Below, piece by piece: positions 1 through 64,000 of a DNA stretch of 64,000 nucleotides; the stretch's first letter is position 1; the number at the start of each line of letters is the position of its first letter. Location: NCBI RefSeq assembly GCF_012395815.1, contig NZ_JAAZQQ010000006.1:1-64000 (forward strand), read 5' to 3'. Below the pieces are notes generated by a model that did not search any database, was not told the origin of the DNA, and saw nothing but the letters and a program-made list of their open reading frames with translations. Both the position numbers and the translations under genes were made by a program. Origin of the DNA: Roseicyclus persicicus. Its GTDB lineage: Bacteria > Pseudomonadota > Alphaproteobacteria > Rhodobacterales > Rhodobacteraceae.

Positions 1-1
1 C

Positions 2-169
2 GTCCCGATCCCCCACGACGCCGAGGCCTACAAGGCGCGCAACCTGGTCGAGCGCATGTGGTGCCGTCTCAAGGACTGGCGCAGGATCGCAACCCGCTAT
101 GACAAGCTCGCACGCAACTTCCTGGCAGCCGCCCAGATCGCCGCAGCCTTCATCTGGTGGATCAATTGA
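2..169 (+). pseudogene. 3' end of an IS5-family transposase (partial at window edge)
   Basis: The frame is open from the window edge to a TGA at 167-169 and gives about 55 residues, including YKARNLVERMWCRLKDWRRI and a tail ending in FIWWIN. This is the usual C-terminus of IS5-group DDE transposases, with the motif around the catalytic Glu (N-x-V-E-R-x-W/F). The 5' part lies outside the window, so intact element and remnant cannot be told apart. The stop is only 9 bases from the stop of the converging hypX gene, so the element's right end must abut hypX. The segment TTGAGTCCGGAGCC at 166-179 could be its terminal repeat, but the partner end is not visible. Confidence 0.8.
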
Positions 170-178
170 GTCCGGAGC

Positions 179-1852
179 CTAGGAGGCCCGCCGCCCCGGC
201 GCCTGCCGGTGGCGCGCCAAGTGCAGCGGCGTGCGGGATTTCGGCACGCCCGCAATGAAGTTCAGCCGCGCCACGTGATAGCTGGTGTCGAAGCCGAAGA
301 AGTTGAGGCGCATCCGCGCGATCTCCCGCGCGCGGGCGGCGGCGAGGGTGGCCGCGTCGGGCCGCGTCCGGGCCTTCTCGGCCAGGCGCGCGTCGAAGCC
401 GGGGGCGGCGGTCTCGGCCATGAGTTCGGCCAGCAGCGCCGCCTCGACCCCCTCGGGCGTGCCCTTGCGGGTGCCGTCGACCAGCCCGATCCGCACGGCC
501 TCGCGCGCAAGGAGCGGCATCCGCGTCTCCATCAGCCGCGCCGCACCCTCGGGGCCGAGGCGGCGGGGGAGCGTGTGGGTCCAGTATTCCGATCCGTAGA
601 GGTTGCCCATGTTCTTGTAATGCGGGCTGAGGACCACGCCGTCCCGCGCGATCACCCGGTCGGCGCAGAGCGCCAGGAACACGCCGCCCGCGCCGGCATT
701 GCCCTGCATCCCCGCGACCACCCATTGCCGCGCCTCCAGCAGCGCGAGGCACACATCGTCGATCGCCTCGATCGCGGCGAGGCTTTCCTCGGGCGGGCTG
801 GCGGCGGCCTCGATGGTGGCAAGGTCGATGCCGTTCGACCAGAACTCGGGGCCCCCGGTGAGCAGCAGGGCGCGGGCATCGGAGGCGCTGGCCTGCCGGA
901 TCGCGGCCTCCAGCGCGCGGGACCGGGCGACGCTCATCGCGCCGTTGAGGAAGGGGAAACGGATCAGCGCGACGTCGCCGTGGCGCGTGACGCTGACCCC
1001 GTTCGGCGCGCCGGGCGCGTCGGTGTCGGGGGGCAGGGGCAGGCCGCGCAGCGCCATCGCGCGGGTCGCCGGCAGCTTCAGCCGCTTGCCGTCGGGCAGG
1101 CGCAGCGTCATCGCCCCGATCCAGACCGCCCCGTCGCGGGTCGCGCGCAGGACGGCCTCGTTGCGCTGCCCCAGCACCGCGCCGGGCGTGCCGCGCCCCT
1201 CGCCGGGCCAGGCGTCGTGCAGCCAGACCTCCGCACCCAGCGAGGCGTCCCGCAGCCCCGGCTGCCCGTCGGCCGCCCGGATCCGCGCCACCACCTCGGT
1301 CGTGTCCATCGCCGCCCAGTCCACCGCGCGGGCGGCCTGCGTCATCGCGGGCTTCGCGTCCTCGACGCCGTGGTTGGCATCCGACAGCCGGCCAAGCCCG
1401 CCCTCCCACCGATTCAGCGCCGAGCGCAGGGCGCGCACCGCCGCCTCTGTCACCTCGCGCCGGTAGATCGAGGATTTCGCCGCCCGCCGCATCGGGAAGT
1501 TGACGGTCGCCCAGACAGCGCCGGCGTCCATCTCCGCCACCGCCTGCAGCACGGTGACGCCCCATTGCGGGCGCCCCGCCTGCACCGCGTGGTCGAGCGC
1601 CGACGGCCCCTTGTCGCCCAGCGGCCCGGGGTGGACGATCAGGCAGGGGACGTTGCGCCACACGTCCTCGGGGATCGCGCGCTTGAGGAAGGGCGCGATC
1701 ACGAGGTCGGGGCGCGCCATCTGCACCGCCGCCCGCGTCACCGCGTCGTTGATGTCGTATTCCAGCGTCACCTCGTGGCCGTCGGCCTCGAGCTCCAGCC
1801 AGAGCCGCTGGGTCAGCGAGTTGAAGGCATGAGCCAGCAGCAGAAGGCGCAT
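179..1852 (-). CDS. hypX: HypX/HoxX, CO-ligand synthesis for [NiFe]-hydrogenase
   Basis: HypX makes the carbon monoxide ligand of the NiFe active site from a formyl group (formyl-tetrahydrofolate, then formyl-CoA, then CO) and matters mainly under aerobic conditions; this is known from the family. The 557-residue product has the two expected halves. Residues 1 to about 230 are a formyltransferase-like domain with the HPGPLGDKGPSALD signature. Residues from about 270 to the end are an enoyl-CoA hydratase/crotonase-like domain with the HypX C-terminal stretch SRTPLHLARHR. The ATG overlaps the hypE stop (TGATG), so it is the last gene of the hyp operon. The C-terminus is intact despite the transposase 9 bases away. 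Confidence 0.95.
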   Translation of the reverse strand: MRLLLLAHAFNSLTQRLWLELEADGHEVTLEYDINDAVTRAAVQMARPDLVIAPFLKRAIPEDVWRNVPCLIVHPGPLGDKGPSALDHAVQAGRPQWGVTVLQAVAEMDAGAVWATVNFPMRRAAKSSIYRREVTEAAVRALRSALNRWEGGLGRLSDANHGVEDAKPAMTQAARAVDWAAMDTTEVVARIRAADGQPGLRDASLGAEVWLHDAWPGEGRGTPGAVLGQRNEAVLRATRDGAVWIGAMTLRLPDGKRLKLPATRAMALRGLPLPPDTDAPGAPNGVSVTRHGDVALIRFPFLNGAMSVARSRALEAAIRQASASDARALLLTGGPEFWSNGIDLATIEAAASPPEESLAAIEAIDDVCLALLEARQWVVAGMQGNAGAGGVFLALCADRVIARDGVVLSPHYKNMGNLYGSEYWTHTLPRRLGPEGAARLMETRMPLLAREAVRIGLVDGTRKGTPEGVEAALLAELMAETAAPGFDARLAEKARTRPDAATLAAARAREIARMRLNFFGFDTSYHVARLNFIAGVPKSRTPLHLARHRQAPGRRAS

Positions 1853-2877
1853 CAGCAGATCCTCGGCAGTTGTTCGCCAGCGATCCAGTCGACCATGCGG
1901 CGGCCGCCGAACAGCGTCTCCATCTCGACGAAGCGGTCGGGGTCGGCCGTCACCACGCCGATCAGCGCGGCGTCCGCCCCCAGCGGATGGGCGCGGGCGG
2001 CGGCCAGCGCCGCCTCGGCCTCGTCGGGCGGCAGGAAGGCCACCAGCTTGCCCTCGTTGGCGACGTAGAGGGGGTCGAGGCCCAGGATCTCGCAGGCCCC
2101 CGCCACGCCGGGGCGGACGGGCAGGGCCGCCTCGCGGATCGTCATGCCGATGCCGCTGGCCTGCGCGATCTCGTTCAGCACCGCGGCCAGCCCCCCGCGC
2201 GTCGGGTCGCGCATCGCCCGCGTGCCCGGCGCCGCGTCGAGGATCGCGGCCGCCAGCCCGTTCAGCGCGGCGCAGTCGCTGACGATGTCGGTCTCGAAAT
2301 CGAAGCCCGCGCGGCTGGCCATGATCGCGACGCCGTGGTCGCCCATGGTGCCCGACACCAGGATGCGGTCGCCGGCCCGCACGTTCCGCGCCGACAGCCG
2401 CGCGCCCTCGCGCACCACGCCGACGCCCGCCGTGGTGATGAACACGCCGTCGCCCTTGCCGCGTTCCACCACCTTGGTGTCGCCCGTCACGATCTGGACC
2501 CCCGCCGCGCGCGCGGCCTCGGCCATCGAGGCCACGATGCGGCGCAGGTCGGCCAGCGGCAGGCCCTCCTCGAGGATGAAGCTGGCGCTCAGGTATTTCG
2601 GATCGGCCCCGCCCATCGCGATGTCGTTCACCGTCCCGTTCACCGCCAGCGCGCCGATGTCGCCGCCGGGGAAGAACAGCGGCGAGACCACGAAGCCGTC
2701 GGTCGACATGGCGATGCGCCCCGGCGGCAGGGTCAGGATCGCCTGGTCCTCCTCGCCCGTCAGGGTGTCGTTGGCGAAGGCCGCGACGAACAGCCCCTCG
2801 ATCAGGTCGGCCATGTCGCGCCCGCCGGCGCCGTGGCCCATCTCGACCACGCCCTCGAGCCACCGTGCATGTTTCAT
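1852..2877 (-). CDS. hypE: HypE, carbamoyl dehydratase for hydrogenase cyanide ligands
   Basis: HypE receives a carbamoyl group from HypF on its C-terminal cysteine and dehydrates it with ATP to a thiocyanate, the source of the CN ligands. The 341-residue protein is of normal length for the PurM/AIR-synthase-like family. It has the phosphate-binding region around AVNGTVNDIAMGGADPKYLS and MRDPTRGGLA, and it ends exactly in the diagnostic PRIC tail, whose Cys341 carries the ligand. The start ATG at 2877 overlaps the hypD stop by four bases (ATGA). An upstream in-frame extension to 3171 merely shadows hypD. Confidence 0.97.
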   Translation of the reverse strand: MKHARWLEGVVEMGHGAGGRDMADLIEGLFVAAFANDTLTGEEDQAILTLPPGRIAMSTDGFVVSPLFFPGGDIGALAVNGTVNDIAMGGADPKYLSASFILEEGLPLADLRRIVASMAEAARAAGVQIVTGDTKVVERGKGDGVFITTAGVGVVREGARLSARNVRAGDRILVSGTMGDHGVAIMASRAGFDFETDIVSDCAALNGLAAAILDAAPGTRAMRDPTRGGLAAVLNEIAQASGIGMTIREAALPVRPGVAGACEILGLDPLYVANEGKLVAFLPPDEAEAALAAARAHPLGADAALIGVVTADPDRFVEMETLFGGRRMVDWIAGEQLPRIC

Positions 2878-4019
2878 TCCGCGGCCTCCATCCGGGGGGC
2901 GGCCGCCCGGCGGCCGTACTTGTAGTAGGCGGCGCAGGCGCCCTCGTCGCTGACCATGCAGGACCCGAGCGGCGTCTGCGGCGTGCATTGCTTGCCGAAG
3001 AGCTTGCAGTCGGTCGGGATCGCCGCGCCGCGCAGGATCTTGGGGCAGTCGCAGGCCTTGTTTTCCTGCGCGCGCCCCTGGCTTAGCCCGAAGCGCCGCT
3101 CGGCGTCGTAGTCCGCGTAGGCATCGCGGATGCGGAAGGCGGAGTAGGGCACGTCGCCGAGGCCCCGCCATTCGAAATTCCGCGCGAGTTCAAAGACTTC
3201 GGCGACCAGCGCCTTGGCGGTCTCGTTGCCGTGCCGGGTGACGGCGCGGATATACTGGTTTTCCACCTCGGCGCGGCCCTCGTTGATCTGGCGCACCAGC
3301 ATCAGGATCGACTGCATCACGTCCAAAGGCTCGAACCCCGCGATGACCACGGGCTTGGCGAATTCCTCGGCAAAGAACTCGTAGGGCTGCGCGCCGATCA
3401 CCACCGAGACATGGGCGGGGCCGAGGAAGCCGTCGATCTCCACCGCCTCCATCGCCCGGATCTCGGGCGCCTCAAGGATGTTGGTGATGGCGGCGGGCGT
3501 CAGCACATGGTTGCAGAACACGCTGAAGTTCTCCAGCCGCTCGGCGCGGGCCAGCTTCAGCGCCACCGCCGTGGGCGGCGTCGTCGTTTCGAAGCCGATG
3601 GCGAAGAAAACGACGTGTTTCTCTGGGTTTGCGCGCGCAAGTTGAAGTGCGTCCAGCGTCGAGGCGACCATCCGCACGTCGGCCCCCTCGGCCCGCGCCT
3701 TCAGGAGCGACTGCCGCCGCGAGCCGGGCACGCGCAGCATGTCGCCATAGGTGCAGAGCGTGACACCCGGCCGCTTGGCCAGCTCGATCGCCATGTCGAG
3801 CCGCCCGATCGGCAGCACGCAGACGGGACAGCCCGGCCCGTGGATCATGCGCACGTTGGGCGGCAGCAGGTCCTTGACCCCGTAGCGGAAGATCGCGTGG
3901 GTATGCCCGCCGCAGAACTCCATCAGGCGATACTGGCGATCGGCCTGCACCTCGGCCGCGATCTGGGCGGCGATCTGGCGGGCGATGCGCCCGTCCCGGA
4001 AATCCTCGACGTATTTCAT
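2874..4019 (-). CDS. hypD: HypD, Fe(CN)2CO scaffold protein
   Basis: HypD is the iron-sulfur scaffold that, with HypC, assembles the Fe(CN)2CO unit before delivery to the large subunit. The 381-residue product shows the conserved family blocks: GGHTHAIFRYG near residue 40, HGPGCPVCVLP near residue 65, AIGFETTTP near residue 140, and the C-terminal cysteine region with KACDCPKILRG and GSCMVSDEGACAAYYKYG that holds the [4Fe-4S] cluster. It overlaps hypE by four bases and hypC by four bases, consistent with translational coupling of hypC-hypD-hypE. Confidence 0.97.
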   Translation of the reverse strand: MKYVEDFRDGRIARQIAAQIAAEVQADRQYRLMEFCGGHTHAIFRYGVKDLLPPNVRMIHGPGCPVCVLPIGRLDMAIELAKRPGVTLCTYGDMLRVPGSRRQSLLKARAEGADVRMVASTLDALQLARANPEKHVVFFAIGFETTTPPTAVALKLARAERLENFSVFCNHVLTPAAITNILEAPEIRAMEAVEIDGFLGPAHVSVVIGAQPYEFFAEEFAKPVVIAGFEPLDVMQSILMLVRQINEGRAEVENQYIRAVTRHGNETAKALVAEVFELARNFEWRGLGDVPYSAFRIRDAYADYDAERRFGLSQGRAQENKACDCPKILRGAAIPTDCKLFGKQCTPQTPLGSCMVSDEGACAAYYKYGRRAAAPRMEAAE

Positions 4020-4237
4020 GTGTTTGCGCCGATCTCTTCAAGCAGCCTCAAGGTCTCCGCCGCCTCGTCCGGGTCGACCCGGCCCAGCGCGTAGCCCACA
4101 TGCACCAGCAGGTAGTCGCCCACCGCCACCGGCCCGACCAGCGCGGTCGACACGGTCTTGCGCGCGCCCGACAGGTCGACCTGCGCCATTTCGCCCTCCA
4201 TCACCGCCGTCACCTTGGCGGGCACCGCGTGGCACAT
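4016..4237 (-). CDS. hypC: HypC, hydrogenase maturation chaperone
   Basis: HypC is a small chaperone that shuttles the Fe(CN)2CO group between HypD and the hydrogenase large-subunit precursor. The 73-residue product begins MCHAVPAKV. The invariant Cys2 is exposed after Met removal, and the conserved histidine lies in LVHVGYAL. Length is typical of the HypC/HupF family. A strong Shine-Dalgarno sequence (AGGAGG) sits six bases before the ATG. A paralogue, HupF, occurs at 9770-10090; in related hup systems HupF protects the enzyme at high oxygen, whereas HypC acts in general maturation. Confidence 0.96.
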   Translation of the reverse strand: MCHAVPAKVTAVMEGEMAQVDLSGARKTVSTALVGPVAVGDYLLVHVGYALGRVDPDEAAETLRLLEEIGANT

Positions 4238-4238
4238 C

Positions 4239-5684
4239 TCAGACCTCCTCGGATTCGGGGGCGTCGACCACGCCCGGCGTGAGGCCGTAGCGGTCGAGCT
4301 TGGCGCGCAGGCCCACGCGGCTCAGCCCCAGCTCCTGCGCGGCCTTGGACTTGTTCCAGCGCATCCGCGTCAGCACCTCGCGCAGGATGCGCCGCTCGAT
4401 CTCCTCGACCCGGTCCTTGAGCGTGCCGGTGCCGGTCAGCACGGCATCGGCCGAGGCGTCGTCGGCGGGCGTGCCCGCGGCCTGCAGGATGTGCCGCGAG
4501 ATCAGGTCGGGCCCCAGCGTCCGGTCCTGCGAGAAGATCAGCATCCGGGCGATCTCGTTCTCGATCTCGGGCAGGTTGCCGGGCCAGTGCCAGGCCGACA
4601 GGAAGGCCAGCGCCTCGTCCGACAGCCCGCGCACCTGCTTGCAGTGGCGGGCGGCGGCCTCGAACAGGAGGTGCTGGGCCAGCACGGGGATGTCGACGCG
4701 CCGGTCCGCCAGCGGCGGCAGGGTCAAAAGGCCGAGGGCGACGGCATGGTAGAGCTCGGGCAGGAACCGCCCCTCGGCCACGGCGGCCCGCAGGTCGGTG
4801 ACGGCCCCGGCGATCAGGCGGAAACCGAGGCGCAGGGCCTCGGCCTGGCCCGGCACGGCGACCTGCCCCTCGGTCAGCGCGCGGGCGAGCCAGAGCTGGC
4901 TGTCGGGGGGCAGCCGGTCGATGCCGCCAAGGTAGAGCGTGCCGCGCTGCGCCTTCTGCATCAGGCCGATGCGGGAATGGCCGTTGTTGCGCAGCCCGAT
5001 CAACTCCAGCCGCAGCTGGTCGTCGGTCAGCCCCGCGGCGTTCAGGCCAAGAAACGGGCGGTCGGCGCGCAGGGACGCGTCGTGGATCGCCTGCGCGAGC
5101 AGCGCCTTGCCGGTGCCGGGCGCGCCGGTGATCAGGATCGGCACGTCGAAGCTGGCGAGGTGCCGGGCGGCGGCGATCACGGGGTTGAGCGGCGAGGCCG
5201 GGCTGCGCAACAGCGCCTCGAACCCCAGCGCGGGGCCCGTGGCGTGCGGCATGGCCGGCCCGGCGCCGCGCGCGAGGTAGCGCATCTCGAAGGCCATGCG
5301 GTCGTTCTCGCGCCGCACCCGGAACAGCTGCGCCGCGTTGCGCACCATGCGGCGCAGCCCCTCCTCGGACATGTCGGGCGGCACCGCCTGGTAGAGGTCG
5401 GCGGGCATCGGGCCGGTCGGGTCTTCGGCCAGCGCGATGCGCACCGTTTCGGGCCAGTGGCTGCCGATCTCCTCCAGCAGCGTGGCACCGTCGGGCGCCT
5501 CGGGGCCGACGCAGCACAGCACCACCTCGACCACGTTCTCCTGCGCCAGCGTCATCGCCTTGCCGCAGCTGTCGGCGACCAGGCACTCCATGCCCCGCGA
5601 CAGCGCCGCGGCCAGCCGGTCGCGCAGCGCGCGCGGCGGCGCCACGATCAGCACGCTGGGGCGGAAGGCGGCCTCGTCCTTCAT
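4239..5684 (-). CDS. hupR: HupR-type NtrC-family regulator with degenerate receiver and ATPase sites
   Basis: HupR activates hupSL in Rhodobacter and is normally the partner of kinase HupT. This 481-residue protein keeps the architecture of a receiver-like domain (about 8-125), an AAA+-like domain (about 150-380) and a C-terminal Fis-type helix-turn-helix (about 430-475, [20 protein letters not shown]). Key residues are altered. The acidic pocket DD is A15-P16, the phosphorylatable Asp aligns with Cys58, and the switch Lys falls in QAVPPDMS. The GAFTGA sigma-54 loop is absent ([12 protein letters not shown]), and the Walker B Asp-Glu reads GTLYLGGI. Walker A (GAPGTGKA) is recognisable. The start overlaps the hypB stop, and position between hypB and hypC is as in R. 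capsulatus. It probably works phosphorylation- and sigma-54-independently (inference). Confidence 0.9.
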
Positions 5685-6547
5685 TCCGCGGCCTGCCTCC
5701 CGGTCTTGGCGGCCAGCTCCGCCATGAGCCAGCCGAGCCAGCCGGCCATGCCTTCGCCGGTGCGGGCCGACAGGTGCAGGATCTGGATGCCGGGGTTCAC
5801 GCGGCGCAGGTTGTCGTCGATCAGGTCGAGATCGGTGTCGCAATGCGGCGCGAGGTCGGTCTTGTTCACGATGGCCAGCCGCGCCGCGGTGAACATGTCG
5901 GGGTATTTCAGCGGCTTGTCCTCGCCCTCCGTCACCGACAGGATCGCAACCTTGGCGTCCTCGCCGAGGTCGAAGGCGGCGGGGCAGACAAGGTTGCCAA
6001 CATTCTCAATGAAAAGAATGCCCTGCGAGGCGATCTTCAAGTGCTCCATCGCGTGGCCCACCATGTGCGCGTCGAGGTGGCAGCCCTTGCCGGTGTTGAC
6101 CTGAACCGCCGGCGCGCCGGTGGCGCGGATGCGGTCGGCGTCGTTGGCGGTCTGCTGGTCGCCCTCGATCACGGCGACGGGCAGGCCCGTCAGCGCCTTG
6201 ATGGTCTGCACCAGCAGCGTCGTCTTGCCCGAGCCGGGCGAGGACACGAGGTTCAGGGCCAGCACCTCGCGCCCGCGCAGGAAGGCCCTGTTTTCAGCGG
6301 CATAGCGGTCGTTCTTCGACAGGATCGAGGTCTCGATCTCGATCAGCCGGGCCTGGGACATCCCCGGCACCTCGGTGCCCGCGGGGCCCTGGCCGAAATG
6401 CAGGTCGCCATGGCCATGGTGGTCGTGGCGATGCCCGTGGTCATGGTCGTGGTCGTGATCATGGTCGTGATGGTGGTCATGGTCATGATCGTGGTGGTGG
6501 GACTGCCCCACCACCTTGCCGTCGCCGCAGCCGCACACCGTGCACAT
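5681..6547 (-). CDS. hypB: HypB, nickel-binding GTPase with His/Asp-rich tract
   Basis: HypB is the SIMIBI-class GTPase that, with HypA, inserts nickel into the hydrogenase large subunit. The 288-residue product begins [10 protein letters not shown], the N-terminal CxxCGC nickel motif. A run of about 18 histidines alternating with Asp follows (residues 17-50). The GTPase domain then has the P-loop [10 protein letters not shown], switch region [13 protein letters not shown], metal-site residues in [10 protein letters not shown], the [10 protein letters not shown] motif and the NKTD guanine-binding motif. It therefore combines the high-affinity Cys site with a histidine store. The start overlaps the hypA stop (TGATG). 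Cytosolic. Confidence 0.97.
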
Positions 6548-6888
6548 CAGATCGCCTCCAAATCCTTGATCCGCATCTCGTCGCCCCCCGTGGGCATCAG
6601 CTTGCCGCCGCCGCAGTGCGGGCAGGGCGCCAGCCGGTCGTCGATCTCGACCTCGGTCGCGCAGTCGAAGCACATGGCCCGGCCCGGCAGGTCGATCATC
6701 TCCAGCGTCGCGTCCTCGGCGGGCGAACCGCGCATGACGATGCCCCAGGCGAAGTCGAGCGCGGGTTTCTCGACGCCGGCGAAGCGGCCGATCTCGACCC
6801 GCACGCGGGTGATGCGGTTGACCCGATGCGCCCTGGCCTGGGCCTCGAGCACCTCGCGGATGCCTTCGCAGAGCGACATCTCATGCAT
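6547..6888 (-). CDS. hypA: HypA, nickel metallochaperone
   Basis: HypA binds nickel through its N-terminal histidine and delivers it with HypB to the hydrogenase large-subunit precursor. The 113-residue product has the conserved start [10 protein letters not shown] (His2 as nickel ligand) and a structural zinc site made of two CxxC pairs, CFDC and CPHC, between about residues 70 and 95. Length matches the family. The gene overlaps hupK by eight bases upstream and hypB by one base downstream, so it lies inside a tightly coupled operon. Confidence 0.96.
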
Positions 6889-7759
6889 CGGCGACCTCCG
6901 CGAGGCGGACGGGGCTGCAGGGGTCGAGGATGTCGAGAAGGAGCGGCGCAAGACCCGCGCGGTCGGCGGGGAGGGTCGCCAGCGACAGGGCGAGGATGCC
7001 GCCGGGCGCGAGCAGGTGATCGGTGGGCGTGAGGCGGCTGACGCCGGTGACGAGGCCCCCGGCCTGGGTCGCGGTGACGGTGTAGAGGCCGCGGGTCGCG
7101 GGGACCTGCGCGGTGCCGGGGCGGAGCAGGCGGGGGGCGGGCAGGTCGCCCGACAGCACCGCGTCGAGGTCGAGCGCCCGGCCGAAGACGCGCCAGAGCG
7201 GGCCGCGGCCGTGGGTCGCTTCCACATGCGCCAACGCGGGATGGGCGGCGCGGCGGGCGGCGGGGCTGTTCTCGGCGGCTGGCGTGCCGGTGTCGGGGCC
7301 GGCAAGGGGCAGGCCGTTTGCACAGGCGACGCCTTGGCCGAAACAGCCCGCGATGCGGCCCAGAAGCGGCGCGAGGCCGTGGCCCGAGGCGAGGAAGGCG
7401 TCGGTCTCTGCGGTGGTCGTCGGTGCGGCGGCGGCCGGGCCGAACAGCGCCGCGCGGATCGTGCCCGCGTCGCCGGTCAGCGCGGGCGGCGCGTCGCCGC
7501 GCCCGAAACGCCCGGGAAGCTGCACGAAGAGCTTGAGCAGGTGGTCGCGCCGGATTTCCGCGCCGATGTCGGCGGTGGGCGGGGGCAGGTCCAGCGCCAG
7601 CGCGGCCGCCACGCCCTGCGCCGCGCGGCACAGGTTGAACAGCCGCGGCAAAAGCGCCGCGGCCTCGGCCACCGGGCGGCCCAGCACCAGCGCCTCGACC
7701 GGCAGGGCGGGGCCCGGCACGGCGCGGAGGGGGGTGGGGGCGACCCGGTCGAGCATCAT
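6881..7759 (-). CDS. hupK: HupK, hydrogenase assembly protein related to the large subunit
   Basis: HupK belongs to a family of cytoplasmic assembly proteins that resemble the hydrogenase large subunit and are thought to act as scaffold during cofactor insertion; the exact step is unsettled. The 292-residue product retains large-subunit vestiges: an N-terminal [17 protein letters not shown] stretch and a near-terminal DPCSPVRL, an eroded form of the C-terminal DPCxxC motif. Two adjacent ATGs (7759 and 7756) are possible starts; both overlap the hupJ stop. Its place between hupJ and hypA matches R. capsulatus. Confidence 0.9.
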
Positions 7760-8523
7760 CCGCGCTCCGCCGACAGGCCGCCGGTCAGCACCGCGCGGCG
7801 CGACGGTGCGGGGTCGAGCTCGGGCGGCGGCGCAAGCTCGGCCTCGCGGGCGGCGCGGATGTCGGCCGCGCGGTCGGTCTCGGCCCGGTTCGCGGGGTCG
7901 AAGAGCGCGCCCATCACCGCCAGCGCCACGTCGCGCGCGGCCTGCTGGGTGCGGAACTCGCCCATCATCGAGAACAGCGAACACGCCTTGTAGCCGCCGG
8001 TCAGCTCGCGGGTGTTCTGGGTGAACTCGTAGTCGCCCGAGGGAAAGCCGATCACTTCCTTGACGCCCGGCTTCAGCCCCGACCAGTCCTCGCCCTCGGC
8101 GGGCAGCAGGACGAGATTCATGAACCAGGGCGACATCAGCACGCCGAGCGGGCGGCCTTCATGCAGGCGGAAGCCCACGGCCTCGACATGCAGGGTGGGG
8201 TTCACCATCGGCACGTCGCGCATCTTGGCGTTCCAGATCTCGGTGAAATCGGCCACCAGCCGCTTCGTCCGCTCGCGGATCATCGCCTCGATCATCAGCG
8301 CGGGCGCGCCAGGGTCGTCCTTGACGAGGAACTGCGTCGGGCCGGCGCCGCAATCGGGGCAGGACCAGTCCTCGGGCAGGGCGGTGAAGGGCGTGCCGGG
8401 GTCGATCTGGCGGGTGTCGTCGCCGGTGGCGGGGTCATAGACCCACCAGCAGATCTTGCACTCCAGCACGGCCCGGTCGCTGAGCCCGTTCGCGGCGTGG
8501 TGATAGCCCCCCTCGAAGCTCAT
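7756..8523 (-). CDS. hupJ: HupJ, rubredoxin-HybE fusion for hydrogenase assembly
   Basis: The 255-residue protein is a fusion. Residues about 20-70 form a rubredoxin domain with the two iron-binding pairs CKIC and CPDC and the spacer region WVYDPATGD (HupI in organisms with separate genes). Residues about 75-205 form a HybE/HupJ-type domain implicated in quality control of hydrogenase maturation and export. Rubredoxin in uptake-hydrogenase operons is linked to maturation in the presence of oxygen. The start overlaps hupH by four bases. The last roughly 40 residues are Ala/Pro/Arg-rich and probably disordered. Confidence 0.93.
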   Translation of the reverse strand: MSFEGGYHHAANGLSDRAVLECKICWWVYDPATGDDTRQIDPGTPFTALPEDWSCPDCGAGPTQFLVKDDPGAPALMIEAMIRERTKRLVADFTEIWNAKMRDVPMVNPTLHVEAVGFRLHEGRPLGVLMSPWFMNLVLLPAEGEDWSGLKPGVKEVIGFPSGDYEFTQNTRELTGGYKACSLFSMMGEFRTQQAARDVALAVMGALFDPANRAETDRAADIRAAREAELAPPPELDPAPSRRAVLTGGLSAERG

Positions 8524-9356
8524 GCGATGGCCTCCAGCACCTTGAGGAGACGGCTGCTCGAGTCCGCCAGGTCCTCGGGCGCAGCCAGCGCGACCTCTGG
8601 CATCGCCGTCACCTCGAAGGTGTCGAGGATCAGGCTGTCCATCGAGTTGAAGAACTGCACGCGCCAGACATGGGGCAGGGCGGTCGCGGTGATCCGGCAG
8701 TTGCCGTAGCCGCGGCTGAGGATCGTGACCGCGCCTTCACCGAGGGCGGCGTCGAGCCAGACCAGGTCCTCGGGCGTGTGCGGCAGGAGCGACAGGTTCA
8801 CGACATGGAGGTCGTCCTTGCCCGCCCAGGACGCGGACTTGTCGGCAAGCTCCGCGTAGATCGGCGGGGCGTTGATGACGGCGCCCGCGCGGGGGGCCTC
8901 GGCGCCCCTGGCGGCGCGGCGGGGCGTCAGGCCCGGCGACAGGGCGCGGGACGGGATCGGGCCCACCTCGATCGCGTCATGGTCGAGGCCCGACAGGACC
9001 CAGACGCCGGCAAAGCGGCTTTCCTGCGCGGCGATGGCCGGGATGGTGCGGATCTTGACCGACACCTCGCCGGTGCCCAGCGTCTCGGCGATCAGCGCCC
9101 GGTTCGCGGCGTCAAGCCCGCCGGTCTCGAACCGCTCCGTCGCGCCGCCCGCGGCGACGCGCGCGCAGGCGCCGGCGACCTGCCGCAGCAGGATCAGCGC
9201 GGGGCCGACGGCCGAGCTGTTCTCGATCTCGGGGTAGTGGGGGGCATAGACCATCATGTCCTGCGGCATCGACATGTAGGTCAGTTCCTCGCCCGAGGGG
9301 TCGGGCTGCGAGCCGGGGCCGAAGCCCATGGGGGGAAGGTGGAAATCGGCGGGCAT
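8520..9356 (-). CDS. hupH: HupH, hydrogenase expression/formation protein (HyaF family)
   Basis: The 278-residue product matches the HupH/HyaF family of hydrogenase accessory proteins. It contains the characteristic C-terminal block ILSRGYGNCRITATALPHVWRVQFFN followed by ILDTFEV. HyaF/HupH proteins are needed for a functional oxygen-tolerant uptake hydrogenase and are proposed to act on the small subunit or its clusters; the chemistry is not established. The N-terminal part contains MSMPQDMMVYAPHYPEIEN, also typical of the family. It lies 9 bases downstream of hupG and overlaps hupJ. Confidence 0.93.
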   Translation of the reverse strand: MPADFHLPPMGFGPGSQPDPSGEELTYMSMPQDMMVYAPHYPEIENSSAVGPALILLRQVAGACARVAAGGATERFETGGLDAANRALIAETLGTGEVSVKIRTIPAIAAQESRFAGVWVLSGLDHDAIEVGPIPSRALSPGLTPRRAARGAEAPRAGAVINAPPIYAELADKSASWAGKDDLHVVNLSLLPHTPEDLVWLDAALGEGAVTILSRGYGNCRITATALPHVWRVQFFNSMDSLILDTFEVTAMPEVALAAPEDLADSSSRLLKVLEAIA

Positions 9357-9365
9357 GGGTGCGTC

Positions 9366-9758
9366 CTACTCGGCGGCGGCGGCGGTGGCGGGGGCGGACA
9401 GGATCTGCGCGACGCGGCCCATGTAGTCGGCCCAGTCGCGCACGCGGGGGATCGCGCCGATCTGGCGGCCGTCGCGGAAGAAGACGAGCGAGGGGGTCTT
9501 GTACACGCCGGTTTCGGTGCGGGTGGCCTCCTCGATGGCGTCGTCGATCACGGCGCAGTCGAAGGCGCCCTGGAAGGCCTGTTTCAGCTCGGGCAGGATC
9601 ACGGCCACATCGGCGCTTTCAAGGTTGCGCTTCGGGTCGCCGGGGATGAACAGGACATGGGTGCCGGGCGCGGTGGTCCAGGCGTCGCGGGCGGCGGGGT
9701 CGGCCAGGCGCGGCCAGCCCAGCTCGGTCGTCAGGCGGTCGATCAGGGGGTGGCTCAT
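9366..9758 (-). CDS. hupG: HupG, HyaE-type thioredoxin-like chaperone
   Basis: HupG/HyaE proteins have a thioredoxin fold without the redox CxxC and act as chaperones for the Tat-exported small subunit. This product (130 residues from the chosen ATG at 9758) has the FIPGDPKRN and TPSLVFFRDGRQIG segments of the fold and no CxxC. I prefer this start because an AAGGAG Shine-Dalgarno lies six bases before it and follows directly on the hupF stop. An upstream ATG at 9773 would add five residues and overlap hupF. Confidence 0.9.
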   Translation of the reverse strand: MSHPLIDRLTTELGWPRLADPAARDAWTTAPGTHVLFIPGDPKRNLESADVAVILPELKQAFQGAFDCAVIDDAIEEATRTETGVYKTPSLVFFRDGRQIGAIPRVRDWADYMGRVAQILSAPATAAAAE

Positions 9759-9769
9759 GCGCGTCTCCT

Positions 9770-10090
9770 TCATCCGGTGGTGCGGCCGGCGTCGAGCGCG
9801 GCCTGCAGGTGGGCGGGCAGGCGGGGGCCGGTGGCCTCGAGGTCGGCAAAGGCATCGCCGAGCGCGCCGCCCTGCATGACGGAGCGCAGGCCCTCCAGCG
9901 CCGCGCGGATTTTCAGCGCCTCGCCCTCGTCCAGCACCTCGCGGGCGGCGCCGAGGAAATCGAGCACCCAGGCGCCGGGCGCCACGGGGCCGGTCAGGGA
10001 CAGGTCGATGCGCACCAGCCGGTCGCCGTCACGGGCGATGGCGGCGATCCCCTCGACCGAGACGACCTGCACGGGCGTGCCGATGCACAT
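9770..10090 (-). CDS. hupF: HupF, HypC paralogue for hydrogenase maturation
   Basis: HupF is a HypC-family chaperone dedicated to the uptake hydrogenase. In rhizobial systems it stabilises the large subunit and helps maturation at elevated oxygen. The 106-residue product starts MCIGTPVQV with the invariant Cys2 and the family core around [17 protein letters not shown]. It is longer than HypC (73 residues) because of a C-terminal alpha-helical extension, as usual for HupF. It starts one base downstream of the hupD stop. Confidence 0.94.
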
Positions 10091-10091
10091 C

Positions 10092-10703
10092 TCAGCGCCT
10101 CCGGCCCGGCACGAAGCGTTCGTCGCCGTGGCGGTAGGCCATGTCCTCGGACGGGCGGCCGCCCTCGTAGGCGTCGCGGCGGAGCGCGACATCGGCGAGG
10201 TCGGGCGACCCGGTGCCGGGGCCGGTGGGGTGCACGCCCCACTGCGCCAGCTTGTCCAGCCCGCGGTCGACGGCGGGGTCGATCTGGGCGGCGACGATGG
10301 GGCGGAGGCCGCCGCCGTAATCCTCCAGCTCCTCCGGCTGCACCCCGATCAGGCACAGCCGGTCGGGGCAGATGCCCTTGAGCTGGGCGGTGGCGATCAC
10401 GTCCTGGAACCCGGTCTGGTGCAGGCTCATCTTCTTGGCGCCCATGAAGGCGGGGACGGCCTCGTTCTCGACCACCTTCATCATGCCCGGCGGCAGGCCG
10501 TAGTCGACCGCGTCGAACACCAGCAGGTTGCGGGCATCCTCGAGGAAGGGCAGCAGGTAGAGCCCCTGGGTGCCGCCATCCATGATCTGGACCTCTGGGC
10601 CGAAACCCGCCCGCTCGGCCAGCCGTTCCACGCAGCGGACGCCGAAGCCTTCGTCCGCCCAGAGCAGGTTTCCGATTCCGAGGATCAGCGTGCGGTCGGT
10701 CAT
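10092..10703 (-). CDS. hupD: HupD, hydrogenase maturation endopeptidase
   Basis: HupD cleaves the C-terminal tail of HupL after nickel insertion, locking the active site. The 203-residue product has the family's metal-sensing residues: the Glu in [15 protein letters not shown], the Asp in VFDAVDYG and the His in [10 protein letters not shown]. Length fits the HybD/HyaD peptidase family. The start ATG at 10703 is the first plausible one after a 252-base gap from hupC that contains a hairpin and an FNR-type box, so hupD may head its own transcript. The C-terminal 20 or so residues are Arg/Gly-rich. Confidence 0.95.
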
Positions 10704-10823
10704 GCCATGTCCTTCCTGCCGGCATGGCCGCCCCTGGGTGTCTGACGCCCTGGCCATGCTTCGGTCGGTCCGGCGCGAAACCGGATACTGCGTTATCGGT
10801 ATGCCGCCGGACACAGGGGCAAC

Positions 10824-10837
10824 TTGATCTGAGTCAA
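10824..10837 (-). promoter_or_regulatory. Candidate FNR/FnrL box upstream of hupD
   Basis: The sequence TTGATCTGAGTCAA matches the FNR consensus TTGAT-N4-ATCAA at nine of ten positions. It lies about 120 bases upstream of the hupD start, in the only sizeable gap within the hup operon. A near-identical perfect box stands upstream of hupS. This suggests an internal oxygen-responsive promoter for hupDFGHJK; the assignment is by motif only. Confidence 0.55.
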
Positions 10838-10901
10838 CTTCAGGTTGTCCAAGGTGGATATATTTATTCGCTCAGGTAGAAAGTTGGCGACCACAATCAG
10901 A

Positions 10902-10929
10902 ACGGGCGCCGCTGGTGCGGGGCGCCCGT
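10902..10929 (-). terminator. Hairpin between hupC and hupD
   Basis: A perfect 9-bp stem (ACGGGCGCC / GGCGCCCGT) with a 10-base loop lies 27 bases after the hupC stop. On the minus strand it is followed by TTCTGATTG, not a clear T-run. It may therefore be a weak terminator, an attenuator or an mRNA-stabilising 3' end separating hupSLC from hupDFGHJK. Confidence 0.5.
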
Positions 10930-10955
10930 CCGATCGTGTCGGGGATGGCGCGGCC

Positions 10956-11762
10956 TCAGTCGGGCCGGTCGTCCTTGAAGGTGCGGTGGCCCGAGATCAT
11001 GGTCGACACCATCGACTGCCGCGACAGGATATCCTCGCGGATGGCGGCGTAGATGTGGATGATCATGAACACGAGGATCGCCCACATCCCCAGCTGGTGG
11101 ATGCCGTGCAGCGCCTGGCTGCCGCCGACCAGCGGGATGATCCAGCCGAACATCCGGTCGGCCCACGACCCCAGCCCCAGCCCCTCGGAATAGAGCGCGA
11201 AGCCGGTGAAGATCATGAAGGTGATGCCCAGCGTCATGAAGAAGAACATCGCGGTCTGCGCCAGCGGGTTGTGGCCCACGTATTTCTTGGGCTCGCGTTC
11301 GAGGAACAGGTACCAGCGCAGCTCGAACATGACCTCCTGCCACCAGCGGCGGTTCCACACCGGCAGGATGAACAGCTGCCGGGCGTGGTGGTTGCCGACG
11401 AAGGCCCAGTAGATCCGCCCGAGAAAGCCGACCGTCATGACGAAGGCCGCCGCGAAATGGGCAAAGCGGATGTAGCCGAAGGTGAACTGGTGCGTCGCCT
11501 CGCCGATCTGCATGGTGGGCGGCGGGTTGGGAATGAACCAGCCGGTCACGCACAGCACGATGATCGCGGCCGCGTTGATCCAGTGCCACAGGCGCACCGG
11601 CGCCTCGTAGACGTAGACGCTGGTGCGGCGGCGGATGCTTTCGATGTCGGCGGCGGTGGCGTCGCCGGTCAGGAGCGAGCCCGGCAGCACCTCGACATCG
11701 TCGCGGACGCTGTGGATGGGCGTGGAGCGGATCGGCTCCTCGTCGCGGGAGGTGTCCTTCAT
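10956..11762 (-). CDS. hupC: HupC, membrane cytochrome b of the uptake hydrogenase
   Basis: HupC anchors HupSL to the membrane and passes electrons from the small subunit to the quinone pool through two b hemes. The 268-residue protein has four predicted membrane segments and histidines typical of the Ni/Fe-hydrogenase cytochrome b family: RLWHWINAAAI (helix 1), RFAHFAAAF (helix 2), and HGIHQLGMWAILVFMIIHIYAA (helix 4). The roughly 45-residue N-terminal cytosolic tail is somewhat long. It has a strong Shine-Dalgarno (GGAGGAGGG) and overlaps the preceding small gene by four bases. Confidence 0.96.
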   Translation of the reverse strand: MKDTSRDEEPIRSTPIHSVRDDVEVLPGSLLTGDATAADIESIRRRTSVYVYEAPVRLWHWINAAAIIVLCVTGWFIPNPPPTMQIGEATHQFTFGYIRFAHFAAAFVMTVGFLGRIYWAFVGNHHARQLFILPVWNRRWWQEVMFELRWYLFLEREPKKYVGHNPLAQTAMFFFMTLGITFMIFTGFALYSEGLGLGSWADRMFGWIIPLVGGSQALHGIHQLGMWAILVFMIIHIYAAIREDILSRQSMVSTMISGHRTFKDDRPD

Positions 11763-11968
11763 TCCGCCCTCCTCCGGGCCCGGGCGCGGCGGCGGGCGAG
11801 GCCCGCGCCGATCACGATGACGGAGAGGGCGGCCAGCGCGGCCACGACGGCCAGGTGCGAGACGTCCGAGACCCAGTGGGCGGCCGTCGCGGCCTCGTCA
11901 TGGCCGGGATGCGCGAGCGCGGGCCGGGCGGCGAGGAAGGCGGCGGCGAAAAGGGCGGGCTTCTTCAT
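11759..11968 (-). CDS. Small secreted or membrane protein with HupE-like N-terminus
   Basis: The 69-residue product sits between hupL and hupC, with a good ribosome site (GGAG, 8 bases) and a four-base overlap with hupC, so it is very likely translated. It begins with a signal peptide (KKPALFAAAFLAARPALA) followed by HPGHDEA, resembling the mature start of HupE/UreJ nickel permeases. It then has a single hydrophobic helix (about residues 36-60) and a tail of Arg/Ala. It is far too short to be a complete HupE (about 190 residues). It may be a truncated HupE or an independent small subunit that binds metal through His20/His23 or stabilises HupSLC. Function unknown. Confidence 0.75.
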   Translation of the reverse strand: MKKPALFAAAFLAARPALAHPGHDEAATAAHWVSDVSHLAVVAALAALSVIVIGAGLARRRARARRRAE

Positions 11969-11980
11969 CGGGGTGTCTCC

Positions 11981-13774
11981 TCAGCGGACCTTGACGGTGG
12001 TCAGTTCGTGCCCGTCGGGCGACATGACGTGGGTGGAGCAGGCCAGGCACGGGTCGAAGCTGTGCAGGGTGCGCAGGATCTCGACCGGCTCCTCGGGGCG
12101 TTCCATCGGGGTGCCGAGCAGCGACGCCTCGAAGGCCCCGATGTTGCCCGCGGCGTCCCGTGGGCTGCCGTTCCAGGTGGTCGGCACGACGCACTGGTAG
12201 TTCTCGATCCGGCCGTCGGCGATGCTGACCCAGTGGCCGAGCGCACCGCGCGGGGCCTCGGTGAAGCCGACGCCGCGGGTGGATGCGGGCCAGGTCGAGG
12301 GGTCCCAGCGGGCCACGTTGGCGGTGGATTCGTCGCCGTTGCGGATGTTGGTCACCAGCTTGTCGAAGAAGTGCCTCTGGAGATCGGCGCAATACTGCGC
12401 CTCGAGCGCGCGGGCCGCGGTCCGGCCGAGCGTCGAGAACAGCGCCTCCACCGGCAGGTCCATGGTGCGCAGGAGGCCCGTGACCTGGTCGGTGATCTGC
12501 TCGTGGCCCGAGGCGTAGCCGACGATGTAGCGGGCGAGCGGGCCCACCTCCATCGCGTGGCCGCGCCAGCGCGGGGCCTTGATCCACGAGTATTTCGCCG
12601 CCTCGTCGATCTCGCGGATGTTGGTCCGCGAGCCGACGGTGTTCTCGCCCAGCTCGAACTTGGCGTTGGTGACGCCGTCCCAGGGGTGCTTGCCCACGCC
12701 GGGTTCGCCGTAGTCGTACCAGCTGTGGTCGACGAATTCCTGGATCTGCTCGGGGTCGCGGATGTCGACCTCGTGCACGGTGGACAGGTCGCCGTTGATG
12801 ATCGCGCCGCGGGGCAGGTGCAGCGTCTCGGGGGCGAAGTTGTTGGCGTGCTCGGGGATGTCGCCGTAGCTGAGCACGGCCTGCGACGAGAGCCCGCCGC
12901 CGTGCAGCCAGTTGCGGTAGAAGCCGCCGATGGCGATCACGTCGGGGATGTAGACGTTGCGCACGAAGTCGTCGCAGAGCGACAGGATGGTCGAGACCTG
13001 GTTCAGCCGCTCCATGTTGATCGCGCCGACCGCGCCCGTGGAATGCACGTTGATCGGGCAGGGCACGCCGCCCACCAGCCAGTTCGGGTGCGGGTTCTTG
13101 CCGCCGAAGATGGTGTGGACCTTGACGATCTCCTTCTGCAGGTCGAGCGCCTCGAGGTAGTGGGTCACCGCCATCAGGTCCGCCTCGGGCGGCAGGAGAT
13201 AGGCGGGGTTGTCCCAGTAGCCGTTGCGGAACAGGCCCAGCTGCCCCGATTCCACGAACTGCCGGAGCCGGTTCTGCACGTCGCGGAAATAGCCGGGCGA
13301 GGACATCGGGTGGTTCGGGCCCACCGTCTGCTGCAGCTCGCTGGTCGCGCGGGGATCGGCGCGCAGCGCGTTGACCGGGTTCACCCAGTCGAGCGCGTGC
13401 AGGTGGTAGAAATGCACGACGTGGTCGTGGATCTGCAGGTTCAGCTGCATCATGTTGCGGATCGAGTTCGCGTTGTCGGGGATCTCGATCCCCAGCGCGT
13501 CCTCGACCGCGCGCACGGAGGTCAGCGCGTGAGTGCCGGTGCAGACGCCGCAGATCCGTTCGGTGAAGGCCCAGGCGTCGCGCGGGTCACGCCCGCGCAG
13601 GATGACCTCGAGGCCGCGCCACATGGTGCCGGTGGACACCGCGTTGCGGATCACGTTGTCGGCGTCGACGTTCACCTCGCAGCGCATGTGGCCTTCGATT
13701 CGGGTGACCGGGTCGACGACGATGCGCTGGCCCGCGGTGTCGAGCGAGAAGCCGTTGGGGGTTTGGACGACCAT
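11981..13774 (-). CDS. hupL: HupL, uptake [NiFe]-hydrogenase large subunit
   Basis: HupL holds the NiFe(CN)2CO site that oxidises H2. The 597-residue precursor shows the N-terminal nickel ligands in RICGVC and the C-terminal ligands in DPCLACSTH. Family blocks [11 protein letters not shown] and HPNPNWLVGG-type [10 protein letters not shown] are also present. The tail [15 protein letters not shown] after the His is the peptide removed by HupD. It has no signal peptide of its own and is exported with HupS by the Tat route. It starts 3 bases after the hupS stop. Confidence 0.98.
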
Positions 13775-13777
13775 GGG

Positions 13778-14869
13778 TTACGCCTCCTCGCGCGCGGCCT
13801 GCTGCCGCTTGACCTGTGCCGATTTCAGTGCCGAGACCGCGGCATGGACCGCGACCGCGCCGCCCACGGCCGCCGCCGCCGCGCCGCCGATCTGGCCCGC
13901 GTTCGCCTCGACCCCGAACTGGGTCAGGTCGGTCACGCGGTCGTAGAAGGAGCCCGCATCCCAGAAGCCTTCCTCGGAGCAGCCGATGCAGCCGTGGCCG
14001 GACTGGATCGGGAAGCTGACGCCCTCGTTCCAGCCGATGGTGGAGCAGGCGTTGTAGGTGGTCGGGCCGCGGCAGCCCATCTTGTAGAGGCAGTAGCCGC
14101 GGCGGGCGTTGTCGTCGTCCCAGGCCTCGACGAACTGGCCGGCGTCGAAATGGGCGCGGCGGTAGCACTTGTCGTGGATGCGCTGGCCGTAGAACATCGC
14201 GGGCCGGCCCTGGCGGTCGAGCTCGGGCAGGCGCTGGAAGGTCAGCATGTAGGTGATGACGCCGGTCATCACCTCGGCGATCGGCGGGCAGCCGGGCACG
14301 CGGATGATCGGGCGGTCGGTGATCACCTCGTGGACGGGCGTGGCCTGCGTCGGGTTCGGGTGGGCGGCCTGGACGCAGCCGTAGGAGGCGCAGGCGCCCC
14401 AGCTGATGATCGCCTGCGCGCCCTCGGCGGCGTGGCGGAGCTTCTCGACGAAGGGGCGGCCGCCGGTGATGCAGAACATGCCATCCTCGTTCAGGGGCGG
14501 GTTGCCCTCGACGGCGAGGATGTAGTTGCCGCGGTATTCCTCGATCACCTGCTCCAGCGCCGCCTCGGCCTGGTGGCCGGCCGCCGCCATCAGCGTGTCG
14601 TCGTAGTCGAGGCTGATCATCGACAGCACCACGTCGCGCACCAGCGGGTGGGCGGAGCGGATGAAGCTTTCCGAGCAGCAGGTGCATTCGAGCCCGTGCA
14701 GCCAGATCACCGGCGTGCGGGGGCGGGTTTCCATCGCATGGGCGATCTGCGGCACGAAGGCGGGCCCGAGGCCCAGCGCAGAGGCGGTCAGCGAGCAGTA
14801 TTTCATGAAGCTGCGGCGGGTGATCCCCTGCCGGCGCATCACGTCGTAGAATGTTTCGGTCGCGGGCAC
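13778..14869 (-). CDS. hupS: HupS, uptake [NiFe]-hydrogenase small subunit with six-cysteine proximal cluster
   Basis: HupS carries the three iron-sulfur clusters that relay electrons from HupL to HupC. The 363-residue precursor has a Tat signal (RRSFMK at 18-23) probably cleaved after AHA45. Counted from there, cysteines fall at mature positions 17, 19, 20, 115, 120 and 149 ([23 protein letters not shown]). This is the six-cysteine set that binds the [4Fe-3S] proximal cluster of oxygen-tolerant group 1 enzymes. Distal and medial ligands are in [20 protein letters not shown] and [12 protein letters not shown]-terminal hydrophobic helix (about 325-350) anchors the complex in the membrane. Confidence 0.98.
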
Positions 14870-15034
14870 GGGGCCGGTCCTCCCTCACGCTGATCCGCGC
14901 GCGGGGCTGGCCGCGGACGGACGGATTCCATCGTGACAGAGAGGTGACAGCTTCCCCGGGGGTGTCGCAAAGCCGGGGGCGCGGCGCGGGGTGCGACAAT
15001 AAAACGTCGCGGCATCATCGGGTTAGGGGCCAAT

Positions 15035-15048
15035 TTGATCTGGATCAA
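15035..15048 (-). promoter_or_regulatory. Perfect FNR/FnrL box upstream of hupS
   Basis: TTGATCTGGATCAA is a perfect match to TTGAT-N4-ATCAA. It is centred about 172 bases before the hupS start codon, in the 231-base gap between hypF and hupS. A possible minus-strand -10 (TTTTAT, 15004-14999) would put the box near -50. I found no TTG-N5-CAA, the HupR site described in R. capsulatus, by eye in the gap. Confidence 0.65.
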
Positions 15049-15100
15049 ACGCCCCGGCCGGCATCCCGCTGTCCGGTTTCGGGCGCGGGTGGCAAGCGCG

Positions 15101-17413
15101 TTACCGGCGGGCGGCCGCGACCAGCGCCTGGCCCAGCGCGAGGCCGCCGTCGTTCGCGGGGGTGGCCTGGTGGTGCAGGACGGGCAGCCCGTCGAGCGCG
15201 CGGAGGGTCAGGTCGAGCAGGAGCGCGTTCTGGAAACAGCCCCCCGAGAGCGCCACGGCCACGGCGCGGCCGGCCTCCAGCTCGGCGCGGGCGAGGTCGG
15301 CGAAGGCGGTGGCCAGCGTGACGTGGAACAGCGCGGCGAGGGTTGCAGGCGGCGGCGCGTCGGGGGCGAGGGCGGCGGCGAAGAGCGGGGCGGGGTCGAT
15401 GGCGCCGGCCGTGACGGGCAGGGCGAGGGGGGCGGGGGTGCCGCGGGCCAGCGCCTCGAGCGCCATGGCGGCCTCGCCCTCATGGCTCTGCCGGTCCGGG
15501 GCCGCGCCGAGGAGGGCGGCGAAGCCGTCGAAGAGGCGCCCGGCCGAGGAGGAGAGCGGCGCGTTCAGGCCCTGCGCGATCGCCTGCCGCAGGGGGGCAA
15601 GCGGCTTGTCGGGCCAGAGGCCCTCCGCGCGGCGGTGCAGGCCCGCCTGGTCGAGGCGCGCCAGCGCGTTGCGCCAGGGCTCCCGGTTCGCCGCGTCGCC
15701 GCCGGGCAGGGGGGCGGGCTTCAGCCAGGCCGCGCGGGCAAAGCCCGCGTAACCGCCCACCAGCACCTCGCCGCCCCAGATCGTCCCGTCCGGCCCCAGC
15801 CCCAGCCCGTCCAGCACGATCCCCGCCACCGGCCCGCCGTCGCGGGGCCAGAGGTGTTCGCCGAGGCAGCTTGCCAGATGCGCGTGGTGGTGCTGGATCT
15901 CGACCAGCTCCAGCCCCTGCGCCTCGGCCATGGCGCGGGCGACCTGGCTGGCCCGGTAGCCCGGGTGCAGGTCGCAGGCGAGCCGCGCGGGCGCGTGGTC
16001 GAAGAGCTGCGCGTAATCCGCCACCGCCTTGCGGAACTCGTCGAAACACAGCCGGTCGTCGAGATCGCCGAGGTGATGGGACAGGAGCGCCTGCCCGGTC
16101 CTCGTCAGGCAGATCGCGCCCTTCATCTGCCCGCCCAGCGCCAGCACGTCCGGCGCGTCCTCGAAGCCCGGAGGGAGCGGCAGGGTGCCCGGCACGCGGC
16201 CGCGGCCCCGGCGCAGGATCATCGGCCCGTGGGCCGTGACCCGCTCCACGCTGTCGTCGAGCCGCCGGCGGATGTCGCGGTCGTGCAGCAGGAGCGCGTC
16301 GGCGAAGCGCCCGAGCTTCTCCCGCGCCTCGGTGTTGCCGATCACCTGCGGCTCGCCCGAGAGGTTGCCCGAGGTCATCACCAGCGGGCGGCCGACCGCG
16401 TCGAGCAGCAGATGGTGGAGCGGCGTGTAGGGCAGCATCCAGCCAAGGGTGGTCTGGCCGGGGGCGAGCGCGTCGGGCAGGGTGTCGCCTGTGCGGGCGA
16501 GGAGCAGGATGGGGGCGGCGGGGCTTTTCAGGCGGTCCCATTCGGCCTCGGTGGGGGCGGCATGGGTGCGGATCATGGCCTCGGTGCCCATGAGGGCCAG
16601 CGGCTTGGTCGGGCGGCGCTTGCGGGCGCGGAGACGGGCGATGGCCTCGGCGTCCGTGGCGTCGCAGGCGAGGTGGAAACCGCCGAGGCCCTTGATGGCA
16701 AGGATGTGACCGCTGCGCAGGAGCCGGGCGGCGTCCGGGATGGCGGCGTCGCCTGGGGGGCTCTGCCCCCCGTCGCCACGGGCGACTCCCCCCGGAGTAT
16801 TTTCCGAAGCAAAGATGGAGGCGGTCGGTTCCAGCCACAGATGCGGCCCGCAGTCGGGGCAGGCGACGGGCTGGGCGTGGAACCGGCGGTCGCCGGGGTC
16901 CTCGTATTCGGCGCGGCAGGCGGGGCACATCTCGAAGGCGGCCATGGCGGTCTGCGCCCGGTCGTAGGGCAGCCGGTCGAGGATCGAGAAGCGCGGGCCG
17001 CAATGGGTGCAGTTGGCGAAGGCATAGCCGGCGCGGCGGTCGGCGGGGTCGCGGATCTCGGCCAGGCAGGCGGGGCAGGTGGCGGCGTCCGGGGTCACGC
17101 GGGTGCGGGCGCCGACCCCGTCGGAGGGGGCGATGAGGAAGGCCGCGGGCGCGGTGGCGAAGCGGTGCGGCGCGGTCTCCACCGCGTCGACGCGGGCGAG
17201 CGGCGGCGCCTCGGCCGAGAGGGCCGCGAGGAAGGCCTGCGTCGCCCCGCGGGCGCGGATCAGCACGCCCTCGGCGTCGTTCAGCACCTCGCCGGTCACG
17301 CCATGGGCCTGCGCCAGTTGCCACACGAAGGGGCGGAAGCCCACGCCCTGCACCTGCCCGCGGACGCGGATGGCGAGCCCGTCGAGGGGGGCTTGGGGCG
17401 CGGTGTCGGGCAA
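15101..17413 (-). CDS. hypF: HypF, carbamoyltransferase of hydrogenase maturation, with an in-frame repeat insertion
   Basis: HypF uses carbamoyl phosphate and ATP to carbamoylate HypE. The 770-residue protein has, in order, an acylphosphatase domain (about 10-95, VRGQVQGVGFRPFVW), two zinc-finger-like cysteine sets (CPACLAEI...CTHC and CPACRAEY...CPDC, about 110-190), a YrdC-like domain (about 220-400, ILAIKGLGGFHLACDA) and a Kae1-like domain (about 410-765, with QHHHAHLASC). Residues 198-221, between the zinc fingers and the YrdC domain, are encoded by a copy of a palindromic repeat also found in intergenic DNA. The start is TTG with a good AGGAGA seven bases upstream; an in-frame stop precedes it. 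Confidence 0.96.
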   Translation of the reverse strand: MPDTAPQAPLDGLAIRVRGQVQGVGFRPFVWQLAQAHGVTGEVLNDAEGVLIRARGATQAFLAALSAEAPPLARVDAVETAPHRFATAPAAFLIAPSDGVGARTRVTPDAATCPACLAEIRDPADRRAGYAFANCTHCGPRFSILDRLPYDRAQTAMAAFEMCPACRAEYEDPGDRRFHAQPVACPDCGPHLWLEPTASIFASENTPGGVARGDGGQSPPGDAAIPDAARLLRSGHILAIKGLGGFHLACDATDAEAIARLRARKRRPTKPLALMGTEAMIRTHAAPTEAEWDRLKSPAAPILLLARTGDTLPDALAPGQTTLGWMLPYTPLHHLLLDAVGRPLVMTSGNLSGEPQVIGNTEAREKLGRFADALLLHDRDIRRRLDDSVERVTAHGPMILRRGRGRVPGTLPLPPGFEDAPDVLALGGQMKGAICLTRTGQALLSHHLGDLDDRLCFDEFRKAVADYAQLFDHAPARLACDLHPGYRASQVARAMAEAQGLELVEIQHHHAHLASCLGEHLWPRDGGPVAGIVLDGLGLGPDGTIWGGEVLVGGYAGFARAAWLKPAPLPGGDAANREPWRNALARLDQAGLHRRAEGLWPDKPLAPLRQAIAQGLNAPLSSSAGRLFDGFAALLGAAPDRQSHEGEAAMALEALARGTPAPLALPVTAGAIDPAPLFAAALAPDAPPPATLAALFHVTLATAFADLARAELEAGRAVAVALSGGCFQNALLLDLTLRALDGLPVLHHQATPANDGGLALGQALVAAARR
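16752..16821 (-). repeat. Palindromic repeat copy A, inside hypF
   Basis: Read on the hypF strand, this 70-base segment starts CCTCCATCTTTGCTT, continues to ACTCCGGGGGG, and ends with two hairpins: GTCGCC/GGCGAC (loop CGT) and GGGGGGC/GCCCCCC (loop AGA). It matches copy C at 60381-60449 along its whole length at about nine positions in ten. The first part is also shared with copy B at 20562-20613. It is read in frame as residues 198-221 of HypF. Confidence 0.85.
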
Positions 17414-17516
17414 GGCCAGTCTCCTTGCGGGAATGGGCGCAGCCTAGCGTGGGCGCCGCGGCCTGCAAACGGCTTCGCGCTTGCCCGGCCCCGCGCCGCC
17501 CGCCATGCTGCGCGCC

Positions 17517-17885
17517 ATGGCAGCGCCCCCCACCACCATCCGGCTCCGTCTCCTGTTCGGCGAGGACGGCACCATGTTCGGCCCCGGCAAGGCCGACCTG
17601 CTGGAGGGGATCGCCGCCGAGGGCTCGATCGCCGCGGCGGGGCGGCGGATGGGGATGAGCTACCGCCGCGCCTGGTCGCTGGTGGAGGAGATGAATGCCG
17701 CCTTCGCCCGGCCCCTGGTGGACACCAGCCGCGGTGGCGCGCGGGGCGGCGGCGCGCGGCTGACCGGCGAGGGGGCGGCGGTGCTGGCGCATTACCGCGC
17801 GCTCGAGGCGCAGGTGGCAGCCCTCGGCGCGCCCGAGATCGACGGCATCGCGCGGCTGCTGCGGACGGGCGCGCCGGGCCGCTGA
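17517..17885 (+). CDS. ModE-like winged-helix regulator, DNA-binding domain only
   Basis: The 122-residue product matches the N-terminal LysR-like helix-turn-helix domain of ModE, the molybdate-responsive regulator. Typical features are IRLRLLFGEDGTMFGPGKADLLEGI, GSIAAAGRRMGMSYRRAW and the wing region GGGARLTGEG. It has no C-terminal TOBE/Mop domain, so molybdate sensing would need another protein or another mode. It lies directly upstream of modABC and divergent from hypF. The start is uncertain: ATG 17517 gives the canonical N-terminus; ATG 17505 or TTG 17481 would be longer. Confidence 0.85.
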   Translation: MAAPPTTIRLRLLFGEDGTMFGPGKADLLEGIAAEGSIAAAGRRMGMSYRRAWSLVEEMNAAFARPLVDTSRGGARGGGARLTGEGAAVLAHYRALEAQVAALGAPEIDGIARLLRTGAPGR

Positions 17886-17937
17886 CCCACCCCGGGCCCC
17901 AAGGCGAAACCAGCGCTTGCCGGGCGCGGCCCCGGCG

Positions 17938-17961
17938 CGTTATGTCTCACCATACATATCG
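17938..17961. promoter_or_regulatory. Mo-box (ModE-type operator) before modA
   Basis: The segment has half-sites CGTTATGTCT and ATACATATCG around a 4-base spacer, with 8 of 10 positions palindromic. This is the pattern of ModE/Mop operators (CG-N-TAT... arms flanked by CG). It lies 22 bases before the modA ATG and 52 bases after the ModE-like gene, so it should overlap the modA promoter and mediate repression by a ModE-type protein when molybdate is plentiful. Confidence 0.7.
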
Positions 17962-17983
17962 ACCCGCCCCGACGAGGTGTCCC

Positions 17984-18769
17984 ATGCCGCCCCGGCCCGA
18001 TCTGCCCCGCCGCCTGCGCGCCGGTTTTGCGGCGCTGGCCCTTGCGCTGGCCCCCGCCGCCGCGCCGGCGCAGGACCTGACCGTGCTGGCCGCGGCCTCG
18101 CTCGGCACCGCGCTCGACGAGATCGCCACCCTCTGGGCTGCCGAGACGGGCGGCACGCTCACGCTGGTCCTGGCCGGCTCCTCCGCCCTCGCGCGCCAGA
18201 TCGAGGCGGGCGCCCCGGCCGATGTCTTCATCTCGGCCAGCCCCGCCTGGATGGACACGGTCGCGGCCGCGGGGCTGGTGGCCGAGGGCAGCCGGTCGGA
18301 CCTCCTGACCAACAGCCTCGTGGTGGTGGCAGGCGCGGCGGATGCGGCGCCCCTCGACCTTGCAGACCCCGGCGCGCTCCCGGCCCGGATCGGGGACGGC
18401 CGGCTGTCGCTCGCCCTGATCGAGGCGGTCCCGGCGGGCATCTACGCGCGGCAGGCCCTCGCCAATCTCGGCCTCTGGGACGCGGTCGCGCCCCGCGTGG
18501 TCGAATCGGACAACGTGCGCGCGGCGCTGGCCCTCGTCGCCGTGGGCGCCGCGCCGGTGGGCATCGTCTACGCCAGCGACGCCGTGGCCGAGCCGCGCGT
18601 CGCCGTGATCGCCGCGGTCCCGCCCGAGGCCCATGACCCGATCCTCTATCCCGCCGCGGCCATCGCCACGGGCGACATGGCCGGGGCGCGGGCCTTCCTC
18701 ACCTTCCTGCAGTCCGAGGCCGCCGCGGCCGTGTTCCGCGCCCAGGGCTTCGGCCTGCCCGGCGGCTGA
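17984..18769 (+). CDS. modA: ModA, periplasmic molybdate-binding protein
   Basis: ModA captures molybdate (or tungstate) in the periplasm for ModBC. The 261-residue precursor begins with a cationic signal peptide rich in Ala/Leu, cleaved near APAQ/D, and continues DLTVLAAASLGTALDEI. Oxyanion-contacting residues lie in AGSSALARQIEAGAPADVFISAS and in the VRAALALV region, as expected for the family. The ATG at 17984 follows a weak GAGG. It overlaps modB by one base (TGATG). Confidence 0.95.
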   Translation: MPPRPDLPRRLRAGFAALALALAPAAAPAQDLTVLAAASLGTALDEIATLWAAETGGTLTLVLAGSSALARQIEAGAPADVFISASPAWMDTVAAAGLVAEGSRSDLLTNSLVVVAGAADAAPLDLADPGALPARIGDGRLSLALIEAVPAGIYARQALANLGLWDAVAPRVVESDNVRAALALVAVGAAPVGIVYASDAVAEPRVAVIAAVPPEAHDPILYPAAAIATGDMAGARAFLTFLQSEAAAAVFRAQGFGLPGG

Positions 18770-19464
18770 TGTTCGCCCCGCCCAGCCCCGCGGAATGGGA
18801 GATCCTCGCGCTGTCGCTGCGGGTGGGCCTGCTTGCCGTGGCGCTGGCGCTGCCCCCGGCGCTGCTGGCGGCGCATGCGCTGGCGCGCTGGTCCTTCCCG
18901 GGCAAGGCGCTGTTCAACGGGCTCGTGCACCTGCCGCTTGTCCTGCCGCCGGTGGTGACGGGATACCTCCTGCTGCTCGCCTTCGGGCCGCAGGCGCCGC
19001 TCGGCCAGGCGCTTGATGCCGTCGGCCTGCCCATCGCCTTCCGCTGGACCGGCGCGGCCGTGGCCGCCGCCGTCATGGCCTTCCCGCTGATGGTCCGCGC
19101 CATGCGCCTGTCGATCGAGGCGGTGGACCCCCGGCTGGAACAGGCCGCGGCCACCCTCGGCGCCGGGCGGCCCGCGGTGGTCCTGACGGTGACGCTGCCC
19201 CTGGCCCTGCCGGGGGTCGTGGCGGGGGCGATCCTCGGCTTCGCCAAGGCGCTGGGGGAATTCGGCGCCACGATCACCTTCGTCTCCAACATCCCCGGCG
19301 AGACGCGCACCCTGCCGCTTGCCGTCTACGCCTTTCTCCAGGTGCCGGGGGGCGAGGGGGCGGCGACGCGGATGGTGGTCCTTGCCGTGGTGCTGTCGAT
19401 GGGGGCGCTGCTGGTCTCGGAATGGGTCGCGGCGCGCGCGGCGCGGCGGGTGGCCGGCGCATGA
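18769..19464 (+). CDS. modB: ModB, molybdate ABC transporter permease
   Basis: ModB forms the homodimeric membrane channel for molybdate. The 231-residue protein has five hydrophobic segments and the EAA-type ATPase-contact loop (AATLGAGRPAVVLTVTLPLALPGVVAGAILGFAKALGEFGAT), which is the classic molybdate/sulfate permease signature. The start ATG shares its A with the modA stop, and the stop overlaps modC by four bases, indicating a single modABC message. Confidence 0.96.
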   Translation: MFAPPSPAEWEILALSLRVGLLAVALALPPALLAAHALARWSFPGKALFNGLVHLPLVLPPVVTGYLLLLAFGPQAPLGQALDAVGLPIAFRWTGAAVAAAVMAFPLMVRAMRLSIEAVDPRLEQAAATLGAGRPAVVLTVTLPLALPGVVAGAILGFAKALGEFGATITFVSNIPGETRTLPLAVYAFLQVPGGEGAATRMVVLAVVLSMGALLVSEWVAARAARRVAGA

Positions 19465-20555
19465 GCCTGTCGGTCGAGATCGCCCACCGCTTCGAGGGCC
19501 TCGCACTCGACGTGGCCTTCGACGCGCCGCCGGGCGTGACCGCGCTGATCGGGCGGTCGGGGGCGGGCAAGACCACGGTCGCCAACGTGATCGCGGGGCT
19601 GATGCGCCCCGACCGCGCCCGCATCGCGCTGGACGGCGCGGTGCTGGTGGACACCGCCGCCGGGCTCTGGCCGCCGCCGCAGGCCCGCCGGGTCGGCTAC
19701 GTGTTCCAGGAGGCGCGGCTCTTCCCGCACCTGTCGGTCCGGCAGAACCTGCTCTACGGCGCCCGCCGCCGGGGCCGCCTGCGCGAGGGCCAGGCCGAGC
19801 TCGGGCCCGTGACCGACCTCCTCGGCATCGCGGCGCTCCTCGCCCGCCGCCCCGGCGCGCTCTCGGGCGGCGAACGCCAGCGCGTCGCCATCGGCCGGGC
19901 GCTCCTGTCGGGCCCCCGCCTCCTCCTCCTCGACGAGCCGCTCGCCGCCCTCGACCCGGCCCGGAAATCCGAGATCCTGCCCTACCTCGAACGCCTCCGC
20001 GACCAGTCCCGCCTGCCGATCCTCTACGTCTCCCACGCGATGGAGGAGGTCGCGCGGCTCGCTACCACCGTCGTCGCCCTCGACGCCGGTCGCGTCGTGG
20101 CCCGGGGCAGCGCGGCCGAGGTGCTGTCGGACCCCGGCGCCGTCCCCGCCCTCGACCCCGGCACGGCCGGCGCGGTGATCGAGGCGGTGGTCGAGGCGCA
20201 GGAGGCCGACGGCCTCACCCGCCTCGCCGGCGCCGGCGGCACCCTCTACCTGCCGCGCCTCGACGCGGCGCCGGGCGCCCGCGTCCGCCTCCGCATCGAG
20301 GCGCAGGACGTGCTGATCGCCCGCGACCGCCCGGCGGGTCTCTCGGCGCTGAACCTGCTCCCCGCCCAGGTGCTCTCGGTCCACCCCGGCCGCGGCCCCG
20401 GCGCCCTGGTGCGCCTGCGCGCCGGCGACGCCATCCTGCTCGCCCGCGTCACGCAACGCTCCGTCGCGGCGCTCGGCCTCGCCCCGGGGCTGCCCGTGCA
20501 CGCGGTGGTCAAGTCCCTCGCCGTCGCCTCCGGCAACATCGGCACCGCGGGCTGA
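19461..20555 (+). CDS. modC: ModC, molybdate ABC transporter ATPase
   Basis: ModC powers molybdate import. The 364-residue protein has a P-loop (GRSGAGKTT, about 32-40), Q-loop (FQEARLFPHLSV), signature LSGGERQR, Walker B LLLLDEPLAALD and switch His in YVSHAMEE. The last roughly 65 residues form a TOBE/Mop domain (LLPAQVLSVHPGRGPGALVRLRAGD) that can bind oxyanion for regulation. The ATG overlaps the modB stop. The next gene converges, with a repeat-derived hairpin between them. Confidence 0.96.
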   Translation: MSLSVEIAHRFEGLALDVAFDAPPGVTALIGRSGAGKTTVANVIAGLMRPDRARIALDGAVLVDTAAGLWPPPQARRVGYVFQEARLFPHLSVRQNLLYGARRRGRLREGQAELGPVTDLLGIAALLARRPGALSGGERQRVAIGRALLSGPRLLLLDEPLAALDPARKSEILPYLERLRDQSRLPILYVSHAMEEVARLATTVVALDAGRVVARGSAAEVLSDPGAVPALDPGTAGAVIEAVVEAQEADGLTRLAGAGGTLYLPRLDAAPGARVRLRIEAQDVLIARDRPAGLSALNLLPAQVLSVHPGRGPGALVRLRAGDAILLARVTQRSVAALGLAPGLPVHAVVKSLAVASGNIGTAG

Positions 20556-20561
20556 CCGCCC

Positions 20562-20613
20562 CCCCATCTTTGCTTGAAAAATACTCCGGGGGTCCGGGGG
20601 CTGGCCCCCGGTC
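20562..20613 (+). repeat. Palindromic repeat copy B between modC and the ABC ATPase gene
   Basis: The copy reads CCCCATCTTTGCTT then AAAAATACTCCGGGGG, followed by a hairpin with arms CCGGGGGC and GCCCCCGG. It shares the CATCTTTGCTT...TACTCCGGGGG core with copies A and C but has a different second half. It lies between the convergent modC and ATPase genes, where its stem-loop could serve as a bidirectional transcription end. Confidence 0.75.
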
Positions 20614-20699
20614 CGCCCTCACCCGCCAGCTCCACGCCGGACCCTTCGACCGCCGCACCTTGTCCCCGCGAGGAGCGTCCGCGACGAGCCGCCCCGCCC

Positions 20700-22814
<2,115 letters not shown>

Positions 22815-22850
22815 GGGTCTTTGTCCTTCTTGTTCGGGTGCGGCCCGGGC

Positions 22851-23390
22851 TCAGTTCTGCCAGCCGCAGGGCAGACCGTGCTCGGAGGCTTGCATCTCGG
22901 CCCAGAGCGTTTCCAGACGCGCGGTGCCGAAGGCGTCGCGGCAGGCGACGTAATGGGTCATGAAGCCGATCGTAATGTCATCGCCGCTCATGCCGCCATC
23001 GCGCAGGCTGGCAAGCTCGGGGCGCTGCGCGCGCACGCGCGCGAAGATGGGTTCGGTCACGTCCGACAAGCGCCCCCTGCAGGCATTCTCTTCGGTTGCC
23101 GTGATCCAGATCATCTGGAACAGGAGCCTGGAGGCCCCATGGGTCAGCGTGGCCGCGTTCTGGTTGTCCTCTGGCTGCGTGGAGAGGATCTGGCGCAGCC
23201 AGACCGCCGTCGCGCCACAGGCCAACGGGTCGACAGGCCCGGCCGGCCCAAGCCCGAGGTCCGCCAGCGCCGGCGGGGTGGTGTCGACGGCTTGTGCCTG
23301 CGCCGCGCCGATGGCCCCGAGCGCTGCCAGGCCCAGGACCGCGGCAAGGGGGCCGAGCCCGCGTTGGGCGTGACGGTGTGCCTGGCGCAT
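22851..23390 (-). CDS. Unknown secreted four-cysteine protein in the ABC operon
   Basis: I do not recognise this 179-residue protein. It has a signal peptide (about residues 1-34, hydrophobic core LAAVLGLAALGAIGAAQAQA). The mature part of about 145 residues contains exactly four cysteines (LACGAT, NACRGR, VACRDA, LPCGWQ), suggesting two disulfides in the periplasm. It is mainly alpha-helical in appearance and has no obvious catalytic motif. It starts two bases after the upstream permease stop and ends 36 bases before the ATPase start, so it is probably co-transcribed and may be an accessory of the transporter. Confidence 0.75.
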   Translation of the reverse strand: MRQAHRHAQRGLGPLAAVLGLAALGAIGAAQAQAVDTTPPALADLGLGPAGPVDPLACGATAVWLRQILSTQPEDNQNAATLTHGASRLLFQMIWITATEENACRGRLSDVTEPIFARVRAQRPELASLRDGGMSGDDITIGFMTHYVACRDAFGTARLETLWAEMQASEHGLPCGWQN

Positions 23391-23392
23391 CC

Positions 23393-24856
23393 TCAATCCT
23401 TCAGGCTTTCTTCGCGGAGACCGTCCGCAAGCAGGTTCAGGCCCAGCACGAGACTCATCAGGGCAAGGGCCGGGGGCAGGGCCGGGTGCGGGTAGATCGT
23501 CAGAAGCCGCCGGCCCTCGTTGATCGTGGACCCCCAGTCGGGGCTTTCGGGGCTGACCCCGAGGCCGAAGAAGCCCAGCGTGCCCAGAAGGATCGTTGTG
23601 TAGCCGATGCGCAGGCAGAAATCGACGATCAGCGGCCCGCGCGCGTTCGGCAGGATCTCCCACAGCATGATGTACCACGGGCCCTCGCCGCGGGTCTGGC
23701 CGGCGGCCACGTAGTCCCGCGTCTTGATGTCGAGCACGAGGCCCCGGACGATGCGGAACACGGTGGGCGAGTTCACGAACACCACCGACACGAACACGAT
23801 CAGCAGGTTGCCGGGGATGTCGAACAGGTCCAGCGCCTCGGGCCAGAGCCGGAACAGGAGCGGCAGGTCCGGGTCCGACGGATCCGAGATCAGCGACAGG
23901 TAGGACAGGCCGCCCACGGCCACGACCGCCGCCACGATCACGTTGCGCAGCCCCGGCTGGGTCCGGTAGCGCGAGTTGAACAGCACCACCAGGAACAGCA
24001 CCGGGAACAGGAACAGCACCATCGACAGGTAGTTGGGGATGCCGGCGGCCACGATCTCGGGCGTGACCAGCAGGTAGAACAGCAAGATCACCGGGAAGGC
24101 CAGCACGAGGTTGGCGAGGAAGGTGATGACCGTGTCGAGCCGCCCGCCGTAGTAGCCCGCCGGCAGGCCCAGCGTGATCCCGACCATGAAGGCGAACAGC
24201 GTCGCCAGCGGCGCGATCTTCAGCACCTCGAAGGCGCCGTAGACCATGCGGCTGAACACGTCGCGCCCGAGGTTGTCGCCGCCGAGCAGGTACCAGGCGT
24301 ATTGCCCCTCGCGCGGGTCGGGCAGCGCGGTGCCCGGCAGCTCGTTGCGCATCTGGCTGATGACGTCGATCGGCCCGTGGGTGGCGACGGTGCCGGCGAA
24401 GATGGCGGTAAAGACCCAGAACATCACCAGGAAGAAGCCCACCATCCCGATCGGGCTGTCGAACAGCTTGCCGTAGAGGCCGAGGCGCCGCTTGAACGTG
24501 ATCGACAGGGCGAAGACCGCGATCAGCCCGACCCAGACCGGCAGGAGGCGCGCCGCCATCGCGCCGAGGATGCCGGTGCGCTCGGGCCCGCCCATCAACA
24601 CGCCGCCGACCACGTAGCCCGCGCAGCCCAGCACGAAGACCAGCACCGCGTATTTCATCGCCATCAGCGCGTAGTCCACCGGCGTGCGCCGCAGGCTGAG
24701 GGTGTGGTCGGGGTTCACGACCATCTCGCCCGCGCGCATCCCGGCAAGGGTCATCACGAAATTCGCCACGAAGCCCGCCGCGAACACCAGCACCGACAGC
24801 GCAAGCACCGGGTTCAGGACGGCGCCAAGCTCGCCGGACCAGGTCAGGTTTTCCAT
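23393..24856 (-). CDS. DppC-type ABC permease with extended N-terminus
   Basis: This is one of two membrane subunits of the oligopeptide-type importer. The C-terminal about 330 residues of the 487-residue protein form a standard DppC/OppC domain: DNLGRDVFSRMVYGAFEVLKIA and the EAA-type loop YVAAGQTRGEGPWYIMLWEILPNARGPLIV, then the ending LNLLADGLREESLKD. The N-terminal about 150 residues add about four hydrophobic helices not present in ordinary DppC (about 300 residues). A periplasmic/loop insertion also occurs between membrane helices (NSRYRTQPGLRN and following). These additions suggest a distinct subfamily. Confidence 0.9.
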   Translation of the reverse strand: MENLTWSGELGAVLNPVLALSVLVFAAGFVANFVMTLAGMRAGEMVVNPDHTLSLRRTPVDYALMAMKYAVLVFVLGCAGYVVGGVLMGGPERTGILGAMAARLLPVWVGLIAVFALSITFKRRLGLYGKLFDSPIGMVGFFLVMFWVFTAIFAGTVATHGPIDVISQMRNELPGTALPDPREGQYAWYLLGGDNLGRDVFSRMVYGAFEVLKIAPLATLFAFMVGITLGLPAGYYGGRLDTVITFLANLVLAFPVILLFYLLVTPEIVAAGIPNYLSMVLFLFPVLFLVVLFNSRYRTQPGLRNVIVAAVVAVGGLSYLSLISDPSDPDLPLLFRLWPEALDLFDIPGNLLIVFVSVVFVNSPTVFRIVRGLVLDIKTRDYVAAGQTRGEGPWYIMLWEILPNARGPLIVDFCLRIGYTTILLGTLGFFGLGVSPESPDWGSTINEGRRLLTIYPHPALPPALALMSLVLGLNLLADGLREESLKD

Positions 24857-24868
24857 CTGTCTGCCCCC

Positions 24869-25960
24869 TCAGGAAATGCGGATGCGCGGGTTGAGGAAGA
24901 CGTAGCCGATGTCCGAGATCAGCTGCGTCACCAGCACCACGAACACCGCCACGATGGAGCAGGCCAGCAGCAGCTCGATGTCGTTGTTCGAGGCCGCCTG
25001 CACCAGCGTCCAGCCGAAGCCGTTGTAGTTGAACAGCGTCTCCACGATCACCACCCCGGTCAGCAGCCACGGAAACTGCAGCATGATGACCGTGAAGGGC
25101 GCGATCAGCGCATTCCTGAGCGCGTGCTTCAGCACGATGTTGCGGAAGCTGACGCCCTTGAGCCGCGCGGTGCGGATGTATTGCGCGGTCATCACCTCGG
25201 CCATCGAGGCCCGCGTCATCCGCGCGATGTAGCCCATCCCGTAGAGCGCGATGGTCATGACCGGCAGGGTGAAGTTCCAGAAGGTCACGCCCGAGTCCAT
25301 CGCCGAGCGCGCCGAGCCCAGGAACAGCGTGCGCCCCTCGATCCAGCCCAGCTCGGACAGGAGCGGCGAGATGCCCGTGGTCGACGAGGCGAGCAGCACG
25401 ATGAAGATCACCCCCGACACATATTCCGGCGTCGCCGTCGACCCGATCGACACCGTCGACAGCGCCCGGTCGAGCCGCGAGCCCTCGCGCATCCCGGCCA
25501 GCACCCCCACCAGGAGCGCCGAGGGCACCATGACCGCAAAGGCCCAGAACATCAGGATGCCGGTCAGCCGCAGGCGCTCGGGGATGATCGCGGCGACCTC
25601 GGCGTCGGACACGGTCGAGAAGCCGAAATCGCCTTGCAGCAGGCCGCAGCGGCGCGGCGCCTCGTCGGGGGTCTGGCCGGGCGCGAGGCACCGGCCGCGC
25701 CATTCGCCCGTCGGCTCGTCCAGCCGCGTCCAGCCGGGCATCACGCCCAGCCATTCGCCGTAGCGCACCAGGAGCGGCCCGCCATAGCCGTTGCGGTCGA
25801 GCCACGACAGGACCTCGGCGTCGCTCATGCGCGCGTTGCCCTGGGTCTTGGCCAGCTTTTCGAGGTTCGGCGCCAGGTTCGTGAGGAAGAACACCACGAA
25901 GGTCAGGCAAAGCGCCGTCAGGAGCATCACGCCGAGCCGGCGCAAGACGAAGAGGGCCAT
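24869..25960 (-). CDS. DppB-type ABC permease
   Basis: This is the partner membrane subunit. The 363-residue protein starts with the DppB N-terminal helix (ALFVLRRLGVMLLTALCLTFVVFFLTNLAP) and has the conserved EAA-type motif YIRTARLKGVSFRNIVLKHALRNALIAP and the end LISDIGYVFLNPRIRIS. The first periplasmic region (about 35-125) is larger than in E. coli DppB and contains two cysteines (RCLAPG, RRCGLL) that could pair. The ATG at 25960 is the first that leaves the helix intact; it is preceded by a GC-rich hairpin region. Confidence 0.93.
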   Translation of the reverse strand: MALFVLRRLGVMLLTALCLTFVVFFLTNLAPNLEKLAKTQGNARMSDAEVLSWLDRNGYGGPLLVRYGEWLGVMPGWTRLDEPTGEWRGRCLAPGQTPDEAPRRCGLLQGDFGFSTVSDAEVAAIIPERLRLTGILMFWAFAVMVPSALLVGVLAGMREGSRLDRALSTVSIGSTATPEYVSGVIFIVLLASSTTGISPLLSELGWIEGRTLFLGSARSAMDSGVTFWNFTLPVMTIALYGMGYIARMTRASMAEVMTAQYIRTARLKGVSFRNIVLKHALRNALIAPFTVIMLQFPWLLTGVVIVETLFNYNGFGWTLVQAASNNDIELLLACSIVAVFVVLVTQLISDIGYVFLNPRIRIS

Positions 25961-26070
25961 CGGTCTTCCTGTCTCTGGCGGCGCCGCCCGGGCGGGGGCG
26001 GGGCCGTGTCGGGCAAGGGCCGGCACGGCCGCCCGGGGCTGGAGAAGGGCCCGCCGCTGCGGGCATGGGC

Positions 26071-26100
26071 GGCCCGGGGCGGCAGGCGCCGCCCCGGGCC
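26071..26100 (-). other. Strong GC hairpin between binding-protein and permease genes
   Basis: A perfect 13-bp stem (GGCCCGGGGCGGC / GCCGCCCCGGGCC) with a 4-base loop lies 11 bases after the binding-protein stop and 111 bases before the permease start, on the operon's strand. No T-run follows. It is best read as a 3'-end stabiliser or partial terminator that keeps the upstream binding-protein message more abundant, as at malE-malF; this role is inferred from position. The remaining gap to 25961 is GC-rich with no ORF I can support. Confidence 0.65.
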
Positions 26101-26111
26101 CGGATCCCGGA

Positions 26112-27749
26112 TCAGGCCGAGAGGCCGAGGTGGTGGATGTTGATCTCGAACTTCGGATGCATGTCCGCGTTCACCACGCCCGGGCGGTAGTGCCGGAACA
26201 GCGACCGCCAGTAGGGAATGATCGTGACCGCCTCCTCCTGCATGATCTGCTGCAGGCGCGCCATCACCTCGCGCCGCGCGGCGGCGTCCTGGATGCCGTT
26301 GGCCTGGTCGAGCAGCGTGTCGAACTCGGCGTTGGCAAAGGCCGTCTCGTTCCAGGCCACGCCCGAGCGGTAGGCGAGGTTGAGGATCTGAACGCCCAGC
26401 TCGCGGTGGTTCCACTCGGTCGCCGAGAACGGGTAGTTCAGCCAGTCGTTCCAGAAGGTCGAGCCCGGCAGCACCTCGCGCGTGACGGTCATGCCGGCAT
26501 CGCGCATCTGGGCGGCCACCGCGTCGCAGGTGAACCGGCCCAGCCCGTCGTCGAGCGAGATCAGGGTGAAGTTGGCATCGGCCTGTCCCGCCGCCTCGAG
26601 GCGCGCCATCGCGGCGTCCTTGTCGACCGCCATGGGCGGCAGTTCGGCGTATTCGGGGTGGATCGGGCAGACGTGGTGGTTCTCGCCCACCGTGCCCTGG
26701 CCGTTGATGCCCAGTTCCAGCACCACCGACAGGTCCACCGCCTCGAGGATTGCGCGGCGCACCTCGACGTTGTCGTAGGGGGCGTTCAGCTGGTTGAAGC
26801 GCACCGCGAGGGTCGCGCCGGTGGTCACGTCCGACTGTTCCCAGCCCACGGCCGCGAACAGGTCCACGAACTCGCCGACCGTCTGGTAGGTCATGTCAAA
26901 CTCGCCCGCCTCGGCGGCGGCGAACCAGGCGGCCGGGTCGGTGCCGAGGTCGACGAACGTGACGTCGTCGAGATAGGCCTCGCCCCAGTAGGTGTGATCG
27001 GGGTTCTTCTCGAGCCGCGCGGCGATGCCGACCTGGTAGTCGGCGATGCGGTAGGCGCCGGTGCCGACGCCGTGGTCGAGCGGGTTGGTCCCGATCAGGT
27101 CGCGGTGCTGGATCGCGGCCGGGTAGTCGGCCATGCCGGGCACCAGCGTGATGTCGGGCGCGGGCAGGTTGATCTGCACGGTCAGGTCATCGACCACGAC
27201 GATGCCGCCCTCGCGGGCCTGGCCCGTCTCGGCATCGACCAGCCCGCCCATCCGCGCGGCCATCGAGTTGCCCTCGACCGTGCTGTCGCACCAGCCGCGG
27301 AAGTTCGCCGCAACGTCCTCGGCGGTGAAGGCGTCGCCGTTGTTCCAGGTGACCCCGGGGCGCAGGCGCAGCGTGTACTGGGTGACGTCGGCGTTGGATT
27401 CCCAGCTTTCGAGGAGCACGCCGCTGAAGCTGCCGTCGCGGTTGTACTCGATCAGGTATTCCAGCAGGCCGCGGGTCACGTTGCCCATCTCGGACCAGTC
27501 GTAGGTGCGCGGGTCCTTGAGCGCCAGGACGCCCTGCTGAATCCGCAGGCTGCCACCCATCGGCGGCGTCGCGCGCTGCGCCAGCGCGGGCTTCAGCCCG
27601 ATCAAGCCGTAGGCGGCCGTCGCCGACAGGCCCAGCGCCGTCGCGCGCACCATGAATTCCCTCCGGCTCAACTGGCCGGCCTTGTACTCCGCCGCGTACA
27701 TCTCGGCCGCGGGATGCGTGGCCAGATGCGTTTCGGGGGTGTTCAGCAT
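26112..27749 (-). CDS. Periplasmic solute-binding protein, family 5, Tat-exported
   Basis: The 545-residue protein belongs to the oligopeptide/nickel/opine binding family (SBP_bac_5). Landmarks are the GLLEYLIEYNRDGSFSG region, LESWESNADVTQYTLRLRPGVTWNNGDAFTAEDV and the PILHRDLIGTNP-like QHRDLIGTNPLDHGVGTG. The N-terminus is a Tat-type signal: a 27-residue leader, then SRREFMVRATALGLSATAAYGLIG. It is the first gene of the operon binding protein-permease-permease-unknown-ATPase. The ligand cannot be deduced from sequence. An AraC-type regulator is encoded 232 bases upstream on the same strand. Confidence 0.92.
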   Translation of the reverse strand: MLNTPETHLATHPAAEMYAAEYKAGQLSRREFMVRATALGLSATAAYGLIGLKPALAQRATPPMGGSLRIQQGVLALKDPRTYDWSEMGNVTRGLLEYLIEYNRDGSFSGVLLESWESNADVTQYTLRLRPGVTWNNGDAFTAEDVAANFRGWCDSTVEGNSMAARMGGLVDAETGQAREGGIVVVDDLTVQINLPAPDITLVPGMADYPAAIQHRDLIGTNPLDHGVGTGAYRIADYQVGIAARLEKNPDHTYWGEAYLDDVTFVDLGTDPAAWFAAAEAGEFDMTYQTVGEFVDLFAAVGWEQSDVTTGATLAVRFNQLNAPYDNVEVRRAILEAVDLSVVLELGINGQGTVGENHHVCPIHPEYAELPPMAVDKDAAMARLEAAGQADANFTLISLDDGLGRFTCDAVAAQMRDAGMTVTREVLPGSTFWNDWLNYPFSATEWNHRELGVQILNLAYRSGVAWNETAFANAEFDTLLDQANGIQDAAARREVMARLQQIMQEEAVTIIPYWRSLFRHYRPGVVNADMHPKFEINIHHLGLSA

Positions 27750-27981
27750 GATCGTCTCCCTGTGACGTTGTCTCTTGTTTTCGGTCGTTCGGCAGCGCCG
27801 GGGTCCACCCTGCACCACCCTGTCCGCCTCCGCGCGTCTGCACGCGACGCGAAAGCGCCGGCCTTCCTACGTCAATCCTGGGGCGAACCGGACGCGGCGA
27901 CAAATCCGACGCTTTGCCTTAGCAAAAACGACATGGCCCCAAACCGCAACCGTTTTCGGCCCTTTTTTTCGGCACCGCCGG

Positions 27982-28779
27982 TCAGAATCGCCGCGGCGCG
28001 TCGCGGAAATCGGACGGCGTGCGGGTGGTCGCGTGCTGGAAGGCGCGGGTGAAATAGGCCGCCGAGGAAAAGCCCAGCTGCTCGGCGATCTCGCGCGCCG
28101 GCATGTCGGTGTCGCGCAGCAGACGCCGGGCCTCGTGCATGATCCGTTCGACCAGCAGCGCGTGGGCGGGCCGGCCCGCGGCCTCGCGGCAGACCCGCGA
28201 CAGGTGGGTGGGCGTGACCTGCAGCGCGGCGGCGTAGTCGGCGATGCCGCGCCCCGAGCGGAACTGCGCCTCCATCGCCGCCGAGAACAGCTCGGCCAGC
28301 CGGTGCGTCCGTTCCCGCAGCACCGCGCCCTCGCTGCGGCTCAGCTCCCGCGCGGTCCAGGCCGAGACCAGCAGGCCGTAGGCCATCAGCGCGCGCTCGA
28401 CCGCCGGCGCCTGCGCGGCCAGCTCGCGCTCGATCTTTTCCAGGTGGCTGGTCAGGCTCGCCTGCGCCTCGATGTTCGAGATCCGCAGGTGGAACGGCTC
28501 GGCCGGCAGCCCGAGGTCGGCGCCCGGCGGCAGGCACAGCTCCAGCCCCTGCACCTGGCTCGGCAGCTCCAGCGCCAGCTGCGTGCCGGCGGGCGCAAAG
28601 ACCGCCGTGTTGGGCCCGTAGCCGCGGGTGATGCAGTTCACCGTGACCCGGCCCTGCCCGCGGGTGATCCAGTAGAGCCTGTGGCGCCGCTGCGCGTGCA
28701 GAAGCTCGAGCCGCCACGGCTCCTGCATCCGCAGCTTGCCGAGGGACAGGACGCTGTAGCTGGAAAGCGAGTCGGCCAT
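27982..28779 (-). CDS. AraC-family transcriptional regulator
   Basis: The 265-residue protein has an N-terminal cupin-like sensing domain (about 15-120: RHRLYWITRGQGRVTVNC, GPNTAVFAPAGTQ) and a C-terminal pair of helix-turn-helix motifs (about 165-262: IADYAAALQVTPTHLSRVCREAAG and PAREIAEQLGFSSAAYFTRAFQHATTRTPSDFR). It lies immediately upstream of the ABC-transporter operon on the same strand and probably controls it. I chose ATG 28779; a TTG at 28815 would add 12 residues, and neither has a convincing ribosome site. Confidence 0.88.
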   Translation of the reverse strand: MADSLSSYSVLSLGKLRMQEPWRLELLHAQRRHRLYWITRGQGRVTVNCITRGYGPNTAVFAPAGTQLALELPSQVQGLELCLPPGADLGLPAEPFHLRISNIEAQASLTSHLEKIERELAAQAPAVERALMAYGLLVSAWTARELSRSEGAVLRERTHRLAELFSAAMEAQFRSGRGIADYAAALQVTPTHLSRVCREAAGRPAHALLVERIMHEARRLLRDTDMPAREIAEQLGFSSAAYFTRAFQHATTRTPSDFRDAPRRF

Positions 28780-28876
28780 GCCGGGCAGGCTGCGGTGCGT
28801 ATCGCGAAGTTGCAAGTCCGACGGTGCCTTGGCAGGCCGCGCGGCCCCGAATTGCGGCGAAACGACAATCCCGCGC

Positions 28877-29749
28877 TCAGGGCTGCGGCAGGTGCCGCCA
28901 GCCGCCCATGCGCGCCCGGAACCATGTCCGTTGCCGCTTGGCGTATTGCCGCGAGGCGATGATGGCGGCCTCGCGGGCCTCGGCCAGCGTCATCTCGCCC
29001 CGCAGATGCGCGATCAGCTCGGGCGCCCCGATCGCCTTTCTCGCGCCGCCGGCGCGGTCCCAGCGGGGCAGGTTGGCGCAGGCCTCGTCCAGCGCGCCCT
29101 CATCCAGCATCCGGTCGAAGCGCCGCGCGATGCGGGCGTTCAGCCAGTCGCGGTCGGCGTCGATCACCAGCGCCACGGCGTCGGACAGGGGCAGGGCCGG
29201 GGCGGCGGTGTCGTCCTGCCAGGCCGACAGCGGCCGCCCGGTGCCGCGCAGCACCTCCCAGGCGCGGCGGACGCGGGCGAGGTTCAGGGTGTCGATGCGG
29301 GGCAGGATCGCGGGGTCGCCCACGGCCAGGTCGGCCAGCAGGCTGTCGCGGTCGCGCGCCTCGGCTTCGGCGCGCACCTCGGGCGGGGTCGGCGGGATCT
29401 CGGCCAGCCCCTCGGTCAGGGCGCGGAAATAGAGGCCGGTGCCCCCCACCAGGATCGGCCGTTCGGGCCCCTGCAACAGCGGCACCACCTCGCGCAGCCA
29501 GTCGCCCACGGAGTGCTCCGCCTCGAACGGCACGTGGCCATAAAGCAGGTGCGGCGCCCGCGCTTCCTCGTCCTCCGGGGGGCGGGCGGTCAGCACGCGC
29601 CAGCCGTCGTAGACCTGCATCGCGTCGGCGTTCACGATCACGCCGCCCCGCGCCTCGGCGATGGCCAGCGCCAGCGCCGACTTGCCCGAGGCGGTCGGGC
29701 CGGCGATCAGGACCGGGCGGTCCGAGGGGATGGTTGCAAGTTTGATCAA
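28877..29749 (-). CDS. miaA: MiaA, tRNA dimethylallyltransferase
   Basis: MiaA transfers a dimethylallyl group to A37 of tRNAs that read UNN codons. The 290-residue protein has the P-loop AGPTASGKS (17-25), [11 protein letters not shown] substrate region, the PHLLYGHV motif and [10 protein letters not shown], all diagnostic. It appears to start at TTG 29749: an in-frame TGA lies seven codons upstream with no ATG between, and the N-terminal beta strand begins soon after. It is divergent from pyrH. Confidence 0.94.
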
Positions 29750-29897
29750 GGGTTTGACGGGCGACGTTCACGTGGCTGGGGCAGGAGGGGCAGGGCGGCA
29801 CGGGATGCCGAAGGGGCGTTGAACCCGCCCGGGTTTTAGACCATGGTGCGCCGCGCGCAATGCCGCCCTTGCCGGACCCAAGCCTCAGGAGCCCCCC

Positions 29898-30632
29898 ATG
29901 TCGGACGCAACCGCCGCCTCGGTCGAGCCGCTCTATCGCCGCGTGATGCTGAAGATCTCGGGCGAGGCGCTGATGGGCGACCAGGGCTTCGGCCTGCACC
30001 CGCCGACCGTCGAGCGCATCGCCCGCGAGGTGAAATCGGTGCGCGACCTCGGCGTCGAGATCTGCATGGTGATCGGCGGCGGCAACATCTTCCGCGGGTT
30101 GCAGGGCAGCGCGCAGGGGATGGAGCGCACCACCGCCGACTACATGGGGATGCTGGCGACCGTGATGAACGCGCTGGCGATGCAGTCGGCGCTGGAGGGT
30201 CTGGGCGTGTTCACCCGCGTGATCTCGGCGATCCGCATGGACGAGGTGGCCGAGCCCTACATCCGCCGCCGCGCCGTGCGGCACCTGGAAAAGGGCCGCG
30301 TCTGCATCTTCGCCGCGGGCACCGGCAACCCCTATTTCACCACCGACACCGCGGCCACTCTACGGGCGTCGGAAATGAACTGCGAGGCGATCTTCAAGGG
30401 CACCAAGGTCGACGGCGTCTACGACAAGGACCCCAAGAAGCACGCCGACGCCAAGCGCTACGACGCGGTCAGCTACGACGAGGTGCTGGCCCAGCACCTG
30501 GGCGTGATGGACGCGTCCGCGATCGCGCTGGCGCGCGAGAACGACCTGCCGATCATCGTCTTCAGCCTCGACGAGCCCGGGGGCTTCAAGGGCATCCTTG
30601 CGGGGCAAGGCACCTATACAAAAGTCGGCTGA
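29898..30632 (+). CDS. pyrH: PyrH, UMP kinase
   Basis: PyrH phosphorylates UMP to UDP with ATP and is a hexameric amino-acid-kinase-family enzyme. The 244-residue product shows [14 protein letters not shown], the glycine-rich [10 protein letters not shown] loop, [15 protein letters not shown] and [23 protein letters not shown] Shine-Dalgarno precedes the ATG. It heads the plus-strand run pyrH-frr-uppS-cdsA-dxr-rseP-bamA, an order common across proteobacteria. Confidence 0.97.
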
Positions 30633-30679
30633 GGGCCTAAACACCCAACAAGACACCAGAACCTGACGGAGAACGGGGC

Positions 30680-31243
30680 ATGTCCGAGGATATCGAGATC
30701 GACACCGACGACCTGGAGCGGCGGATGGACGGGGCGATCGCCGCGCTGCGCACGGAATTCGCGTCGCTCAGGACGGGCCGCGCCTCGGCCAGCATGCTGG
30801 AGCCGGTGATGGTCGACGCCTATGGCCAGATGACGCCGATCAACCAGCTCGGCACCGTGAACGTGCCCGAGCCGCGCATGGTCACGGTGAACGTCTGGGA
30901 CAAGTCGATGGTCGGCAAGGTGGAAAAGGCGATCCGCGAAAGCGGCCTCGGCATCAACCCGCAGCTCAACGGCACCATCATCATGCTGCCGATCCCCGAG
31001 CTGAACGAGGAGCGCCGCCGCGAGCTGACCAAGGTCGCCGCGCAGTATGCCGAGCACGCCCGCGTCGCCATCCGCAACGTGCGCCGCGACGGCATGGACC
31101 AGATCAAGAAGGCCAAGGGGCAGGGCATGTCCGAGGACGACGCCAAGCTCTGGGAGACCGAGGTTCAGGAGCTGACCGACAAGCACATCGCCAAGGTCGA
31201 CGCCGCCCTCGAGGCCAAGCAGGGCGAGATCATGCAGGTCTGA
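30680..31243 (+). CDS. frr: Frr, ribosome recycling factor
   Basis: Frr splits post-termination ribosomes together with EF-G. The 187-residue product has the normal length and motifs: [22 protein letters not shown] at the N-terminus, [21 protein letters not shown] in the middle, and [15 protein letters not shown] near the C-terminus. It lies 47 bases after pyrH with a GACGGAGAA-type ribosome site. Confidence 0.97.
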
Positions 31244-31260
31244 GCCCTGCCGGCGCGGCA

Positions 31261-31278
31261 CCTGTCCGTTCGGACAGG
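31261..31278 (+). other. Short hairpin after frr
   Basis: CCTGTCCG-TT-CGGACAGG is an 8-bp inverted repeat 17 bases after the frr stop. The downstream sequence repeats CCTGTCCGT once more before uppS, so alternative pairing is possible. There is no T-run. It may be a weak attenuator or a processing signal inside the operon. Confidence 0.4.
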
Positions 31279-31361
31279 CCGCCTGTCCGTATGCGGCCTT
31301 GCCCGACAGACCCGATCCAGACAGACACGGACAGCCCCCCGACGCACAAGGACCGCCGCGC

Positions 31362-32078
31362 ATGACGAGTACCAAGTCCCAGCCCCGCCACGTCGCCATC
31401 ATCATGGATGGCAACGGCCGCTGGGCGCAGCTGCGCGGCCGGCCGCGCCTGTTCGGCCACCATGCCGGCGCCCGGCGCGTGAAGGAGATCGTCCGCGCCT
31501 GTCCGGGGCTCGGCGTCGATTACCTCACCGTCTTCGCCTTCTCGACCGAGAACTGGAAACGCACCCAGGCCGAGGTCGCAGGCCTGATGCGGCTGTTCAA
31601 GCGCTACATCCGCCGCGAGGCGACCTCGCTGTTCGAGGAAAACGTCCGCGTCCGCTTCATCGGCGACCGGGTCAAGCTGGAGCCCGCGCTGGTCGACCTG
31701 ATGGACGGGCTGGAGCTGATGACGGCGCACAACACCGGCACCAACCTGACCATCGCGCTGAACTACGGCGGCCGCGACGAGGTGGCCCGCGCCGCCCGGC
31801 GCCTTGCCCATGACGTGGCGATGGGCAAGCTCGACCCGCGCGCGATCACCGACGAGACCTTTCCGCGCTACCTCGACACCCATGTCCTGCCCGACCCCGA
31901 CCTCGTGATCCGCACCAGCGGCGAGGCGCGCATCTCCAACTTCCTGCTCTGGCAGTCGGCCTACGCGGAATACGAGTTCATCGACACGCTCTGGCCCGAT
32001 TTCACGCCCGAGGTCTTCGCCGAGGTGCTGGCCCGCTTCGGCCTGCGCGACCGCCGCTTCGGCGCGGTTCCGGCCTGA
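31362..32078 (+). CDS. uppS: UppS, undecaprenyl diphosphate synthase
   Basis: UppS adds eight isoprene units to farnesyl diphosphate to make the C55 lipid carrier for peptidoglycan and O-antigen. The 238-residue product has the cis-prenyltransferase signature HVAIIMDGNGRWAQLRGRPR (catalytic Asp near residue 16), FAFSTENWKR, ALNYGGRDE and PDLVIRTSGEARISNFLLWQSAYAE. The start ATG follows an AAGGA. The cdsA start codon lies 7 bases after its stop. Confidence 0.96.
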   Translation: MTSTKSQPRHVAIIMDGNGRWAQLRGRPRLFGHHAGARRVKEIVRACPGLGVDYLTVFAFSTENWKRTQAEVAGLMRLFKRYIRREATSLFEENVRVRFIGDRVKLEPALVDLMDGLELMTAHNTGTNLTIALNYGGRDEVARAARRLAHDVAMGKLDPRAITDETFPRYLDTHVLPDPDLVIRTSGEARISNFLLWQSAYAEYEFIDTLWPDFTPEVFAEVLARFGLRDRRFGAVPA

Positions 32079-32085
32079 GGTCGGC

Positions 32086-32877
32086 TTGGCGCTCGCCCGC
32101 GACAGCTTCGCCGATCTCGCCACCCGGGTGGCGACAGGGGCCGCCATTGCCTGCGTCGGTCTCGCCGCGGTCTGGGCCGGGGGCTGGTGGTTCACCGGGC
32201 TGGTGCTGGCCGTGGTGGCCACGCTGGTCTGGGAACTGGTGCGGATGCTGGGCGGCGGGCCGCGCCGGGCGCGGATGCTGGGCGCCATGGCCGCGGCCGC
32301 CATCCTCGCGGTCAAGCTCCTGCCGGTCTGGGCCGCGCTGCCGCTGGCCGCCGCCGTGCCCGTCACCGCGGTCGCCGTGATGCAGACCAACCGCCGCATC
32401 CTTGGCGGGATGCTCGCCATGATCCTCGTCGCGGGCGTGGGCCTGATCCTGCACCGCGATTCCTTCGGCCTGGTCTGGATGCTGTGGCTGGTGCTGCTGG
32501 TCGCGGCCACCGACATCCTGGGCTACTTCGCCGGCCGCATCCTCGGCGGGCCGAAATTCTGGCCCCGCGTCAGCCCGAAAAAGACCTGGTCGGGCACCGT
32601 CGCGGGCTGGGTCGGCGCCGCGCTGGTCGGCTGGGCCTTCATGGCCGCCACCGGCTCGGGCCCCGAGCTGATCGCGATCTCGGTGCTCCTGTCCTTCGCG
32701 GGGCAGATGGGCGACATCCTGGAATCGGCGGTCAAGCGCCACGCGGGCGTCAAGGACAGCTCGAACCTGCTGCCCGGCCACGGCGGCGTCTACGACCGCT
32801 TCGACGCGCTGCTGGGGGCGGCCTTTGTGCTGGTCATCATCGAGACCTTCACCGCCTTCCCGCTGCTGCCGGGCTAG
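32086..32877 (+). CDS. cdsA: CdsA, phosphatidate cytidylyltransferase
   Basis: CdsA makes CDP-diacylglycerol for phospholipid synthesis in the inner membrane. The 263-residue protein has about seven hydrophobic segments and the C-terminal family signature SPKKTWSGTVAG together with KRHAGVKDSSNLLPGHGGVYDRFDALL. The start appears to be TTG 32086, just after the uppS stop with a weak GAGG, because no ATG occurs before the first membrane segment. Confidence 0.93.
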   Translation: MALARDSFADLATRVATGAAIACVGLAAVWAGGWWFTGLVLAVVATLVWELVRMLGGGPRRARMLGAMAAAAILAVKLLPVWAALPLAAAVPVTAVAVMQTNRRILGGMLAMILVAGVGLILHRDSFGLVWMLWLVLLVAATDILGYFAGRILGGPKFWPRVSPKKTWSGTVAGWVGAALVGWAFMAATGSGPELIAISVLLSFAGQMGDILESAVKRHAGVKDSSNLLPGHGGVYDRFDALLGAAFVLVIIETFTAFPLLPG

Positions 32878-32893
32878 GCTGAGGGGGGCGGCG

Positions 32894-34066
32894 ATGCGCA
32901 GGGTCTCCATCTTCGGGTCCACCGGGTCGATCGGCCAGAACACGGTCGACCTGATCGCGCGCGCCCCCGGCGCCTACGAGGTCGTCGCGCTGACCGGCGG
33001 CGGCAATGTCGCGCGGCTGGCCGCCGACGCGATCCGCCTGCGCGCGCAGGTCGCCGTCACCGCCTACGACGACCGGCTGGACGACCTGCGCGCGGCGCTG
33101 GCCGGCACCGGGATCGAGGCCGCGGCGGGGCAGGGGGCGCTGGTCGAGGCGGCCGACCGGCCCGCCGACTGGGTGATGTCGGCCATTGTCGGCGCCGCGG
33201 GCCTGGCGCCCGGGTTCCGTGCGCTGCGCCACGGCACCACGCTGGCGCTGGCCAACAAGGAAAGCCTCGTCACCGCCGGGCCGCTTCTTCTACAAGAGGC
33301 GAAGGCCCACGGCGCCACCATCCTGCCTGTGGACAGCGAGCATTCGGCGGTGTTCCAGGGCCTCGTCGGCGAGGACATCGCGGCGGTCGAGCGCATCATC
33401 ATCACCGCGTCCGGCGGGGGCCTCCGCGACTGGCCGCTCGAGGCGCTGCCCAAGGCCACCGTCAAGGACGCGGGCGCGCACCCCAACTGGGCGATGGGCC
33501 AGCGCATCACCATCGACAGCGCGTCCATGTTCAACAAGGGCATGGAGCTGATCGAGACCAAGGAATTCTTCGGCGTCCCGCCCGAGAAGATCGAGGCCGT
33601 GATCCACCCCCAGTCCATCGTCCACGCGCTGGTGGGCTTCGTCGACGGGGCGCTGATGGCGCATCTGGGCGCGCCCGACATGCGCCACGCCATCGGCTAC
33701 GCCCTGCACTGGCCCGACCGGCGCGACCTGCCGGTGGCGCGGATCGACCTGGCTCAGATCGCCACGCTGGAATTCTACGCCCCCGACCTGACGCGCTACC
33801 CCGCGCTGCGCATCGCGCGCGAGGTGATGGAGACCGGCGGCCGCTCGGGCGCGGCGTTCAACGCCGCCAAGGAGATCGCGCTCGACGGCTTCATCGGCGG
33901 GCGCATCGGCTTCATGCAGATGGCCGAGGTGGTGGACCGGACGCTGGACGCGATATCGTCGCGGATTTGCCTCACTTCGCCCATGTCAAGCCTTGAGGAC
34001 GTGCTCGAGACAGACCAAATGGCCCGACAGACGGCCTGGCACCAGATCGCGCAGATGGAGACGTAA
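32894..34066 (+). CDS. dxr: Dxr, 1-deoxy-D-xylulose 5-phosphate reductoisomerase
   Basis: Dxr converts DXP to 2-C-methyl-D-erythritol 4-phosphate, the committed step of the non-mevalonate isoprenoid pathway, using NADPH and a divalent metal. The 390-residue product has the NADPH motif IFGSTGSIGQNT (residues 5-16), LANKESLV, the metal/substrate block PVDSEHSA, the ASGGGLRDW loop and NMGQRITIDSASMFNKG-like GQRITIDSASMFNKG. The ATG at 32894 is 16 bases past cdsA. Confidence 0.97.
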   Translation: MRRVSIFGSTGSIGQNTVDLIARAPGAYEVVALTGGGNVARLAADAIRLRAQVAVTAYDDRLDDLRAALAGTGIEAAAGQGALVEAADRPADWVMSAIVGAAGLAPGFRALRHGTTLALANKESLVTAGPLLLQEAKAHGATILPVDSEHSAVFQGLVGEDIAAVERIIITASGGGLRDWPLEALPKATVKDAGAHPNWAMGQRITIDSASMFNKGMELIETKEFFGVPPEKIEAVIHPQSIVHALVGFVDGALMAHLGAPDMRHAIGYALHWPDRRDLPVARIDLAQIATLEFYAPDLTRYPALRIAREVMETGGRSGAAFNAAKEIALDGFIGGRIGFMQMAEVVDRTLDAISSRICLTSPMSSLEDVLETDQMARQTAWHQIAQMET

Positions 34067-34073
34067 GAGGCTC

Positions 34074-35402
34074 ATGGAGTTCATCCCCCAGTTCGGCAAC
34101 ATCGCCTTCACCCTTGTCGCCTTCGTCGCCGCCCTTTCGATCATCGTCGCGATCCACGAATACGGCCACTACATCGTCGGCCGCTGGTCGGGCATCCATG
34201 CCGAGGTGTTCTCGGTCGGCTTCGGCCCGGTGCTGGTCAGCCGCACCGACCGCCACGGCACCCGCTGGCAGATCGCCGCGCTGCCCTTCGGCGGCTACGT
34301 GAAGTTCCTCGGCGATGCCGACGCGGCCAGCGGCAAGGACGGCGCCGCCATCGACGCGCTGGACGCGGGCGAACGGCGCCGGTCGATGCACGGCGCGCCG
34401 CTCTGGGCGCGGGCGGCCACCGTCGCCGCGGGCCCGGTGTTCAACTTCATCCTGTCGATCCTGATCTTCGGCCTCGTTCTGTTCTTCACCGGCCGCGCCG
34501 CCGAGGAACCCCGCGTCGGCGCCCTCACGCCGCTGCCGGCCGACATGGTGCAGCTTGAGGCGGGCGACCTGATCCTCGCCCTCGACGGGCAGGAGGTGAC
34601 GGATTTCCAGTCGATCTTCGACATCGCCGAGACCCTGCCGCCGGCGCCGACCGTCGCCTACACCGTCGAACGCGCCGGCGCCGTGATCGAGACCGAGGCG
34701 GTGTTCCCGCTGATCCCGCTGGTCGACTCGGTCGCGCCGCAGTCGGCCGCCATCGCCGCCGGGCTGGAACAGGGCGACGTGATCCGTGCCGTCGACGGCG
34801 CGCCGGTCTACGCCTTCCGCCAGCTGCGCGAGGCCGTGGCCGCCGCCGAGGGCGCGCCCCTGACCCTTACCGTCTGGCGCGCGGGCGAGGAGCTGGAGGT
34901 GACGCTCAGCCCCCGCCGCACCGACCTGCCGCTGCCCGAGGGCGGCTTCGAGACCCGCTGGCTGATCGGCGTCACCGGCGGCCTCAGCTTCGAGCCGCTG
35001 CGCGAGGGCGTGGGCCCGCTGGCCGCGCTCGGCTACGGGGTGGACCAGACGATGTTCGTGGTGCAATCCTCGCTGTCGGGGCTGTGGCACATGATCACGG
35101 GTGCGATTTCCTCGTGCAACCTGCAGGGCCCCATCGGCATCGCCGAGACCTCGGGCGCGGCGGCGAGCCAGGGCATCGACAGCTTCATCTGGTTCGTCGC
35201 GATCCTGTCGACGGCGGTGGGCCTCCTGAACCTGTTCCCGATCCCGGTGCTGGACGGCGGCCACCTGATGTTCCACGCCTACGAGGCCGTGACGGGCCGT
35301 CCGCCGTCGGACCGGGCGATGCGGCTGTTCATGACCATCGGTCTGACGCTGCTCCTGTCGCTGATGCTGTTCGCGCTGACCAACGACATCTTCTGCCCCT
35401 GA
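34074..35402 (+). CDS. rseP: RseP, site-2 intramembrane zinc protease
   Basis: RseP cleaves anti-sigma factors and signal-peptide remnants within the membrane. The 442-residue protein has the zinc-binding HEYGH at residues 28-32 in the first helix, two tandem PDZ domains (about 120-290, LEAGDLILALDGQEV and LEQGDVIRAVDGAPV) and the C-terminal metal-ligand motif NLFPIPVLDGGHL. Four membrane segments are evident. The start ATG is 7 bases after dxr. Confidence 0.96.
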   Translation: MEFIPQFGNIAFTLVAFVAALSIIVAIHEYGHYIVGRWSGIHAEVFSVGFGPVLVSRTDRHGTRWQIAALPFGGYVKFLGDADAASGKDGAAIDALDAGERRRSMHGAPLWARAATVAAGPVFNFILSILIFGLVLFFTGRAAEEPRVGALTPLPADMVQLEAGDLILALDGQEVTDFQSIFDIAETLPPAPTVAYTVERAGAVIETEAVFPLIPLVDSVAPQSAAIAAGLEQGDVIRAVDGAPVYAFRQLREAVAAAEGAPLTLTVWRAGEELEVTLSPRRTDLPLPEGGFETRWLIGVTGGLSFEPLREGVGPLAALGYGVDQTMFVVQSSLSGLWHMITGAISSCNLQGPIGIAETSGAAASQGIDSFIWFVAILSTAVGLLNLFPIPVLDGGHLMFHAYEAVTGRPPSDRAMRLFMTIGLTLLLSLMLFALTNDIFCP

Positions 35403-35521
35403 GCGCGGCGCGTCCCGGCGCGCAATCTCCCAAGGGTTTCCTCATCAGGGCCGCAGTCTGGTCACATTCCGCGGCCATTCCTTCGGGCACGGCACTTGCT
35501 GACTTGCCCGAGGACCAGCCC

Positions 35522-35659
35522 ATGAAGACCCTGATGGATAGCACCCGTGGCGTATCCCAGTTCGTCCAGCTCAACATGGACCGTTTCCTGGTGCCGCTGC
35601 TGATCGTGGCCGCCCTGTACCTGGCCGGCATGATCTTCAGCTACGCCACCGTCGGCTGA
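35522..35659 (+). CDS. Small single-pass membrane protein between rseP and bamA
   Basis: The 45-residue ORF has an ATG, a GAGG ribosome site eight bases upstream, and a clear transmembrane helix (LVPLLIVAALYLAGMIFSYA, residues 23-42) after an amphipathic N-terminus (MKTLMDSTRGVSQFVQLNMDR). It is too small for standard gene callers. It lies in the 450-base gap between rseP and bamA. Function is unknown; position suggests the envelope. Confidence 0.6.
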   Translation: MKTLMDSTRGVSQFVQLNMDRFLVPLLIVAALYLAGMIFSYATVG

Positions 35660-35787
35660 CCGGCCGCGCCCAACCCCCGTTTTCGCGCCGCGCGCACGCC
35701 CCCCGGGGCGAGCGCGCTGTTCCGTTTCGGGATTATGGCGAAAATGCGGCACCCGGGCACAGATGCCCGCCGCCTCTTGGGATCGTT

Positions 35788-35815
35788 TTGACAACCCCCG
35801 GACCCTCCGTTAGGC
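35788..35815 (+). promoter_or_regulatory. Putative sigma-70-type promoter of bamA
   Basis: TTGACA (35788-35793) is followed after 16 bases by TTAGGC (35810-35815), a perfect -35 with a weak -10, 38 bases before the bamA ATG. Assigned by motif only. Confidence 0.4.
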
Positions 35816-35852
35816 AGGGCCTGTCTGCTGATTGAATACGGGGTTGGATTCG

Positions 35853-38183
35853 ATGCATCTGCGTTCGCACGCACGTCTGTTTCGGTCGCCGCGACTTCCG
35901 CTGTTCACGGCCCTGTTCGCCCTGATCGTCGCCTTCGCCCTTGCGCTGCCGGCGCCGGCCCAGGCCCAGACCTTCCGCTTCACCGCCTTCGACGTGCAGG
36001 GCAACACCCGCATCTCCGATTCCGCCATCCTGACCTATGCCGGCATCGCGCCCGGCGCCGTGGTCTCGGGCGCGCAGGTCAACGACGCGCTGCAGCGGCT
36101 GCAGAACACCGGCCTGTTCGAGGCGGTCGAGGTCATCCCGCGCGGCGCGACCCTGGTCATCGCGGTGCAGGAATACCCCACGATCAACCGCATCGCGATC
36201 GAGGGCAACCAGCGCCTCGACGACGACGTGCTGCTGCCGCAGATCTCGTCGACCCCGCGCCGCGCCTATTCGCCGTCGCTGGCCGAGCAGGACGCCGGCG
36301 CCATCGCCGAGGCCTACCGCGTTTCGGGCCGCCTGACCGCGACGGTCACGCCGCGCATCATCCGCCTGCCCGAAAACCGCGTCGACCTGGTGTTCGAGGT
36401 GGCCGAGGGCCGCGTGGTCGAGACCGAGCGCATCTCCTTCGTCGGCAACCGCGCCTATTCCGACCGCCGCCTGCGCCGCGTGCTGGAAAGCACCCAGGCC
36501 GGCCTCCTGCGCGCCGTCATCCGCCGCGATACCTTCATCGCCGAACGCATCGCGCTCGACCGGCAGCTGCTGACCGACTTCTACCAGGATCGCGGCTACG
36601 TCGATTTCCAGATCCTCAGCGTGACCCCGGAACTGGCCCGCGACCGCGACGCCTATTTCGTGACCTTCAACATCCGCGAAGGCCAGAGCTTCTCGCTCGG
36701 GACCATCACCACCGTGTCCGAGATCCCCGGGGTGGAGGCCGCCGCCTACCAGGACGTGATCCGCATCCGGTCGGGCCAGACCTACAGCCCGCGGCTGATC
36801 GACAACACCATCACCCGGATGGAGAACCTCGCCACCCAGCAGGGCCTCCGCTTCGTCCGGGTCGAGCCGCGCATCACCCGCAACGACGCCGCCCGCACGC
36901 TGGACGTGACCTTCGTGATCTCGCGCGGCGACCGCGTCTTCGTCGAGCGCATCGACATCGAGGGCAACCAGACCACGCTCGACCGCGTGATCCGGCGCCA
37001 GTTCACCACCGTCGAGGGCGACCCCTTCGACCCGCGCGCCATCCGCCAGGCCGCCGAGCGCATCCGCGCCACCGGCTTCTTTGCCGACGTGGCAGTCGAG
37101 GGGCGGCCGGGCACGGCGTCGGACCAGGTGATCGTCGACGTCGACGTCGAGGAACAGCCGACCGGCTCGCTCGGCTTCTCGGCCAGCTTCTCGACCGACA
37201 CCGGCCCGGGCCTTGCCGTGACCTTCTCCGAGGACAACTTCCTCGGCCGCGGGCAGGCGCTCGACTTCGCCTTCAATACCGCCGAGGGCAGCCAGGCCTT
37301 CACCTTCGCCTTCACCGAGCCGGGCTTCCTGAACCGCGACCTCGCGCTCAGCCTGTCGGCCTTCTACTCCGAGACCACCGCGCAGAACCGCGACTTCGAC
37401 ACGCTCGACATGGGCGTGCGCGCCGGCCTGGCCTTCCCGGTCAGTGAATACGGCCGTCTGAACGTCTACTACGGGATCGAGCAGAACCAGATCTCGGGCA
37501 TCGACCCGGCCCAGAGCTCGCCGATCATCGCGGCGGACGAGGGCGAGCGGCTGAACTCCTACGCGGGCATCCAGTATGCCTACGACACCCGCAACACCGG
37601 CCTCGACCCGACCCGCGGCATCCGGCTGCAGTTCGGCGCCGAATACGCGGGGCTGGGCGGCGACGCCGAATACATCCAGGCCACCTTCCTCGGCATCGCC
37701 GAGCAGCAGGTGCTGCGCGAGGAAGTCACCCTGCGCGCCAGCTTCGAGGCCGGCGCCCTGGAAACCATCAGCGGCAACAGCCGCCTGAACGACCGCTTCT
37801 TCCTGTCCAGCCGGCAGATGCGGGGCTTCGACGCCTACGGCCTCGGCCCGCGCGACACCGCGGCGCCCAATGCCGACGCGCTGGGGGGCAACTTCTACGC
37901 CGTGGCCCGCTTCGAGGCGGCGTTCCCCATCGGCCTGCCGGACGAGTACGGCATCTCGGGCGGGGTGTTCTACGACATCGGCTCGGTCTGGGGTCTCGAC
38001 AACACCGTGGGCTTCGGCGGCGCGCCCGTCGACGACAGCCTGTCGTGGCGCCAGACCATCGGCTTCTCGATCTTCTGGGATACCGCCATCGGGCCGCTGC
38101 GGTTCAACTTCTCGCACCCGCTGGTCTTCGAGAGCTACGACCAGACCCGCGAGTTCGACCTAACCATCGAGGCGCGGTTCTGA
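35853..38183 (+). CDS. bamA: BamA, outer-membrane protein assembly factor
   Basis: BamA is the core of the complex that folds beta-barrel proteins into the outer membrane. The 776-residue precursor has a signal peptide (to about residue 38, ALPAPAQA/Q), five POTRA domains (about 40-420, beginning FRFTAFDVQGNTRISDSAIL) and a 16-strand barrel ending in a terminal Phe (FDLTIEARF), the signal for outer-membrane insertion. ATG 35853 is preferred; an in-frame TTG at 35832 would add seven residues ahead of the signal peptide. Confidence 0.96.
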   Translation: MHLRSHARLFRSPRLPLFTALFALIVAFALALPAPAQAQTFRFTAFDVQGNTRISDSAILTYAGIAPGAVVSGAQVNDALQRLQNTGLFEAVEVIPRGATLVIAVQEYPTINRIAIEGNQRLDDDVLLPQISSTPRRAYSPSLAEQDAGAIAEAYRVSGRLTATVTPRIIRLPENRVDLVFEVAEGRVVETERISFVGNRAYSDRRLRRVLESTQAGLLRAVIRRDTFIAERIALDRQLLTDFYQDRGYVDFQILSVTPELARDRDAYFVTFNIREGQSFSLGTITTVSEIPGVEAAAYQDVIRIRSGQTYSPRLIDNTITRMENLATQQGLRFVRVEPRITRNDAARTLDVTFVISRGDRVFVERIDIEGNQTTLDRVIRRQFTTVEGDPFDPRAIRQAAERIRATGFFADVAVEGRPGTASDQVIVDVDVEEQPTGSLGFSASFSTDTGPGLAVTFSEDNFLGRGQALDFAFNTAEGSQAFTFAFTEPGFLNRDLALSLSAFYSETTAQNRDFDTLDMGVRAGLAFPVSEYGRLNVYYGIEQNQISGIDPAQSSPIIAADEGERLNSYAGIQYAYDTRNTGLDPTRGIRLQFGAEYAGLGGDAEYIQATFLGIAEQQVLREEVTLRASFEAGALETISGNSRLNDRFFLSSRQMRGFDAYGLGPRDTAAPNADALGGNFYAVARFEAAFPIGLPDEYGISGGVFYDIGSVWGLDNTVGFGGAPVDDSLSWRQTIGFSIFWDTAIGPLRFNFSHPLVFESYDQTREFDLTIEARF

Positions 38184-38193
38184 GGCCCGCGCG

Positions 38194-38832
38194 ATGGGCC
38201 TGTCCCGCCTCCTGCGTCTTGCCGTCCTGATCCTCGCCGGTTCGGCCACCGCCGCCCCGGCGCAGGACATCGGCCAGCCCCCGCCGCCGCCGTCCCCCAC
38301 CGACCTGCCCGTGGCCGCCACGCCGCCCGTGGCCGCCATCGTGGTGCTGAACCAGGAGCGGCTCCTGTCGCAGTCGCTCTACGGCCAGCGCATCCAGCGC
38401 GAGGTCGAGGCCGCCGGTGCCGCGCTCGCCGCCGAGAACCGCCGCATCGAGGCGCAGCTGACCGAGGAGGAGCTGACCCTGACCGAGCGGCGCGGGACCA
38501 TGACCGCCGAGGCCTTCCGCCCGCTGGCCGAGGAGTTCGACACCCGCGTCGAGGGCATCCGCGCGGCGCAGGAGGCCAAGAGCCGGGCGCTCCAGGCCCA
38601 GGCCGAGGCCGCGCAGGCGCGCTTCTTCGAGCTGGCCTTCCCGGTCCTGATCGAGATCCTGCGCGCCCGCGGCGCCTCGGTCGTGCTCGACAACCGGATG
38701 GTGCTGCTGTCGGCCGAGGGCACCGACATCACCGATCTGGCCATCGCGCGGGTCGACGCAGCGATCGGCGAGGGCGGCGAGGCGCCGCTCATCGACCTCG
38801 ACGGCACCCAGACCCCGCAACCCCGCCCCTGA
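38194..38832 (+). CDS. skp: Skp/OmpH-family periplasmic chaperone
   Basis: Skp-type chaperones hold unfolded outer-membrane proteins between the Sec machinery and BamA. The 212-residue product has a signal peptide (cleaved near APAQ/D), a Pro-rich linker, a short beta segment (AAIVVLNQERLLSQS) and a long Ala/Glu/Arg-rich helical hairpin (about 65-160), the tentacle region of the family. It starts 10 bases after bamA. Confidence 0.88.
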   Translation: MGLSRLLRLAVLILAGSATAAPAQDIGQPPPPPSPTDLPVAATPPVAAIVVLNQERLLSQSLYGQRIQREVEAAGAALAAENRRIEAQLTEEELTLTERRGTMTAEAFRPLAEEFDTRVEGIRAAQEAKSRALQAQAEAAQARFFELAFPVLIEILRARGASVVLDNRMVLLSAEGTDITDLAIARVDAAIGEGGEAPLIDLDGTQTPQPRP

Positions 38833-38925
38833 CCGCCCGCGCTTGCCGCGCCGGGGGCGAGTTGCTACCAGACGGCAACGAGGGGCGGCCCGAGCGCCGC
38901 GCCGGACCGACCCGGGGGAGGACCC

Positions 38926-39405
38926 ATGACGGCTGACACGCCCACGACCGCCGATATCCACCTGATCCAGCGGATCATTCCGCACCGCTACCCGTTCCTG
39001 CTGGTGGACCGCGTGCGCGACATCGTGCCGTTCCAGTCGGCCGTCGGCATCAAGAACGTCACCTTCAACGAGCCGCATTTCCAGGGCCATTTCCCCGCCG
39101 CCCCGATCATGCCCGGCGTGACCATCGTCGAGGCCATGGCCCAGACCGCCGCCGTGATGGTCGGCGTCTCGGCCGACCTCGCCGACAAGGAGATGCTGGT
39201 CTACTTCATGGGCATCGACGGGGTGAAGTTCCGCCGCAAGGTGGTGCCTGGCGACGTGCTGGAACTGCATGTCACCACGCTGCGCGGCAAGCCCGGCGGC
39301 AAGGTCTGGAAATTCGCGGGCCGCGCGCTGGTCGAGGGCGAGATGGCCGCCGAGGCCGAGTTCACCGCCATGATGGACCTCGACGCCGCGAAAGGGGCCG
39401 CCTGA
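38926..39405 (+). CDS. fabZ: FabZ, 3-hydroxyacyl-ACP dehydratase
   Basis: FabZ dehydrates beta-hydroxyacyl-ACP in fatty acid synthesis. The 159-residue product has the hot-dog-fold motifs [13 protein letters not shown] and the catalytic His in [16 protein letters not shown], with the following Glu in TIVEAMAQ. It overlaps lpxA by one base (TGATG). The intergenic 93 bases before it hold no further ORF. Confidence 0.97.
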
Positions 39406-40208
39406 TGGGCATAGACCCCTCCGCGCGCATCCACCCCTCGGCCGTGGTCGAGGAGGGCGCCACCATCGGCCCCGGCTGCACGGTCGGGCCGTTCTCGGTC
39501 GTCGGCCCGGACGTCACGCTGCACGCCAACGTCACGCTCAAGTCCCACGCCGTCGTCACCGGCTGGACCGAGATCGGCGAGGGCAGCACGGTCTTTCCCT
39601 TCGCCAATGTCGGCGACGTGCCGCAGGACCTGAAATACGCCGGCGAGAAAAGCCGCCTTGTCGTGGGCAAGCGCAACCGCATCCGCGAGGGCGTGACCAT
39701 GAACACCGGCACCGAGGGCGGCGGCGGGGTGACCCGCGTGGGCGATGACGGGCTGTTCATGGCCGGCGCCCATGTCGCCCATGACGCGCAGGTGGGCGAC
39801 CGGGTCATCATGGTGAACAACTCGGCGCTCGCGGGCCATTGCGTGGTGGGCGACGACGTCATCATCGGCGGGCTGTCGGGCGTGCACCAGTGGGTGCGCA
39901 TCGGCAAGGGCGCGATCATCGGCGCGGTCACCATGGTGACGAACGACGTGATCCCCTACGGCCTCGTGCAGGGGCCGCGGGGGGGGCTGGACGGGCTGAA
40001 CCTCGTGGGGCTCAAGCGCCGCGGCGTCGCGCGCGAGGACATCATGGCGCTGCGCGCGGCCTTCCAGGCGCTGGCGCAGGGCGAGGGGGCGTTCCAGGAC
40101 CGGGCCAAGCGCCTGCTCGACGACGCGGCGGGGCAGTCGCCTTACGTCCGCGACATCGTCGAGTTCGTGCTGGGCGACAGCGACCGGTCCTTCCTGACGC
40201 CGGGCTGA
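39405..40208 (+). CDS. lpxA: LpxA, UDP-N-acetylglucosamine acyltransferase
   Basis: LpxA transfers a 3-hydroxyacyl chain to UDP-GlcNAc, the first step of lipid A synthesis. The 267-residue product is a left-handed beta-helix built of hexapeptide repeats (IHPSAVVEEGATIGPG onward). It has the catalytic His in AHVAHDAQVGD and the C-terminal helical region (GVAREDIMALRAAFQAL). The usual acyl-chain-length ruler position cannot be judged by eye. Confidence 0.97.
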   Translation: MGIDPSARIHPSAVVEEGATIGPGCTVGPFSVVGPDVTLHANVTLKSHAVVTGWTEIGEGSTVFPFANVGDVPQDLKYAGEKSRLVVGKRNRIREGVTMNTGTEGGGGVTRVGDDGLFMAGAHVAHDAQVGDRVIMVNNSALAGHCVVGDDVIIGGLSGVHQWVRIGKGAIIGAVTMVTNDVIPYGLVQGPRGGLDGLNLVGLKRRGVAREDIMALRAAFQALAQGEGAFQDRAKRLLDDAAGQSPYVRDIVEFVLGDSDRSFLTPG

Positions 40209-40213
40209 GGGCC

Positions 40214-40990
40214 ATGGGCGCGCGGGCGATCATCGCGGGCGACGGCGCGCTGCCGGGGCTGCTCGCCGCGGCGGGGCCTGCGTTGACCGTCCGGCTGCAG
40301 GGGATGCCGGGCGGCACCGCCGGCGCCGACATCGTGGCCCGTCTGGAACGGCTGGGGCAGCTGTTCAACGACCTCCGCGCCGCCGGCGTGACCGAGCTGT
40401 GTTTCGCCGGCGCGATGCGGCGCATGCCGGTCGACACCGGGCTTCTCGATCCTGAAACGCAGGCGCTCCTGCCGCGGCTGACGGCGGCGATGGGGCAGGG
40501 GGACGACGCGCTCCTGCGCGACATCGTGGCGATCTTCGAGGCCGAGGGCTTTGCCGTCCGCGGCGCGCATGAGCTGCGCCCCGATCTCGTCGCGCCCGCC
40601 GGTGCCATCCACGGCGCCGCGCGCCCCGACGGCGACGCCGCCCGCGCCCGCGCCGTGCTGGCCGCGCTCGGCCCGCTCGACGTGGGGCAGGCCGCCGTGG
40701 CGGGGCAGGGCCAGATGCTCGGGATCGAGACCCTGCAGGGCTCCGACGCCATGCTGCGCTTCGTCGCCGACACCGCGCCGGGGTCGCGGGGCGTGCTGGT
40801 CAAGCGCGCCAAGCCCGGCCAGGACCTGCGCGTCGACATGCCCGCCATCGGCCCCGACACCGTCGCGCTGGCCGCCGCCGCGGGGCTGTCGGGGATCGAG
40901 CTGCAGGCCGGCCACGTCCTCCTCCTCGACCCTGCCGCCCTGGGCGCCGCCTGCGCCGCGCATGGCCTCGACCTCTGGGCAGTGCCATGA
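40214..40990 (+). CDS. lpxI: LpxI, UDP-2,3-diacylglucosamine pyrophosphatase
   Basis: LpxI hydrolyses UDP-2,3-diacylglucosamine to lipid X and replaces LpxH in many alphaproteobacteria. The 258-residue product (DUF1009 family) shows IIAGDGALPGLLAAA, GTAGADIVARLERLGQLFNDLRAAGV and DIGQAAVAGQGQMLGIE-like DVGQAAVAGQGQMLGIETLQGSDAML, plus LVKRAKPGQDLRVDMPAIGPDTV. It lies between lpxA and lpxB and overlaps lpxB by four bases. Confidence 0.95.
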   Translation: MGARAIIAGDGALPGLLAAAGPALTVRLQGMPGGTAGADIVARLERLGQLFNDLRAAGVTELCFAGAMRRMPVDTGLLDPETQALLPRLTAAMGQGDDALLRDIVAIFEAEGFAVRGAHELRPDLVAPAGAIHGAARPDGDAARARAVLAALGPLDVGQAAVAGQGQMLGIETLQGSDAMLRFVADTAPGSRGVLVKRAKPGQDLRVDMPAIGPDTVALAAAAGLSGIELQAGHVLLLDPAALGAACAAHGLDLWAVP

Positions 40991-42162
40991 CGCTGCGCCT
41001 GTTCCTCGTCGCGGGCGAACCCTCGGGCGACCGGCTCGGCGCCGCGCTGATGGCGGGGCTGAAGGAGTTGGCGGGCGAGCCCGTCGAGTTCCACGGCATC
41101 GGAGGCCCGCTGATGCAGGCCGAGGGGCTGCAAACGCTGTTCCCGATGGAGGAGCTGTCGGTCATCGGCCTGACCGAGATCCTCGCCAACTACCGCCGCC
41201 TCGCCCGACGCGTCACCGACACCGCCGATGCCGTCGTGGCGATGAAGCCCGACGCGCTCATCACCATCGACATCCCCGAGTTCTCGCTCCGCGTCGCGGC
41301 CAAGGTGAAGGCGCGCCGGCCGCACCAGCCGACGGTGCACTACGTCGCGCCCACCGTCTGGGCCTGGCGCGCGAAACGGGCCCGCAAGATGGCGAAGTCC
41401 ATCGACCATGTCCTCGCGCTCCTGCCCTTCGAGCCGCCCTACATGGAGGCCGAGGGCATGACCTGCGACTTCGTCGGCCACCCGGTGGTGACCGAACCGC
41501 GGGCGACCGGGGCCGAGATCGCGGCGTTCCGCGACAAGCATGGCCTGCCCGAGGGGGAGCCCATCGTCCTCGTCCTGCCCGGCTCCCGCCGCTCCGAGAT
41601 CGAGCGCCTTGCGCCGGTGTTCGGCGAGGCGCTGCGCCCGGTGCTCGCGCACCACCCTGAGGCCCATGTCGTGCTGCCCGCCGCACCCGCGGTGGCCTCG
41701 CTCGTGGCGGAAAAGGCGGCGGGCTGGCCCGGCCGGCCCGTCGTCCTCGACCCGCGGGGCGTGCCCGCCGACGCCTTCGCCGCCGAAAAGCGCGCGGCCT
41801 TCTTCGCCGCCGACGTTGCGCTGGCCGCCTCGGGGACGGTCAGCCTCGAGCTGGCCGCCGCCGAGACGCCCATGGTCATCGCCTACGACATGAGCTGGCT
41901 CAGCCGGAAGGTCATCACGGCGATGCTGCAGGTCGACACGGTCACGCTGGTGAACCTGGTGGCCGACAGCCGGACGATCCCCGAGTTCATCGGCGAGGGC
42001 TGCAAACCCGCGCCCATCGCCGCGGCGCTGAACCGGCTTCTCGACGACGAGGGCGCGCGGGTCGACCAGCTCGACGCGATGGCGCTGGCGATGCTGCGGC
42101 TGGGGCGCGGGGGCGAGCCGCCGGGCCTGCGCGCGGCGCGCTCGGTGCTGAAAGTCATCTGA
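40987..42162 (+). CDS. lpxB: LpxB, lipid A disaccharide synthase
   Basis: LpxB joins lipid X and UDP-diacylglucosamine to form the lipid A disaccharide at the inner membrane. The 391-residue protein is a GT-B glycosyltransferase with the N-terminal VAGEPSGDRLGAALM block, the YYVAPTVWAW-like HYVAPTVWAWRAKRARKM segment, LPGSRRSEIERL and the nucleotide-site ASGTVSLELA. It ends the lipid A operon, just before three tandem palindromes. lpxD is not present in this cluster. Confidence 0.97.
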   Translation: MTLRLFLVAGEPSGDRLGAALMAGLKELAGEPVEFHGIGGPLMQAEGLQTLFPMEELSVIGLTEILANYRRLARRVTDTADAVVAMKPDALITIDIPEFSLRVAAKVKARRPHQPTVHYVAPTVWAWRAKRARKMAKSIDHVLALLPFEPPYMEAEGMTCDFVGHPVVTEPRATGAEIAAFRDKHGLPEGEPIVLVLPGSRRSEIERLAPVFGEALRPVLAHHPEAHVVLPAAPAVASLVAEKAAGWPGRPVVLDPRGVPADAFAAEKRAAFFAADVALAASGTVSLELAAAETPMVIAYDMSWLSRKVITAMLQVDTVTLVNLVADSRTIPEFIGEGCKPAPIAAALNRLLDDEGARVDQLDAMALAMLRLGRGGEPPGLRAARSVLKVI

Positions 42163-42167
42163 GGGGG

Positions 42168-42236
42168 GCGGAAAACTGCAGTTTTCCGCGCGGCAAACCT
42201 GCAGGTTTGCCAGCCGGAAACCTCGAGGTTTCCGGC
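42168..42236. repeat. Three tandem perfect palindromes between convergent lpxB and ybaK genes
   Basis: Palindrome 1 (42168-42189, 22 bases) has arms GCGGAAAACTG/CAGTTTTCCGC. Palindrome 2 (42192-42211, 20 bases) has arms GGCAAACCTG/CAGGTTTGCC. Palindrome 3 (42213-42236, 24 bases) has arms GCCGGAAACCTC/GAGGTTTCCGGC. They are almost adjacent and fill the gap between the lpxB stop and the opposing gene's stop. As RNA each would form a hairpin on either strand, so a bidirectional terminator is likely; as DNA they are possible protein-binding or cruciform sites. Confidence 0.85.
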
Positions 42237-42239
42237 GCG

Positions 42240-42710
42240 CTACACGACGAAATCCGCCAGCTCCGCCCCGCTGAGCCGCAGCAACACCGAGGGTGCGATC
42301 GGAAAGACGTGCCGCGGCGTGCCGGCCGCCGCCCAGACCACGTCGAACTCCATCAGCCGCGGGTCGAACCAGGCCCGGATCGGGCTCATGTGCCCCACCG
42401 GCGCCACGCCCCCGATGGCAAAGCCCGTCTGCGCCCGGATCAGCTCCGCCTCGGCCTTGCCCAGGGGCTCGCCCGCCAGCGCGCTGGCCTTGGCCGCGTC
42501 CACCCGGTTGCCGCCCGCCGTGACGAACAGCACCGCGTCGCCATGGGTCTCGGCACGGAAGATGATCGACTTGGCGATCTGGTCCAGCGCGCAGCCCGCC
42601 GCGCGCGCCGCGTCCTCGGCCGTGCGGGTGCCCTCGGCCATCTCCAGCACGCGCGCCTCGACGCCCGCCTCGGCCAGCGCCCGTTCCACCCGCTTCAGGC
42701 TCTTCGACAT
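42240..42710 (-). CDS. YbaK/ProX-type aminoacyl-tRNA deacylase
   Basis: The 156-residue protein is a YbaK-superfamily editing enzyme that hydrolyses mischarged tRNA (Cys-tRNA-Pro or Ala-tRNA-Pro in characterised members). Family features include TRTAEDAARAAGCALDQIAKSIIFRA, VTAGGNRVDAAKASAL with the conserved Lys, and GFAIGGVAPVGH. The start ATG at 42710 has a strong GGGAGG eight bases upstream. It converges on lpxB. The exact substrate is not fixed by sequence alone. Confidence 0.9.
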   Translation of the reverse strand: MSKSLKRVERALAEAGVEARVLEMAEGTRTAEDAARAAGCALDQIAKSIIFRAETHGDAVLFVTAGGNRVDAAKASALAGEPLGKAEAELIRAQTGFAIGGVAPVGHMSPIRAWFDPRLMEFDVVWAAAGTPRHVFPIAPSVLLRLSGAELADFVV

Positions 42711-42879
42711 CTGCGACCTCCCTAGATGTCCTGCTGATGTGGCAAGGATCGGCGCCGTGGGCAAGCCCGGGCCGCCATCCCCGGCAACCCGTTGATTTCC
42801 CTTTCGGCCGGGGCGGCCCGGGGGCGGGGCGGCGCCGCGCCTCGATTGACCTTTGCAACCACTCCGGCCTAATGCCCCC

Positions 42880-45681
42880 ATGAGCTTCGCATCCCGCCTG
42901 ACCCGCCACCCGATCCCGCATGTCCCCGACCGCGGGGCCGAGGCCTGGGCCGCGCTGCACGACGTGGCCCCCGAACTGCGCCCGCTGATCGAGGGCACCG
43001 CGGGATCGTCCCCCTACCTCGCCGGCCTGATCCGCAAGGAGGCGCACTGGCTCTCCCATGCCCTCGCGGACCCGCCCGAGGACACGATCACCGACCTGAT
43101 CGCCGAGGCCGCCGGGCTGGAGCCAGCCGAGCTCGACAGCGGCCTGCGGCGCCTGAAACGCCGCGCCGCCCTGGTCGTGGCGCTGGCCGACCTGGGCGGG
43201 CTCTGGGCGCTGCACACGGTCACGCAGGCCTGGACGGATTTCGCCGACGCCTGCCTCGGCGCGGCGCTTGTCGCCCATGTCGCGGCCGAGGCGCGGCGCG
43301 GCAAGCTGCCCGGCATGACCGAGGACGACGCCCGCCGCGACGGGGCGGGCATGGTCGCGCTGGCCATGGGCAAGATGGGGGCGGGGGAGCTGAACTATTC
43401 CTCCGACATCGACCTGATCTGCTTTTTCGACGACGAACGCTTCGATGCCGCCGACGCGATGGAGGCGCGCGCGGGCTTCATCCGGGCCACCCGGCGGCTG
43501 GCGGCCACGCTCGGCGACACCAATTCCGAGGGCTACGTGTTCCGCACCGACCTGCGGCTGCGCCCCGACGCGAGCGTGACACCGGTCTGCATCTCGCTTA
43601 CGGCGGCCGAGCGCTACTACGAGGCTGAGGGCCGGTCGTGGGAGCGGTCGGCCTACATCAAGGCGCGGCCGGCGGCGGGCGACATCGCGGCGGGCGAGCG
43701 GTTCCTCGAGACGCTGAAACCCTTCGTCTGGCGCCGGCACCTCGACTTCGCGATGGTGCAGGACACCATGGACATGCGGCAGAGGATCAGGGATCACAAG
43801 GGCTTGCACGGCGATCTTAAACTTGAGGGTCACAATCTCAAGCTCGGCGCCGGCGGCATCCGCGAGATCGAGTTCTTTGCCCAGACCCGGCAGCTGGTGG
43901 CCGGCGGCCGCGACCCCTCGCTCCGGTCGCGCCGCACGGTCAAGGCGCTGGCGGCGCTGGCGCGGGCGGGCTGGATCGAGGATGGCGTCGCCGCCGAGCT
44001 GGCCGAGCTCTACGCCCATCACCGCGAGATCGAGCATCGGGTGCAGATGATCGACGACGCCCAGACCCACAGCCTGCCGAAATCCGACGAAGGCTTCGAC
44101 CGGCTGGCGCGGCTCTGCGGCGAGGGCGACACGCGGGCCTTCCGCGCCCGTCTGGCCGAACGGCTGCGCCGGGTCGAGCAGCTGGCCGGCGACTTCTTCC
44201 AGCCGATGAAGGGCGAGCGCCGCCACGGCCCCGAGATCCCGCCCGCGCAGGCCGAGATCGTCGCGCGCTGGCCGAGCTACCCGGCGCTGCGCTCGGAACG
44301 CGGGCAGGCGATCTTCGAGCGGCTGAAGCCCGAGCTCCTGCACCGCTTCCAGCGCGCCGCGCGGCCCGAGGAGGCGCTGTCGAATTTCGACGGCTTTCTC
44401 AAGGGGCTGCCCGCTGGCGTGCAGCTGTTCTCGCTGTTCGAGGCGAACCCGCCGCTGGTGGACCTGATCGTCGACATCTGCGCCACCGCGCCGGGGCTGT
44501 CGCGCTACCTCAGCCGCAACTCGGGCGTGCTCGACGCGGTGCTCGACGGCCGCTTCTTCGCGCCTTGGCCCGGCGCGAGCGGGCTGTCGCGGGAGCTGTC
44601 GCGCCTGCTGGCGGGCCGCGACTACGAGCAGCAGCTGGACCTTGCCCGCCGCTGGCACAAGGATTGGCATTTCCGCATCGGCGTGCACCAGCTGCGCGGC
44701 CTGATCGACCCCGAGGAGGCCGCGGCGCACTACACCGACCTGGCCGAGGCCGTGCTGGCCGGGCTCTGGCCGGCGGTCTGCGCCGAGATCGCCCGCCGCC
44801 ACGGGCCCGCGCCGGGCCGGGGCGGGGCGGTGGTGGGCATGGGCAGCCTCGGCTCGGGGCGGATGAGCGCGGGCTCGGACCTCGACCTGATCGTGATCTA
44901 CGACCCCGCCGACGCCGAGATGAGCGAGGGCCGCCGCCCGCTCGACCCGCGCGGCTGGTACGCCAAGGCGACCAAGACGCTGATCACGGCCCTGTCCGCG
45001 CCCACGGCCGCGGGCAAGCTCTACGAGGTCGACATGCGGCTGCGCCCCTCGGGGCGGCAGGGGCCGGTGGCGACCTCGCTCGCGTCGTTCCGCACCTACC
45101 AGCGCGAGGAGGCCTGGACCTGGGAGCACATGGCCCTGACCCGGGCCAAGCCGCTGGCCGGCCCCGCCGCGCTCCGCGACGAGATCGAGGCGATCCGCCG
45201 CGCGGTCATCGCGGATAAGGCGGTGCCGGAGACGGTGCTGGCCGACGCCGCCGAGATGCGCGCGCGGCTGGCCGCGGCGGGGCGGGCGGGCAGCACCTGG
45301 GCGGTCAAGGACGGGGCCGGGGGGCTGCAGGACATCGAGCTGCTGGGCCAGGCCGTGGCGCTGGCCGCCGGCGCGCCCGACCGGGCGACCGCGGCGCAGC
45401 TGGCCCATGCCCCGGCGCTCGGCTGGCTCACGCCCGAGGACGTGGCGGCGCTGGCGGCCACCCATGCGCTGCAATCGCGCGTGCAGGGGGCGGCGCGGCT
45501 CCTGACCGACGAGGCGCTCGACCCCGACACGATCGGCGCGGGCGGGCAGGAGTTCCTCGCCCGTGTCGCGGGCCAGCCCTCGGCCGGGGCGCTGGCGTCG
45601 CATCTGGACGCGACGCGCGCCCTTGCCGCAGACAGGATCGAGGCCATCTTCGGCCCAGTGACCCCACAGGACAGCCCATGA
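42880..45681 (+). CDS. glnE: GlnE, glutamine synthetase adenylyltransferase/deadenylase
   Basis: GlnE adjusts glutamine synthetase activity by adding or removing AMP in response to PII signals. The 933-residue protein has two nucleotidyltransferase domains. The N-terminal one has ALGKMGAGELNYSSDIDLICFFD-type residues (near 165-185), the deadenylase site. The C-terminal one has GMGSLGSGRMSAGSDLDLIVIYD (near 650-675), the adenylylation site. A PII-linked helical region lies between. The start ATG 42880 has no clear ribosome site; an in-frame TTG upstream would add nine residues. Confidence 0.95.
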   Translation: MSFASRLTRHPIPHVPDRGAEAWAALHDVAPELRPLIEGTAGSSPYLAGLIRKEAHWLSHALADPPEDTITDLIAEAAGLEPAELDSGLRRLKRRAALVVALADLGGLWALHTVTQAWTDFADACLGAALVAHVAAEARRGKLPGMTEDDARRDGAGMVALAMGKMGAGELNYSSDIDLICFFDDERFDAADAMEARAGFIRATRRLAATLGDTNSEGYVFRTDLRLRPDASVTPVCISLTAAERYYEAEGRSWERSAYIKARPAAGDIAAGERFLETLKPFVWRRHLDFAMVQDTMDMRQRIRDHKGLHGDLKLEGHNLKLGAGGIREIEFFAQTRQLVAGGRDPSLRSRRTVKALAALARAGWIEDGVAAELAELYAHHREIEHRVQMIDDAQTHSLPKSDEGFDRLARLCGEGDTRAFRARLAERLRRVEQLAGDFFQPMKGERRHGPEIPPAQAEIVARWPSYPALRSERGQAIFERLKPELLHRFQRAARPEEALSNFDGFLKGLPAGVQLFSLFEANPPLVDLIVDICATAPGLSRYLSRNSGVLDAVLDGRFFAPWPGASGLSRELSRLLAGRDYEQQLDLARRWHKDWHFRIGVHQLRGLIDPEEAAAHYTDLAEAVLAGLWPAVCAEIARRHGPAPGRGGAVVGMGSLGSGRMSAGSDLDLIVIYDPADAEMSEGRRPLDPRGWYAKATKTLITALSAPTAAGKLYEVDMRLRPSGRQGPVATSLASFRTYQREEAWTWEHMALTRAKPLAGPAALRDEIEAIRRAVIADKAVPETVLADAAEMRARLAAAGRAGSTWAVKDGAGGLQDIELLGQAVALAAGAPDRATAAQLAHAPALGWLTPEDVAALAATHALQSRVQGAARLLTDEALDPDTIGAGGQEFLARVAGQPSAGALASHLDATRALAADRIEAIFGPVTPQDSP

Positions 45682-45962
45682 CCGACACCACCCGCAGCCG
45701 GGACCCGCACGACCCCAAGGGGCTGATCCGCGAGGCCTTCCGCATCGAGGGCATCAGCCCCGAGGAATGCCGGTCGATCTTCGTCGACTGGGCCTTGAGC
45801 CTCGCCGCCGCCGATCCGCGCCCGGCGCTCGGGGCGCTGCTGGCGCGTCACGCCGATGCGCCCGCGGGGCACCCGATGATCGCCGTGCTGCGGGAGGGGC
45901 TGGCCGACGAGCCCGCGCCGCGGCGCCGGGGCGGGCGGGCCGCGCGGGTGCCGGGCGGCTGA
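45678..45962 (+). CDS. Small conserved hypothetical protein after glnE
   Basis: The 94-residue ORF overlaps the glnE stop by four bases (ATGA), indicating co-translation. The core AFRIEGISPEECRSIFVDWALSL followed by a HPMIAVLREGL segment looks helical and soluble. I recognise no domain of known function. The tail is Arg/Gly-rich. Coupling to glnE hints at nitrogen metabolism, but this is inference. Confidence 0.7.
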   Translation: MTDTTRSRDPHDPKGLIREAFRIEGISPEECRSIFVDWALSLAAADPRPALGALLARHADAPAGHPMIAVLREGLADEPAPRRRGGRAARVPGG

Positions 45963-45965
45963 GGC

Positions 45966-46943
45966 TCAGCCCTTGTCCTTGCCCGAGGCGTGGGTGCCGC
46001 GCTCGCGGTAGGGCGTGGTGTTGTAATGCGCCCGGTAGCATTTCGAGAAATGCGACGGCGAGGCGAAGCCGCAGGCCAGCGCCACGTTGATGACGCTCAT
46101 GTCGGTCTGCATCAGCAGGTTGCGCGCCTTGGACAGGCGCAGCTCCATGTAATACCGCTTGGGGCTGCGGTTGAGGTAGCGGCGGAACAGGCGCTCCAGC
46201 TGCCGGGTCGACATGCCGACGTCGCGGGCCAGCGTCGCGGGGCTTATCGGTTCCTCGATGTTCTGTTCCATCATGCGGATGACCTGCCCCAGCTTGGGGT
46301 GGCGCACGCCGATGCGGGTGGGGATCGACAGGCGCTGGGTGTCCTGGTCGGTGCGGATCGCGCTGTAGATCAGCTGGTCGGCCACGAGGTTGGCGAGGTC
46401 CTCGCCGTGGTCGTCCGCGATCAGTTTCAGCATCAGGTCGATCGACGCGGTGCCGCCCGCGGTGGTGATGCGGTTGCCGTCGACCACGAAGACCGACTTG
46501 GTCAGCTTCACCTCCTCGAATTCCTCGGCGAAGCTGTCCTGGTTCTCCCAGTGGATGGTGGCGCGCTTGCCGTCCAGCAGCCCCGCCTTGGCCAGCGTGT
46601 AGCCCGCCGTGCAGAGCCCGCCGATGACCGCGCCCTTGCGCGCCTCGCGCCGCAGCCAGGACAGCACCTTGCGCGTGGTGGCGGCGGCCACGTCGATGCC
46701 GCCGCAGACCAGCACCGTGTCCTCGCGGTCGATCTCGTCGAGGTCGCTGTCGAGCTTGAAGCCGATCCCGGCCGAGCAGCGCGCCACGTCGCCGCCCTCG
46801 CCGACCAGCGTCCAGGTGTAGAGCGCCTCGCCCGACATCCGGTTGGCGATGCGCAGCGCCTCCACCGCGCTGGCAAAGCTCAGCATGGTGAACTGGTCCA
46901 GCAGGACGAAGACAAACCGCCTCGGGCCGCTGTGCTCTGGCAT
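45966..46943 (-). CDS. GlxA-type regulator (DJ-1/PfpI plus AraC domain)
   Basis: The 325-residue protein combines an N-terminal DJ-1/PfpI-like domain (about 8-180, [25 protein letters not shown], with the nucleophile-elbow Cys in [18 protein letters not shown]) and a C-terminal AraC pair of helix-turn-helices (about 220-320, [24 protein letters not shown] and [24 protein letters not shown]). This is the GlxA/FtrA group, which in related bacteria regulates betaine, carnitine or choline use. The target here is unknown. It is divergent from the DAHP synthase gene. Confidence 0.9.
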
Positions 46944-47051
46944 CTGTCGCCTCTGTCCAACGCGTCGCGGGGCACCCTGTCGCCCGGCGGTCCTTGAGCG
47001 AAAGCAGGTTTTTTCAGCGGGTGCAATCCCCGGGGGCGGCGAATTTGGGCA

Positions 47052-47080
47052 TTGGAAGCACGGCGGGGGCAGCCTATAAG
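47052..47080 (+). promoter_or_regulatory. Putative promoter of the DAHP synthase gene
   Basis: TTGGAA (47052-47057), a 17-base spacer and TATAAG (47075-47080) lie 36 bases before the start codon. A full AAGGAGGTG Shine-Dalgarno (47101-47109) precedes the ATG. The -10 is good and the -35 moderate. Confidence 0.5.
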
Positions 47081-47116
47081 CGGCCCCCGAGACGAGAGCC
47101 AAGGAGGTGCAGCGCC

Positions 47117-48496
47117 ATGACCCGAGCGACCGGAGCGGCCTGGACGAAGACCGACTGGCGCGCCAAGCCGCGCGTGCAGATGCCCGACTACCCCGATGCC
47201 GCCGCGCTGGCCGCCGTCGAGACGCAGCTGTCCAAGTATCCGCCGCTGGTCTTTGCGGGCGAGGCGCGCCGCCTGAAGAAGGCGCTGGCCGCCGCCGCGC
47301 GCGGCGACGCCTTCCTGCTGCAGGGCGGCGACTGCGCCGAAAGCTTTGCCGAGTTCTCGGCCGACAACATCCGCGACACCTTCAAGGTGCTGCTGCAGAT
47401 GGCCATGGTCCTGACCTACGGCGCCAAGGTGCCGGTGGTGAAGGTGGGCCGCATGGCCGGCCAGTTCGCCAAGCCGCGCTCGGCCCCGATGGAGATGGTG
47501 AACGGCGTCGAGATGCCGTCCTACAAGGGCGACATCATCAATGACATCGCCCCCACGCGCGAGGCGCGCATCCCCGACCCGACGCGGATGCTGCAGGCCT
47601 ACACGCAGGCCGCGGCCTCGCTGAACCTGCTGCGCGCCTTCTCGACCGGGGGCTTCGCCGACATCCACCGGGTGCACAGCTGGACGCTCGGCTTCACCGA
47701 CCATGACGACGCGGAAAAATACCGCGACATGGCGAACCGGATCCAGGACAGCCTCGACTTCATGGCCGCCGCGGGCCTGACGGGCGAGACCAACCACGAG
47801 CTGTCGACGGTCGATTTCTACACCTCTCACGAGGCGCTGCTGCTGGAATACGAAGAGGCGCTCTGCCGGCTCGACAGCACCTCGGGCAAGTGGCTGGCGG
47901 GGTCTGGCCACATGATCTGGATCGGCGACCGCACGCGCCAGCCCGACGGCGCCCACGTGGAATTCTGCCGCGGCGTGCTGAATCCGATCGGGCTCAAGTG
48001 CGGCCCGACCACCACCGAGGAGGACCTCAAGGTCCTGATGGCCAAGCTCAACCCCGAGAACGAGCCCGGCCGCCTGACGCTGATCGCGCGCTTCGGCGCG
48101 GGCAAGGTGGGCGACCACCTGCCGCGGCTGATCAAGGCGGTCAAGGCCGAGGGCGCCAACGTGCTGTGGTCCTGCGACCCGATGCACGGCAACGTCATCA
48201 AGTCGTCCTCGGGCTACAAGACCCGGCCCTTCGACTCGATCCTGCGCGAGGTGCAGGAGTTCTTCGCCATCCACCGCGCCGAGGGCACGGTGCCGGGCGG
48301 GGTGCATTTCGAGATGACCGGCAAGGACGTGACCGAGTGCACCGGCGGGATGCGGGCCGTGACCGACGAGGATCTGTCCTCGCGCTACCACACCGCCTGC
48401 GACCCGCGGCTGAACGCCTCGCAGTCGCTTGAACTGGCCTTCCTCGTCGCCGAGGAGCTGCAGAAAAGCCGCCAGGCGCTGCGCGCGGTCGGCTGA
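47117..48496 (+). CDS. Class II (plant-type) 3-deoxy-7-phosphoheptulonate synthase
   Basis: This enzyme condenses phosphoenolpyruvate and erythrose 4-phosphate, the first step of aromatic amino acid synthesis. The 459-residue product matches the plant/AroF-II class. Key segments are [76 protein letters not shown] and [15 protein letters not shown]. Start and ribosome site are excellent. An aroQ gene occurs separately at 63504. Confidence 0.96.
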
Positions 48497-48499
48497 TCC

Positions 48500-49024
48500 T
48501 CAGGCGCGTCCGCCCGCGATGACGCGCAGGGCGGGCGCGGCCTTCGGTGGGGCTGCAGGGTGACGGGCGGTGTCGCCCGTCGCGGGCAGCCCGTCGAGGC
48601 AGAGCAGCAGGCGCGTCACCATCCCCTGCCCATCCGCCAGCGGCATCAGCGCCAGCGCGCCGCGGCCCGCGGGCGTGGCCAGCCGCAGCGTCACCACCCG
48701 CGGGGTATCCAGCGCCGCGTTGGCCAGCGCCTCCAGCCGCGCGCGGTCCTCGGGCGCGACCAGCACCCTGAGCGGCATCCCCCGCGCCTCGCCGCCCAGC
48801 AGCCGCGCCAGCCGCCGCCCGCCGAGCCGGAACCGGAGCCGCCCGCCCGCGTCGCGCGCCACGATCCCGAGATCGGGAAGCCAGGGCGCCAGCGCCTCGG
48901 GGTCGAGGTCGGCGCGCGCGGGCACCGCGCGGCCCCGGCACAGCCCGCGCCAGTGGCCCAGCACCGCCGCCAGCCCCGGCGGCAGGGCCGCGCCGCCCGC
49001 CTCGTCGATCCGTGCGCGATCCAT
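48500..49024 (-). CDS. PAS-domain (PAS_5-like) protein
   Basis: The product (174 residues from ATG 49024) looks like the single-domain PAS_5 proteins common in alphaproteobacteria: WRGLCRGRAVPARADLDPEALAPWLPDLGIVARD, LRFRLGGRRLARLLGGEARGMPLRVLVAPEDR, then a C-terminal beta-rich region. No output domain is present. I chose 49024 because GGGAGGGG lies about 6-8 bases before it; ATG 49030 and TTG 49102 are alternatives. Its role is unknown. Confidence 0.7.
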   Translation of the reverse strand: MDRARIDEAGGAALPPGLAAVLGHWRGLCRGRAVPARADLDPEALAPWLPDLGIVARDAGGRLRFRLGGRRLARLLGGEARGMPLRVLVAPEDRARLEALANAALDTPRVVTLRLATPAGRGALALMPLADGQGMVTRLLLCLDGLPATGDTARHPAAPPKAAPALRVIAGGRA

Positions 49025-49150
49025 CGCCATCCCCTCCCGGCCGGGCGCGGGGGCGCCCCCGGGGGCGGGTTCCTTGACGCTGCGGCCGAATTGCTTACCC
49101 AATCGAGACTACACCGGCGGGAAGGGTCCGGGCAGGGGGAGAGTTAACGA

Positions 49151-50059
49151 ATGGTTAACGGCAGCGCGCGGGGCGGGATCGCCTCGATGACGGGCTTTGC
49201 CGCGCGCGAGGGCGGCGACGGGCAGGGCAATGGCTGGAGCTGGGAGCTGCGCTCGGTCAACGGGCGCGGGCTCGACCTGCGGCTGCGGCTGCCCGAGGGC
49301 CTCGGCGCGCTCGAGGCGCCCCTGCGCAAGCGCCTGTCCGAGGTGGTCACGCGCGGCTCCGTCACCCTGTCCCTGCGCGTCAGCCGCGAGACCGGCGCGC
49401 AAGCCGCGGCGCTCGACCCCGCGCGGCTGGCGGCGGCGCTGGCGCAGCTGGCCCAGATCCGCGCCGCCGCGGATCAGGCGGGTGTCGCGACCGCGCCGGT
49501 CAGCCCGGCCGAGATCCTGTCCCTGCGCGGGCTGTCCGATCCGGGCGAGGGCCCGGGCCTGCCCGCGGCCGAGACGCTCATGGCCGATGCCGAGCCGCTG
49601 CTGTCGGCCTTCGACGCGATGCGCCTGTCGGAAGGGGCGGCGATCGCGGCGGTTCTGGCCGGCCAGATGGACCGCATCGCGGCGCTGGTCGAGGCCGCGG
49701 GGACCGCCGCCGCCGCCCGGGCCGAGCCGCAGGCCGCGCGCCTGCGGGCCGCCGTCGAGACGGTGCTCGCCACCGCCGACCTCGACCCCGCGCGGCTGGC
49801 GCAGGAGGTGGCGCTGCTCGCCGTCAAGACCGACGTCACCGAGGAGATCGACCGCCTGCGCGCCCATGTCGCCGCCGCGCGCGCCCTTCTGGCCGAGGGC
49901 GGGCCGGTGGGGCGCAAGCTCGACTTCCTGATGCAGGAGTTCAACCGCGAGGCCAACACGCTGTGTTCCAAGTCGCAGGATGCCGCGCTGACGGCCATCG
50001 GGCTTGACCTCAAACTGGCCATCGACCAGACCCGCGAGCAGGTCCAGAACGTGGAGTGA
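49151..50059 (+). CDS. YicC/YloC-family endoribonuclease
   Basis: YicC proteins are endoribonucleases implicated in small-RNA turnover. The 302-residue product has the N-terminal SMTGFA signature (here after a 12-residue lead [12 protein letters not shown]), [19 protein letters not shown], and the C-terminal [24 protein letters not shown] with [12 protein letters not shown]. The ATG has GGGAGAG upstream. The gene is followed by gmk two bases later, a pairing seen in many bacteria. Confidence 0.94.
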
Positions 50060-50061
50060 GC

Positions 50062-50718
50062 ATGGCTGCCGCGACAGTCCCCCGCCGGGGGCTCCTGATC
50101 ATCCTGTCCTCGCCGTCGGGCGCCGGCAAGTCGACGCTGGCGCGCCGGCTGATGGCCTGGGACCCGACGCTGAGCTTTTCCGTCTCGGCCACGACCCGCA
50201 CGCCGCGGCCGGGCGAGGTGGACGGCAAGGACTACCATTTCCTGACCGAACCGGCCTTCAAGGCGCTGGTGGCGGACGGGGCGATGCTGGAACACGCCCA
50301 TGTCTTCGGCAATTTCTACGGCTCGCCCATGGCGCCGGTGGCCGAGGCGATCGACGCGGGCCGCGACGTGCTGTTCGACATCGACTGGCAGGGCGCGCAG
50401 CAGATCCGCAACTCGGCGCTGGGGCGGCACACGCTGTCGATCTTCATCCTGCCGCCCTCGATCCCCGAGCTGAAGCGGCGGCTGGTGAGCCGCGGGCAGG
50501 ACGGGCCCGAGGTGATCGCCAAGCGGATGCAGAAAAGCTGGGACGAGATCAGCCACTGGGACGGCTACGACTACGTGCTGGTCAACGACGACCTCGACGC
50601 GACCTTCGACCGGCTCCGCACCATCGTGACCGCGGAACGCCTGCGCCGCGCCCAGCAGCCGGGGCTGGCGGGCCATGTGCGCCGGCTGCACGACGAATTC
50701 CTGGAGGACCAGCCATGA
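50062..50718 (+). CDS. gmk: Gmk, guanylate kinase
   Basis: Gmk converts GMP to GDP. The 218-residue protein has the P-loop [11 protein letters not shown] (about 19-29), the GMP-binding block [29 protein letters not shown] and [11 protein letters not shown]. The ATG at 50062 follows the yicC stop by two bases, with the ribosome site inside yicC. It overlaps the next gene by four bases. Confidence 0.97.
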
Positions 50719-51233
50719 TCTACGCCCTCGACGGCCTCGCGCCGCAGATCGACGCCGACACCTGGGTCGCGCCGTCCGCCAACGTCATCGGCCGCGTGGT
50801 GCTGGAGGCGGGCGCGAGCGTCTGGTTCGGCGCCACGCTCCGCGGCGACAACGAGGAGATCCGCGTGGGCGCCGGGTCGAACGTGCAGGAAAACTGCGTG
50901 TTCCATACCGACATGGGCTTTCCCCTGACCATCGGGCAGAACTGCACCATCGGGCACAAGGCGATGCTGCATGGCTGCACCATCGGCGACGGGTCGCTGG
51001 TGGGGATGGGCGCCACGATCCTGAACGGCGCGGTGATCGGCAAGGGCTGCCTGATCGGGGCGATGGCGCTGATCCCCGAAGGCAAGGTGATCCCCGACGG
51101 GTCGCTGGTGATGGGGATGCCCGGCAAGGTGGTGCGCGAGCTCGACGAGGCGGCAAAGGCCCGCCTGTTGGCCTCGGCCGCCCATTACAGCGCCCGGATG
51201 CGGCGGTTCCGCGAGGGGCTGGTGCCGGTCTGA
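50715..51233 (+). CDS. Gamma-carbonic anhydrase family protein
   Basis: The 172-residue protein is a left-handed beta-helix of hexapeptide repeats of the gamma-CA/YrdA group. Three histidines placed as metal ligands are visible ([18 protein letters not shown]), so metal binding is likely. Actual carbonic anhydrase activity is not demonstrable from sequence, because many members are inactive. The C-terminal helix ([28 protein letters not shown]) is typical. It overlaps gmk. Confidence 0.92.
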
Positions 51234-51243
51234 GCCCGGGGGC

Positions 51244-51867
51244 TCAGGCGGTCGACATCGCCAGCCCGTCCTCGCGCGCGACGTAGTTCACCGTCAGGTC
51301 GAGCGGTGTCACCGCGGCGTGGAGCGCGGCGAACTGCGCCTCGGCCGCGCGCAGCCGGCGGCCCGCCGCGCCCATGCCGAAGCGCAGCACCGACCACAGC
51401 GCCTCGTCCAGCGCGACGCGCGGGCCCGTGGCCTCGAGCCGCCACTGGCCGCCGGGGTCGGTGCGCAACGCCACCGTGCCGCCCATCGGCAGCGCGGTCT
51501 CGGCGCAGAGGATCATCAGGTAGCCGAGTTTCACCTGCAGCCGGGGCAGGTCCGCGCCCACGCCCCAGTCGACCGACAGGCGCGCGCCCTGCCACGGCGC
51601 CTCGGCGGTCTGGCGGGCCTCGCGCGCGCCGAGCACCTGCGCCGGCCCCGCGGCGCCGAAGGCGATGCGCAGGAATCGCATCCGCGCCTGCGCATCGCGC
51701 ACCGCGTCGCGGATCAGCTCCATTTCCGGGCCGCGGACCGAGCCCGTCATCTCCAGCAGTTCCACCCCGTTGCCGATCGCGCCCAGCGGGTTTACGAGGT
51801 CGTGGCAGAGCCGCGAGCCGATCAGGTCGGCGAGGCTCTGGGCGCCATGCGGCGACTGGTCATTCAT
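51244..51867 (-). CDS. chpT: ChpT, histidine phosphotransferase
   Basis: ChpT relays phosphate from CckA to CtrA and CpdR in the alphaproteobacterial cell-cycle or motility phosphorelay. The 207-residue product has the dimerisation/phosphotransfer helix LIGSRLCHDLVNPLGAIGNGVELLEM with the likely phospho-His22, and a degenerate HATPase-like C-terminal domain without nucleotide motifs, as expected. In Rhodobacteraceae this relay typically controls motility and gene transfer agents rather than viability. It is divergent from the DUF3553 gene with 15 bases between the start codons. Confidence 0.92.
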   Translation of the reverse strand: MNDQSPHGAQSLADLIGSRLCHDLVNPLGAIGNGVELLEMTGSVRGPEMELIRDAVRDAQARMRFLRIAFGAAGPAQVLGAREARQTAEAPWQGARLSVDWGVGADLPRLQVKLGYLMILCAETALPMGGTVALRTDPGGQWRLEATGPRVALDEALWSVLRFGMGAAGRRLRAAEAQFAALHAAVTPLDLTVNYVAREDGLAMSTA

Positions 51868-51882
51868 GGGGCGGGCCTTTCC

Positions 51883-52068
51883 ATGCCGGACGATCTGAGC
51901 GCGATCCTGGAGCCGGGCATGTTCGTGCGCGCCCCCGACCGGCCCGATTGGGGGCTGGGCCAGGTGCAGTCGAACGTCGGCGGCAAGGTCACGGTGAATT
52001 TCGAGAACGAGGGCAAGCTCGTGCTCGACGCGCGCAACGTGGCGCTGGTGCTTGCCTTCCTCGATTGA
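51883..52068 (+). CDS. DUF3553 small protein
   Basis: The 61-residue protein contains LEPGMFVRAPDRPDWGLGQVQSNVGGKVTVNFENEGK, a small SH3-like/CarD-like beta barrel known as DUF3553. Such domains are found in UvrD-type helicases and stand-alone proteins and may bind nucleic acid or protein. It lies head-to-head with chpT, 15 bases apart, so the two must have overlapping promoters. Function not established. Confidence 0.85.
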   Translation: MPDDLSAILEPGMFVRAPDRPDWGLGQVQSNVGGKVTVNFENEGKLVLDARNVALVLAFLD

Positions 52069-52216
52069 GCCATCTCGTCCTCGCCTGCGGATGCCCCGAC
52101 CGTGGCACGGCCCGGTTAACACGAGTTTAACGCGGCGGCGGCGGCGGTTTGCAAGCCCGCGCGGGGCTGCTAAAGGCGCATCTCACGGGGCACAGCCAGC
52201 CGCGCGCGGGGCGCAG

Positions 52217-52987
52217 ATGCAGATCGACGACAGCCATTTCGAGCTCTGCCTCGCCGGCAGCGAGGCCGATCTCCATGCGGCGCAGCGCCTGCGCTACGAG
52301 GTGTTCGTGGCGGAACTCGGCGGCGACGGGCCGATGGTGGACCACGACGCGCGGCTGGAGGCCGACCGCTTCGACGCGCATTTCGACCACCTGCTCCTGC
52401 GCGACCTGCGCCGGCCCGAGGGCGACCGCGTCGTCGGCGTCTACCGGGTGATGACCGAGGCGGGGGCGGCAGCGGCCGGGCAGTTCTATTCCGAGGACGA
52501 ATACGACCTGTCGCCCTTGCGCGCCTCGGGGCGGCGTCTGCTGGAACTCGGCCGGTCCTGCGTGCACCGCGACTACCGCGGCGGGACGGCGATGATGCAT
52601 CTCTGGGCGGGGCTGGCCGACTACATCGCCGCGCGCGGGATCGAGGTGATGTTCGGCGTGGCAAGCTTCCACGGGCTCGACCCCGCGCCGCTGGCGGGGC
52701 CCCTGTCGCTGCTGCACCACCGCCACCTGGCCCCGGCCGAGCTGCGCCCGGTGGCGCGGGCGGACGGGTTCCAGCGCATGGACCTGGTCGCCGAGGCCGC
52801 GCTGGACCGGCCCGCCGCGATCCGGGGCATCCCGGCGCTGATCAAGGCGTATCTGCGGCTGGGCGGCTTCGTGGGGCAGGGGGCCTATGTCGACCGGGCC
52901 TTCAACTGCATCGACGTCTGCCTCGTGATGGATGTCGCCCGCATCCCCGACCGGGCGCGCGCGCTCTACCAGCGGGGGGCGGCATGA
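52217..52987 (+). CDS. olsB: OlsB, ornithine N-acyltransferase
   Basis: OlsB attaches a 3-hydroxyacyl chain to ornithine, giving lyso-ornithine lipid. The 256-residue protein matches the OlsB/hemolysin-like acyltransferase family: LRYEVFVAELGGDG, GVYRVMTEAGAAAAGQFYSEDEYDLS, LELGRSCVHRDYRGG and GVASFHG. The start ATG lies about 150 bases after the DUF3553 gene. It overlaps olsA by four bases. Confidence 0.93.
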   Translation: MQIDDSHFELCLAGSEADLHAAQRLRYEVFVAELGGDGPMVDHDARLEADRFDAHFDHLLLRDLRRPEGDRVVGVYRVMTEAGAAAAGQFYSEDEYDLSPLRASGRRLLELGRSCVHRDYRGGTAMMHLWAGLADYIAARGIEVMFGVASFHGLDPAPLAGPLSLLHHRHLAPAELRPVARADGFQRMDLVAEAALDRPAAIRGIPALIKAYLRLGGFVGQGAYVDRAFNCIDVCLVMDVARIPDRARALYQRGAA

Positions 52988-53814
52988 GCCCGACCTGGCA
53001 CGGGCTGGAAGAACCCGCGCCGCGGCCGATGGCGCCCGGCGACTGGCTGCGCGTGGGGCTTCGCGGGGCCGCGATCCTGGCGCTGCTGGCGGTGTGCTTT
53101 CCGCTCCTCCTTGTCCTGCGCATCCCCGAGCGCCTGATCTGCGGCCTGAACCGCCCGGTGACGCCCCACATCACCCAGTTCGTCTGCCGCGCGGCCTGTC
53201 GGGTGCTGGGCCTGCGCCTGCAGATGCGCGGCGCGCCGATGACGGGGCCGGGGGCCTATGTGGCCAACCACGTCAGCTGGCTCGACATCTTCGTGCTGAA
53301 CGCCTGCAAGCGGCTCTACTTCGTGGCGAAATCCGAGGTGGCGGGCTGGCCGGGCATCGGCTGGCTCGCGCGCGGCACCGGCACCGTGTTCATCGACCGC
53401 GACCGGCGGCAGGCGGCGGCGCAGACGCGGCTGTTCGAGGACCGGCTGCGCGCGGGCCACCGGCTCCTGTTCTTCCCCGAGGGCACCTCGACCGACGGTC
53501 GCCGCGTGCTGCCGTTCAAGACGACGCTGTTCCAGGCCTTCCAGTCCGACCGGCTGCGCGACGTGCTGCAGGTCCAGCCGGTGACTGTGGTCTACCACCC
53601 GCCGCCGGGCGAGGCCGACACCTTCTATGGCTGGTGGGGCGACATGCCCCTTGGCCCCGCGATCCTGTCGTCGCTGGCGGTGCGGCGGCAGGGCCGGGTC
53701 GAGGTGGTCTACCACACGCCCCTGCGCGTGGCCGATTTCCCCGACCGCAAGACGCTGGCCGCCATGGCCGAGGCCGAGGTGCGGGGCGGGTTTCCGCCCG
53801 AGCGCCTCGCCTGA
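52984..53814 (+). CDS. olsA: OlsA, lyso-ornithine lipid acyltransferase
   Basis: OlsA adds the second acyl chain to lyso-ornithine lipid and belongs to the PlsC family. The 276-residue product has a membrane segment near residue 35 and the acyltransferase motifs NHVSWLD (HxxxxD, about 89-94), FIDRDRR and FFPEGTSTDG. Adjacent olsB makes the assignment firm; a plain 1-acylglycerol-3-phosphate acyltransferase role is the alternative. Ornithine lipids replace phospholipids under phosphate limitation. Confidence 0.93.
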   Translation: MSPTWHGLEEPAPRPMAPGDWLRVGLRGAAILALLAVCFPLLLVLRIPERLICGLNRPVTPHITQFVCRAACRVLGLRLQMRGAPMTGPGAYVANHVSWLDIFVLNACKRLYFVAKSEVAGWPGIGWLARGTGTVFIDRDRRQAAAQTRLFEDRLRAGHRLLFFPEGTSTDGRRVLPFKTTLFQAFQSDRLRDVLQVQPVTVVYHPPPGEADTFYGWWGDMPLGPAILSSLAVRRQGRVEVVYHTPLRVADFPDRKTLAAMAEAEVRGGFPPERLA

Positions 53815-53818
53815 GCTG

Positions 53819-54604
53819 TCAGAGCGCCGTCCAGCCGCCGTCCACGCTGATCGTGGTGCCGGTGATCTGCGCCGCGGCGTCCGAGCACAGGAACACCGCG
53901 GTGCCGCCCATCTGCTCGACCGTGGCGAACTCCTTCGACGGCTGGCGGGCCAGCATGACCTCGCGCACCACGGTGTCGCGGTCCATCTTGTGGGTCTTCA
54001 TCTGGTCGGGGATCTGCGCCTCGACCAGCGGGGTCAGGACGTAGCCCGGGCAGATCGCGTTGGCGGTGATCGCCTCCTCGGCGGTTTCCAGCGCGGTGGT
54101 CTTGGTCAGGCCGACGATCCCGTGCTTGGCGGCGATGTAGGCCGACTTGTAGGGGCTCGCCGTCAGGCCATGGGCCGAGGCGATGTTGATGACCCGGCCC
54201 CAGCCGGCCTTGCGCATCAGGGGCAGGGCGGCGGCGGTGGTGTGGAAGGCCGAGGACAGGTTGATCGCGATGATCGCGTCCCATTTCTCGGCCGGGAACT
54301 CGGGAATCGGGGCGACGTGCTGGATGCCCGCGTTGTTCACCAGGATGTCGCAGACGCCGGCCTCCTCGATCAGCTTGCGGCAGTCGGCGCCCTTGGACAT
54401 GTCGGCCTTGATGTAGCGGGCCTCGACCCCGCAGACATCGGCGATCTCTTGGGCGAGCGCGTGGTCCTCGTCGCGGTCGGTGAAGCTGTTCAGCACCACG
54501 TTCGCCCCGGCCTTGGCCAGTTCCCGCGCGATGCCGAGACCGATTCCCGAGTTGGAGCCGGTGATGACGGCGGTCTTGCCGGACAGGTCGGTGGTGATGG
54601 CCAT
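53819..54604 (-). CDS. bdhA: 3-hydroxybutyrate dehydrogenase (short-chain family)
   Basis: The 261-residue protein oxidises D-3-hydroxybutyrate to acetoacetate with NAD in polyhydroxybutyrate breakdown. It has the short-chain dehydrogenase motifs TGSNSGIGLGIA, NNAGIQHVAPI and the catalytic YIAAK (Ser in NIASAHG). The segments MSKGADCR, FHTTAAALPLM and ICPGYVLTPLVEAQIPDQMK closely follow the 3-hydroxybutyrate dehydrogenase subgroup. It converges with olsA, the stops being four bases apart. Confidence 0.92.
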   Translation of the reverse strand: MAITTDLSGKTAVITGSNSGIGLGIARELAKAGANVVLNSFTDRDEDHALAQEIADVCGVEARYIKADMSKGADCRKLIEEAGVCDILVNNAGIQHVAPIPEFPAEKWDAIIAINLSSAFHTTAAALPLMRKAGWGRVINIASAHGLTASPYKSAYIAAKHGIVGLTKTTALETAEEAITANAICPGYVLTPLVEAQIPDQMKTHKMDRDTVVREVMLARQPSKEFATVEQMGGTAVFLCSDAAAQITGTTISVDGGWTAL

Positions 54605-54689
54605 GGGAATGCTCCTCGCGTCTGTGGTCGCCGCGACCCTAATGCTGCGGCTGCGAGAAGAACAGGGGAGGGCGACGGCCCGCCGCGCC

Positions 54690-54765
54690 AAAAAAAACGC
54701 CGGCACGAGGCCGGCGTTCAGTTATTGAGGCAGGTTTCATACAGGCAAGAAACCTATCGAGCAGT
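54690..54765 (-). ncRNA. Candidate small RNA with own promoter and terminator
   Basis: On the minus strand the promoter at 54772-54801 would start an RNA near A54765. The RNA would contain a 7-bp hairpin (AGGTTTC/GAAACCT, 54732-54755), a single-stranded CTGCCTCAATAACTG, and a classic intrinsic terminator: a 9-bp stem AACGCCGGC/GCCGGCGTT (54696-54718) followed by a run of Ts (54697-54690). The predicted length is about 76 nt. No convincing ORF fits, and no upstream minus-strand gene needs this terminator. The alternative is a terminated leader upstream of bdhA. Confidence 0.65.
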
Positions 54766-54771
54766 GCCACC

Positions 54772-54801
54772 TTTATAAGCAATGGGTTGGCCGATGTCCA
54801 A
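54772..54801 (-). promoter_or_regulatory. Promoter of the candidate small RNA
   Basis: TTGGAC (54801-54796), an 18-base spacer and TATAAA (54777-54772) lie on the minus strand, the most consensus-like -10 seen in the intergenic DNA of this GC-rich window. A 6-bp inverted repeat (GGTTGG/CCAACC, 54785-54803) overlaps the -35 and could be an operator. Confidence 0.55.
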
Positions 54802-54880
54802 CCGAAAAGTTTGAAAAGAAAAAGCGCCGCAGATAGCCTCGGCACCAACGAATGTTGAGGCAGGGGGGGATTGTTCCCGA

Positions 54881-56689
54881 ATGACGACGAAATGTTTCAG
54901 ATCCGCGCTGACCGGCGTGCTCCTGTCGCTGGGGCTCGCCGGGGCAGGTATGGCGGAGCCGGTCCACGGCATCGCAATGTATGGGGAGCCGGCGCTGCCG
55001 CCGGACTACACCCATCTGCCCTACGCCAACCCCGACGCGCCCACCGGCGGGCGCATCGTGACCGGCGAGGTGGGCGCCTTCGACAGCCTCAACCCGCATA
55101 TCCGGCAGGGCTCGGTGCCTTGGCAGCTCCGGCACCTGGCCTACGAATCGCTGCTGGGCCGCAGCTGGGACGAGCCCTTCACCCTCTACGGCCTGCTCGC
55201 CGAATCGGTCGAGGTGGCCGAGGACAATTCCTGGGTCGAATTCACCCTGCGCCCCGAGGCCCGATTCTCGGACGGCAGCCCCGTCACCGTCACCGACGTG
55301 ATCTGGTCCTTCGAGACCCTCGGCACCGTCGGCCACCCCCGCTACCTGGGCGCCTGGACGCGGGTGTCGGGGATCGAGGCGGTGGGCGAGCGCGGCGTGC
55401 GCATCACCTTCGCCGAACCCGACCGGGAGTTGGCCATGATCATGGGCCTGCGCCCGATCCTCCAGGCCGCGCAGTGGGAGGGGATCGACTTCGAGGCGTC
55501 CGGGCTCGACGTGATCCCGATCACCACCGCGCCCTACGTCGTCGATGATTTCGAGGCGGGCCGCTTCCTGTCGCTGCGGCGTGACCCGGACTACTGGGGC
55601 GCCGACCTGCCGTTCCGCCGGGGCACCAACGTGATCGACGAGATCCGGATGGAGTTCTTCGCCGACGGCACCGCGATGTTCGAGGCCTTCACCGCCGGCA
55701 TCCTGACCACCATGCGCGAGACCTCGGCGCAGGCCTGGGCCACCAACTACGACTTCCCCCGCGTCCGCTCGGGCGAGGTGGTGCTGTCCGAGGTGCCGCA
55801 CCAGCGCCCGTCGGGCATGACCGGCCTCGTGATGAACACCCGCGACGCGCCGTTTTCCGACTGGCGGGTGCGCGAGGCGATGATCCAGGCCTTTCCGGCC
55901 GAATTCATCAACCAGACGCTGAACGCCGGCGTCGATCCGCGGATCACCTCGTACTTTGCCAACTCGCCGCTGGCGATGCGGCCGGGCCCGGCCGAGGGGC
56001 GCGTGGCCGAGTTCCTCGCGGAATACGAACAGGTCCTCCTGCCCGGCGCGATCGAGGGCTACGTCATGCCCGTCTCGGACGGCACCGAGCGCAACCGGCA
56101 GGGCATCGCCACCGCGCTCGAGGCGCTGGCCGCCGCGGGCTACACGGTGCAGAACGGGGTGATGACCACGCCCGAGGGGGCGCCCTTCACCTTCGAGATC
56201 CTGCTGCAGACGGGGTCGTCCGAGAACGACGCCATCGTCAACATCTACACCGAGGCGCTGATGCGGCTCGGGATCGCGGTGCAGGTGACGCGGGTCGATG
56301 CGGCCCAGTTCCGCGAACGCCGCGACGCCTTCGACTTCGACATGATCTACGAGCGCTACGGCCTGTCGCTGTCGCCCGGCAACGAGCAGTACAGCTACTG
56401 GGGCTGCGAGGTGGTCGACACGCCCGGCTCGCGCAACCTGATGGGCGCCTGCCACCCGGCGATCGAGGGGCTGATCGGGCGGATGCTGACCTCGGAAAGC
56501 CAGGACGACTACGTGGCCGCGGTGCAGGCGCTCGACCGGGTGCTGACCTCGATGCGCTACGTGGTGCCGTTCTGGCACAACCCTTTCAGCCGCATCGCCT
56601 ACAACGCCGAGCTGCACTACCCCGAGACGATCCCGATCTACGGCGACTGGATCGGCTGGCAGCCCGACGTCTGGTGGGTCGAACAGTGA
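54881..56689 (+). CDS. YejA-type periplasmic oligopeptide-binding protein
   Basis: The 602-residue precursor has a signal peptide (cleaved near GMA/EP) and the YejA-group opening HGIAMYGEPALPPDYTHLPYANPDAPTGG. Further family 5 binding-protein features include FTLRPEARFSDGSPVTVTDVIWSFETL and LRRDPDYWGADLPFRRG. YejA proteins feed peptide-like compounds, such as microcin C-type molecules in enterics, to YejBEF. No permease or ATPase is adjacent here, so it is an orphan in this window. A stem-loop with a TTCG loop follows the stop. Confidence 0.9.
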   Translation: MTTKCFRSALTGVLLSLGLAGAGMAEPVHGIAMYGEPALPPDYTHLPYANPDAPTGGRIVTGEVGAFDSLNPHIRQGSVPWQLRHLAYESLLGRSWDEPFTLYGLLAESVEVAEDNSWVEFTLRPEARFSDGSPVTVTDVIWSFETLGTVGHPRYLGAWTRVSGIEAVGERGVRITFAEPDRELAMIMGLRPILQAAQWEGIDFEASGLDVIPITTAPYVVDDFEAGRFLSLRRDPDYWGADLPFRRGTNVIDEIRMEFFADGTAMFEAFTAGILTTMRETSAQAWATNYDFPRVRSGEVVLSEVPHQRPSGMTGLVMNTRDAPFSDWRVREAMIQAFPAEFINQTLNAGVDPRITSYFANSPLAMRPGPAEGRVAEFLAEYEQVLLPGAIEGYVMPVSDGTERNRQGIATALEALAAAGYTVQNGVMTTPEGAPFTFEILLQTGSSENDAIVNIYTEALMRLGIAVQVTRVDAAQFRERRDAFDFDMIYERYGLSLSPGNEQYSYWGCEVVDTPGSRNLMGACHPAIEGLIGRMLTSESQDDYVAAVQALDRVLTSMRYVVPFWHNPFSRIAYNAELHYPETIPIYGDWIGWQPDVWWVEQ

Positions 56690-56714
56690 CCCGGGCCCAG
56701 GTCTGACACGGGGG

Positions 56715-56740
56715 AACGGCGCCTTCGGGCGCCGTTTCGC
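56715..56740 (+). terminator. Intrinsic terminator after the yejA-type gene
   Basis: A 9-bp stem (AACGGCGCC / GGCGCCGTT) closed by a TTCG tetraloop lies 25 bases after the stop and is followed by TCGC. The T-run is short (three Ts including the stem end), so termination may be partial. Confidence 0.65.
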
Positions 56741-56854
56741 TGCCCGGGCCCCATGCGCCGAAAACGGCGGGCGCACGGGTCGCTTCCCGGCGCGACAGGG
56801 CCGGCCGTCCGGCGCCAGAAGGGCGGAACGGCAGGCGGATGCGGGACAGCCCAG

Positions 56855-57739
56855 ATGCGATATGGAACCGGCGCGGCGCTGGTGATGGCGGCGGCGCTCC
56901 TGTGGTCGCTGCAGGGCCTCGCCTTTCGCCAGATCGAGGCGGCAGACCCCTGGGCGATCCTGTTCTGGCGCTCGCTGGGGATGCTGCCGGTGCTGGCCCT
57001 GTTCATCGCGGTCCGGGGGCGGGGGCGCCTGGTCGCGGCGATCCTCGGCGCGGGGCGGGACGGGGTGATCGGCGGGCTCGGCCTGATCTTCGCCTTCGGC
57101 GGCGCGGTCTACGCGATCCAGTCCACCACCATCGCCAACGCGGTGTTCCTGTTCGCCGCCTCGCCCTTCCTGACCGCGCTGCTGGCCTGGGCGGTGCTGG
57201 GCGAGCGCGTGCCGGCGCGCACCTGGGCCTCCATCGGGGTGGCCGCGCTCGGCATCGCGGTGATGGTCTGGGGCGGGCTCGACCGCGGGGCGCTGGCGGG
57301 CAACCTCGCCGCGCTGTCCAGCGCCGCGGGCTTTGCCGTGTTCACCGTCACGCTGCGCCGGGGCGGCATCCGCGACCCGCTGCCCGGCGTGGTCCTCGGC
57401 GGCGTCTTTTCCATGATCGCGGCGGCGGCCATGACCGGCCTCGCCGGCGGCACGCTGGCCGTCACCCTGCCCGACGCGGGCTGGTCGCTCGGCATGGGGG
57501 CGGTGACGCTGGCGGGGGGCATGGTGCTCTACACGCTGGGCAGCCGTGCGGTGCCGGCGGCCGAGCTGACGCTGTTCACCATGCTCGAGGTGATGCTGGC
57601 GCCGTTCTGGGTCTGGCTCGTGCTGGGCGAGACGGCCAGCCGGGCGACGCTGGCGGGGGGCCTCGTCATCCTCGCGGCGATGGCGCTCAGCGCGATCCGG
57701 CCGCGGCGGGGCGCGGCGGTGCCGGGTGCGCCGGCCTGA
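56855..57739 (+). CDS. DMT-superfamily transporter (EamA family)
   Basis: The 294-residue protein has about ten hydrophobic helices arranged as two EamA repeats (about 5-135 and 145-280), with typical segments LLWSLQGLAFRQIEAADPWAILFWRS and FTMLEVMLAPFWVWLVLGE. Such proteins export metabolites or amino acids across the inner membrane; the substrate is unknown. ATG 56855 is chosen because it begins just before the first helix; longer in-frame versions lack support. Confidence 0.88.
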   Translation: MRYGTGAALVMAAALLWSLQGLAFRQIEAADPWAILFWRSLGMLPVLALFIAVRGRGRLVAAILGAGRDGVIGGLGLIFAFGGAVYAIQSTTIANAVFLFAASPFLTALLAWAVLGERVPARTWASIGVAALGIAVMVWGGLDRGALAGNLAALSSAAGFAVFTVTLRRGGIRDPLPGVVLGGVFSMIAAAAMTGLAGGTLAVTLPDAGWSLGMGAVTLAGGMVLYTLGSRAVPAAELTLFTMLEVMLAPFWVWLVLGETASRATLAGGLVILAAMALSAIRPRRGAAVPGAPA

Positions 57740-57742
57740 GCG

Positions 57743-58453
57743 CTACTCGGCCGCGTCGGGCAGTTTCTGCGGCGGGACGGCCGGGTTCTCGCCGTTCGGG
57801 TAGACCAGCCCCGCCGAGATGATCAGCTTGGCCGCGTCCTCGACCGTCATGTCGAGCACCATCACGTCCTTCTTGGGCAGGTAGAGCAGGAAGCCCGAGG
57901 TCGGGTTCGGCGTCGTCGGCAGGAACACCGAGATCATCTCCTCGGGCCCGTGCCGCTGCGCGATCTCGCCCTTGGCATGGGTCGAGATGAAGGCGATGGC
58001 CCAGATCCCCTTGCGCGGGTACTCGACCAGGCACGCCTTCTCGAAATTCTGCTGGCCCTGCTGCAGCACCGTCTCGACGATCTGCTTGAGCCCCGAGTAG
58101 AGCGACCGGATCAGCGGGATCGACAACACCAGGCTTTCGGCCCAGCGGATCAGCGACCGCCCGATCAACCCCTTGGCGACCCAGCCCACCAGGATGGTGA
58201 ACACCAGGAACGTCGCCACCCCGAGCCCGCGGATGTCGACCTCGAGGCCGGTGTATTCCCGGATCAGGTGCACCGGGTTGTAGGCCGTGGGGATGAAGGG
58301 CAGCACCCAGCTGTCGATCCACCCGAACAGCGACCAGATCAGCCAGATCGTGATGCCGATCGGCGCGATCACGATCAGGCCGGTCAGGAAGTTCGACCGG
58401 AGCGAAGACAGGACGCCGCGGCGCGGCGGCGGGGGCGTTTCGGGCAGTTGCAT
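57743..58453 (-). CDS. DUF502 membrane protein
   Basis: The 236-residue protein matches DUF502: two N-terminal membrane helices (about 20-42 NFLTGLIVIAPIGITIWLIWSLFGW and about 72-95) and a soluble region with IPLIRSLYSGLKQIVETV, GIWAIAFISTHAKGE, SVFLPTTPNPTSGFLLYLPKKDV and MTVEDAAKLIISAG. These blocks are widely conserved in bacteria and in plants (COV proteins), but the molecular function is unknown. It ends three bases after the convergent DMT gene. Confidence 0.9.
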   Translation of the reverse strand: MQLPETPPPPRRGVLSSLRSNFLTGLIVIAPIGITIWLIWSLFGWIDSWVLPFIPTAYNPVHLIREYTGLEVDIRGLGVATFLVFTILVGWVAKGLIGRSLIRWAESLVLSIPLIRSLYSGLKQIVETVLQQGQQNFEKACLVEYPRKGIWAIAFISTHAKGEIAQRHGPEEMISVFLPTTPNPTSGFLLYLPKKDVMVLDMTVEDAAKLIISAGLVYPNGENPAVPPQKLPDAAE

Positions 58454-58541
58454 GCGGGTCTTCGGGTCTGGGCGTGGGGGCCTGCCCCCCGGCCTGTTCT
58501 ATGTAAGCCGCTGTCCCCGGCCGCACAAGCGGCGCGGCGCC

Positions 58542-59456
58542 TCAGGTCGCGGCCAGCGCCCGTGCGATGGCCGCGGCCAGCCGCGCATTGTTCAGGACCA
58601 GCGCGATGTTGGCCTCGAGCGTGCGCCCCTGGGTTAGCTCGAACAGCCGTTGCAGCAGGAAGGGCGTCACCGCCTTGCCGCTGATGCCGCGCGCGGTGGC
58701 CTCGCGCTGCGCCTCGGCGATCAGCGGGGCCAGCGTGGCGGCGGGGATCTCGGCGTCCTCGGGGATCGGGTTCGCCACCAGCTGCCCGCCCGGCAGGCCG
58801 AGCGCGGCGCGCAAGCCGTGGGCCCGCGCGATCATCGCCGGGTCGTCCATGCGCAGCGGCGCGGGCAGCCCGCTCTCGCGGCTCCAGAAGGCGGGAAACC
58901 CGTCCTGCCCCACCGCGATCACCGGCACGCCGAGGGTTTCCAGAACCTCCAGCGTCTTGGGCAGGTCGAGGATCGCCTTGGCCCCGGCGGCCACCACGCT
59001 GACGCGGGTCTGCGCGAGCTCCTGCAGGTCGGCGGAGATGTCGAAGCTGTCCTCCGCGCCGCGGTGCACGCCCCCGATCCCGCCCGTGGCAAAGACGCCG
59101 ATGCCGGCCTGCGCGGCGCAGATCATGGTGGCCGCGACCGTCGTCGCCCCGGTGCCGCCGCGGGCGAGGCAGGCGGCCAGGTCGGCCCGGCTCAGCTTGG
59201 CGACCTCGGTCGCCTTGGCGAGCCGTTCCAGATCGGGCGCGGCCAGACCCACGCGGATCACCCCCTCCAGCACCGCGATGGTGGCGGGCACGGCGCCCGC
59301 CGCCCGCACCGCGGCCTCGACGGCATGGGCGGTCTCCAGGTTCCGCGGCCAGGGCATCCCGTGGGTGATGATGGTCGATTCGAGCGCCACGACCGGCGCG
59401 CCAGCCGCGCGGGCGTCGGCCACCTCGGGCGACAGCTGCAGGGGCAGGGGGGTCAT
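58542..59456 (-). CDS. psuG: PsuG, pseudouridine-5'-phosphate glycosidase
   Basis: PsuG splits pseudouridine 5'-phosphate into uracil and ribose 5-phosphate. The 304-residue product has the family motifs VALESTIITHGMPWPRNLETA, ATIAVLEGVIRVGL, TEVAKLSRADLAACLARGGTGATTVAATM, FATGGIGGVHRGAEDSFDISADL, and ANPIPEDAEIP. It overlaps psuK by four bases, forming the two-gene pseudouridine degradation unit. Confidence 0.95.
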   Translation of the reverse strand: MTPLPLQLSPEVADARAAGAPVVALESTIITHGMPWPRNLETAHAVEAAVRAAGAVPATIAVLEGVIRVGLAAPDLERLAKATEVAKLSRADLAACLARGGTGATTVAATMICAAQAGIGVFATGGIGGVHRGAEDSFDISADLQELAQTRVSVVAAGAKAILDLPKTLEVLETLGVPVIAVGQDGFPAFWSRESGLPAPLRMDDPAMIARAHGLRAALGLPGGQLVANPIPEDAEIPAATLAPLIAEAQREATARGISGKAVTPFLLQRLFELTQGRTLEANIALVLNNARLAAAIARALAAT

Positions 59457-60343
59457 GCGAGGTCTCCCGACACATAGGCGGCCGCGGCCGCGACGGCGCT
59501 TTGCAGCGCCTCCTCCGGGCCCGCGCCGCCCAGCTCCGCCGCCACATGCGCGGCCATGAAGGTGTCGCCCGCCCCGGTGATCCGCCGCGCCTCGACAGGC
59601 GGCGGCACCGCGGTCAGCGTGCGGCCCGGCCGCGCGTCGACGGCCATCTCGGCCCCCGCCGTCACCAGCACCCGCCGCGCCCCGGCCGCCACCAGCGCCT
59701 CGGCCGCCGCGGCGGCGTTGGCGGGCCGCGTCCCGGTCAGGAGGCCCGCCTCCTCCCGGTTTACGTAGAGCGTGGCGCGCGGGTGCCGCAGGAGCGGGCG
59801 CAGCCGTTCCGCCTTGCCGGGCGAGGCCGGCGCGATGCGCAGGTCGGCCGCGGCGAAGAGCGGGCTGTCCGCGATCTCGGCCAGCAGCGCCTCGGTCAGG
59901 TTGCCATCGATGGCCACGGGTCCGGCCCAGGGCGCTTCCGCGCTGCCCAGCCGGCCGTCGGCCAGCGGCGCAAGGATGCGGTCGCCCGCGGCCTCCAGCG
60001 AATGGGCATCGGCGAGTGCCGCCACCAGCGTCCCCTGCGCCTCGATCGCCATGTACTGGTCGGTCGGCAGGTCCGGGTCGACCGTCAGCACCCCGCAGTC
60101 GAGCCCCATCCCCTCGCAGGCCGCCACCAGCTCCCGCCCGGCCGGATCGTCGCCCACCACCGACACCAGCGCCGGCGCCAGCCCGAAGCGGCGCAGCGTC
60201 ATCGCGATGTTCAGCGCCACGCCGCCGGGCACCTGCACGATGCGCCCCGGCTTGTCGTTGCCGAGCGCCATGGGCAGGTCGGTGCGCCCGATGATGTCCC
60301 ACAGGACCGAGCCGATGCACAGGATATCGGGGCGTTGCGTCAT
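59453..60343 (-). CDS. psuK: PsuK, pseudouridine kinase (PfkB family)
   Basis: PsuK phosphorylates pseudouridine so PsuG can cleave it. The 296-residue protein is a PfkB/ribokinase-family sugar kinase with ILCIGSVLWDIIGR, the glycine-rich PGGVALNIAMTLRRFG, and the C-terminal catalytic ITGAGDTFMAAHVA with Asp base. Substrate is assigned from coupling to psuG. The ATG at 60343 lies downstream of repeat copy C; a longer frame would read into the repeat and is rejected. Confidence 0.92.
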   Translation of the reverse strand: MTQRPDILCIGSVLWDIIGRTDLPMALGNDKPGRIVQVPGGVALNIAMTLRRFGLAPALVSVVGDDPAGRELVAACEGMGLDCGVLTVDPDLPTDQYMAIEAQGTLVAALADAHSLEAAGDRILAPLADGRLGSAEAPWAGPVAIDGNLTEALLAEIADSPLFAAADLRIAPASPGKAERLRPLLRHPRATLYVNREEAGLLTGTRPANAAAAAEALVAAGARRVLVTAGAEMAVDARPGRTLTAVPPPVEARRITGAGDTFMAAHVAAELGGAGPEEALQSAVAAAAAYVSGDLA

Positions 60344-60380
60344 GGCCCCTTGCCTAGCGTCGGCCCCTGTCGCCGTCCAT

Positions 60381-60449
60381 CCTCCATCTTTGCTTAGGAA
60401 GTACTCCGGGGGGAGTCGCCAAAGGCGACGGGGGGCAGCGCCCCCCACC
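60381..60449 (+). repeat. Palindromic repeat copy C between psuK and rpsB
   Basis: The copy reads CCTCCATCTTTGCTT, then TACTCCGGGGGG, then hairpins GTCGCC/GGCGAC (loop AAA) and GGGGGGC/GCCCCCC (loop AGC-type). It is almost the same as the copy inside hypF (16752-16821), with differences mostly in loops. It lies 38 bases upstream of the psuK start codon in the divergent psuK-rpsB region. Confidence 0.85.
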
Positions 60450-60474
60450 TCGACACCTCCCTCCCGCGAAGGGC

Positions 60475-60503
60475 TTGCCTTCCGCGCCGAAACCCCGTAA
60501 CGG
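60475..60503 (+). promoter_or_regulatory. Putative rpsB promoter
   Basis: TTGCCT (60475-60480), a 17-base spacer and TAACGG (60498-60503) lie 115 bases before the rpsB start codon. This leaves a leader of about 105 bases that could bind ribosomal protein S2 for feedback, as known in other proteobacteria; no specific fold was confirmed. Confidence 0.4.
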
Positions 60504-60617
60504 CACGCTCACTTCACAGGCGGAGGCGGGCCTGCGGCGGGAGACATCCCCGCAGTGTCCACCGGTTGGGGAAACCCTGAACCTCCGCCCCAGGCGCAAA
60601 CCGGAAAGGAACAAGGC

Positions 60618-61400
60618 ATGGCGCTTCCCGACTTCTCCATGCGTCAGCTTCTCGAAGCTGGCGTGCACTTCGGCCACCAGACCCAGCGCTGGAACCCGCG
60701 GATGGCTCCGTACATCTACGGCGACCGCAACGGCATCCACATCCTCGACCTGACCCAGACCGTCGAACTGCTCGACCAGGCGCTGCAGGTCGTGCGCGAC
60801 ACCGTCGCCAAGGGCGGCCGGATCCTGTTCGTCGGCACCAAGCGCCAGGCGCAGAAGCCGATCGCCGACGCGGCCGAGCGTTGCGCGCAGTATTACATGA
60901 ACCACCGCTGGCTGGGCGGCACGCTGACCAACTGGAAGACCGTGTCGAACTCGATCCAGCGCCTCAAGCAGATCGACGAGCAGTTCGCGCACGGCCTCGA
61001 GGGCCTGACCAAGAAGGAACGGCTCGGCATGGAACGCGACCAGGCCAAGCTGCAGGCCTCGCTCGGCGGCATCCGCGAGATGGGCGGCCTGCCGGACCTG
61101 CTGTTCGTCATCGACGTGAACAAGGAAGACCTCGCCATCCTCGAGGCCAAGAAGCTGGGCATCCCGGTCGTGGCCGTGGTCGACACCAACTGCTCGCCCG
61201 AGGGCGTGGACTACATCATCCCCGGCAATGACGACGCCGCCCGCGCCATCGCGCTCTACTGCGACCTCGTCAGCCGCGCCGCGCTCGACGGCATGTCGAC
61301 GCAGCTGCAGACCGCCGGCGTCGACATCGGCGCGCTCGAGGAAGGCACCGTCGAGGAGGCTCTGGCCGCCGACGAGGCCGGGGCGGCCGAGGAGGCCTGA
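60618..61400 (+). CDS. rpsB: RpsB, 30S ribosomal protein S2
   Basis: S2 binds late to the 30S subunit and is needed for recruiting S1. The 260-residue product has the S2 signatures [45 protein letters not shown] and the [34 protein letters not shown] block. The C-terminal about 30 residues are acidic ([15 protein letters not shown]), common in this group. An AAAGGAACAAGG ribosome site precedes the ATG. It is paired with tsf. Confidence 0.98.
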
Positions 61401-61477
61401 GGCCCCCCGTCACCGGATTGACACGCGCGCGGGGCATCACCCGCGCGCAGGACGCTGAAGATTCAGGAGACATCGCA

Positions 61478-62353
61478 ATGGCGATTACCGCTGCAATGGT
61501 GAAGGAACTGCGCGAAGCGACGGGCGCAGGCATGATGGACGCCAAGAAGGCGCTGACCGAGACCGACGGCGACATGGAGGCCGCGGTCGACTGGCTGCGC
61601 ACCAAGGGTCTGGCCAAGGCCGCCAAGAAATCGGGCCGCACCGCCGCCGAGGGCCTCGTGGCCGTCGCCGTCTCGGGCGGCACCGGCGTCGCGGTCGAGG
61701 TGAACTCGGAAACCGACTTCGTGGCCAAGAACGGGGAGTTCCAGGCCATGGTGGCCAGCATCTCCGAGGCCGCGCTCGGCGCCGATGACGTCGAGGGCCT
61801 GAAGGCCGTCCAGATCGGCGGCAAGCCGGTCGAGACCGTCATCACCGACGCCATCGCCAAGATCGGCGAGAACATGGCGCTGCGCCGCATGGCCAAGATC
61901 TCGGGCGACACCGTGGTGTCCTACGTGCACAACGCCGCCGCCCCCGGCATGGGCAAGATCGGCGTGCTGGTCGCGATGACCGGCGGCGACGAGGCCTTTG
62001 CCCGCCAGGTGGCGATGCATGTGGCCGCGGTGAACCCCGCCGCGCTGGACGAGGCCGCCGTCGACCCCGCGATGGTCGAGAAGGAGCGCCAGGTCCAGAT
62101 CGACATCGCGCGCGAATCGGGCAAGCCCGAGGCCGTGATCGAGAAGATGATCGAAGGCCGGATGAAGAAGTATCTCGCCGAGATCACGCTGGTGAACCAG
62201 GCCTTCGTCATCAACCCCGACCAGACCGTCGGCGCCGCCGCCAAGGATGCCGGCGCCACGATCACCGGCTTCGTCCGGCTCGAGGTCGGCGAGGGGATCG
62301 AGAAGAAGGAAGAGAACTTCGCCGAGGAAGTGGCCAAGGCCGTCAAGGGCTGA
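61478..62353 (+). CDS. tsf: Tsf, elongation factor Ts
   Basis: EF-Ts exchanges GDP for GTP on EF-Tu. The 291-residue product shows the N-terminal UBA-like domain ([37 protein letters not shown]), the core motif [13 protein letters not shown] and the C-terminal [23 protein letters not shown] ribosome site precedes the ATG. It is followed by a strong intrinsic terminator, closing the rpsB-tsf operon. Confidence 0.98.
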
Positions 62354-62381
62354 GCCTTTCCCGACGCCGGGACAGTGACGG

Positions 62382-62413
62382 ACGGGGCAGGGGGCGATCT
62401 CTGCCCCGTTTTC
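62382..62413 (+). terminator. Intrinsic terminator of rpsB-tsf
   Basis: A 9-bp stem (ACGGGGCAG / CTGCCCCGT) with a 10-base loop is followed by TTTCC, 28 bases after the tsf stop. Confidence 0.75.
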
Positions 62414-62431
62414 CGTTCCCCCGAACGGCAA

Positions 62432-62460
62432 GCGGCGCCGCCAGGGATGGGCGGCGCCGC
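62432..62460. terminator. Second GC hairpin downstream of tsf
   Basis: A perfect 11-bp stem (GCGGCGCCGCC / GGCGGCGCCGC) with a 7-base loop is followed on the plus strand by CGTTTCGG. It may back up tsf termination or end the converging luxR transcript. The rest of the gap, 62461-62700, holds no gene, repeat or site that I can support. Confidence 0.55.
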
Positions 62461-62700
62461 CGTTTCGGGCGCGGCGCATGGGACATGGGGATAGCGCGCC
62501 GGCCCTGTCCAAGAAGCGCGCACCGGGGCGAAATTGCGCCGCGGGACGTGCCTGTCCGGTTGCCCGGACGGGGCCGCTGACGCGGGAGAAAACCGCGGAC
62601 GACCCCCTCTGCGTTCCTGGCAAATCGCCATCACTCGTGGAACGCGGGCAGCGTGCCCCGCGGCCCGCGATTTGGAAACGGAGGGAATCCTTACCCGCGA

Positions 62701-63507
62701 TCAGCCGCGCTGGCCGACCGTGCCGATCATCCGGGGCGGGGTGGGGGGCGTCGAGGGGCCCTTGGGGTCCAGCCGGAAGATTTGGTTCAGGATCGACGCC
62801 TTGCGCACCGCCTGCGCCGTGGTCTCGACCCCCAGCGCGTCGCGCGCGCCGCGCAGATGCTTTTCCACCGTCGCCACGTTGCGGTCGAGGATCAGCGCGA
62901 TGTCCTGCATCGTCTTGCCGTCGGCCACCAGCTCCAGCACCTCGGCCTGGCGCGGGGTCAGGAGCGTGCGCTGGCCCGTCGCCGGCAGCTGCAGGATGCA
63001 CAGGTGCGCGACGTGGTTGATGATCTCGATGTCGGGCCCGTGCTCGGCCCAGATCGCGTCGGCGTCGGCCTGGGTCATGCCCTTGCCCACGGCCATGCCG
63101 ATGCCGGCGTTGGCGTTCTTGATCGCCATCGGAAAGCTGATCGTGTAGCCCGCCAGGATCCCGTGCCGCTCGTTCAGCGCGCGCATCGCGCGCTCGCCCT
63201 CGGTCTGCGGCTGGTCCTTGACCTGCGCGTAGACCTCGGCCCAGGAGGCGGTGCCGGTGTTCTGGATCGCCCAGCGGAGCATCACCCCGTCGCGGAACAT
63301 GCCGCCATTGACATAGGCCTCGACGTAATCCGTCGGCATGTTGGTCAGCAGCAGCGCGTCCTCGGGGTTGTCATAGAGCCCGGTGCCGCGGAACGCGTTG
63401 AAGGCGTAGAACAGCCGGTCGAAGCCGAAGCCCGCCATCACGCGGGTGTGGTGGGCCCAGAGGTCCTCGACCGTGGTCATCTGCAGGTAGGGGCGAAGCA
63501 GTCTCAT
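62701..63507 (-). CDS. LuxR-family regulator with autoinducer-binding-type domain
   Basis: The 268-residue protein has an N-terminal autoinducer-binding-type domain (about 15-170, [38 protein letters not shown]) and a C-terminal LuxR helix-turn-helix (about 190-245, [44 protein letters not shown]). In the ligand domain the Asp-Pro usual in acyl-homoserine-lactone receptors reads Asp-Gly, and no luxI-type synthase is in the window. It is therefore a LuxR solo of unknown signal. The start overlaps the aroQ stop (ATGA). An alternative start nine residues later is possible. Confidence 0.88.
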
Positions 63508-63953
63508 GTCGGCAACGGCGCTCCGGTCAGGTGGCCATGGAGCGCCTCGAGCGCGAGGCCGTAGCCGCGTGCCCCGAACCCCTGGATCACGCCCAGACAG
63601 ACCGGCGCGATCAGCGAGACGTGGCGAAAGCTCTCCCGGGCATGGGTGTTGGACAGGTGCAGCTCGACCACCGGCAGCTCGGTCGCCGTGATCGCGTCGC
63701 GCAGCGCGACGGAGGTGTGCGTGTAGGCGCCCGCGTTCAGGACGACGCCCGCCATGGCGCCGCGCGCGGCGTGCAGGTGGTCGATCAGCGCGCCTTCGTG
63801 GTTGGACTGCGCGCAGGTGACCGCGAGGCCCAGCCGCGCGGCGTGGGCCGCGCAGGCGGCCTCGATGTCGGCCAGCGTCGTGGTGCCGTAAATCGCCGGT
63901 TCCCGCGTGCCAAGCAGGTTCAGGTTCGGGCCATTCAAGACCAGAATATTCAT
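63504..63953 (-). CDS. aroQ: AroQ, type II 3-dehydroquinate dehydratase
   Basis: AroQ dehydrates 3-dehydroquinate to 3-dehydroshikimate in the shikimate pathway, as a dodecamer. The 149-residue product has the type II signature [21 protein letters not shown] (with the active Tyr22), [32 protein letters not shown] and [18 protein letters not shown]. Translational overlap with a LuxR-type gene downstream is unusual for aroQ. Upstream sequence to the window edge is only 47 bases. Confidence 0.96.
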
Positions 63954-64000
63954 GTGCCATCCCTTTGCGCCCAGCATAGGCGCCAATCCCGACGCGGAGG

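Follow-up and report, generated by a model that had tools for sequence, protein, structure and literature searches.

A gene-end repeat of Rhodobacteraceae, very probably carried in frame in the HypF linker of Roseicyclus persicicus and in other enzymes

The HypF protein of R. persicicus contains, between its zinc fingers and its YrdC domain, a segment that is a copy of a dispersed repeat of gene 3′ ends, which very probably entered the linker in frame and is tolerated there as a flexible loop. The same process, with the same high confidence, would account for in-frame copies in XdhB, XdhA, BchB, and an RlmL-like methyltransferase. In the window, i.e., the whole stretch of 64,000 nucleotides that was analyzed, the relevant features are as follows:

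15101..17413, minus strand: hypF, the host gene, a 770 aa ORF with Acylphosphatase, zf-HYPF, Sua5_yciO_yrdC (YrdC), HypF_C, and HypF_C_2 all above the Pfam cutoffs
16752..16821, minus strand (the hypF sense strand): repeat element in hypF, in frame as HypF residues 198-221
16794..16816, minus strand: conserved head ATCTTTGCTTCGGAAAATACTCC of the hypF element, among the 55 own-genome pattern matches
19422-20555: ORF, by its look a putative ABC-transporter ATPase
20554..20592, plus strand: intergenic copy sharing the head only, its pattern head ~10 bases after the stop of ORF 19422-20555 (L030)
60381..60447, plus strand: intergenic copy between predicted divergent genes (L002)

In a comparison within the window, the 70 nt at 16752-16821 (minus strand) matched 60381-60447 (plus strand) with 89.7% identity over 68 nt (E 1.7e-20). 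The match to 20554-20592 (plus strand), 87.5% over 40 nt, covers the head only, and the hairpin tail of this copy (20562) differs. These results bear out the sequence-only reading, which had reported an element shared by hypF and intergenic DNA and had placed it in frame on the hypF sense strand, where it makes up residues 198-221. The T-rich strand of the hypF element, GGAGTATTTTCC, is antisense to hypF, and the copy has no stop in any of the six frames; judging from the open frame, the element would be translated within HypF.

Is the segment a regular part of HypF? HypF was present in 65 of 394 genomes of the family, and the best 30 loci from these were taken (our own included) together with 80 from named contigs. 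The linker, defined as running from the first finger to the start of YrdC, was parsed in 98 of the 110 loci (12 unparsed); 95 of these 98 are distinct in DNA, with three identical pairs, and the loci other than our own number 97 (94 distinct). The own linker has 96 residues, compared with 72-95 in 27 other family HypFs (from the best 30 of 65) and 72-87 in the 70 linkers from named contigs. The repeat core was found in 0 of the 97 other linkers read. The segment had been described beforehand as one not expected in HypF, and the observation that would have contradicted this, the same segment in other HypFs, did not turn up among the 97 linkers read. One might argue that the segment is native and that its likeness to the repeat is due to chance or base composition, as the window has a G+C content of 71% and runs of G or C are consequently common. 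However, both the 68-nt match to the copy at 60381, with its E value, and the core-free linkers of the other HypFs speak against this reading, to which we assign a nearly negligible probability. One other HypF (L059, from G063) also has a long linker, of 95 residues, with an unrelated sequence at the same domain boundary and without the repeat core.

Only 1 of the 13 genomes of the genus was found to carry hypF, and among the best 30 of 65 family loci the closest HypF shares 71% identity with our own. As this leaves no nucleotide-level empty site, we infer the hypF insertion from homologues. At the codon level, a related HypF (L032) reads LWLE-VDGAEQ-PGD where the own HypF reads LWLE-PTASIFASENTPGGVARGDGGQSP-PGD. 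Compared with relatives, the element thus takes the place of ~6 native codons with 24. The earlier figure of ~24 added residues therefore stands insofar as residues 198-221 are encoded by the element, but the net gain is ~18-19 residues. By eye, and with no nucleotide-level empty site for comparison, we saw neither terminal inverted repeats nor a target site duplication at the HypF junctions. In another genome of the family, a repeat copy (G017:C1:398593-398619) starts 12 bases past the end of the hypF match; as that match starts at query residue 10, the copy lies at or over the hypF start.

The placement of the element between the zinc fingers and YrdC, also proposed earlier, agrees with the Pfam limits (best zinc-finger match 162-194, YrdC 231-403). 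Decay of hypF was considered as a reading and rejected, as the Pfam domains are intact. An AlphaFold model of HypF (28 sequences) had a mean pLDDT of 90.1 and a pTM of 0.90. Besides the first three residues, only 209-220 fell below a pLDDT of 50; the block means were 53 for 201-210 and 44 for 211-220, and residues 198-205 were modelled as a helix. The prediction for the insert is thus a loop that is loose over most of its length and is flanked by two domains modelled with good confidence.

The repeat itself is made up of a conserved head (T-rich strand GGAGTATTTNNNAAGCAAAGATG) and, ahead of it, short G+C hairpins that differ from copy to copy; it is not one long palindrome. With up to 3 mismatches, the head pattern found both intergenic copies in the 64,000-nt window and missed the hypF copy, because the hypF head has an additional base. 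When the window was dinucleotide-shuffled 100 times, the pattern gave 0 matches. In the 3.71 Mb genome, the pattern ATCTTTGCN{0,6}AAATACTCC had 55 matches (27 forward and 28 reverse; reversed-pattern control, 0), and the 23-nt head with up to 3 mismatches had 72 (control, 0), which sets a minimum of 72 for the copy number of the genome. A BLAST search for the repeat in the own genome returned 40 scored matches. No match to Rfam was found in window positions 16000-21000 up to an E of 1.

The genus-type head was matched in 13 of the 394 family genomes and, within the genus itself, in 8 of 13. A broader head, CCCGGRRTATTTN{4,12}AAG, matched 41 of 81 relatives: 37 of the 49 family members and 4 of the 32 genomes from elsewhere, the latter with 1-3 matches each, while the control gave single matches in 3 genomes. 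The repeat is typical of part of the Rhodobacteraceae. Its tails differ by lineage, for example GGACAGAAGAAG in G014, GGAAAGATGAAAG in G037, and AAACAGAGAAG or AAACGAAGAAG in G002. Plasmid records yielded one match, in Roseinatronobacter sp. S2, which covers 69% of the repeat at 83% identity and coincides with no annotated feature. A second repeat type, TTCATCTTTCCNCAAATACGCCC, is found in this genome (G000) at loci L148, L163, and L192 and in the xdhA of L271; at up to 3 mismatches, it is absent from the window.

To which sites in the genome does the repeat belong? Using gene calls from our own codon-usage script rather than the annotation, we placed 77 own-genome copies, taken from fetched loci only, and found 74 outside predicted genes and 3 inside. 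The 74 comprise 35 in convergent gaps, 36 in codirectional gaps, and 3 in divergent gaps. As background we took 144 kb of this genome, made up of the window plus four stretches of 20 kb each, with 67 gaps in all; of the gap length there, 11.6% is convergent and 26.8% divergent. Convergent sites are therefore strongly favored (p 2.4e-14) and divergent sites avoided (p 5e-7). Furthermore, a set of 56 copies analyzed earlier included 36 with a gene ahead of them on the head strand, and 12 of these begin within 10 bases of the stop codon of that gene. The convergent enrichment, the avoidance of divergent sites, and the starts near stop codons together indicate a repeat of gene 3′ ends. Among the codirectional copies, the two orientations are about equally common (21 vs 15, p 0.41), for which reason a plain one-way terminator was rejected. 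A terminator scan (a stem of at least 5 pairs, then 5 T in 8) made no call at 16752, 20561, or 60381.

The three placed copies that lie inside predicted genes of this genome are those in hypF, in xdhB (the molybdenum subunit of xanthine dehydrogenase), and in the gene of an RlmL-like methyltransferase. In addition, the own xdhA carries the second repeat type in frame (a 39-nt match, with 94.9% identity and an E of 1e-11, to a copy that lies outside predicted genes). Another genome of the set, G005, has 3 of its 60 copies within genes, namely xdhB, bchB, and that of the same RlmL-like methyltransferase, and its xdhA linker matches another G005 copy with 87.5% identity over 72 nt (E 5.6e-19). 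In-frame copies in XdhA were recognized in G014, G005, and G000 by matches to other copies and in G010 by similar sequence; those in the methyltransferase were found in G000 and G005. The further in-frame copies for which the sequence-only reading had proposed a search thus exist, both in this genome and in relatives. A scan of 217 copies gave 14 in-gene candidates, all in hypF, xdhB, xdhA, or bchB, and missed the methyltransferase copies; its host list is biased because the loci had largely been fetched for hypF, xdhB, bchB, or the repeat.

In HypF, XdhB, BchB, and XdhA, i.e., in all hosts but one of the five, the copy is at a domain boundary. In XdhB, it lies between MoCoBD_1, which ends at 377, and MoCoBD_2, which starts at 459; in BchB, between the domain limits 406 and 476; and in XdhA, between 85 and 121 (numbered in the fragment). 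The methyltransferase copy is inside a domain and not at a boundary. Together with residues 209-220 of HypF, the sole interior stretch with a pLDDT under 50, these positions fit the earlier suggestion of a tolerant domain boundary. The sense strand is the T-rich strand in XdhB, BchB, and the methyltransferase, and the T-rich strand is antisense in HypF and XdhA. The frames of the in-gene copies also differ among hosts; the notion that all of them use one frame was ruled out by the methyltransferase and XdhA copies. In L281 (G014), the neighbors xdhA and xdhB each contain an in-frame copy of one repeat, and the two copies are oriented oppositely with respect to their genes.

We propose that a copy of this repeat, whose usual site is the 3′ flank of genes, entered hypF at the loop between zinc finger and YrdC, by insertion or recombination, replacing ~6 native codons with the frame kept. 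The segment would then be translated as a flexible loop and would be neutral for the enzyme. The same process would have put copies into XdhB, XdhA, BchB, and the RlmL-like methyltransferase. For the 77 own-genome copies, 378 of 462 copy-frame combinations lack a stop, probably owing to the high G+C; as the repeat is stop-free in most frames, in-frame landings are easy. Selection would keep those landings that the protein tolerates, mostly in linkers.

XdhB and BchB offer a view of one linker across many species. The XdhB linker was read in 28 of the best 30 loci, taken from 52 genomes with a match (2 not found), and the BchB linker was read in 24 of 29 (5 not found). The core TATT[TG] is present in the sense strand of 20 of the 28 XdhB linkers, with 1.22 expected from the rest of the gene, and in 13 of the 24 BchB linkers, with 2.90 expected; these expectations ignore relatedness, which makes the Poisson values for both counts too strong. 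The XdhB linkers that failed the core test are those of G030, G007, G044, G019, G017, and G039, as well as G003 and G004, whose peptides resemble decayed copies.

Within a single genus, the same XdhB slot holds SI[FSY]EAKM in G000, G005, G008, G010, and G012; DIFETEK in G002 and G011; SFPAKMK in G003 and G004; and RIFGKMK in G001, G006, and G009. Similarly, the BchB slot has a AAGCAAAG-type core in G008 and G012, in G004 with the frame broken, and in G003 with one letter off; the AAACAGAG type in G002, G005, and G010 and, frame broken, in G007; and another repeat type in G001, G006, and G009. The BchB of this genome (G000) is without a repeat, and no BchB match was found in G011.

At least four in-gene XdhB or BchB tails recur elsewhere within their own genome: that of G037 XdhB at C3:301927, C7:131926, and C13:89860, that of G002 BchB at C4:345754 and C6:11850, and that of G022 XdhB at C1:444087, while the G014 XdhB core recurs at 14 other listed places of G014, one of them the xdhA copy. 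The G047 XdhB tail is close, though not equal, to an own copy at C1:662867. The in-gene tails of G001 XdhB and BchB, G032 XdhB, and G044 BchB did not match the one own-genome copy compared for each. One slot with different types, and tails that recur in the own genome, indicate that the slots were filled repeatedly or were overwritten by recombination with other copies.

Could the inserted peptide have been selected for a function of its own, for example, as a binding loop? XdhB and BchB do keep the insert at one place in many species. However, the copies lie on both strands and in different frames among the hosts and encode unrelated peptides, which argues against a selected peptide. Moreover, the G000 BchB does without the insert, and the HypF loop is partly of low confidence in the AlphaFold model (the model of XdhB, with a mean pLDDT of 52, was too poor to use). 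We therefore regard a selected peptide as very unlikely.

Alternatively, the in-gene copies might act at the RNA level. A hairpin and T-tract in the xdhB or bchB coding strand would end transcription when ribosomes lag, and the reversed copy in hypF would stop antisense transcripts. The location of the elements at gene 3′ ends, the use of the T-rich strand as the sense strand in XdhB and BchB, and the hairpin-forming parts kept by several BchB and XdhB copies are in line with such a role, as is the folding of the HypF copy (z -2.85 vs shuffles) and of one BchB copy (z -2.17). On the other hand, the other six of the seven XdhB/BchB in-gene pieces folded gave z values of 0.09 to -1.78, little hairpin is left in the short XdhB form, the terminator scan called none of the window copies, and the codirectional copies lack an orientation bias. 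Consequently, we consider active in-gene copies unlikely in general; a translation-coupled terminator role inside xdhB or bchB is possible, if weakly supported.

The entry of a gene-end repeat into tolerant linkers remains our preferred reading. As a further-reaching idea, which we hold to be less likely than not, the XdhA, XdhB, and BchB linkers may be standing slots, rewritten repeatedly by the current repeat of the genome; the copies in coding DNA would then undergo concerted evolution with the non-coding ones, and the own HypF may be a newly opened slot. If this is true, part of the sequence of each of these enzymes would be set by a dispersed DNA repeat. Since one linker holds different types in close species, repeat copying can be tested through empty, filled, and refilled sites.

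The best descriptions of protein-coding repeats of this kind come from Rickettsia, and a few cases are enterobacterial (PMC2229807). The Rickettsia palindromic elements (RPEs) are intergenic and also in frame in conserved protein genes, with 19 reading frames reported; one RPE-bearing enzyme that was tested was still active, with a changed substrate affinity, and the elements form a long stem-loop and measure 105-146 bp (PMC2229807). Our repeat is likewise small and dispersed, intergenic and in frame within several conserved proteins, and to this extent the earlier comparison with Rickettsia holds. In contrast to the RPEs as described there, it is ~65 nt long with several short stems, belongs to Rhodobacteraceae, sits at gene 3′ ends, and occurs as different types in one linker. 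Because length, structure, and host all differ from that description, we do not class it as an RPE. ERIC, YPAL, and RU-3 are further small mobile repeats with in-frame fusions into protein genes (PMC2229807); as described, they differ in being 103-168 bp long and enterobacterial, some with terminal inverted repeats and target duplications. The GTAG- and CGTC-tagged REPs are short prokaryotic palindromic repeats, some within coding regions, and the word 'Rhodobacter' does not occur in the main text of the paper that describes them (PMC3733652). Their definition asks for a palindrome of 20-40 bp that has GTAG or CGTC at one of its ends. The conserved head of our repeat has neither CGTC nor GTAG in 77 of 77 copies; without regard to stem position, the hairpin part contains CGTC in 24 of the 77 (the other 53 have no CGTC at all) and GTAG in 4, and the repeat may or may not be a REP of the CGTC type. 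REPs of that class are linked to a REP-associated tyrosine transposase. Finally, the repeat resembles intrinsic terminators in its location at gene ends and in its G+C hairpin with a short T-rich tract behind it, but it differs from them in the lack of a scan call and of an orientation bias and in a conservation that reaches past the T tract. In the literature searched, judged by titles and the openings of abstracts, we found no earlier report of in-frame repeats in Rhodobacteraceae. That they are present in this family, whose genomes measure ~3-5 Mb, and that their hosts include enzymes of photosynthesis and metal enzymes, for the most part where two domains join, calls for a wider account of such elements.

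Some repeat-bearing linkers have frame breaks, namely bchB L312 (G004), bchB L313 (G007), and xdhB L287 (G007), and the long C and G runs of the repeat in them appear liable to slippage. The genome of G004 is a single contig, whereas that of G007 is rated 73% complete, so that sequencing error is possible. A short XdhB linker is also found in PDB entry 1jro, chain B, which we take to be the XdhB of Rhodobacter capsulatus. It spans residues ~381-400 and ends in PIATKKTQTTHYG, which, compared by eye with SISTTKKQTTPYH in G022, may be what is left of a decayed copy of the repeat that relatives carry.
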